DNA of 32,151 nt from Verrucomicrobiota bacterium. Its GTDB lineage: Bacteria > Verrucomicrobiota > Verrucomicrobiia > Verrucomicrobiales > DEV007. The stretch's first letter is position 1; each line of letters begins with the position of its first letter. A program made the position numbers and the translations under genes. The stretch spans positions 1-32,151 of the forward strand of contig PKCI01000194.1 in NCBI GenBank assembly GCA_002862135.1, written 5' to 3'. Below, piece by piece: positions 1 through 32,151 of this stretch. The notes below the pieces were generated by a model that was not told the DNA's origin, did no database searches, and saw only the letters and a program-made list of their open reading frames with translations.

Positions 1-146
1 TGCCCCTCGATCTCTTCCCCTTCGCGAGGGGCACGAATCTCACCGGTGACCTTCGTCTTCTTTTCTTCCGAATCAGCAAATCCAAGATCAATGGAATTGA
101 GAAAACAGAAAATGAGGGACAAACAAGCAGCGTGGGAAAATTTCAT
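1..146 (-). CDS. N-terminal fragment of an exported protein of unknown function (cut by left edge)
   Basis: An open reading frame starts at the ATG at 146-144 on the minus strand and runs off the left edge after 48 full codons. The first ~24 residues (MKFSHAACLSLIFCFLNS, then IDLGFA) look like a Sec signal peptide: a lysine, a hydrophobic core, and an A-D junction. The visible mature part is short and charged (SEEKKTKVTGEIRAPREG). It may be the start of a beta-sandwich or carboxypeptidase-regulatory-like domain, but too little is present to assign a family. It lies downstream of the choice-of-anchor I gene on the same strand, about 235 bp away, with a possible terminator between them, so it is probably a separate transcription unit. 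I see no clear ribosome binding site. Confidence 0.6.
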   Translation of the reverse strand, partial: MKFSHAACLSLIFCFLNSIDLGFADSEEKKTKVTGEIRAPREGEEIEG

Positions 147-381
147 GAGATCGAATTCAAGTTCATAGGTTTTACACTTCCGAGACCCTAATTCGGAAAA
201 AACTTCCAAATGTTGAGGCGAAATCCTCTTCTAACTACTGATCTGCCTCGGCCCCTTCTGTCAACTTTTATGATCTAACGGACACATTTACCACGAACGA
301 GTCAAACCATAAGAAAGGGCTGAACCCAACCGGATTCAGCCCAAAGTCTCTTTGGATTATTCCGGCTCAGACCGGATCAGA
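147..381. other. Intergenic gap, 235 bp
   Basis: No gene is visible here on either strand. The only clear structure is the inverted repeat at 317-342, listed separately. The promoter of the leftward partial gene should lie here, but no convincing -35/-10 pair stands out. Confidence 0.5.
317..342 (-). terminator. Possible intrinsic terminator downstream of the choice-of-anchor I gene
   Basis: A perfect 8-bp inverted repeat, GGGCTGAA (317-324) and TTCAGCCC (335-342), with a 10-nt loop lies about 40 bp past the stop codon of the leftward gene ending at 382. Read on the minus strand, the stem is followed by TTTCTTATGG, a short and interrupted T tract, so termination may be weak. Confidence 0.45.
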
Positions 382-1935
382 TCACTTGATCTCAAACACT
401 GAGATCGTACCGCTCACTTCACTCGCGACCACGAGTAGGTTCTTGCCGTTGGCAGAATGGGAAGCCGGGATAAATTCGAGATCCTCTGGTCCGAGATCAC
501 CGGCCTCCGCAGTTTCAGGATCAGCAGAAAAGTCACGATGATTGTGATAGCTGATAAACTTCGCTTCGGCTGGCACAGACACATCGTAGATCATCACGCC
601 GCCAACTCGCTCCAATCCGATGAAGGCAAGGTTTTTGCCGTCGATTTCCCCGACCACGACTGCTTCTGGTTCAGGACCTTTGTCGTCACTCCGGTCCTTG
701 AAAGCCGACTCGTCATTGGTGGAGTTGAATCCTTCGCCGAGCGTTTCCGCAGTGACTGTTTCGAAGTCATCGCCCGAGTCGAAGACGAGATTCCAGTCTG
801 AATCCCAGATAGAGAAGGAACGGCCACCGAACCCATAAATCTCATCGAAGTCTCCGTCACCATCGGTGTCGCCCATGGTGGTTGTAGTCTTCATGCGGCC
901 GAGGTTTTTCTCGTCCTGAAGTTCTTTTGCATTTGGGAATGCCTTGGGGTCCAGTTTGAGCTTGGCCACTCGAGTTTCCTCGACGAAAAACTCTTCTTCT
1001 TCGCCATTGTCGTGTTCAACGAGATACTCACGAGCATCCCCTTCGTTCGCTGTCGCAATAAACGTCTCGCCGCCAACGACAAAGGATTCGATGCCGTCTG
1101 GTTGATAGAGACCTTTTACTGGCCATGTTCGAATCTCAACGGAATCTGATTCATTAGAAGCATCAAATCCGTTACCTTCCTTGGAGTAGTCCTTGCTACC
1201 GAGCCCCTTGACTCCTGTCGCCTTCATGGATTTAAGGTCGACGGTCACCACCGCATTGTTCTCCTGGCAAACCACCCAAGCAGTTTTCGAATCGCCTGAA
1301 TAGGCCACGAACTCAGGTTCAAGGTCCTGAGCGACGGAAGCACCAGGACCAAAAATTCGGGTGTTTTCGTCAGGCTTGAGATCAGCAAAAGAAACCTGCG
1401 TTACCTTTCCCAGCTTGCCGGAAGCGACATCAATCACGGTGACGGAACCCTCAGGGTCAATTGTATACTCATCGTTGGGTTCACCTTCGTTAGCGACGAC
1501 ACAGAGATTACCATCAGGAGTGAAGCTCAGGTTGTCAGGAAGTGGGCCAGAGGCCACCGATCCCACCAATTTACCTGCGGTGGTGAAAAAAACTACTTTC
1601 CCTTGAGCTTGCTTATCGTCAGCAGCGACCGAAACGGCTACCAGATTACCGTTAGTGCTGACACAGGTCGGCGACTTACCGAACTCAGAGATGTCAAGAG
1701 TTTGGGTCAGCTTAGCTGCAGAAGGATCATTCAGGTCGATCACAGACACATTTTTCTTTTCTCCATTGATTGAGAAGATCCTTTTTGTCGCTGGGTCATA
1801 GTCGACCATTTCAGCTGCCCCTTCATCAAACGCTCCAAGTTTTACTGTGGAAAGGTGTGTTAGTTCCTGCCCACTGACCCGCATAAACAGCGCGAGAATG
1901 AGGAACGCCAACAATAAGTGAAAGTTCTTAGTCAT
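382..1935 (-). CDS. Exported choice-of-anchor I domain protein (beta-propeller)
   Basis: A 517-residue protein with an N-terminal signal peptide (MTKNFHLLLAFLILALFMRV, cut near SGQ). The body has repeated beta-propeller-like blades: phrases such as FSINGEKKNVSVIDLNDP, LSFTPDGNLCVVANEGEPND and FVVGGETFIATANEGDAREY are typical of the choice-of-anchor I family, whose members are exported and often annotated as phosphatase-like or surface glycoproteins without proven activity. An acidic D-x-D-G-D-x-D-E stretch near residue 360 looks like a calcium-binding loop. No PEP-CTERM, LPXTG or other sorting tail is present at the C-terminus (ISVFEIK), so it is probably periplasmic or secreted. It is the next gene after the PQQ-type dehydrogenase on the same strand, with a gap of about 134 bp. 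The start is the ATG before the signal peptide; no strong Shine-Dalgarno is seen. Confidence 0.8.
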   Translation of the reverse strand: MTKNFHLLLAFLILALFMRVSGQELTHLSTVKLGAFDEGAAEMVDYDPATKRIFSINGEKKNVSVIDLNDPSAAKLTQTLDISEFGKSPTCVSTNGNLVAVSVAADDKQAQGKVVFFTTAGKLVGSVASGPLPDNLSFTPDGNLCVVANEGEPNDEYTIDPEGSVTVIDVASGKLGKVTQVSFADLKPDENTRIFGPGASVAQDLEPEFVAYSGDSKTAWVVCQENNAVVTVDLKSMKATGVKGLGSKDYSKEGNGFDASNESDSVEIRTWPVKGLYQPDGIESFVVGGETFIATANEGDAREYLVEHDNGEEEEFFVEETRVAKLKLDPKAFPNAKELQDEKNLGRMKTTTTMGDTDGDGDFDEIYGFGGRSFSIWDSDWNLVFDSGDDFETVTAETLGEGFNSTNDESAFKDRSDDKGPEPEAVVVGEIDGKNLAFIGLERVGGVMIYDVSVPAEAKFISYHNHRDFSADPETAEAGDLGPEDLEFIPASHSANGKNLLVVASEVSGTISVFEIK

Positions 1936-2069
1936 CGGCCGTGAATACCGCGGTCACAACAACTGCTCCAGTCCCGGAAAGTGAACTTCCTGTCACCAAC
2001 TCATTTTACCGATCAAACGAAAGAGATTTTCCAATTGCATGCCCGCTTTGCGAGCTTCCGCCATTGTCC

Positions 2070-4349
2070 TTATTTCAGCCCCCCAAGAGACTCAATCCAT
2101 CGGCTTATCAAAGCGGCACCTTTTTCATCCACCACATAATGATTTCCTAATAACGGCATTTTTCCTGCCTCAGCCGTAGCAATGCGACGATAAATCTCAG
2201 AGCGATCCGGGTCACCCGGCGCCACCAGCTTCGCCTCTTCGAGAGGAACCCCGGGCAGCCCTACCAGGGGGCGCCCATTGATGAGTTCAGTTCGGTCATT
2301 AGGCAACCAGCTAATCAATTGAAAGGAGGCACGCCCCCCTAATCCGGTTTCGCGATGGCAGTGAGCACAGTTGACGTGCAGATAGGTTCGCGCCCGATCT
2401 TCCAGACTCGCCGTTTCATCATCGATCGCTGGGAATGATTGGTGTTTAGAGATATCCCTCACCACGTTTGCGTTCTGAAACCAACCTAGTTCACGCATCA
2501 CTTCGATTTGGTTTCGCTTAGCACCACCGAGGGATCGGTAATCAAACTCACGATTGAGTTGCCCCAGTGTCAGGCTTAGCCCAAACATACTGCGTTGTGT
2601 GTGACAGGCTGTGCACTCAGCTCGGCCGGGGAATCGCCACTTCTGCTTTAACTCGTATTCCCCACCTTCTTTACCACTAAATAATAGCTCCACTTCGGCC
2701 CCCTCTTCAGGAACTAATTCAGCCTCAGTCTGGTCCAAATTCCATCGGTAGGATAGATAACGCCACTCCCCTCCATCCTTCAGTGAAATCTGGGTTTCAA
2801 TGCGGCGTCCGTGCAACGACAGGGTTTGCATGAGCAATGAACTGGATGGCAACTTCCAGCGATCGACTCCCGCCAGGGTGCGCGCATTCTCCAGTTCGTT
2901 TTTTCCCTTCACCGCCGGTGGAATCATCTGAATTTGAACTTTCTCCTCGTCAGTTCGGACGGCAATAAAACGCTCCGCCTCTGCTCCATCCCAAAAGACC
3001 GGATGATTAATCTCGTAGGGAAGCAATCCGGGGTCTACCTCGTGCTTTTCGGTAGAAGTGAATAAACCCGTTTCACTCAGCTTGGTCGGAATCGGCTTCA
3101 ATTCCCGCTCAGGAGCTCGGCGCAGTTTGAAAAGCCCGCGATCGAGGGCCAACACAATGACCTCTTTGTCAGGCGTTTCACAAAACGACACTACCTGCCC
3201 TTTCAGGTCCGCGATGCGACGCAAACCAATAACCTCATCCCCTTTCATCGAGAACGCCCAGATTTTCTTCGTGAGGTGACAACCGTAAAGGTAGTGATTC
3301 CTCAACTCCGGAAACTGGTCACCGCGATACCAAAGGCCACCGATGACTGAGCGCAGTTCCTGGTGGGATTGCTCCACAATCGGAAGGGTTTGCGTTGGAT
3401 TGGGACCAGCGAGGGGGTTGCTGGGTCGAAAGGGGTGACTGCCCTCAAAGGTGCTCCAGCCGAAATTTTCTCCTCCGCGCACCCGGTGCACCATTTCCCA
3501 GTCTTCATCCCCGTTGTCGCCCAACCAGACCTCGTTGGTGCCGGGGTGAAAGCACATCCGCCAGGGATTGCGCAAGCCGTAGGCCCACACCTCGGGACGA
3601 ATTCCCTCGACGCCCACCCAGGGATTGTCCTCCGGAATTTGATAGGCGAGATCACCACCCTTTCGACTGACATCGATTCGGAGGATAGACCCTAACAAGT
3701 TATCCGTTTTCTGGCCGACATTATCAGGATCTCCCGGGGTGGAGCCATCACCGCTCGTGATGTAAAGCATCCCGTCCGGTCCAAAATCAAGATCTCCACC
3801 TCGGTGCCCCGTAGCAGGCCATTCGAGAATCATTTCTTCTTTCTCCGGATCGAGGAAAAACGGATTCGCAGGATCCATCTCGAACCGGGTCAGCCAGTTG
3901 AAGCCGTCATCCGGAGTCAGCACGCCGGAACGCAGATAGAATTCCGGCGTGTTAGGAAAATCTGGATGGAATCTCGCGCCCAGGTTTTGACGATGCCCTT
4001 TGACCTCGTAAGCCAGGTCGTCAGGAACACCCAGTTTGATCAGAAAGTCGCGCTCTCCGGAATCTCCGTTTAGATGCCAGATACTGCCATTTCGCTCCAG
4101 CACCAAATAGTGCTCTCCTTTCACCCCGGGAACCGGAACCATGCAGAGCGCCTGTTCCCAGGCAATTTTCCCATGAAAAGACTCTGGTTCATAGGGGAGC
4201 GGATCCTGCCCGGTTCCTTCCAATAGAGATCCCGCCCACGGAGCCACCGCGGGGAGTGACTCCCCGGCCACCGTAACCAATCTCGAACCAGCAATCAGCG
4301 TAACGACTGCGGAGAGAAAAAGAAAACGACGAAAAAAAGGTGTCGGCAT
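2070..4349 (-). CDS. Exported PQQ-type glucose/sorbosone dehydrogenase fused to a diheme cytochrome c region
   Basis: About 759 residues from the chosen ATG at 4349, which starts a clean signal peptide (MPTPFFRRFLFLSAVV). Starts at 4385 (ATG) or 4391 (TTG) would add 12-14 residues ahead of it; none has a good ribosome binding site. Residues ~45-410 match the soluble PQQ glucose/sorbosone dehydrogenase propeller, with HRGGDLDFGPDGMLYITSGDG, a YGLRNPWR motif and GDNGDEDWE. Residues ~430-759 resemble the SO2930-type diheme cytochrome family: LLPYEINHPVFWDGAEAERF, then two CxxCH heme sites, CTACH (~579-583) and CAHCH (~661-665). Known members oxidise aldoses or related sugars using PQQ; here electrons could pass directly to the built-in hemes and then to a respiratory cytochrome. 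The substrate is unknown and no PQQ synthesis genes are nearby. It starts 50 bp after the transporter gene and may be co-transcribed with it. Confidence 0.8.
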   Translation of the reverse strand: MPTPFFRRFLFLSAVVTLIAGSRLVTVAGESLPAVAPWAGSLLEGTGQDPLPYEPESFHGKIAWEQALCMVPVPGVKGEHYLVLERNGSIWHLNGDSGERDFLIKLGVPDDLAYEVKGHRQNLGARFHPDFPNTPEFYLRSGVLTPDDGFNWLTRFEMDPANPFFLDPEKEEMILEWPATGHRGGDLDFGPDGMLYITSGDGSTPGDPDNVGQKTDNLLGSILRIDVSRKGGDLAYQIPEDNPWVGVEGIRPEVWAYGLRNPWRMCFHPGTNEVWLGDNGDEDWEMVHRVRGGENFGWSTFEGSHPFRPSNPLAGPNPTQTLPIVEQSHQELRSVIGGLWYRGDQFPELRNHYLYGCHLTKKIWAFSMKGDEVIGLRRIADLKGQVVSFCETPDKEVIVLALDRGLFKLRRAPERELKPIPTKLSETGLFTSTEKHEVDPGLLPYEINHPVFWDGAEAERFIAVRTDEEKVQIQMIPPAVKGKNELENARTLAGVDRWKLPSSSLLMQTLSLHGRRIETQISLKDGGEWRYLSYRWNLDQTEAELVPEEGAEVELLFSGKEGGEYELKQKWRFPGRAECTACHTQRSMFGLSLTLGQLNREFDYRSLGGAKRNQIEVMRELGWFQNANVVRDISKHQSFPAIDDETASLEDRARTYLHVNCAHCHRETGLGGRASFQLISWLPNDRTELINGRPLVGLPGVPLEEAKLVAPGDPDRSEIYRRIATAEAGKMPLLGNHYVVDEKGAALISRWIESLGGLK

Positions 4350-4399
4350 ATGGAATTCATACAATGCCGCCGCAGGTTTCGCCATACCCAAATGGCCAC

Positions 4400-5737
4400 T
4401 TACGGCAGTGAAACGCCAAAGAAACTGCCGAAAATGAACTCTGTTCCCAGCCCGGCAATCAAGGCAATCTCAGCCAGAAGCAGCAGGCGCTTTCTGTCCC
4501 AATCGCAGATCAACGCACCCATTAGGAAGATCAGAAAAACGGATAGAAGCGAGAAGGGCAAGGCGGTAAACTCGAGCAAGGCGACGTAGGCCAGCAGCAC
4601 GAGAAAGCAGAGCACCCCGCGCTTCAGATCAACCGATTCATCACCCAGCGACTCACCGCGATGCCTCCAAGTGGAGTTGCCCACCACGATCAGCAACCCG
4701 AGCGCGACGACGGCGATGTAGGCGGGAAAATTCGGAAGTTCGTTCTCCGCTTCCACGGCGAACGATTCCAGAAGCGTGACACGGTCGGCCACGCGCTGTC
4801 GAACCGCTTCTCCATCCGAGAAAGTGGGATCGATGGCCTGCTCGGCAAGACGCTCCTGAACCTCGGGATATTGCATCGCCTTCTCGAGCGTTCCCGCGAT
4901 CAGTTCCTGAACCTCGAGCGGAGTGCCTTTAGGTGCCCACCAGTAGTAGGCATTGCTAGAGGTGACGTCGACGCCCTGCTCCACGCAAGTCTCCACTCCA
5001 GGGAGTTCCGGGTGCGGTTTTTCAGATAGGCAGGCCAGCACGCGGATATTCCTGTCAGCCAGCGTGCCCTCCGGCGAACGGAACTTGAGATACTCCGCGA
5101 GGGAAAAGATGCCCGCATCAAGATGCTGTCCGATAATCTCGGTGTATCGAGTCTGCCCACCGCCTGAGGTGACCAGATTGAACTTCGCACCTGGATGCGC
5201 CGCTTCCAAATTCATCGCCGTGAAGTGGGCCGGCGAGCCGATGTTTGCCCCGAAGCGGATTGTTGCAGGTGACTGCTTGGCTGCTTCGAGCAGATCCACA
5301 ATCGTTTCGTAAGGCGCGTCCTCCCGCACAATGATGAGCAGCACAATTTCGCCGGTCTGAGCCACCACCTCGAAGTCCGCCGCCCCAAAGTTGGCCGCCC
5401 CTGAGAGCTCGGCGGTGATCATCGATTCGTGGTGGCAGAGAATGCGATAGCCGTCCGGCCGTGCTTCTTTGACCAGTCTGCTACCAATCGTTCCGCTGCC
5501 TCCCGGTTGGTTGAGCACCACGAAGGGCTCATCGATCCAGCCCTCATCAGCGATCACTTTGATGACGGGGCGAACAAAGCTGTCACTCCCGCCACCCGCA
5601 TCATAGGGAATTACAATCTCGATGGGCTTGGAAGGATAAGAATCATCCGCCTTCAGCAGCGCCATCGCCTGGGCCACCTTCCAAACAATCAGAACGAGAA
5701 TCACCAGGATCGCAATACCGTGAATAACGCGCCTCAT
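4400..5737 (-). CDS. Fused TctC-TctB protein of a tripartite tricarboxylate-type transporter
   Basis: A 445-residue single chain joining two normally separate subunits. Residues ~1-28 form a hydrophobic segment after MRR. Residues ~33-325 are a TctC/Bug-type binding protein: YPSKPIEIVIPYDAGGGSD, VLNQPGGSGTIGS and WWAPKGTP are family hallmarks. Residues ~335-445 hold four hydrophobic segments of the TctB small membrane subunit, ending GVSLP like typical TctB. Loops with RHR/KR and DRKR fit the positive-inside rule if the binding domain is periplasmic. The start at 5737 is set by a perfect AGGAGG at 5745-5750 and by an ATGA overlap with the tctA stop (5734-5737), implying translational coupling. 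A longer in-frame reading upstream lies inside tctA and is not credible. With TctA it should import a carboxylate or related anion using an ion gradient; the ligand cannot be read from the sequence. Confidence 0.85.
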   Translation of the reverse strand: MRRVIHGIAILVILVLIVWKVAQAMALLKADDSYPSKPIEIVIPYDAGGGSDSFVRPVIKVIADEGWIDEPFVVLNQPGGSGTIGSRLVKEARPDGYRILCHHESMITAELSGAANFGAADFEVVAQTGEIVLLIIVREDAPYETIVDLLEAAKQSPATIRFGANIGSPAHFTAMNLEAAHPGAKFNLVTSGGGQTRYTEIIGQHLDAGIFSLAEYLKFRSPEGTLADRNIRVLACLSEKPHPELPGVETCVEQGVDVTSSNAYYWWAPKGTPLEVQELIAGTLEKAMQYPEVQERLAEQAIDPTFSDGEAVRQRVADRVTLLESFAVEAENELPNFPAYIAVVALGLLIVVGNSTWRHRGESLGDESVDLKRGVLCFLVLLAYVALLEFTALPFSLLSVFLIFLMGALICDWDRKRLLLLAEIALIAGLGTEFIFGSFFGVSLP

Positions 5738-7218
5738 AATTCCGCCTCCTTTCGCTGAAAGCGGGAACGCAGCCTCGGTATCAGCAGCATGACCACCGCC
5801 ATGAAAATGAAGGTCGCCGAAATCGGACGCGTCAGGATGGGCAGCCAGTCGCCATTGGTCGACATGAGCCCGGCGCTCAGCTTCGTTTCCGCTATCGGCC
5901 AGAGAACAAACCCGATCACGAAAGGCGCCAAGGGAATCTTGACCCTCTCGAGCAGAAACCCAAGCACCCCAAAGCCTAACATCACCCAAACATCAAAGAG
6001 GCGATTAGAAAGAGCGAACGATCCAATCACACAGAACAGCACAATGACCGGCAGGAGGTAGGCTCTTGGAATCGATGCCATTCGCGCAAGAAAACGCATC
6101 GATCCAAACATCACGATGACCATGACGACGTTAGCCAAAAACATCGCACCCATGATGGTGTAGACCACGACTGGACTGTCCGTGAAGAGACGTGGCCCGG
6201 GTTGCAACCCGTGAAGCACCAAGGCGCCAAGCAACACCGCCTCCACCACACTACCGGGAATACCCATCGCAATCAGCGGAATGAGAGCGCCTCCGATCGT
6301 TGCGTTGTTGGAAGCCTCCGCCGCGACGATTCCAGGTTCGTGACCGGTGCCAAACTTTTCCGGTTCCTTGGAGGTGCTGCGAGCTACCGCGTAGGCCGTG
6401 ACTGATCCAATGTTGGCCCCAATGCCCGGCAGGATCCCAATCGATGTACCGATCACCGAAGAGCGGATCATGTTGATGAGATGAGACGAGAAATCCTTCC
6501 ACCGAGGCAGGATGCGTTTCTTACCCAGCCCAATCGCCCTCGGAATGGCACCACCCGACGTCGTTTCCTTGAGAATCTGGTTCATAGCAAACATGCCCAC
6601 CAACACCGGGACGAGCTCAAACCCGTCATTGAGAGCGGTTAAACCAAGGGTGAGCCGAGGCTGCCCTGTGGCTGGCGAAATCCCCGGCATGGAAAAGAGA
6701 ATTCCCAGCACCCCGGCCAGAAGCGAGCGTGAGAGCGACTTGCCTCCGATGCTCGCAATCAACACCAGCGCCATCATCACGAGCGAGAAATATTCGAAGG
6801 GGCCAAACTTGGTCGACAGCTGTGCGATCGGTTTTGAGAGCAATACGAGGAACCCCCAGGAGATCATGCCACCCATGAACGAAGCCATGACGCCGAGAGA
6901 AAGGGCGCGCTCCGGTTTACCGTTTTTTGCCAGGGGATAACCGTCCAGCGTGGTCACGATGGACGCCGGCGTTCCCGGCATGCGCAGAAGAGTGGAAGTG
7001 ATCATGCCACCACTAATCGCGCCCACGTAGATGCTGATCAGCAGGGTCATTGCGTAACCCGTGTCCTGCCCATAGGTCAGGGGCAGGGCCAACGCGATCA
7101 GCATGGTCCCAGTCAGGCCGGGAATGGCGCCAACAAATACCCCTAAAGTTGTGCCAAGCACGACGAGAAACAGCCCCATCGGACTGCAGAGTTGGGAGAT
7201 CGCTTCCTGGATGGGCAT
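5734..7218 (-). CDS. tctA: TctA family large membrane subunit of a tripartite tricarboxylate-type transporter
   Basis: A 494-residue polytopic inner-membrane protein, the normal TctA length (~500). Family signatures are clear: GVFVGAIPGLTGTMLIALAL near the N-terminus, TLLRMPGTPASIVTTLDGYP around residues 75-95, and the duplicated motif GILPGIGANIGS followed by EASNNATIGGALIPLIAMGI in the second half. About eleven hydrophobic helices alternate with short loops. TctA forms the ion-coupled translocation channel and works with a periplasmic binding protein (TctC) and a small membrane subunit (TctB), here encoded as one fused downstream gene with a 4-base ATGA overlap. The ATG at 7218 follows a short leader of heptad repeats and has no obvious Shine-Dalgarno. 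A sulfatase gene lies 73 bp upstream on the same strand, so read-through from it is possible. Confidence 0.93.
   Translation of the reverse strand: MPIQEAISQLCSPMGLFLVVLGTTLGVFVGAIPGLTGTMLIALALPLTYGQDTGYAMTLLISIYVGAISGGMITSTLLRMPGTPASIVTTLDGYPLAKNGKPERALSLGVMASFMGGMISWGFLVLLSKPIAQLSTKFGPFEYFSLVMMALVLIASIGGKSLSRSLLAGVLGILFSMPGISPATGQPRLTLGLTALNDGFELVPVLVGMFAMNQILKETTSGGAIPRAIGLGKKRILPRWKDFSSHLINMIRSSVIGTSIGILPGIGANIGSVTAYAVARSTSKEPEKFGTGHEPGIVAAEASNNATIGGALIPLIAMGIPGSVVEAVLLGALVLHGLQPGPRLFTDSPVVVYTIMGAMFLANVVMVIVMFGSMRFLARMASIPRAYLLPVIVLFCVIGSFALSNRLFDVWVMLGFGVLGFLLERVKIPLAPFVIGFVLWPIAETKLSAGLMSTNGDWLPILTRPISATFIFMAVVMLLIPRLRSRFQRKEAEL
5745..5750 (-). promoter_or_regulatory. Shine-Dalgarno AGGAGG that fixes the TctC-TctB start
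   Basis: On the minus strand AGGAGG lies seven bases before the ATG at 5737. It is inside the 3' end of tctA and decides between the coupled start at 5737 and an upstream in-frame extension. Confidence 0.8.
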
Positions 7219-7224
7219 TTACCA

Positions 7225-7264
7225 GTGACTAGTAATTAGTCTTTAGTCTTTGGTCTTTAGTCAC
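7225..7264. repeat. Heptad tandem repeat within an inverted repeat, in the tctA leader
   Basis: Four 7-bp units run in tandem at 7236-7263: TTAGTCT, TTAGTCT, TTGGTCT, TTAGTCA. The block is bracketed by a perfect 7-bp inverted repeat, GTGACTA (7225-7231) and TAGTCAC (7258-7264). It fills much of the 73-bp gap between the sulfatase stop and the tctA start, ending six bases before the tctA ATG. It could be a slippage-prone spacer, a leader hairpin or a protein-binding site; nothing in the sequence decides. Confidence 0.7.
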
Positions 7265-7291
7265 CTCAAATCGCACGCCTTTTGGAAAAGC

Positions 7292-8848
7292 TCATTTTAC
7301 GGGCGTTCCGACGGCTGGCAGATTATCCACCATGCCGGCCTTGGTGCGACGAAGTTCGTCGATCGCCTGACTACGAAACTTTTTCAGAGTCTCCTGGTGG
7401 ACAGCAAGTTGGGCGAGATTGACCACTTCCTCCGGATCGTCGTCCATATGATAGAGCTCCTCGGTCTCACCTTCGATCAGGTTGCGGATGTATTTGTATT
7501 CCCCCTCACACAACATGACATACCACGGAATGCCGGGACCATGAATCAACCTGGGATCACCGGCCGGAGGAACGTTATTCGTGTCGGAACCGAATTGTTT
7601 GGCAGTGTGAACCAGCAATGCTGGGTATTCCCAGGCCTTATCTTCAGCACCTAGCAAAGGGCTCAAATCATAGCCATGCATTTCCCAGGGCAACTCAATG
7701 CCGGCCTGGGCGAAAAAGGTTGGCACAATATCGACACCAGCGATGGGCTCTTCAATCACCCGTCCGGCACTTTGATCCGCGATCGCCCCCGGCATGCGAA
7801 TAATCATGGGTGCCTCCACATTGGCCCGATAGGGTGCTACCTTGGACTTGAAGCCCTTCTGCCCCCAGGCAAAGCCTTGATCTGACGTGAAAACGATCAA
7901 CGTGTTTTCGTCCTGCCCCGTTGCCTGCAGCGCTTCAAGCAATCGGCCAACACCTTCATCGATCGCAAGAACGCCCTGCTGATATTGCTGGACCCAGTCC
8001 CGCAGCGAACGACCCGGCATATCCTTCATCCCTACCGGGCTGTCATCTCGCACTTTCCTCTCCACAGGCTCACCGTTTTTACCCGGCTCCCAGAATTCCA
8101 TTTCCTGAATATATTTGGGCTTATCCGGGCGCGGTGGATAAATATCAGCCGGGACTTCAACCATAGCATCCTGATAGTCATCGAGGTGACGTTCCGCGGG
8201 GGTGAAGGGTCCGTGCACGGCTCCATAGCAAAGCCAGAGGTACCAGGGCTTACCCTCCTCCCTGCCTTCACCGCTGATGTAATCCACAGCCCAGTCAGTG
8301 TAATTATCAGTGGTGTAACCCTTGGTCATCTTCGGCTTGCCGCCGTTCTTCACGATGAGTTGGTTGTCGTAGTAGTAGGGGGAATTATCCACGTATTTGG
8401 GGCGGTTCCAGACGATCTGGTAATCCCAGTCCCGGCCGAACCCGTCATCAGCTCCTGTATGCCATTTCCCGATATGTGCAGTGGTGTAGCCGTTTTTACG
8501 AAAGACACTCGGCCAGAAACGACACTGCTCTGGGTCGTAAACGCTTCCGGGGTATTGCCCTTCCATCCGCATGGATTCGATTCCATGCTGCTGAAGCCCG
8601 GTCAGCAGCGAGGCTCTTGATGTCATGCACCAGGATCCGATATAGGCGTGCTCAAAGCGAACTCCCGCCGCCGCCAAGGCATCAATGTTAGGTGTATTAA
8701 CCCACGAATGAGCCTCTTCATAACAACTCACGGTTCGCGTCGACTGGTCGTCTGTGTAGATAAAGAGAATGTTAGGCCGATCAGCAGCCTCAACAGAGAC
8801 TGCGAGGCATCCAAGCAGTCCCACAAGCGAGTGAATCCAGAGTTTCAT
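7292..8848 (-). CDS. Exported formylglycine-type sulfatase with an unusual C-x-T-x-R motif
   Basis: A 518-residue S1-type sulfatase with a signal peptide (residues 1-21, ending VEA). Residues ~25-34 (NILFIYTDDQ) carry the first metal-binding aspartates, D33 and D34. The modified cysteine is C74 in WCMTSRASLLTG: the usual C-x-P/A-x-R motif has Thr where Pro or Ala is expected. The GKWH motif is at ~125-130, and the later metal site reads SDQG rather than the common DNG. The C-terminal region (LYHMDDDPEEVVNLA) is typical of alkaline-phosphatase-fold sulfatases. It should hydrolyse sulfate esters in the periplasm if the cysteine is converted to formylglycine by a maturase, not encoded here. It is divergent from the phosphotransferase gene (109-bp gap) and 73 bp upstream of tctA. 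The substrate subfamily cannot be assigned by eye. Confidence 0.9.
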   Translation of the reverse strand: MKLWIHSLVGLLGCLAVSVEAADRPNILFIYTDDQSTRTVSCYEEAHSWVNTPNIDALAAAGVRFEHAYIGSWCMTSRASLLTGLQQHGIESMRMEGQYPGSVYDPEQCRFWPSVFRKNGYTTAHIGKWHTGADDGFGRDWDYQIVWNRPKYVDNSPYYYDNQLIVKNGGKPKMTKGYTTDNYTDWAVDYISGEGREEGKPWYLWLCYGAVHGPFTPAERHLDDYQDAMVEVPADIYPPRPDKPKYIQEMEFWEPGKNGEPVERKVRDDSPVGMKDMPGRSLRDWVQQYQQGVLAIDEGVGRLLEALQATGQDENTLIVFTSDQGFAWGQKGFKSKVAPYRANVEAPMIIRMPGAIADQSAGRVIEEPIAGVDIVPTFFAQAGIELPWEMHGYDLSPLLGAEDKAWEYPALLVHTAKQFGSDTNNVPPAGDPRLIHGPGIPWYVMLCEGEYKYIRNLIEGETEELYHMDDDPEEVVNLAQLAVHQETLKKFRSQAIDELRRTKAGMVDNLPAVGTPVK

Positions 8849-8957
8849 AAGGGGTCCCCATATATCGAAATAAGGGGCTGAAAGCGAAACAATAATGCGG
8901 TGATCATTTCCATCGAAAAACTACCTTTTCTACGCCACAATTGAGTATCCATTCCTC

Positions 8958-9944
8958 ATGACCCACGCCCTCGGCGAACAGTTTGAAGCCACCATCCTTG
9001 AAGCCACCGGCGCCTCCAGTCTCATGGTCGTAGAGATGATTCAGGAACTATGGAGCGGCTACGGCAAAATACTGCGTCTCTCTTTAGCGGGGGGGAACCG
9101 TGAAACGGTAGTCATCAAGCATGTCTCCATACCCTTCGAATCCCGTCATCCCAGGGGGTGGAACTCGAATTTCTCCCATAAGCGAAAGGTATTTTCCTAC
9201 CAGGTCGAGACAGAGTGGTATCGCCAATGGAGCACGCGTTGCGACGAACATTGCCGCATCCCCAAGTTTCTCGCCTTTGACCGCGACGTCGATAATGTCC
9301 TCGTTGTTCTCGAAGATCTCGATTCCGTTGGCTACCCCGCTAGGCTCTCAAGCCTCTCTATCTCTCAGATCCGAAATTGCCTGACCTGGCTCGCAGAGTT
9401 TCACGCCACCTTCCTCGGAGAGAAACCAGAAGGACTCTGGGAAACCGGGACCTACTGGCACCTTACCACCCGGCCAGAAGAACTGGAGGCTCTCGATGAT
9501 GCTTCCCTCAAAGCAGCTGCCTCAAAGATTGACGAAACGCTCAGCGCCGCCACCTACCAGACTTTCGTTCACGGCGATGCCAAGCTGGCCAACTTCTGCT
9601 TCTCCGCCGATGGCACACAGGTCGCTGCACTCGACTTCCAGTATGTCGGTGGCGGCTGCGGGATGAAGGACGTCGCCTACTTCATCGGCAGTTGTCTCGA
9701 CGAAGCCAGCTGCGAAGCCCGGGAAGAAGAACTGCTGGACGCCTACTTCGAATCGTTTTCCGCGGCACTGCACAGGCGACGGCCTGCCATCGAAACCTCT
9801 GCCGTCGTGTCCGAGTGGCGTGAACTTTTCCCGGTCGCCTGGACGGATTTCCATCGCTTTCTCAAAGGCTGGTGCCCCGGCCATTGGAAGATCAATTCGT
9901 ACTCTGAACGTCTAGCTCGCGAGGTCGTTGTGGCACTGAAGTAG
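8958..9944 (+). CDS. Phosphotransferase of the aminoglycoside/ecdysteroid kinase-like fold
   Basis: A 328-residue cytoplasmic protein with no signal peptide and a protein-kinase-like fold. K54 in VVIKHV is a good candidate for the ATP-binding lysine. The hinge-like stretch is LVVLEDLD (~115-122). The catalytic loop is [13 protein letters not shown] with H205, D207 and N212, and the metal-binding aspartate is D226 in LDFQYVGGG. The HGDxxxxN pattern followed by LDFQ and a DVAYFIG tail resembles the EcKinase/DUF1679-type and CHK-like families, which phosphorylate small hydroxylated molecules; the bacterial substrates are mostly unknown. It begins the rightward unit with the membrane protein and the IMPase-like gene, though the 158-bp gap after it allows separate transcription. 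A kinase near a sugar-phosphate-type phosphatase suggests handling of a phosphorylated small molecule, which is inference only. Confidence 0.75.
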
Positions 9945-10020
9945 CCACTTAATCTGGAAAACGAAGTTCGTTAGCAGCCAGGGGCCCCAGCCAACTTTCT
10001 TGAAATCGAACAAAAACAAT

Positions 10021-10070
10021 TCACCTTCATCTGGCCAATCATCTGGCCAATCATCTGGCCAATCACCTTC
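10021..10070. repeat. Three perfect 12-bp tandem repeats bracketed by an 8-bp direct repeat
   Basis: The unit CATCTGGCCAAT occurs three times without mismatch at 10028-10063. The octamer TCACCTTC occurs just before (10021-10028) and just after (10063-10070). The 12-bp period keeps reading frames, and the frame of the downstream membrane protein stays open through the repeat (from 10004), where it would read as repeated HLAN. No ATG or GTG in that frame precedes 10103. The repeat is 33 bp upstream of that ATG and is probably a slippage product or a leader element. Confidence 0.85.
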
Positions 10071-10102
10071 CCATTACCCATTGGTTCGCTACCCACGGCT
10101 TC

Positions 10103-12181
10103 ATGATCTCGCTAGTTTTAATGAATTTGATCAGTCTGATCATTCTTGGTCTCTCTGCATTCCCTATCGGATATCTGATCCTCAATCGGGCCCAACTGCG
10201 ATGGACCACCTTGGAATCAGTGGATCGAAGTAACCGGTTGTTTGCCATTCTATTTCTGGGCCTGAGCTGGTCCACTCTTTGGCTCTACTTGTTGATATTC
10301 ACCCCGTTGGACTATCACTCAGTCCACATCGTCGCCGCCATCAAGCTTGGCATCGAGATAGTTGCCGCAATTTTTGCGCTCTATATCTTTTGCAAACACC
10401 GGCCAAAAAAAACAACCAATCCTGTTAACGATAGCGGTTTGATCTGGAATATTCTAGGCTACTGCCTTGCCATCGCATTTGCATGCGGCAGCATCTATCT
10501 CCATCCCACTGCCATGGATAATGCAGCCCTGTACTGGCTTGCTTTCCAAATAGTGAGCAGCAACTTTGATCCATCAACAGCCCAAGGCTCTCCGTTCTAC
10601 ATCAGCTGGCTTATATCGCCCTCTGCCCTTCTCTCAAAGCACTTTATCATCGGCAATATTGCTGTGGTCATGAAGATGGCAGGAGCGCTCACCCTCTGGG
10701 TGACAGTTAAATATTTCTGCGGGCTTGTATTCACGCTTTCAAGAGGGCCAATCGCTATCCTCATTACCATCCTTATCCTCGACTCGTTCATCGGCGACTA
10801 CGGAATCTTTAAATCCGGTAAGGAGTCGCCAATTGGAATGCTCTTTCTGATCCCGATTTTGGGGCTGCTGATCAACAACGATCACGATAAGTCAACCACT
10901 TGGAAATTACCCGTTCTCCTGGGATTGTTTTCCAACCTCGCTATTGGTTTCGCTGCTGTCACCATACCCTATCTCGCCATTATCTATGTGCTGTTGCTCT
11001 TTACTGGCAAACTAGGTCTTCGTTGTCTGTTTAGCCTAGCCGTGACTGGCGCTCTGACCATCCCGTTTTCCTTCGCCACAATGCTCCATATCAACATGGC
11101 GCTTCTGGTAACCGTCTACTGGACTTGCTGTATCGTTGGTGTCTTCCTGCTGATACGGACAGGAGGATTCAAAAAGCTGCAAAGCAATACCTCTGATGCG
11201 CGCACAGACATGGCATTTTGGTTAACTACGAGTTCGAGTCTGGTGAGCCTCATCCTTCTGTTCATGCTTCTTCCGGTTGCCTACGAGCCGCGCCCGTTCT
11301 TTCCCCTAGACGGAGAGTCAGACATGAAAACTCTCCTCCTTAGTTTACCGCACTTCCCTCGATTCGCGAAGGTTTGCAACGTCATCGCATTTTTCCTGAT
11401 GTGGCTTATCGCGATTCGAGGCCGAAGACTTGGCCTTGCACTTTTTCTCAGCTTTCCCTGGATCGCACTGGCGACAGTGGTTGTTATAGCCAAGCTCCAA
11501 ATTACCAATCTCCCATTCTCCCCCCAACACCTTTGGGACTTGGCCAAGGATATTCCGAACTGGTGGCTACCTGTGTATTATGCAGTCAATACTGCCTGGC
11601 TGATCCACCTTGCGCAGCAAATGATTTCTTCATGGATTCTGAAGAAGCGCTTCCTAAACGATTCTGCCTCCGGTATTGCAGTCGCTATGCTCGCGATGTT
11701 CCTGAGTTATTATTCGTTATCTTCGATGTTCAAAGACTTCTATCACTTTAATCGCAAACCTCTACATCTCGGTGCAGTCTTTCACCCGCACAAAGAGTTT
11801 TGTGCTGCCGCTGACTGCTTTCACCAAGTCCTGAATCTTCCTCAGGAGAAGCTGATTGATTGGTCAGAGCGCGGGCTCTGGGCAAGCACAGAGGACGGGG
11901 CAAAGATGTTTACCGAGAACTACTACGCATACACATGGTCGTTCCATTCTGTCGGTGGACGGGTCTACCAATTTGCACCTGAGTCCGTTGGCATTCCTTT
12001 CTCAAATCTCGACGGACAATGGCAACTGGCGATGCTCGATCAAAAGACTGCTGAATCAATTGCACCCGATATCGATAAACGACTGATCTGTCAGATCACG
12101 GAAACCTCAGCAATCTATATGGTTGGCGACGCCAAAGCCTTCAATGTAGCAGCTGAGGCAATCCTTCCACTGGTGAGGTAG
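10103..12181 (+). CDS. Large polytopic membrane protein of unknown function (~14 helices plus a C-terminal soluble domain)
   Basis: A 692-residue protein I do not recognise. Hydrophobic segments occur throughout residues 1 to ~555, about 14 in all, for example SLIILGLSAFPIGYLIL, LFAILFLGLSWSTLWLYLL and IVAAIKLGIEIVAAIFALY. The final ~130 residues (from KDFYHFNRKP) are soluble and contain HPHKEFCAAADCF and WSERGLWASTEDG. The layout (long multi-helix N-terminal part with a soluble C-terminal domain) resembles GT-C glycosyltransferases or polymer-export proteins, but I see no diagnostic motif, so this is only a structural analogy. The first methionine is at 10103 with no Shine-Dalgarno; M7 is an alternative, and the frame is open further upstream through the 12-bp repeats. 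The gene ends 11 bp before the IMPase-like gene, so the two are probably co-transcribed. It looks somewhat more AT-rich than its neighbours. Confidence 0.65.
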   Translation: MISLVLMNLISLIILGLSAFPIGYLILNRAQLRWTTLESVDRSNRLFAILFLGLSWSTLWLYLLIFTPLDYHSVHIVAAIKLGIEIVAAIFALYIFCKHRPKKTTNPVNDSGLIWNILGYCLAIAFACGSIYLHPTAMDNAALYWLAFQIVSSNFDPSTAQGSPFYISWLISPSALLSKHFIIGNIAVVMKMAGALTLWVTVKYFCGLVFTLSRGPIAILITILILDSFIGDYGIFKSGKESPIGMLFLIPILGLLINNDHDKSTTWKLPVLLGLFSNLAIGFAAVTIPYLAIIYVLLLFTGKLGLRCLFSLAVTGALTIPFSFATMLHINMALLVTVYWTCCIVGVFLLIRTGGFKKLQSNTSDARTDMAFWLTTSSSLVSLILLFMLLPVAYEPRPFFPLDGESDMKTLLLSLPHFPRFAKVCNVIAFFLMWLIAIRGRRLGLALFLSFPWIALATVVVIAKLQITNLPFSPQHLWDLAKDIPNWWLPVYYAVNTAWLIHLAQQMISSWILKKRFLNDSASGIAVAMLAMFLSYYSLSSMFKDFYHFNRKPLHLGAVFHPHKEFCAAADCFHQVLNLPQEKLIDWSERGLWASTEDGAKMFTENYYAYTWSFHSVGGRVYQFAPESVGIPFSNLDGQWQLAMLDQKTAESIAPDIDKRLICQITETSAIYMVGDAKAFNVAAEAILPLVR

Positions 12182-12192
12182 AATCCCCCTGA

Positions 12193-13080
12193 ATGAAGCT
12201 TACGCCTCAGAATCTGGAAACCCTTCACGACCTCGCTGTCACAACGGCGACACAGGCAGGGGTTCATATCCAGTCACGGGTTCACAACCACAGAGGCCCG
12301 CAGGCCAAAGACAGCGGGGACACCCCCGCCTCACAAGTCGTCACAGAAGTTGATCACGAAAGCCAGGACCTCATCCTGTCACGACTAACCGATTCAATCG
12401 TCGATTACGAACTCGGCCTCCTCACCGAAGAAAGCGAAGACAATTCCAGCCGACTCGAAAGGGACGCCTTCTGGTGCATCGACCCCATCGACGGAACGCT
12501 CCCTTTCACCGAAGGAGTCCCGGGTTACTCCGTCTCCATCGCCCTCGTTTCGCGTGAAGGAAAACCATTGATCGGAGTGATCCATGACCCTGTTATGAAA
12601 ACCACATATCATGCCTTCCTTGGCAGCGAAGCCATGCGAGACGGTAAAGTTATTTTGTCAGGAAATGAATACTCTGCCAGCCATCTTACCTGGACCCAGG
12701 ACCGGAGCATGAAGAAGTCAATCGGCAACGCCCGGGCCCGGGAGTTCCTTGAAGAGCTGGCCTATCGGGAAGGCTTTGACGGATTAAAGATTCTCGATCA
12801 CGCCGGATCGGTCCTCAACGCCTGCTGGGTCAGCCAGAACCAACCGGCCGTCTACTTCAAGTTTCCCAAGCCTACCCAAGGAGGGGGATCAGTCTGGGAC
12901 TTCGCCGCGACTGCCTGCCTTTTCAACGAATGGGGGCAACCGCCTACTGATATCCACGGCGAACCACTCAACCTCAATCCCGAGGGCAGCACGTTCATGA
13001 ATGAAAAGGCCGTCGTTTACGCTTCCAGCCCCGAGCTGAGAAAAGCAATCCACGAGTTTTATCGAGACCTCAAGGCCTGA
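12193..13080 (+). CDS. Inositol monophosphatase-family phosphatase, CysQ/3'(2'),5'-bisphosphate nucleotidase-like
   Basis: A 295-residue Mg2+-dependent phosphatase. Metal-binding motifs are intact: LLTEES (E79, E80), CIDPIDGT (D97, D100, with G101 and T102) and GGSVWDFAATACLF (D236), the usual three elements of the IMPase/FBPase superfamily. The spacing and the GGSVWDFAA wording fit inositol monophosphatase or CysQ-like 3'-phosphoadenosine phosphatases; sequence alone does not separate these from other sugar-phosphate phosphatases. It is cytoplasmic, with no signal peptide. It follows the membrane protein by 11 bp. Its stop codon (TGA, 13078-13080) directly abuts the stop codon of the opposing sulfatase gene, leaving no intergenic base. 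A PAP phosphatase beside sulfatases would fit sulfur-ester metabolism, but that is inference. Confidence 0.85.
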   Translation: MKLTPQNLETLHDLAVTTATQAGVHIQSRVHNHRGPQAKDSGDTPASQVVTEVDHESQDLILSRLTDSIVDYELGLLTEESEDNSSRLERDAFWCIDPIDGTLPFTEGVPGYSVSIALVSREGKPLIGVIHDPVMKTTYHAFLGSEAMRDGKVILSGNEYSASHLTWTQDRSMKKSIGNARAREFLEELAYREGFDGLKILDHAGSVLNACWVSQNQPAVYFKFPKPTQGGGSVWDFAATACLFNEWGQPPTDIHGEPLNLNPEGSTFMNEKAVVYASSPELRKAIHEFYRDLKA

Positions 13081-14781
13081 TCAATCCATCCGAAAGACGA
13101 AAACGTAGTAGGCTCCTCTTTCATCACCATTTTCGCTCACAAATGTGGTGAGCAACTGGCCTTCTCCTGCTCCCAGTTCCAACTCAAAGGAAACTGACTT
13201 AGCGCCTTCAGCAATCTCCGTCTCCAACTTCTGCCCACCCACTTCAAGAATGGCCTTGGCGGCATTAATCGCGTGAATCGCACCGGGAGGTCGCTCCATC
13301 AGGGTAATTCGATACCTGGCATTTTCAGCAACCTTGATTTCCCACGGGCCATTGAAAAGCGGCGCTTCCTTAACCACATCCTGGTGCCAAGGAATCTTGT
13401 CAGCATGCCAGTCGTGAGCTGTAAGAAATGTGGGATTTGCCTGATTCATTGAACCTACCGTGATGGGTACTAGAGTATTATTACGAACAGCGACTTGATC
13501 CCACCAACGCTCGTAAGCTTCGAGAAGTTCCCTGGCTTTGTCAGGATTACTGGTGATAACATTGGCTTCCTGGCCCCTGTCCGTATTGAGCTCATAGAGC
13601 TCTGTCCGGCCAACCAGGCGATAGCTTCCATCGATCACCACGAAGTCCTTATATTTCTCAGGAACAGGGATTCGCTGATTGTTCACGACCAAGATGCGAT
13701 CTACCCACGCTTCACCGGGGTTCTTCAGCAGAGAAACCAGGCTGCGACCATGGAGAGGAGGTCCACTTGCCCGCTCCACTCCGCACAATTCCATCAGGGT
13801 CGGCAGGACGTCAATATGAGCCGCCGAATGCGCCACATCCTTGCCGCCTCCGACTCCACCCTGAGGCCAACGAACAAAAAAAGGAACCCGGTGACCTCCT
13901 TCGTAAATGGACCCCTTGATGCCACGCAAACCTGCTGTGAAGTCCTCGCCTTCCTTTGGATACCATGGACCTGCCGTCCCGTTATCGGTCATGAAAATAA
14001 AAATCGTATTCTCCCTCAACCCCTCGTCCTGCAGGAACTCCTCGAGCCGGCCCATGTTCTCATCAAAATTGACTAACATGCCGTAATAATCGGCCCGGTT
14101 CTGAGAGAACCCCATCTCCACAAAAGGCTGTGAGTACTTCGGATCCACGAAGTATGGGCCATGCGGCGCGTTTGGCATCAGGTAGCAGAAGAAAGGCCCA
14201 TCCTTTTGTGACCTCATAAAGCTCATGGCTTCATCGAAAAAAGCATTCGTGCAGTATCCCTTCGTCTGCTTAGGTAACCCGTTCAGGAAATATCGGTCAT
14301 CGAAGTAATCGTTACCCCAGAGATCCGGGGTTTGGCCAACGCCGCCCCCGCCGTGGTAAAGCGCGACATCGAAACCCCGGTCATGCGGGCGGCAGGGATA
14401 GTTGTCTCCCAAATGCCACTTGCCGAACATCCCCGTCGCATAGCCGGAGTCCTTGAACACATTAGCCAGCGTCACTTCTTCTGGATGTAGAAAGTGCCGC
14501 CCCGCAATGGTGTGCCAGACGCCGGTGCTGAGTGAGTAGCGACCGGTGATTAGGGCCGCCCGGGTCGGCGCACAGGTAGGGTCGACGTGAAAGTCGGTGA
14601 AGCGAATACTCTCGGAATGAAGCCGGTCAAGGTTCGGCGTCTTAAAATCAGGATTGCCGTGGCACGACAGGTCCCCGTATCCCTGGTCATCTGTCATCAC
14701 GATAACAACGTTGGGCTTGTCGTCTGCCAGCGAGATCGAGAGACCTAAGAGAAGGGCGGCAAATGAGAGAATCAGTTTCAT
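13081..14781 (-). CDS. Exported arylsulfatase-type sulfatase with an additional C-terminal region
   Basis: A 566-residue sulfatase from the ATG at 14781, which begins a signal peptide (MKLILSFAALLLGLSISLA). A longer in-frame start lies inside the preceding gene and is not credible. Motifs in order: NVVIVMTDDQGYGD (D31, D32), modified cysteine C70 in CAPTRAALITG (canonical C-x-P-x-R), FGKWHLGD, then MTDNG and KGSIYEGGHRVP. The last ~130 residues (from NQANPTFLTAHDWH) go past the catalytic domain and look like a beta-rich domain ending YYVFVFRMD, as in several PVC arylsulfatases. It should hydrolyse sulfate esters in the periplasm after formylglycine maturation. It starts 22 bp after the DUF1592 gene on the same strand and is probably the third gene of that unit. 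Its 3' end abuts the IMPase-like gene with no gap. Confidence 0.93.
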   Translation of the reverse strand: MKLILSFAALLLGLSISLADDKPNVVIVMTDDQGYGDLSCHGNPDFKTPNLDRLHSESIRFTDFHVDPTCAPTRAALITGRYSLSTGVWHTIAGRHFLHPEEVTLANVFKDSGYATGMFGKWHLGDNYPCRPHDRGFDVALYHGGGGVGQTPDLWGNDYFDDRYFLNGLPKQTKGYCTNAFFDEAMSFMRSQKDGPFFCYLMPNAPHGPYFVDPKYSQPFVEMGFSQNRADYYGMLVNFDENMGRLEEFLQDEGLRENTIFIFMTDNGTAGPWYPKEGEDFTAGLRGIKGSIYEGGHRVPFFVRWPQGGVGGGKDVAHSAAHIDVLPTLMELCGVERASGPPLHGRSLVSLLKNPGEAWVDRILVVNNQRIPVPEKYKDFVVIDGSYRLVGRTELYELNTDRGQEANVITSNPDKARELLEAYERWWDQVAVRNNTLVPITVGSMNQANPTFLTAHDWHADKIPWHQDVVKEAPLFNGPWEIKVAENARYRITLMERPPGAIHAINAAKAILEVGGQKLETEIAEGAKSVSFELELGAGEGQLLTTFVSENGDERGAYYVFVFRMD

Positions 14782-14803
14782 GACCAATGCGGTGAGAGCG
14801 TAA

Positions 14804-17344
14804 TTACCGGGAGCGGAAAATGCGACTTGTAACAACCTCGTGGACAAGGTCGTGAAGCCCTTTTCCTTCTTCCAGCGACACTGTGGCGATTTTTTCGATT
14901 TCTTCACGGTCGAGGAATCCGGGCTCGCGGCCGGTGCCGTAGGTCAGCAGCTTCTCGGTGAGACTTCTGGAAACCAGGTGTTTGCGTTCCAAAATCATAT
15001 CTTTCAACCCCACCTCATTCTCGAAAGAGTCACCGTTCACCAATTCACCGGAAGTATCGATCTCAGGTCCTCGGCCGGCTCTACCGTCCTTCGGGTAATG
15101 GGTGCGCAACCCACCGATCGGATCGTAAATTTCGAGAGCAAATCCCCACGGATCAATCTTAGCATGACAATCGTTGCAGGCAGCCACTTCACGATGCTTG
15201 GCCAGTTCTTCGCGAATCGTGGTGGTGCCGCGCGTGTCCGGTTCGATCGGATCTACATCAGGCGGCGGAGGAGACGGCGGCGTGCCGAGCACACTCTCCA
15301 GCACCCAGATACCACGCACCACGGGTGAAGTCTCGACCCCGTTAGCGGAAGCGGTGAGGACACTGGCGTGACCAAGAATGCCGTTGCGTCGCATTTCAGC
15401 CGGCATTGCCACTTTGCGGAAGTGCTCGCCCTCCACATCGGTGAAGCCGTAGTGCTCGCCGAGGCTGTCATTCAGGAAAGTGTAGTCCGCTTCGATGAAC
15501 TCAGTTATGGGACGGTTCTCTTCGAGAATATGGGAAAAGAGCATCTTGGTTTCTGTGCGCATGGCGTCCTCTAGGCGGCGCCCGAGGTAGGTCGGAAACT
15601 GCTTCGTTCCGGGAGGCATCAATCCGAGTTTGTCGAGACGCAGCCAGGCAGTGGTGAAGTTCTTAGCCAAAGCATGGGCTTTCGGGTCGGCCAGCATGCG
15701 ATCCACCTGCGCCGACAGTTCCGTGGGGCTGCTGAGTTCTCCGGACGCAGCCGCGGCCAGCAACTCCTCATCCGGCATGGAACTCCAGAGGAAGTAGGAA
15801 AGACGACTGGCCAACTGATAATCGTCCAACCTGGGACGGCGATCCGTATTGCCCTCATTCAAGAAAAGGAAGTGAGGCGAAGAGAGAATCGCACTGAAAC
15901 CGGATTTCATCGCGTTCTTGTGATTCTCCCCAGCTTCGATGGAGTCTTCCACATACTTCACGATGTGAGCGATCTCCTCCATCTCAACGGGACGGCGGTA
16001 AGCGCGGTTGGCCAGTTTTAGCATGGCGGCCGAAATGTCGACTTTGTGTGGTTGAAGGGTGTCCCCGACCAACTCGCGATGATTTGCCGGCGGCCATTCC
16101 TCATCGAGCGGCCCTTCGATCACCATGTCATACAAGCGGATCCGAGGGCCTCGAAAGACATAGGAAGCCGGCACCACACTGGCATTGTGCTTTTCTACCA
16201 CTTCATCCGTGATTTCAATGCCTTGCTCCCGCATTTCATCAACGCGAGTTGGCGTCCAGATGGTGGATTCCGGATGATAGTTTTCAATCATCACGCGGAC
16301 GTGTCGCTTGGATGCCCCGGGGCCATTGATCCAGTTTATAAACGGCACGCCACCCTTCGGCATCCAGGCCTCAACCGAATAGGTCCCGACCTCATTGTCC
16401 TTCAATTCGAACACCTCAATGATGTTGCGACCGCGGGTCGTCGATTTCTCCAGCGCTCGATAATTGTCCCCAAACCACACCCCCATTTTGATGGGCTGCT
16501 TCAAATCGATTCCGAGCAATTCTGGATCATAGCCGTGATCGAGACGCCCTTTGGCTTCTGCCTTAATCGTGATGCGGTAGGTGCCGGCCGCCGAAACGCC
16601 TCTGCCCTGCATGCTCTTTGGCACATTAGGGCGGCGATCATCAGGAGCACCATGACCAATGTCCACGTAACTGGCATCCTCGGCGAGAGCGCGGTAAGCG
16701 ACCGCACCACGATAAACCGGCCCTGAGGAGAACTCTGTCGGCTTGATTTCGAGGCGCTTCACTTCGGGCTTCTCCTGACCAAATACCAGGGCCTGATCAA
16801 GATAGTTGCGAGCCGATTCCAGGTAGAGACCCATCTGGTATTCGGACAACACTTGAGTTTCTCCGACCGTAGCGAAGCCATGCTTGGTTTCGTCCACTGG
16901 GAACGCTGTGGTGGCATCATACACATCCGGATGCACCCCTAGCAGGTCACGCATCGTGTTGTTGTATTCGTAGCGCGTCAGGCGACGCAGCACGGTTTCA
17001 TTCGGTGCCAGTGAAGCAGCCTCTGCGGTGAGGTAGCGCGTGATCTCCCTGATGACGGCTCGCTTCTCATCATCACTCGGTTGAGTGACCCCATCCTTCT
17101 CCGGCGGCATTTCACCCAGGTTGAGCGAATCGAGAATCTCCTCCAGAGCGAGGAACGAATCCATGCCATTGGGATCATCGAGAAACGGAAGAAAATCGCG
17201 ATCGCCTTTTGTCGTCAGATCATCGTGACACTCAAGACAATAGCTCTCGACAAATTCAGGAACGCTCGGCGAAAGCAGAATGGTATCTTCGGCGAAAGCC
17301 GAAACAGTCGCCAATAAACAAAGAGCAAAGAAGCAACGAATCAT
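14804..17344 (-). CDS. DUF1587/1595/1592/1588/1585 exported c-heme protein (PVC type)
   Basis: An 846-residue exported protein with signal peptide MIRCFFALCLLATVSAFAED. It carries a CxxCH heme site near the N-terminus (CLECH, residues 36-40) and a second near the C-terminus (CNDCH, ~723-727). The ordered domains match the large PVC family: DUF1587 (VLRRLTRYEYNNTMRDLLGV, ~100-165), a carbohydrate-binding-like region in the middle, DUF1595 (LANRAYRRPVEMEEI), DUF1592 (PRLDDYQLASRLSYFLWSSM), DUF1588 (RRNGILGHASVLTASANG to DPWGFALEIYDPIG) and DUF1585 (SLTEKLLTYGTGREPG). Function is unproven; the hemes suggest periplasmic electron transfer or oxidation. The start at 17344 has an ATGA overlap with DUF1552 and a GGAGGT ribosome binding site, so the pair is translationally coupled. 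The longer upstream reading is inside DUF1552. DUF1552 and DUF1592 proteins are known to occur side by side. Confidence 0.93.
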   Translation of the reverse strand: MIRCFFALCLLATVSAFAEDTILLSPSVPEFVESYCLECHDDLTTKGDRDFLPFLDDPNGMDSFLALEEILDSLNLGEMPPEKDGVTQPSDDEKRAVIREITRYLTAEAASLAPNETVLRRLTRYEYNNTMRDLLGVHPDVYDATTAFPVDETKHGFATVGETQVLSEYQMGLYLESARNYLDQALVFGQEKPEVKRLEIKPTEFSSGPVYRGAVAYRALAEDASYVDIGHGAPDDRRPNVPKSMQGRGVSAAGTYRITIKAEAKGRLDHGYDPELLGIDLKQPIKMGVWFGDNYRALEKSTTRGRNIIEVFELKDNEVGTYSVEAWMPKGGVPFINWINGPGASKRHVRVMIENYHPESTIWTPTRVDEMREQGIEITDEVVEKHNASVVPASYVFRGPRIRLYDMVIEGPLDEEWPPANHRELVGDTLQPHKVDISAAMLKLANRAYRRPVEMEEIAHIVKYVEDSIEAGENHKNAMKSGFSAILSSPHFLFLNEGNTDRRPRLDDYQLASRLSYFLWSSMPDEELLAAAASGELSSPTELSAQVDRMLADPKAHALAKNFTTAWLRLDKLGLMPPGTKQFPTYLGRRLEDAMRTETKMLFSHILEENRPITEFIEADYTFLNDSLGEHYGFTDVEGEHFRKVAMPAEMRRNGILGHASVLTASANGVETSPVVRGIWVLESVLGTPPSPPPPDVDPIEPDTRGTTTIREELAKHREVAACNDCHAKIDPWGFALEIYDPIGGLRTHYPKDGRAGRGPEIDTSGELVNGDSFENEVGLKDMILERKHLVSRSLTEKLLTYGTGREPGFLDREEIEKIATVSLEEGKGLHDLVHEVVTSRIFRSR

Positions 17345-18645
17345 GCCACCTCCAGTCCGGTCAGCGTACCGGTCGACGTATTGAACTGATTGATCTCCAT
17401 GCCGAAGCGCTGCAGCATCGAGAGGTAAAGATTGCACGCCATCGTCTGAGTGCCGCGCGACTTGTCCTTCTCGTAGCGAATGTGCTGCCCGTGCTGGAAG
17501 CCGCCACCTGCAAGAATCAGAGGCAGATCCTTGTTCGAGTGAGAACTCGCGTTACCCATGCCGCTGCCGAAAAGCGTCATCGTGTTATCGAGCAGACTCC
17601 TGCCATTTGGCTCCTCAACGGAACGCAACGTGTCGAGGAAATCAGCGAAGGCTGCGGTGTGCACTTTCTCAATAATGGAAAGCTCCTCAATGTAACTCGC
17701 CACGCGCCCATGGTGGGTGAGTTGATGATAGCCTTTCGTCAGAGGCAACCCCCCGGAGTTATCGCCGATCCCGGAAACCTCGAGCGTGATGACCCTGGTC
17801 GAGTCGGTCTGCAAGGCCAGCGCGATGAGATCGTAGTAAAGCGGAAGACGCTCTACGAAATCGAAGTCATCGGCTTCCGCCGGCAGTTCATAGTCGACTT
17901 TAGGCTTGGGTTGATCGAGCCAGGCCTGTGACTGGGTTAGTCGCTTTTCCAAGTCCCGAACTGAGGTAAAATACTGATCCAGCTTCTCCTGATCTGTTTT
18001 GCCGATCTGGCGCTTGAGTCGATCCGCGTCAGTCTTAACCAGGTCGAGAATGCTCTTCTGACGAATGTGCGCTTCTTTGAGCAAACCGAGATTCTTGGCT
18101 TCTGGCTCCTGGAACAACAGCGAGAACAGCGTTGAAGGATCTTCTACCGGTGGGATCGCTGCGCCGGAGGCGGTCCAACTGAGACGATTGCCGATGGAAG
18201 TGCCACAGCCCATCTGCATCGAGGAATAGCGCGTCGCTGTGCCGACATGCTCGGCCGCCTTCTGGTCTACGGTGATATTGCCCTCTGCAAAGCCCTTCGA
18301 ATTTTTCGAGAGAATACCCGAAAGAAACGCGTGCACCCCGCCATGACCCCCCACGCCTTCCTGGCCGTGGTCGAGTTGGGACAGAATCGAAAACTCCTCA
18401 CGATGACGCTCCAGCACTTTAATCTGTCCTGGCAGGACGTAGTCAGTGCCTGTTTCCGTCGGGAAAAACAGACTCGGCACATAGCCGAAGTTGTTGCCCA
18501 CGCAGACCATTCGAACGGGAGTCTCATCCGCAACGGTAGCCCCGACTTTTCCGGTCATGGCCTCGAGAAAAGGCAGCGACATCATCGTGCCACCCGCTCC
18601 GCGGAGAAAGTAACGTCGATTCAAAGGAGCGCGTGTGAAATTCAT
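17341..18645 (-). CDS. DUF1552 exported protein with Tat-like signal
   Basis: A 434-residue DUF1552 protein, the partner of DUF1592 in PVC genomes. The N-terminus NRRYFLRGAGGTMMSLPFLEAM is a twin-arginine-type signal, so it is probably exported folded. Family phrases include RMVCVGNNFGYVPSLFFP, LSQLDHGQEGVGGHGGVHAF, MQMGCGTSIGN and DNTMTLFGSGMGNASSHSN near the C-terminus. The fold is related to alkaline phosphatase/sulfatase-like DUF1501 proteins; the activity is unknown. It is the first gene of the three-gene unit DUF1552-DUF1592-sulfatase, and its stop overlaps the next start (ATGA). Its leader, 18646-18852, holds a strong hairpin. No clear Shine-Dalgarno precedes the ATG. Tat export of one partner and Sec-type export of the heme partner suggests that the DUF1552 protein binds a cofactor or folds in the cytoplasm, which is inference. 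Confidence 0.9.
   Translation of the reverse strand: MNFTRAPLNRRYFLRGAGGTMMSLPFLEAMTGKVGATVADETPVRMVCVGNNFGYVPSLFFPTETGTDYVLPGQIKVLERHREEFSILSQLDHGQEGVGGHGGVHAFLSGILSKNSKGFAEGNITVDQKAAEHVGTATRYSSMQMGCGTSIGNRLSWTASGAAIPPVEDPSTLFSLLFQEPEAKNLGLLKEAHIRQKSILDLVKTDADRLKRQIGKTDQEKLDQYFTSVRDLEKRLTQSQAWLDQPKPKVDYELPAEADDFDFVERLPLYYDLIALALQTDSTRVITLEVSGIGDNSGGLPLTKGYHQLTHHGRVASYIEELSIIEKVHTAAFADFLDTLRSVEEPNGRSLLDNTMTLFGSGMGNASSHSNKDLPLILAGGGFQHGQHIRYEKDKSRGTQTMACNLYLSMLQRFGMEINQFNTSTGTLTGLEVA
17348..17353 (-). promoter_or_regulatory. Shine-Dalgarno GGAGGT that fixes the DUF1592 gene start
   Basis: On the minus strand GGAGGT lies three bases before the ATG at 17344, within the last codons of the DUF1552 gene. 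It supports the short start and the ATGA coupling (17341-17344). Confidence 0.75.
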
Positions 18646-18681
18646 AGGGGAACAAATATTCTACCAAACCTTGTTTTGGAA

Positions 18682-18733
18682 AGGAGAAGTGTTTCACCTC
18701 AATGGAAACACTTCTCTTCGGATTGTTCAATCC
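18682..18733. other. Two adjacent inverted repeats in the gap between the PVC dehydrogenase and DUF1552 genes
   Basis: GAGAAGTGTTTC (18684-18695) and GAAACACTTCTC (18705-18716) form a perfect 12-bp stem with a 9-nt loop. Three bases on, GGATTG (18720-18725) and CAATCC (18728-18733) form a near-palindrome. The strong hairpin is about 40 bp upstream of the DUF1552 ATG and about 137 bp downstream of the PVC dehydrogenase stop (minus strand). No T run follows on either strand, so a classical intrinsic terminator is unlikely. A 5'-leader structure, a processing site or an operator is possible. Confidence 0.75.
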
Positions 18734-18852
18734 AGACCGCCCCGATCAGCAGACAGCATTCAACAGATTCGGAGCGCCGCGCAGAAAGACGGGGTATAAC
18801 GACGTCAATTAGGTCACAGACCCAACCCTGGTGGGCAAAGATTGAACAAAAA

Positions 18853-21800
18853 CTAGATCCCGCCTTCGGGGGCGAAGCGCACTTGATCATCGGCCGCTTT
18901 CAGCTCGGCGCGAAATCCGCCCTTGAGCCGGCGACGATCAATCGAGAAGGTGATCTCCTGACGTCCCTTCTCCAGATCGACACCAGAATAGAAGCCCTCT
19001 ACCTGCTCGCCATTCACGTAGAGGAGGACGCCGTCAGACTCGTTGAGCATTAATTCCACTTTTCCTGGCACCTGGACATCGACCCAGGCTCGGGCAAAGA
19101 CGCGTTTCGCGCCAGGAAGATTCAGGTCTTCGGCAGGAAGCTCTCCGTCTACTTTGCTGTAGGCGGGGATCCATAGCTCATCGTCACCGGGAATGTGTTT
19201 CCCTTTGCCATCCTCCAGCACGCGCCACTTTCGGAATACCGGACTCTCGTCATTGGCAAAGTCACCAGGGCTGCCCAGTACCGAAAGGAACTTCACAAGA
19301 TCGAGAAATTCGGAACGGCTCTGCAACTGGTCAGCAAGGCCTGCCGGCATCAGGGATGGCATTCCCTGCTCTTTTAGGATACGGGCCGCAGGGATCGTTA
19401 TTTCTTTTCCGCCCTGAGCCGAGTCACTGACAATGACTTTCTCCTCACTTCGAAACGTGATCACACCCATTTGAACAGATCCATCTTCGAGGTTAAAGAG
19501 CCGGTTCTCATAGTGCTCCGCGATCGCTGCATTGGGCTCAAGAATCGATTCGATCATGTAGCCGGTCGTCGCCGCACCACCCACTGCGACAAGATTGGGC
19601 CCAATGTGGGGGCCTACCGAACCAATCGCGTGACACCCGGTGCAAGCGAGAGCCTTGCGGCGATAAATCATCTCACCTCGATAGGGATCGCCCAACCTTT
19701 CAGCGTCAGCTGTGAGCTTATTAATGTCTTCCTTCAAAAGATCCGCACTGAGCGAACCGGAATTACTATCAGGCTGAAACACCTTGGCTAGGGCTCCAGG
19801 CAACTGGCCGCTGGAGCGATGAAACTCAGTCACCCGGGCTCTCACATCGGGATGAATCTGCACATCCTCGAGGGCTGCGATGAGAAGGCTACCGCCCTTT
19901 CGCTGCTTAAGGAGAGACTGAATCGAGGCCACAGGATCACCGTCACCCGGTTGCTCTGAGAAAATCGACGAAGCCACTTCAATTCCGGCATCCACGTCCT
20001 TGGCCGCCAACCCGGCAAGCGCCAAGTAACGCGTCACAATGTCGCCGTCACAGGCAAGGCTGCTGAGCGTTTCGAGATATTCCGTTTCTTCAAATGTTGC
20101 GAGAGCCAGCGCCGCCGCCCGGCGAACCTGTTGACTGCGCGATTCATCTTTAAGCAAACCGGTCAATTCGGCGCCTTCGCTACTCACCACCCATGCCGCA
20201 AGCGTTTCAGCAGCGAGTGTGGCGACGAGATCGCTGTCGTCCGAGAGCAGGTTGCGGGCATGGCGCACCGCACGTTTCGCGGATGGCCGGTTCAATTTGG
20301 TTGCGGAAGCTTTGAGGGCTTCCAGCAGGACCACTTTTGTCTCCGAAGAAATCTCGCCCTTCTTCCCGATCAAGGCATCAATACAGCGCCTCACATCCCG
20401 CTCGGTTCCGACGACCGGCAACTGAGCTTTAATTGCATTCGCTTCTGCCGTCGATGGAGAAGGATTGGCGATAAATTTGTCGAGGCGATTAGTGAACCCG
20501 ATGCCGGCTGACGCCTCGGCGAATTCTCTGTGGGACTCTTTTGCAAATGCCAGTGTGCCAGCCTCCATCGCCGGTCGCCAGAATGTCTCCAGTGCTGCCT
20601 TAGTCTGAGGCAAGGCCTGGTCGAGCACCGAATCACCAGGGTGATCGAGCACGTTCAACGCTGCCGCGTAGGCTTCCGCACTCGGAACATAGCCGGCCGA
20701 CAACACCGCTTCCATACGGGTGCGCGGGAACTCGTCTCCCGCCGCCTCGGCAATGAACGCCGCCGGATCAGAAAGCTCTCCGTGCCAGTATCGCAGGATC
20801 CGGGCCCCGGCGGAACGAGCGTGACCGCTCTCGGCGTTGAGCACCTTGGTCAGGATCTTTTCGCTGACACGCTCGACATTCTGACAGGCCCACATCGCTT
20901 CGACGAGGTTGAGATCGTAGTTCTCAGCGCTGGCATCGAGCCCATCAACCCAGTTTTCAATCGCGACGAGCGCTTCATCCCAATCGCGGTTCTCGAGTTC
21001 CTTCTTCACCTGCTGACGCACAAAAGGTTCGCCGCTGGTGAGATGTGTCACCAATTTCTCCAGAGGCACGCCCTCGACCGGCGTCGGCTTGATAAGCGGA
21101 CGCTCCGTGTGCGTGATGCGCCAGATGCGGCCGTGGTCGTGATCTCGACGCGGGTCACGAAAGTCGTGCTGCGCGTGGTTGATGATTGAATTGTACCAGT
21201 CCGCCACGTAGATGCCGCCGTCCGGTCCCATCTTAACATCGACCGGGCGGAAGTTCGGGTGCTTCGACGTCATGAGCGGCTCAAGCACGTTGGCATTGTA
21301 GCCGGCACCGTCCTCGACGAACTCATAACGAATGATGGCGCGGCTTTTGAAACGCCCGCTGAGCAGGTTGCCACGAATGTCATCTCCGATGTGTGTTCCA
21401 GTCGCAAGATCACCGCCGCATTGTTTCTCGGTTGAGATGAGCGGCTTAACCGGCACGGACTTGCCACTGTTTCCCGAAGCAGGAGAGAGATGCATGATGC
21501 GCGGGTTGTTCACCATGAAGGACTGCCCCCATTCTTCGAAAACATGCCCCCAAGGATTACCCCCGGTTCCCCTGACAAAAACGCGAAGTTCTTGCGTGCG
21601 CGGATTGAACTGATAGACACCGCCGTTGTAATTTCGAATCACACCAAAGGGGGTTTCCACCTGGGCATGCAGAAAAATGCCCTCCTGGAAATAGATCCAA
21701 CCATCCGGACCGCGGCGCCACGCGCTGATCGAGTGATGGTTGTCCTCAATGCCAAAACCAGTCAGGGCCAATTCCTTCACATCGGCCACATCATCGCCGT

Positions 21801-22272
21801 CGGTATCTTTAAGGAAAAAGACATCGGGAGACTGCCCCACATAAACTCCTCCATTGGCGAACTCGATTCCGGTCGGCAGGTAAAGACCGTCTGCAAAAAC
21901 GGTGGACTTGTCGGCCGCGCCGTCACCATCGGTATCTTCGAGAATGATGATCTTATCATTCGCCACATCACCGGGCTTGAGCTGCGGGTAGGCCCACGAG
22001 CAGGCCACCCAGAGCCGCCCGCGGGTGTCCCAGTGCATATGCACGGGGTTCGCCAGCATGGGATCCGAAGCAAAAAGATTCACCTGGTAGCCGTCCAGCA
22101 ACTCAAAGTTCTCCAACTCCGACTCCGGGTTGTGATTGTTCATCAGTTCAAGATTGGCGTCCTTGAGGTTCGCCGTCTTGATGCCGGCAGAGTCGACGGC
22201 GAGCGCGTTGCTGCTAAGCATCAACGCGATTGCAGCAAGCAAGGAAGGGAGAAAAGTGAAACAGAATTTCAT
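18853..22272 (-). CDS. PVC-type membrane-bound dehydrogenase with HEAT-like repeats and a C-terminal heme domain
   Basis: A 1139-residue exported protein with signal peptide (MKFCFTFLPSLLAAIALM, ending NALA). The N-terminal ~420 residues match the Pirellula/Verrucomicrobium membrane-bound dehydrogenase domain, a GSDH-like propeller: NPVHMHWDTRGRLWVACSWA, LPTGIEFANGGVYVGQSPDV, NPWGHVFEEWGQSF and DVKMGPDGGIYVADWYNSII. Two acidic EDTDGDGAAD and KDTDGDDVAD loops may bind calcium. Residues ~430-840 are alpha-helical HEAT-like repeats. Then comes the PVC heme-binding domain with CTGCHAIG (877-881) and GPNLVAVGG. The last ~130 residues are a beta-sandwich-like module (DGVLLYVNGEQVEGFYSGVD), possibly carbohydrate-binding. 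The likely role is periplasmic sugar oxidation with electron transfer through the heme; this is inferred from homology. It follows the SGNH gene by 27 bp, with AGGA just before the ATG, and is probably the third gene of a ThuA-SGNH-dehydrogenase unit. Confidence 0.93.
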   Translation of the reverse strand: MKFCFTFLPSLLAAIALMLSSNALAVDSAGIKTANLKDANLELMNNHNPESELENFELLDGYQVNLFASDPMLANPVHMHWDTRGRLWVACSWAYPQLKPGDVANDKIIILEDTDGDGAADKSTVFADGLYLPTGIEFANGGVYVGQSPDVFFLKDTDGDDVADVKELALTGFGIEDNHHSISAWRRGPDGWIYFQEGIFLHAQVETPFGVIRNYNGGVYQFNPRTQELRVFVRGTGGNPWGHVFEEWGQSFMVNNPRIMHLSPASGNSGKSVPVKPLISTEKQCGGDLATGTHIGDDIRGNLLSGRFKSRAIIRYEFVEDGAGYNANVLEPLMTSKHPNFRPVDVKMGPDGGIYVADWYNSIINHAQHDFRDPRRDHDHGRIWRITHTERPLIKPTPVEGVPLEKLVTHLTSGEPFVRQQVKKELENRDWDEALVAIENWVDGLDASAENYDLNLVEAMWACQNVERVSEKILTKVLNAESGHARSAGARILRYWHGELSDPAAFIAEAAGDEFPRTRMEAVLSAGYVPSAEAYAAALNVLDHPGDSVLDQALPQTKAALETFWRPAMEAGTLAFAKESHREFAEASAGIGFTNRLDKFIANPSPSTAEANAIKAQLPVVGTERDVRRCIDALIGKKGEISSETKVVLLEALKASATKLNRPSAKRAVRHARNLLSDDSDLVATLAAETLAAWVVSSEGAELTGLLKDESRSQQVRRAAALALATFEETEYLETLSSLACDGDIVTRYLALAGLAAKDVDAGIEVASSIFSEQPGDGDPVASIQSLLKQRKGGSLLIAALEDVQIHPDVRARVTEFHRSSGQLPGALAKVFQPDSNSGSLSADLLKEDINKLTADAERLGDPYRGEMIYRRKALACTGCHAIGSVGPHIGPNLVAVGGAATTGYMIESILEPNAAIAEHYENRLFNLEDGSVQMGVITFRSEEKVIVSDSAQGGKEITIPAARILKEQGMPSLMPAGLADQLQSRSEFLDLVKFLSVLGSPGDFANDESPVFRKWRVLEDGKGKHIPGDDELWIPAYSKVDGELPAEDLNLPGAKRVFARAWVDVQVPGKVELMLNESDGVLLYVNGEQVEGFYSGVDLEKGRQEITFSIDRRRLKGGFRAELKAADDQVRFAPEGGI

Positions 22273-22299
22273 GATTCCTGGTGAGTGAAATGCGAAGGA

Positions 22300-23535
22300 T
22301 TAATCCGGAACGCGAGAAAGGTGCCACTGACGGGTTTTGAGTTCGATGCTGTCGCGAAGCTCGGCATCGCGCTGCTTGGTGATATTGTTGAATTCGATCA
22401 CTTCGCCCGGCAGCGCCCGGCCACTGGGAGAGTTGCGTCGCTCGCCGACGATGTGCACCTGGTTGTAGGCCTTCCAACTGTAAATGAACTGACGGTTCTT
22501 ATCATTAACCGCATCCCGAAGCGCTTCGGCTTCGGCGTGAGACGGTGAGGAATCAACAGGCACTCCCTGCGACCATTCCGCCGCTGTTGCGGTCGCGACG
22601 GATTCGCCTTCGATAATGAGCTCGTAGGTTCCCGGCTTGAGTTTCTCCACGGTGAGCTTGTCCCTGAGGTCGGCCAGTTGCGGTGGCAAATCCCCTTCAG
22701 TCGGAGGTGCGAGTGTAGGCCCAAACTCCTCTTTAGCGAAGAAGCTGACTCCCTTATCAGAGGACTCCACTTGATCAAGAGAGAGGCCCTTCGCCAGACC
22801 ACTGCCGGACTTGGCATCAATCGTCACTCGCCAGGGCTGCTCGCGTACCGTTTCATTCTCGCCGGTCACCAGTGCGTCGAAGAGATAGCGTGCTGCCACC
22901 CAGTAGCCGTAGGAATTCAGGTGAATTCCATTGGTTGTCAGCTTGGGAGCCTCCGGTTCCTCCATGATGTATTTCATCGGTGTGTATAGGTCGACGAAGG
23001 GAACCCCGTGCTCGGAAGCAACGATACCCATCGCATTCGTGTAAGCTTCGAGCTGACCATTTCGCTTCCCGGCCATGGGAGTAAGGTGACCGCGATCTTC
23101 GTGAGCAATCGGCGAAACCAAAACCAACCTGACCGGGGTTTTGCCATTGTAATTCTTCCCATGATGGGAAGTGATGAAGTCAGCGAGGTTCTGTTTAAAA
23201 TTCTCCAAGCCGTTCTCACCGTCGAAACTCTCACCCAAACCGAAGCACGCAATAATGACATCAGTTTGGTGATCAGTCAGGGTCGATTCCTCCGTCGGAA
23301 AATTGGTGGGGCGATCCCGCAGTGTCAGCATGTCCCCCCCCCAACCAAGGTTACGAATGGAGACTGGGTTGTCCCTGGTGCGCTGCAGTAGAAGCGTTTC
23401 GAGATAGCCGTGCTCGCGAATCTGATCGGCAAAGGTGTTACCCACGATGGCGACCCGGTCACCGGGCCGGATTGGTGACTCGGCAAAAGCTGCCGCAGCA
23501 GCGGCTACGAGGATGAAAAACAGGAGTTGTTTCAT
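22300..23535 (-). CDS. Exported SGNH/GDSL-fold protein with degenerate catalytic blocks
   Basis: A 411-residue protein from the ATG at 23535 with signal peptide MKQLLFFILVAAAAAAFA. The longer upstream reading overlaps the ThuA gene and is rejected. The N-terminal ~230 residues have the SGNH layout: block I reads VAIVGNT (32-34 in place of GDS), block II NLGWGGD (63-68), block III FGLGES where GxND is expected (98-103), and block V TNGIHLN (Asn202 in place of Asp, H205). So the usual Ser, Asn and Asp are all changed and only the His is standard. This variant form is known beside PVC dehydrogenases, so it may be a binding protein or use other chemistry. The C-terminal ~180 residues hold a short domain ending in a helical region that describes no known motif to me. 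The ATG lies one base after the ThuA stop; the purine-rich lysine codons at the end of ThuA can serve as its ribosome binding site. Confidence 0.83.
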   Translation of the reverse strand: MKQLLFFILVAAAAAAFAESPIRPGDRVAIVGNTFADQIREHGYLETLLLQRTRDNPVSIRNLGWGGDMLTLRDRPTNFPTEESTLTDHQTDVIIACFGLGESFDGENGLENFKQNLADFITSHHGKNYNGKTPVRLVLVSPIAHEDRGHLTPMAGKRNGQLEAYTNAMGIVASEHGVPFVDLYTPMKYIMEEPEAPKLTTNGIHLNSYGYWVAARYLFDALVTGENETVREQPWRVTIDAKSGSGLAKGLSLDQVESSDKGVSFFAKEEFGPTLAPPTEGDLPPQLADLRDKLTVEKLKPGTYELIIEGESVATATAAEWSQGVPVDSSPSHAEAEALRDAVNDKNRQFIYSWKAYNQVHIVGERRNSPSGRALPGEVIEFNNITKQRDAELRDSIELKTRQWHLSRVPD

Positions 23536-23536
23536 A

Positions 23537-24409
23537 TCACTTCTTTTTCTTCTTATCAGCCCGCTCGATCTGCCAGGTTGTGATCTCGGTATCAGCCGGA
23601 GGCACTTCCATATCGAGGCACCAGTGCACACCGTTGATCAACATGCGGTTATGAGACTTCTCAGCAAAGTCACCGGGATGGCCAAAGGAGGTGCCTAACA
23701 CCTTGCCGCCCCATTCATTCTCCCAGGCCCACGCGACAATGTCCGCTTCAGACTCGTTCACCATGATCGAACCCCAATCGCGCGTCAGCAGGCGATCGCG
23801 TCCTATTCCCTTACCGATTACGAGCGGCTCAACGCCGGGCTCAAGACGCGTCAGATAGAGCGTGCCGGGAGACACCCACTCCGTCTTTTCCACGTTCGCC
23901 AGGATCGGGTGCTTGCGCGCCGTTGGCAGAATGGAGATATCGGTTGTGCCGCCTTGGTGCACCACATAGGGACCAGCCATGGCCCTTCGCCCAAAGCCAT
24001 CGTTCCATTCGTGGAGCGGGTGATTAACTGGGTATTTAAAAGAGTGGTTTGCCGTGCGCAATCCGATGAGCGGCTTGCCGGACTCGAGGTAATCCTTGAT
24101 CGGCTGGAACTCCTCCGCTGGCATCTTAAGGAAACGCATGAAGAAAATAGCGAGGTCAGCCTCAGCCAGCACTTCGAGACCGGGCAGGACCTCCTCCGTC
24201 TTCTTCTCCGGGTCGCCTTCGCCGACCACCACGGTGGTTTTGAATCCGAAACGCTCGAGCTCTTCGGCGAATACGGGCATGGTCAGCTCCGGAGAATAGT
24301 GGATCGTTCCACAAACCAACACGATGTGAGGTTTCTGATCGTCGGCGACAGCCGGGAGAACACGCGCCGCAAGCAAAGCGACCAACAGAGATTTGAACAA
24401 GGTTTTCAT
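23537..24409 (-). CDS. Exported ThuA-like protein (class I glutamine amidotransferase-like fold)
   Basis: A 290-residue protein from the ATG at 24409 with a signal peptide (MKTLFKSLLVALLAARVLPAVADD). An ATG five codons earlier is possible. The body matches the ThuA family: HIVLVCGTIHYSPELTMPVF, a FFMRFLKMPAEEF stretch, KPLIGLRTANHSF, the HPLHEWNDGFG loop, and GKVLGTSFGHPGDF near the end. ThuA-type proteins of this kind are widespread in PVC genomes next to dehydrogenases and are implicated in sugar (trehalose-like) metabolism, but their reaction is not established. The C-terminus is five lysines (DKKKKK), unusual for an exported protein. It appears to be the first gene of the leftward ThuA-SGNH-dehydrogenase unit and is divergent from the ECF sigma gene, with a gap of 188 bp. 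Confidence 0.88.
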   Translation of the reverse strand: MKTLFKSLLVALLAARVLPAVADDQKPHIVLVCGTIHYSPELTMPVFAEELERFGFKTTVVVGEGDPEKKTEEVLPGLEVLAEADLAIFFMRFLKMPAEEFQPIKDYLESGKPLIGLRTANHSFKYPVNHPLHEWNDGFGRRAMAGPYVVHQGGTTDISILPTARKHPILANVEKTEWVSPGTLYLTRLEPGVEPLVIGKGIGRDRLLTRDWGSIMVNESEADIVAWAWENEWGGKVLGTSFGHPGDFAEKSHNRMLINGVHWCLDMEVPPADTEITTWQIERADKKKKK

Positions 24410-24504
24410 AGTGGCTGCGCCCACTAAAGACGGGCAACAGATATGGGGTTCACGTCACTTTGTTACGAGGCCAAAAGACGTTTCAAAAAAACAGGATAAC
24501 CGGC

Positions 24505-24518
24505 TCCGCGATCGCGGA
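24505..24518. promoter_or_regulatory. 14-bp perfect palindrome in the ThuA/sigma divergent region
   Basis: TCCGCGATCGCGGA is a perfect palindrome. It sits three bases upstream of the -35 element proposed for the sigma gene and about 95 bp upstream of the ThuA start. The position suits a dimeric regulator controlling one or both divergent genes, but the sequence alone does not show binding. Confidence 0.4.
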
Positions 24519-24521
24519 TGT

Positions 24522-24550
24522 TTGGTGCTACTCTGATTTGTTGAGATTAT
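24522..24550 (+). promoter_or_regulatory. Candidate sigma-70-type promoter for the ECF sigma gene
   Basis: TTGGTG (24522-24527), a 17-bp spacer, and GATTAT (24545-24550; 4 of 6 matches to TATAAT) would start transcription near 24557, giving a leader of about 40 nt. The -35 is poor, so this is a suggestion only. Confidence 0.3.
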
Positions 24551-24597
24551 TCTGTAACAACCATCGAGTTCACGACAAGAAACAGAAAAGGATCACC

Positions 24598-25131
24598 ATG
24601 GCCTTCAAACGAGATCGTAAACGGGAAGCCTTCGCGGCTTTCGTCCGGGAGCACCAGGCTTCCCTTCGCAGTTTCCTGCGCGTCATCGGCGTGCAAGCCG
24701 ACTCCGTCGATGATCTCGCTCAAGAAACCTTCATGGTGGCCTACCGCGAACTCGATCGCTTCGACGACAACGAAGACTTCGGCAGATGGCTGCGCGGCAT
24801 CGCTCGTAATCTGACGCGAAACGAGTTGCGCAAGAACGCCCGTCGTTCCCGTATTATGAATCAAGAGCTAACCCAGCACCTGCTCGCCGAAGCCGAGGTA
24901 GATCAGAGTGAAGCCCGCTTCGAAGACGCCGACCTCTGCGCCCTGCGTGACTGCCTTGAGCAACTTCCTGAGAAAAGTCGCAGCCTCATCGCCGGCCGCT
25001 ACCGGGACGAGTGGAAAGCGTCCTTTCTCGCCGACCAATTTCAAATGACCGCCGCCGCAGTGCGCCTTGCCCTCATGCGCATTCGCCGCCAACTCAAAAC
25101 CTGCATCGAAACCCGTGTTTCCAATGCCTGA
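24598..25131 (+). CDS. ECF-type RNA polymerase sigma factor (PVC sigma/FecR module)
   Basis: A 177-residue sigma-70-family protein. Region 2 spans ~11-85: HQASLRSFLRVIGVQADSV, DDLAQETFMVAYRELDRF and FGRWLRGIARNLTRNELRK are canonical. Region 4 spans ~112-165, with LEQLPEKSRSLIAGRYRD and a helix-turn-helix ending MTAAAVRLALMRIRRQL. It directs RNA polymerase to its own promoters; the targets are unknown. The ATG at 24598 has AAAAGGA five bases upstream. A longer reading from 24460 lacks sigma homology and is rejected. The stop overlaps the start of the FecR-LamG gene by 8 bases (25124-25131), indicating coupling. In PVC bacteria such sigma factors commonly sit next to FecR-LamG or other anti-sigma-like membrane proteins, which may hold the sigma until a signal comes from outside. 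Confidence 0.92.
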   Translation: MAFKRDRKREAFAAFVREHQASLRSFLRVIGVQADSVDDLAQETFMVAYRELDRFDDNEDFGRWLRGIARNLTRNELRKNARRSRIMNQELTQHLLAEAEVDQSEARFEDADLCALRDCLEQLPEKSRSLIAGRYRDEWKASFLADQFQMTAAAVRLALMRIRRQLKTCIETRVSNA

Positions 25132-26755
25132 CTCCAAACAAGACAAACACTTTCGCGACCTGCTTGGACGCCTGCTCGATGATGAGCCAGAACCGGAGGC
25201 TCTGAGCGCCGAAGAAATGGCAGAGTTCACCACCCTGGTGAAAACGAGTCCCGATTACTCCCTCGAGCTTCGCATCCAGCTGCTCATGGACAGCCGCCTC
25301 GCGCAGTATGAAAATATCGGTCACGATGCCTCCTCCTTTGTGGCCGCTGTCGATGCCGCACTGGATGCCGAAGCCGATGGGGATGCCTTTGTCAGCAAAA
25401 TTGTCCAACTCACTGACGAGTGCCCCGCTCCGTCTTCCGGTATCCCCTGGACGGTTGCAGCCACCTCTCTCGCTGCCTGCCTCGCCTTTGCCCTGCTCTG
25501 GATCGCAGGCACTGGCAATGCCGTGAACGAAGAACTGCCTCCCGGTGTTGCCGTGATCGAAAGCCTAGTCGGAGAACTGGAACTTGATGAATCGAATCGC
25601 CACGAAGGTGACTCCGTAGGTCCCGGCATTCTTGAAGTGGACGGCTACGCTTCCCTTGAGTTTTACAAAGGGGCCCGCCTCTCGGTGGCCGGCCCTGCCA
25701 AACTGGAACTCGTCGATCCCCAACGCGTCATCTGCCACTTCGGAAAAATCCGCGCCAATGTTCCGGCCGTGGCCAGAGGCTTCACCGTCGTCACCTCCGA
25801 ATCAGAGATTGTGGACCTAGGCACTGAGTTTGCCATGGAGGTCGGACCCACCGGCCAGACTGAAGTGCACGTCTTCGACGGCGAAGTCGAGGCCTATGAT
25901 GCTGACCGCTCTCCCGACTCGAAGACCCTGCTCACCGCCGGTCTCGCCATGAAAATCAATAACGCCGATGACTGGAAAGCTATCCCTGCCGAACTGGAGC
26001 GTTTCGACGATCTCGCTCACATCGACCAGCTCGCTCGCGACGAAGACACGCGAAAACTCGAAGCCTGGAAAGCGGTCAACGCCGCCGCTAAGCAGGACAG
26101 CCGGCTGATAGCTTACTATGATTTCGAAAAAGATGAAAAGAAGCGACGCACTCTCGTAAACCACGCCCCCACCGGCGAAGCCTCCGACGGCGCCATCGTC
26201 GGCGCTCGCCACAAAGGCGGCCCTTGGCCCGGTAAGCATTCCCTGGAATTCAAACGCCCCGGCGATCGCGTCCGAGTCAATTTTTCAGGGCGATACGACA
26301 ACCTGACCCTGGCTGCCTGGGTTCGCATCGACGGGCTAGACCGTACCCACAGCTCCCTGATGCTCACCGACGGTTACGACAAAGGCGAGATCCACTGGCA
26401 ATTTAAAAACGACGGTTCTTTGAGTGTCGGTGTTCACCACCCCAGCGGGAAACACAATTATTCGGCGAGAGGCTTCATGGACTTGAGCCAACTGGGCACC
26501 TGGTTCCACCTCGCTACGGTTTTCGATCAAACCGAAGGCACCCTTTCACACTACCTCAACGGGGAACTCTTCGCCATGAAGGAGCTCAAAGGCACTGGCC
26601 AGCTCAACTTCGGTGAGGCCTCCATCGGAAACTGGGATCAGCCGGTCAATGAAAGCAAGAACAGCGTCCGCGGACTCAACGGCCGAATGGCCGAACTGAT
26701 GGTCTTTAAGGAGGCCATCAGCGCAGAAGAGATGAAGCGCCTCGCGCTTCGCTAA
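25124..26755 (+). CDS. FecR-domain membrane protein with C-terminal LamG domain
   Basis: A 543-residue protein. Residues 1-~105 are a cytoplasmic, acidic helical region (LLGRLLDDEPEPEALSAEEM) in the position of an anti-sigma domain. One membrane segment lies at ~109-130 (WTVAATSLAACLAFALLWIA). The FecR domain follows (~165-260): VTSESEIVDLGTEFAMEV and EVHVFDGEVEAY are diagnostic. Residues ~330-543 form a concanavalin/LamG domain (YYDFEKDE, LTLAAWVRIDGL, LATVFDQTEGTLSHYLNGEL), likely to bind carbohydrate. The topology puts the N-terminus inside with the sigma factor and the FecR and LamG domains outside, which fits a surface sensor for a polysaccharide. The start at 25124 is inside the sigma gene (8-base overlap); an earlier in-frame ATG at 25067 would overlap it much further. 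The stop overlaps the opposing phosphofructokinase stop. Confidence 0.9.
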   Translation: MPDSKQDKHFRDLLGRLLDDEPEPEALSAEEMAEFTTLVKTSPDYSLELRIQLLMDSRLAQYENIGHDASSFVAAVDAALDAEADGDAFVSKIVQLTDECPAPSSGIPWTVAATSLAACLAFALLWIAGTGNAVNEELPPGVAVIESLVGELELDESNRHEGDSVGPGILEVDGYASLEFYKGARLSVAGPAKLELVDPQRVICHFGKIRANVPAVARGFTVVTSESEIVDLGTEFAMEVGPTGQTEVHVFDGEVEAYDADRSPDSKTLLTAGLAMKINNADDWKAIPAELERFDDLAHIDQLARDEDTRKLEAWKAVNAAAKQDSRLIAYYDFEKDEKKRRTLVNHAPTGEASDGAIVGARHKGGPWPGKHSLEFKRPGDRVRVNFSGRYDNLTLAAWVRIDGLDRTHSSLMLTDGYDKGEIHWQFKNDGSLSVGVHHPSGKHNYSARGFMDLSQLGTWFHLATVFDQTEGTLSHYLNGELFAMKELKGTGQLNFGEASIGNWDQPVNESKNSVRGLNGRMAELMVFKEAISAEEMKRLALR

Positions 26756-27873
26756 TCACCAAAACACATCCCGACCAGCTTGGCCGACCGAACCGTGTCA
26801 CACGCCGGATCGACCAGGTTCTTCACACCGGCCACTTCCTCCAACGGAACCGGAACGATTTTGTTACCGCACACCGCCATCATGCTGCCCTCCCCACCGT
26901 CAGCTAGAAACTCAGCACAAGCAGTTCCCAGTCGGGTCGAGAGCACCCGATCAAACGGTGACGGGGTTCCGCCGCGCTGGACATGACCGAGGATGGTGAG
27001 ACGAGTTTCACATCCCGTTATTGCTTCTATGTCTGCTGTCAGTTTACGGGTGTGAGTGACATGCTCTTCGTGAAAAGCGGATAATTCCGCTGAAACCGCT
27101 GCTTTTTCCTCCTTGGTATCAGCGGCGACTTTCTGGGCCAGCAATCCGTCGATTGTTTCTGCCTGGCTGACTGTCATAGCCCCTTCAGCAACGGCCACAA
27201 TACTGAAATGCTTCCCTGCCTTGCTACGTTCGCGGATGGCTTCCGCGACCAACTCGGTTTGGTAGGGAATCTCTGGTATCAAAACCACGTCTGCCCCTCC
27301 GGCCAGACCCGATTCCAGTGCTAACCAACCGGCGCGGTGTCCCATAATCTCCACCACTAAAACACGACTGTGGCTCGTTGCCGTCGAATGAATTCGGTCG
27401 ATTGCCTCCGTCGCAATCCCAAGAGCGGTATCAAATCCAAACGTGATGTCAGTCTTGCCGACATCTTTATCGATCGTCTTAGGTAAAGTCACCACTTTCA
27501 ATCCCGCTTCCTTCAATCGAAGAGCATTCTTCTGTGTTCCACCGCCACCTAGACACACGAGAGCGTCCAAGTGATGTCGCTCATAGTTATCGATGATGGC
27601 ATCGGTCATGTTCTTGGTTTTGCCTCCGACCGAAATCTTGTGGGGCTTATCGCGACTTGTTCCGAGAATCGTCCCTCCGTCGGTGAGAATCCCGGAAAGC
27701 ATCTCACCTTCCAACTTCACAGTTCGGTCCTGGGCCAGCCCGCGAAATCCGTTTTTAAACCCAATAAAGCGCATGTCAAAGGCGCTTATTCCTGCCCTGG
27801 CGACACCGCGGATCGCGGCATTCAGTCCGGGGCAATCACCCCCGCTGGTCAGAATTCCAATGTGTTTTCCCAT
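26752..27873 (-). CDS. pfkA: 6-phosphofructokinase, group III-like (K124-type)
   Basis: A 373-residue phosphofructokinase. Active-site motifs: GILTSGGDCPGLNAAIRG (N-terminal nucleotide loop), CLGGGGTQKNA (109-113), LPKTIDKDVGKTD (131-142) and GHVQRGGTPSPFDRVLS near the C-terminus. The residue equivalent to E. coli G104 is Gly (G112), which favours ATP over pyrophosphate, while K132 replaces E. coli G124 as in PPi-dependent and group III enzymes. E. coli D103 is replaced by Gly (G111). The catalytic Asp (D135, E. coli D127) is kept. So the phosphoryl donor cannot be settled by eye. It phosphorylates fructose 6-phosphate in glycolysis (or runs in reverse if PPi-linked). The ATG at 27873 has GAGGAG four bases upstream. 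The stop overlaps the FecR-LamG stop tail to tail. The AraC gene is 71 bp upstream on the same strand. Confidence 0.92.
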   Translation of the reverse strand: MGKHIGILTSGGDCPGLNAAIRGVARAGISAFDMRFIGFKNGFRGLAQDRTVKLEGEMLSGILTDGGTILGTSRDKPHKISVGGKTKNMTDAIIDNYERHHLDALVCLGGGGTQKNALRLKEAGLKVVTLPKTIDKDVGKTDITFGFDTALGIATEAIDRIHSTATSHSRVLVVEIMGHRAGWLALESGLAGGADVVLIPEIPYQTELVAEAIRERSKAGKHFSIVAVAEGAMTVSQAETIDGLLAQKVAADTKEEKAAVSAELSAFHEEHVTHTRKLTADIEAITGCETRLTILGHVQRGGTPSPFDRVLSTRLGTACAEFLADGGEGSMMAVCGNKIVPVPLEEVAGVKNLVDPACDTVRSAKLVGMCFGD

Positions 27874-27878
27874 AGCCG

Positions 27879-27884
27879 CTCCTC
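27879..27884 (-). promoter_or_regulatory. Shine-Dalgarno GAGGAG that fixes the phosphofructokinase start
   Basis: On the minus strand GAGGAG lies five bases before the ATG at 27873, ruling out the in-frame start 21 bases further upstream. Confidence 0.75.
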
Positions 27885-27944
27885 TGAATATCATGTTAGG
27901 TCAGGACTAACGCAGATAAAAGGTAAATTCTTAGCGGGCACCCT

Positions 27945-28754
27945 CTATAACGAGCGCCACTCAGTGGGCGTCTGGCCAGTCTGCTGACGAAACCAACGGG
28001 AGAAGTAATTCTGATCGAGATAACCGATTGCTGCTGCCACTTCGCCGATGACTGCATTCGGTTGCGAGAGAAGGTCACTTGCCTCTTCCAGACGTGCCGC
28101 TGAAAGCAGCTGACCAATCGTCACTCCAGACTCCCGTTTTAATTGCCGATTTAGATGATCCACGCTCTTCCCGATTTGCTTCGCGATAATCGCCGGTGAC
28201 AGCATCGTGAGATCACCGTTGCGAATCACGCAGCTCACCTCTTCCGTAACCGGGTGCACCCTGGCGGCCGCCATCTCTCCGGGATTCCCTCCCTCAATCT
28301 GCATGATTGCAAGAATGCCAAGAATTTCAGCCCCCACCGCCAATGGTGTATCCAGTGCCCTTACATGGAGGCGGCCCAGCCGATAAAGCGCCTGCTCGAT
28401 TCGGTTGGTCGCGTCACCACTGAGCTGCATCGAATGATAGCGCTTTGCGAAATCAGCGCATTTAAAATCAATCACAAGACAGACCGGACTCACATCGCGC
28501 TCCTTGATAAACTCGTGCTCTTCCCGGGCCCGGATATTGACAACGGTGCCGCGACGAACTGGAATGCGCTTGTCGGTAACGCGTTGAACACCCCTTCCCC
28601 GGAAATAGAGGAGGATTTGCTGGCAGGAGTGCGAATGAGGCTTCACCTTCTCGGCGTCTCCAATGTGCTGATGGAGGGCGAGGCGCTGGACATGGAGGCC
28701 TGGCAACCGGATGTCAAGTTCTTCGAGAAGTATGTCCTGATAAAGCTTTCCCAT
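27945..28754 (-). CDS. AraC family transcriptional regulator
   Basis: A 269-residue regulator. Residues ~1-120 form a cupin-like sensor domain: KPHSHSCQQILLYFRGRGVQ, RRGTVVNIRAREEHEF and PVCLVIDFK. Residues ~165-269 are the two-helix-turn-helix AraC domain: LSPAIIAKQIGKSVDHLNRQ then VIGEVAAAIGYLDQNYFSRW and FRQQTGQTPTEWRSL, matching the family signature. It is divergent from the aldolase-isomerase-oxidoreductase operon across a 109-bp gap, the classical place for an AraC activator of a catabolic operon, and is also the gene before phosphofructokinase on the same strand. The inducer is probably a sugar or sugar-derived ligand, as in other cupin-AraC proteins; the sequence does not say which. 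Confidence 0.92.
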   Translation of the reverse strand: MGKLYQDILLEELDIRLPGLHVQRLALHQHIGDAEKVKPHSHSCQQILLYFRGRGVQRVTDKRIPVRRGTVVNIRAREEHEFIKERDVSPVCLVIDFKCADFAKRYHSMQLSGDATNRIEQALYRLGRLHVRALDTPLAVGAEILGILAIMQIEGGNPGEMAAARVHPVTEEVSCVIRNGDLTMLSPAIIAKQIGKSVDHLNRQLKRESGVTIGQLLSAARLEEASDLLSQPNAVIGEVAAAIGYLDQNYFSRWFRQQTGQTPTEWRSL

Positions 28755-28764
28755 GTTACCAAAG

Positions 28765-28784
28765 AAGATCCCAGATACGATCTT
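28765..28784. promoter_or_regulatory. Inverted repeat in the AraC/aldolase divergent region
   Basis: AAGATC (28765-28770) and GATCTT (28779-28784) form a 6-bp inverted repeat with an 8-bp spacer, about 10 bp upstream of the AraC ATG on the minus strand and about 80 bp upstream of the aldolase ATG. AraC proteins usually bind direct repeats, so an operator role is uncertain. No strong -35/-10 pair is seen for either gene. Confidence 0.3.
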
Positions 28785-28863
28785 TGAATTAATTTGATCG
28801 AAAAAATGCTAACGTGGCGATTTCATTCTAACTCGTTTTTCGCGGGAACCGTATCCGTGGGGG

Positions 28864-29946
28864 ATGATTAGGAATGCCGACAAGTTGAAGCCGGACACAC
28901 CATGGTCCGAAACTATCTGGGCTCAAGCGACAGAAGAATCACTCGCAAATCACGACACCAGTGCCCGTCTTTGCGTCGCCACTCTCCTACCTTTCCGGAA
29001 TCAAAAGCCGGATTGGAAAGGTTTCGAAAAAAGTATCCGATGGATGATTGAGTGCGGCGAAACAGCCGGAGTCGAGATGGCCTTCGTTCTTAACGCCGAC
29101 ACCGGATACATCTTCAATCTGAGTCCGGAACTCTACACCGAGGTAATCCAACGGTTCCGTGCTGCCTTTCCCGATCCCAAGATCATCTGCGGGGTCACAG
29201 CAGTCGGAGCTCGAGGAGATCAGTTCGATCCTGAGTGGTATCACCCCCATCTCGATATCGCCCAAGACGACTCCAACGTTGAAGTCATGATTATGACTTC
29301 ACAGCAGCTTAACGCGCTCGATACCGAACGCCGCCGCGATGCCTACTTCGAAATCGCGGAGCATATCACCGTTCCAGCACTCGCTCACGCGCTTGAGCCG
29401 GCTTTTGTTCCGTGGGCCACTCCGTTCAGTCCATGGCTGCTTCACGAAATTGCCAACCACGAAAAATATGTTGGCGGAAAAATCTCCACGCTCGACGAAC
29501 CTCATTTCCTCTACTGGGCAGCCATGTGCCGTGACTTGGGCCTCGACTTCGCGCCGCACAGCGGAGATGACTTCGGCATCGCTTCCGCGATCAAGATGGG
29601 ACTCCCCCTGCTTATTGGGGCGGGCGTTTCCGCCTGCCCATTGATTTGCAAGGCTCGCAAGCTCTGGCTTAATGGGAGCTACGACCCCCGCGTCTACAAA
29701 CTCTTCGAAGCCTTCCAGTCACTCGAGGACGCCGTCTTTCGCCTCGACGATCAGGGCAGCGCCGCTGCCTACAAACACAGCACCGCTGTTGTTCTCCAGC
29801 TGCTCGGAATCATCGCCAGCTCAGAAGTCCATCCGGACTGTCCCGACATCCGTCCCGGTGACGAGCATACCCGGATGAAAGAAGCCCTCATTCGCCCGCT
29901 TCGTATCGCCGACCGCCTCGGCATCGAAGGATTCAGATTAGCCTGA
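28864..29946 (+). CDS. Dihydrodipicolinate synthase/N-acetylneuraminate lyase-type aldolase
   Basis: A 360-residue class I aldolase, longer than the usual ~300. The core starts at ~32 (TSARLCVATLLPF, equivalent to the N-terminal strand). The Schiff-base lysine is K206 in VGGKISTLDEP, and SGDDFGIASAIKMG (233-246) matches the DHDPS 'SGDD' loop. The conserved YNxP catalytic motif is absent; the region reads HALEPAFVPWATPFS. So the aldol chemistry is probably kept on a different substrate, such as a 2-keto-3-deoxy sugar acid. It starts the AraC-linked operon and ends three bases before the isomerase-like gene, which implies coupling. The ATG at 28864 is weakly supported, with no clear Shine-Dalgarno; another in-frame start could exist. 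The family is clear, the exact reaction is not. Confidence 0.8.
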   Translation: MIRNADKLKPDTPWSETIWAQATEESLANHDTSARLCVATLLPFRNQKPDWKGFEKSIRWMIECGETAGVEMAFVLNADTGYIFNLSPELYTEVIQRFRAAFPDPKIICGVTAVGARGDQFDPEWYHPHLDIAQDDSNVEVMIMTSQQLNALDTERRRDAYFEIAEHITVPALAHALEPAFVPWATPFSPWLLHEIANHEKYVGGKISTLDEPHFLYWAAMCRDLGLDFAPHSGDDFGIASAIKMGLPLLIGAGVSACPLICKARKLWLNGSYDPRVYKLFEAFQSLEDAVFRLDDQGSAAAYKHSTAVVLQLLGIIASSEVHPDCPDIRPGDEHTRMKEALIRPLRIADRLGIEGFRLA

Positions 29947-29949
29947 CCC

Positions 29950-30762
29950 ATGGAAAACCTCGATCGCCTTGCCCTACACACCATGACCACGAAACCGTGG
30001 GACCTGCCCACGGCTTGCGCCAAGTATGCTGCTGCCGGGATTACCGGAGTCGGCGTTTGGCGGCAGTGGCTCGACGGTCGGCCACTCGCTGAGTCAAAAA
30101 CTATCCTCGACGACCAGGGACTGGGTGCGGTCTCTCTGGTCCGCGGCGGATTCTTTCCCCATCTCAACGAAACTGATCATCGCGAAGCGCACGAAGACAA
30201 TGTCCGTGCTCTGGATCAAGCCGCCGCCATCGGAGCTCCGCAGGTTGTCCTAGTCTGCGGCGCCAAACCCGAAATTCCCCTGGTCGAAAATCGAAAACAG
30301 ATCACTGAAGGCATCTCGAACCTGGTCAATCACGCCTCTAAGGTTGGCGTGAAACTTGCCATCGAGCCGCTGCATCCAATGTACGCCGACTGCCGCAGCG
30401 CCATCAACACGATCGGCCAGTGCAACGACATGATCGACCAACTCGGCGAGGACTGGGTCGGTATCGCCGCGGACGTGTATCATATTTGGTGGGATCCGCA
30501 GCTGGCACAGGAGATCGAACGCGCCGGCAAACGCATCATCGGTTTCCACGTCTGTGACTGGGTCACGCCGACCAATGACTTCCTCAACGATCGCGGCCTC
30601 ATGGGCGAAGGCTGCATCGACAATCGCGGAATTCGCCAACTCGTCGAGGCCACCGGTTTCGACGGCCCTATCGAGGTCGAGATTTTCTCCGATCACCATT
30701 GGGCTTCCGACCAGGACGAATACCTCGAAAAGATCATCACCGCCTATCGCGAAAACGTTTAA
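29950..30762 (+). CDS. Sugar phosphate isomerase/epimerase family TIM-barrel enzyme
   Basis: A 270-residue xylose-isomerase-like TIM barrel. The four metal ligands expected of the family are present: E139 in [11 protein letters not shown]175 in [13 protein letters not shown]200 in IIGFHVCDW and E244 in IEVEIFSD. The start [19 protein letters not shown] is typical. Members include hydroxypyruvate isomerases, inosose dehydratases, 3-keto-sugar lyases and D-tagatose epimerases; with a Gfo/Idh/MocA dehydrogenase downstream, an isomerase, epimerase or dehydratase in sugar or polyol catabolism is likely, but no substrate can be given. It lies three bases after the aldolase stop and 41 bp before the oxidoreductase start. 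There is no signal peptide, so it is cytoplasmic. Confidence 0.88.
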
Positions 30763-30803
30763 AAATCGAAACTAACGTTTCAACTACCCCCTGTTACTTC
30801 TCC

Positions 30804-31955
30804 ATGAAAACACACACAGTCGGCATCATCATGAACGGCGTCACCGGACGCATGGGCACCAACCAGCACCTGCTCCGCTCCATCGACGCGATCATCAAAC
30901 AGGGCGGCGTCCAAGTCGGTCCCGAAGAAGTCATCATGCCCGATCCCATTCTCGTCGGCCGCAATGAGACCAAGCTGAAAAATCTCATCGAGATCAGCAG
31001 TGTTGAGAAATACACCACTGATCTTGACAGCGTGATGAATGATCCGGCCTATCCGGTTTACTTCGATTCCCAAACCACCCTGCGCCGCTTCGATGCCGTC
31101 AAGCAGGCCGCTGCTGCCGGTAAGCATGTCTATTGCGAGAAACCCACGGCCATTAAAACCGAAGACGCTTACGAACTGTATAGGATTTGCCGCGATGCTG
31201 GAGTGAAGAACGGCGTGGTCCAGGACAAGCTCTGGCTGCCGGGCATGATCAAGTTTCAACGCCTCGTCGAGAACGACTTCTTCGGCGATATTCTCTCCGT
31301 CCGGGGCGAGTTCGGTTACTGGGTCTTCGAGGGCCACACGGTCCCGTCGCAGCGCCCGTCCTGGAACTACCGCAAAGAGGATGGCGGCGGGGTGGTCGTC
31401 GACATGCTCTGCCACTGGCGTTACGTGATCGACAACCTCTTCGGCAAGGTGACGGGGGTTTCCTGCCTCGCCTCGACGCACATTCCAGAGCGTATCGACG
31501 AACAGGGCAAGGCCTACCCCTGCACCGCGGACGACTCCGCCTATTCCACCTTTGAATGTGAGAACGGTGTGGTTTGCCACTTCAACTCCTCATGGAACGT
31601 TCGCGTCCGCCGCGACGACTTGCTCACCATGCAGGTCGACGGCACCAAGGGCAGCGCCATCGTGGGCCTGCGTGACGTCTGGACCCAGCACTACGGCAAC
31701 ACCCCACGCCCTGTCTGGAATCCCGACATCCCCCAACCTATCGACTTCTTTGATGGCTGGCAAAAAGTCCCCGAACAGGAAAACTATGACAACGCCTTCA
31801 AGATCCAGTGGGAGCTTTTCCTTCGCCACATCGCGTTAGAGGAGCCTTTCCGCTGGAACCTGCTCGAAGGTGCCAAGGGTGTTCAACTGGCTGAACTTGG
31901 GCTGCGAAGTTCAGATGAACGCAAATGGATTAATTTGCCTGAACTAAAAGCATAG
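30804..31955 (+). CDS. Gfo/Idh/MocA family oxidoreductase
   Basis: A 383-residue NAD(P)-dependent dehydrogenase. The glycine-rich loop is unusual: [10 protein letters not shown] (11-20), closer to the DapB-type GxxGRMG than to the usual GxGxxG of Gfo/Idh/MocA proteins. The catalytic-site motif CEKPTA gives EKP at 112-114, and [20 protein letters not shown] carries the conserved D and H of the C-terminal substrate domain. A longer start upstream lies in the isomerase gene and gives no extra domain, so the ATG at 30804 is preferred despite weak Shine-Dalgarno. It probably oxidises a hydroxyl of a sugar or cyclitol to a ketone, working with the adjacent isomerase and aldolase. It is the last gene of the operon; a possible terminator follows 33 bp later. 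Confidence 0.9.
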
Positions 31956-31987
31956 AGACCGGTGGCCTATCAGTGTTTGAACTCTCT

Positions 31988-32027
31988 TGCAAGAAGCACA
32001 ACAACAAGCCGCTTGCATGGTATTTTT
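31988..32027 (+). terminator. Possible intrinsic terminator after the Gfo/Idh/MocA gene
   Basis: TGCAAG (31988-31993) pairs with CTTGCA (32012-32017); GC pairs again inside across a 2x2 internal loop, leaving a 10-nt loop. Five Ts follow at 32023-32027. The stem is imperfect, but the position, 33 bp after the stop of the last operon gene, suits termination. Confidence 0.4.
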
Positions 32028-32074
32028 CTCTCCAATATCCGACACCACGCCACCAGATCACCTTTCGTGACTCG

Positions 32075-32090
32075 TTGTATTTAAATACAA
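32075..32090. promoter_or_regulatory. 16-bp perfect AT-rich palindrome near the right edge
   Basis: TTGTATTTAAATACAA is a perfect 16-bp palindrome in the non-coding end of the window. It could be an operator for a gene beyond the edge; an ATG begins at its last base (32090) with an open frame to the end, but nothing supports that as a real gene. Confidence 0.45.
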
Positions 32091-32151
32091 TGCTTCGAAA
32101 TGATTCTATAGGAAGAAAAACTAACGAAGTGAGGCACGCATCCTGCACCAG

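Follow-up and report, generated by a model that had tools for sequence, protein, structure and literature searches.

The window analysed here, 32,151 nucleotides of a Verrucomicrobiota contig (PKCI01000194.1), encodes a single chain of 445 residues in which a solute receptor of the TctC/Bug family runs directly into a TctB membrane subunit that lacks its first helix. The fused gene, referred to as tctCB, adjoins tctA, and chains built alike are widespread among related genomes of the phylum. We regard it as a variant of the tripartite tricarboxylate transporter (TTT) that is new: among the matches listed, titles and abstract openings of the open-access literature contained no TctC-TctB fusion. 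We regard it as probable that tctCB and tctA specify a bipartite TTT without TctB helix 1, born by a deletion at the tctC-tctB junction, with the signal helix of the receptor retained and the fused protein working one-to-one with TctA.

The tctCB gene and its product

The tctCB gene (4400..5737, minus strand; defined by ORF call, Pfam and relatives) starts with ATG and is uninterrupted over its full length. Its start codon and the stop codon of tctA (5734..7218, minus strand) share four bases (ATGA, 5734..5737, minus strand), an overlap that may couple translation of the two genes, and AAAGGAGG among the upstream bases (5745..5752, minus strand) is a likely ribosome-binding sequence of tctCB. 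The tctA product, a channel subunit of 494 residues, matches PF01970 with 474 bits against a cut-off of 28.9, and a sequence search of the PDB with it, taken as far as E 1, turned up no relative. A sulfatase gene (7292..8848, minus strand) lies upstream of tctA with 73 bases between, possibly in the same operon. The genome, 92% complete, has two matches each to TctC and TctA, and tctCB is its sole TctB match. Just downstream of tctCB, the window (2070-4391, minus strand) encodes a sorbosone/glucose dehydrogenase-like (GSDH) protein with weak cytochrome c matches, and locus L004 has a GSDH gene at the equivalent position. Further off, an ORF of 692 residues (10103-12181, plus strand) belongs to no Pfam family, its best match being DUF5056 at E 0.1.

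Both halves of the chain are recognised by Pfam: TctC (PF03401) at residues 70-320 (E 4.4e-24, 85.9 bits against a cut-off of 27) and TctB (PF07331) at residues 337-445 (E 1e-7; 32.7 bits, cut-off 29.1). The TctB match spans profile positions 32-137 of 137, with positions 1-31 absent. AlphaFold2 (seven sequences, mean pLDDT 73.3) predicts an N-terminal helix at residues 2-29 (5651..5734, minus strand), interpreted from N-terminus comparison as a signal sequence that probably stays on as a membrane anchor, and the receptor domain, placed by Pfam and structure comparison at residues 33-325 (4763..5641, minus strand). The last receptor helix (residues 309-333; 4739..4813, minus strand) is followed, in model and alignment, by a short break and then by TctB helix 2. 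Predicted membrane helices at 337-358, 367-390, 395-410 and 415-439 correspond to TctB helices 2-5 (residues 337-445; 4403..4729, minus strand), helix 1 being absent; confidence in this membrane part is modest, with pLDDT of 35-78 in ten-residue blocks from residue 331 on, and the model of the relative L009 (mean pLDDT 44.6) was too poor for use. With the receptor part as query, Foldseek placed TctC 4x9t first (E 3e-21), along with Bug27, a terephthalate receptor, BugD, MatC and TphC. Domain and fold of the TctC/Bug family are present and TctA is encoded alongside, while the receptor is part of a single ORF, conserved in relatives, and not a periplasmic protein of its own. The distribution of positive charges is consistent with this arrangement: over 48 fused rows, Lys and Arg average 3.1 in the loop between helices 2 and 3 and 2.4 between helices 4 and 5, both predicted to lie inside, against 0.2 between helices 3 and 4 and 0.5 in the tail, both predicted to lie outside (2, 3, 0 and 0, respectively, in the window's protein). 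A topology with the N-terminus inside, the receptor outside and four helices behind it fits the positive-inside rule.

The sequence-only reading had recognised one 445-residue chain made of TctC plus TctB, and this stands on the intact frame, on the Pfam matches to both domains and on relatives with the same ORF. It had also drawn attention to a possible frameshift or assembly error around 4750-4850. That a sequencing or assembly artefact merged two genes is, in our judgement, practically inconceivable and is ruled out by the homologues: although the genome is a draft in 239 contigs, a continuous tctCB frame occurs in six further assemblies (L004-L009, 44-88% identity; the contig of L010 ends within the gene, and L011 is an unfused receptor of greater distance), the fusion is found in many other genomes of the phylum, and in all four pairs compared synonymous exceed non-synonymous changes per site in each of three parts, N-terminus, TctC and TctB. 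For the window against L004 or L005, dN/dS was 0.24-0.25 over residues 2-33, where sites are few, 0.06-0.09 over the TctC part and 0.06-0.16 over the TctB part, in which synonymous sites of the window pairs are near saturation; it did not exceed 0.31 in any part of L004/L005 and L006/L008.

Entry into TctB and recurrence of the fusion

Fused chains enter TctB at its second helix. Searching 387 genomes of the phylum with the PF07331 profile gave 35 with a match, 11 of them above cut-off. Of the matches classified by frame and sequence, 13 lie in TctC-TctB fusions (two below the Pfam cut-off), of which 12 begin at profile positions 31-38 and one at 20; in seven unfused tctB genes adjoining tctC in the same search, the match begins at 2-15. 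A TctA-TctB fusion, L058 (a 670-residue frame near 59737-60141 of contig C72, genome G339), retains helix 1 (profile positions 2-135). Genome G214, with a separate TctC and its TctB inside a long frame, was set aside from this search. A Pfam scan of eight fused proteins, two of which (L045, L046) had already appeared in the phylum search and four of which (L096, L097, L100, L103) lie under the TctB cut-off, found seven beginning at positions 29-39 and L045 at 21. When fused chains are aligned with eleven unfused TctBs (including one from Natrinema that is annotated from inside helix 2 and shows no helix 1), the soluble end helix of TctC occupies the position of helix 1. The proposal that the segment behind the receptor is TctB helix 2 is thus borne out by profile match, phylum search and alignment alike, and residues 335-445 do not align to TctB from its first helix, their match beginning at 32.

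A search with the fused alignment matched 40 of 288 genomes of the order, some through receptors only, and 48 fused proteins, including the window's and L107, went into a receptor-domain tree of 68 rows; a second tree of 67 rows omits L057 and its very long branch. Left out of the tree were L006, which is near-identical to L008, the truncated or duplicate rows L010, L042 and L101, and further copies of loci already included; start codons of relatives were set by a simple rule, so some N-termini may be wrong and those of L051 and L053 are unclear. The main fused group is a branch of 52 rows (support 93, not starred, in the 67-row tree), 47 with a TctB part and five with one helix. In the 68-row tree the fused groups and the unfused receptors L054, L055, L056 and L059 branch from one fork that the data do not resolve, so the fusion may have been lost, or have arisen several times, within the main group.

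L107 (5362-6684, plus strand of its locus) is a lipobox-bearing TctC-TctB fusion of another TctC lineage, and it enters TctB at PF07331 position 29. It lies among other receptors, and its joining the main fused group is rejected in the 67-row tree (p-AU 4e-5). On this tree there were two or more fusion events, and both known products lack TctB helix 1. An NCBIfam scan of the window's fusion, its TctA and L107 assigned no family.

In L091-L095, TctC ends in a single segment resembling TctB helix 2, followed by a stop. As they fall inside the fused group (some forks being unresolved), they are probably a reduced form of the fusion. One of them, L091 (3899-4942, minus strand of contig C6), is part of a second TTT of the window's genome, with tctA directly downstream, and yields no TctB match in Pfam. 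In genome G421 (93% complete) the sole TctA adjoins a one-helix receptor, and no TctB match lies above the cut-off, with one weak match below it.

Adjacency to tctA is the rule. Of the 47 main fused loci, 46 have tctA next to the fusion and in the same orientation, the exception (L119) stopping at a contig edge; it is upstream in exactly 14, which make up the window's subclade, and downstream in 32. The one-helix group has an adjoining tctA in all five loci.

Beyond the phylum, seven conventional operons have tctC and tctB as separate neighbours, and fusions were sought in a plasmid collection. With the window's protein as query, one of 833 matching records reached a coverage of at least 80% at a single site; with L107, 24 of 797 did. 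Twelve of the L107 matches at this coverage were among the 40 listed, and ten of these are two separate annotated genes; the other two are unannotated Proteus records, with two ORFs in the one inspected.

The N-terminal helix

Comparison with relatives favours an interpretation of the N-terminal helix as the signal sequence that TctC itself brought along. The window's protein belongs to an anchored clade of 18 rows without lipobox (support 96 in the 67-row and 90 in the 68-row tree). Outside it, 15 of 29 main-family fused relatives carry a lipobox (a false match in L052 being left out) and the remaining 14 have mostly secretion-type signals as judged by eye, and it is on these that our reading rests. 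The N-termini of the unfused sister TctCs L054-L056 and L059 look like signal peptides as well. In the window's own subclade of 14 rows (support 99 in the 68-row tree) the signal helix is probably kept as an anchor. The subclade has no lipobox; 13 of its 14 rows have Trp as the final residue of the helix, and in 12 the next residue is Lys, Arg or His. Here, then, the helix could possibly serve as a functional stand-in for TctB helix 1. Anchoring is not tied to fusion, however, since L013 and L060 are unfused TctCs and yet have anchor-like N-termini. On a hydrophobicity scale in which lower means more membrane-like, the best 19-residue sum averages 0.7 in the subclade, against 2.4 for nine unfused TctCs and 2.9 for the four anchored rows outside the subclade; rows with a lipobox average 3.4 and other fused rows 4.3, with overlapping ranges between the classes of N-terminus. 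The helix core measures 13 residues in the window's protein and 14 on average in the subclade; cores of 15-24 residues are seen in seven unfused TctBs.

A different history had been proposed on first inspection, namely that TctC was inserted between TctB helices 1 and 2, so that the N-terminal helix would be helix 1 by descent. The arrangement it describes, a receptor enclosed by membrane helices as in a TctB loop, survives as topology, and both the start of the C-terminal part at helix 2 and the uncleaved look of the subclade's N-terminal helix agree with it. As history we consider it improbable, given the lipoboxes and secretion-type signals of the fused relatives outside the anchored clade, the signal-like starts of unfused sister TctCs and the anchor-like N-termini of L013 and L060, neither of which is fused. 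Grafting the N-terminal helix onto the TctB part raised the PF07331 score of L009 by 1.3 bits (34.5 against 33.2 for the C-terminal part alone) but brought the window's protein no gain (35.6 against 37.1). Other helices in the graft position scored 37.5 bits (lipobox signal), 36.7 (real TctB helix 1), 33.9 (SPase I-type signal) and 32.9 (shuffled helix); for L046 (44.5) and L006 (26.1) the score is that of the grafted form only. The graft has no power to discriminate here, since the real helix 1, the positive control, adds no score either.

Should the helix instead be an ordinary signal peptide, cleaved at VAQA|M, the mature N-terminus would be free and the protein held by four membrane helices only. 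This has more to recommend it than the insertion history, and we rate it as unlikely rather than far-fetched. VAQA or AAQA occupies residues 21-24 in the window's protein, L004 and L005, which puts A-Q-A right before residue 25; L008 and L068 fit a simple -3/-1 rule four to five residues past the helix core, and many fused relatives have signals of SPase I or SPase II type. The rule itself decides nothing because it finds a match somewhere in most rows. Against cleavage speak Lys20 within the would-be cleavage region, a helix that closes with Trp in all but one of the 14 rows, and L007 and L009, which have no rule match in the ten residues past the core (matches in L069-L071 are weaker and six to eight residues on). 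N-terminal sequences are also somewhat more alike here than in other fused proteins at comparable TctC identity (0.253 against 0.172 at 45-55%, 0.289 against 0.198 at 55-70%), though hardly so at 35-45% (0.186 against 0.175), and the pairs are not independent. We therefore keep to a TctC signal sequence that would remain uncleaved in the window's subclade.

Origin, working and known counterparts

How could such a chain arise? Most probably, a neighbouring tctC-tctB pair lost a segment that contained TctB helix 1 together with the tctC stop and the start of tctB. Because the end of TctC is periplasmic and the beginning of TctB cytoplasmic, a fusion becomes topologically possible once helix 1 is gone: a join retaining it would leave TctB upside down, whereas in its absence the last TctC helix would run into helix 2, from outside to inside. 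The periplasmic receptor would then bind an anionic solute and hand it over to TctA, with the TctB helices fixing one receptor per TctB beside the channel. Since helix 2 in the model follows within a few residues of the last receptor helix, the receptor could not diffuse away; we would expect a fixed one-to-one pairing, a high local receptor concentration and receptors that are not shared among transporters, although TctB in fusions may be supplemented by further proteins. In the window's subclade, the receptor would be held at both ends, by the uncleaved signal helix and by the TctB helices. A bolder version for this subclade, plausible in our eyes without being probable, has the uncleaved helix replace helix 1 in an obligate two-protein machine of 1:1 composition, with TctB serving mainly as a receptor dock. 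Were TctB mainly a docking anchor, the side branch L091-L095 could have shrunk to one helix while keeping tctA.

As to substrates, an adjacent sulfatase gene on the same strand accompanies 25 of 47 main fused, one of five one-helix and none of nine unfused loci, some loci being short, related to each other or drawn several from one genome. Since rows are related in this way and the genomes are rich in sulfatases (at least 98 matches in each of ten genomes checked), the adjacency is a lead and nothing firmer. In L007, a tagaturonate epimerase-like gene (UxaE; 2119-3399, plus strand) lies directly upstream of tctA and hints, weakly, at uronates. A TTT taking up alginate oligosaccharides is known (PMC13390454), and from these two indications we would guess at anionic sugars such as uronates.

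What TctB does was called unknown in a 2018 review (PMC5812351), and by the account of a 2026 paper there is no characterised TctB (PMC13390454). Natural fusions suggest which of its parts are dispensable, namely helix 1, which both separate fusions lack, and perhaps helices 3-5, missing from L091-L095. They further suggest which end of it faces the receptor, and that it acts as a receptor dock. They also suggest a topology rule by which a receptor partner entails loss of helix 1 and a channel partner its retention, the latter on one case (L058). Recurrence of the tctCB design in many related genomes opens a way to study TctB, and a single-chain receptor-TctB could ease structural work and transport assays on the complex.

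With classical TctABC (TCDB 2.A.80) the window's system shares TctA, TctB and TctC families above their Pfam cut-offs, adjacent genes and the receptor fold. It differs in that its receptor is not a separate protein, its TctB has no helix 1 and, in the window's subclade (14 of 46 loci), tctA comes first. TctA-TctB fusions, described as rare in the 2018 review (PMC5812351), likewise combine two subunits of the transporter in a single protein. In these, TctB is attached to the channel and, in L058, keeps helix 1, whereas the window's TctB is joined to the receptor and does without it. For TRAP transporters, rare fusions of the receptor with the small subunit are mentioned in one report (PMC8276074). 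The logic of these TRAP fusions is the same, a receptor joined to a small membrane subunit, but TRAP and TTT are stated in the review to have no sequence similarity to each other (PMC5812351). Membrane-anchored TAXI receptors have reportedly been described by Roden in 2023. TAXI receptors can also be fused to GltS (PMC12344293). The likeness to tctCB lies in the tethering of a receptor to a secondary transporter, and the difference in that the receptor is joined there to the channel itself, and in proteins of other families.
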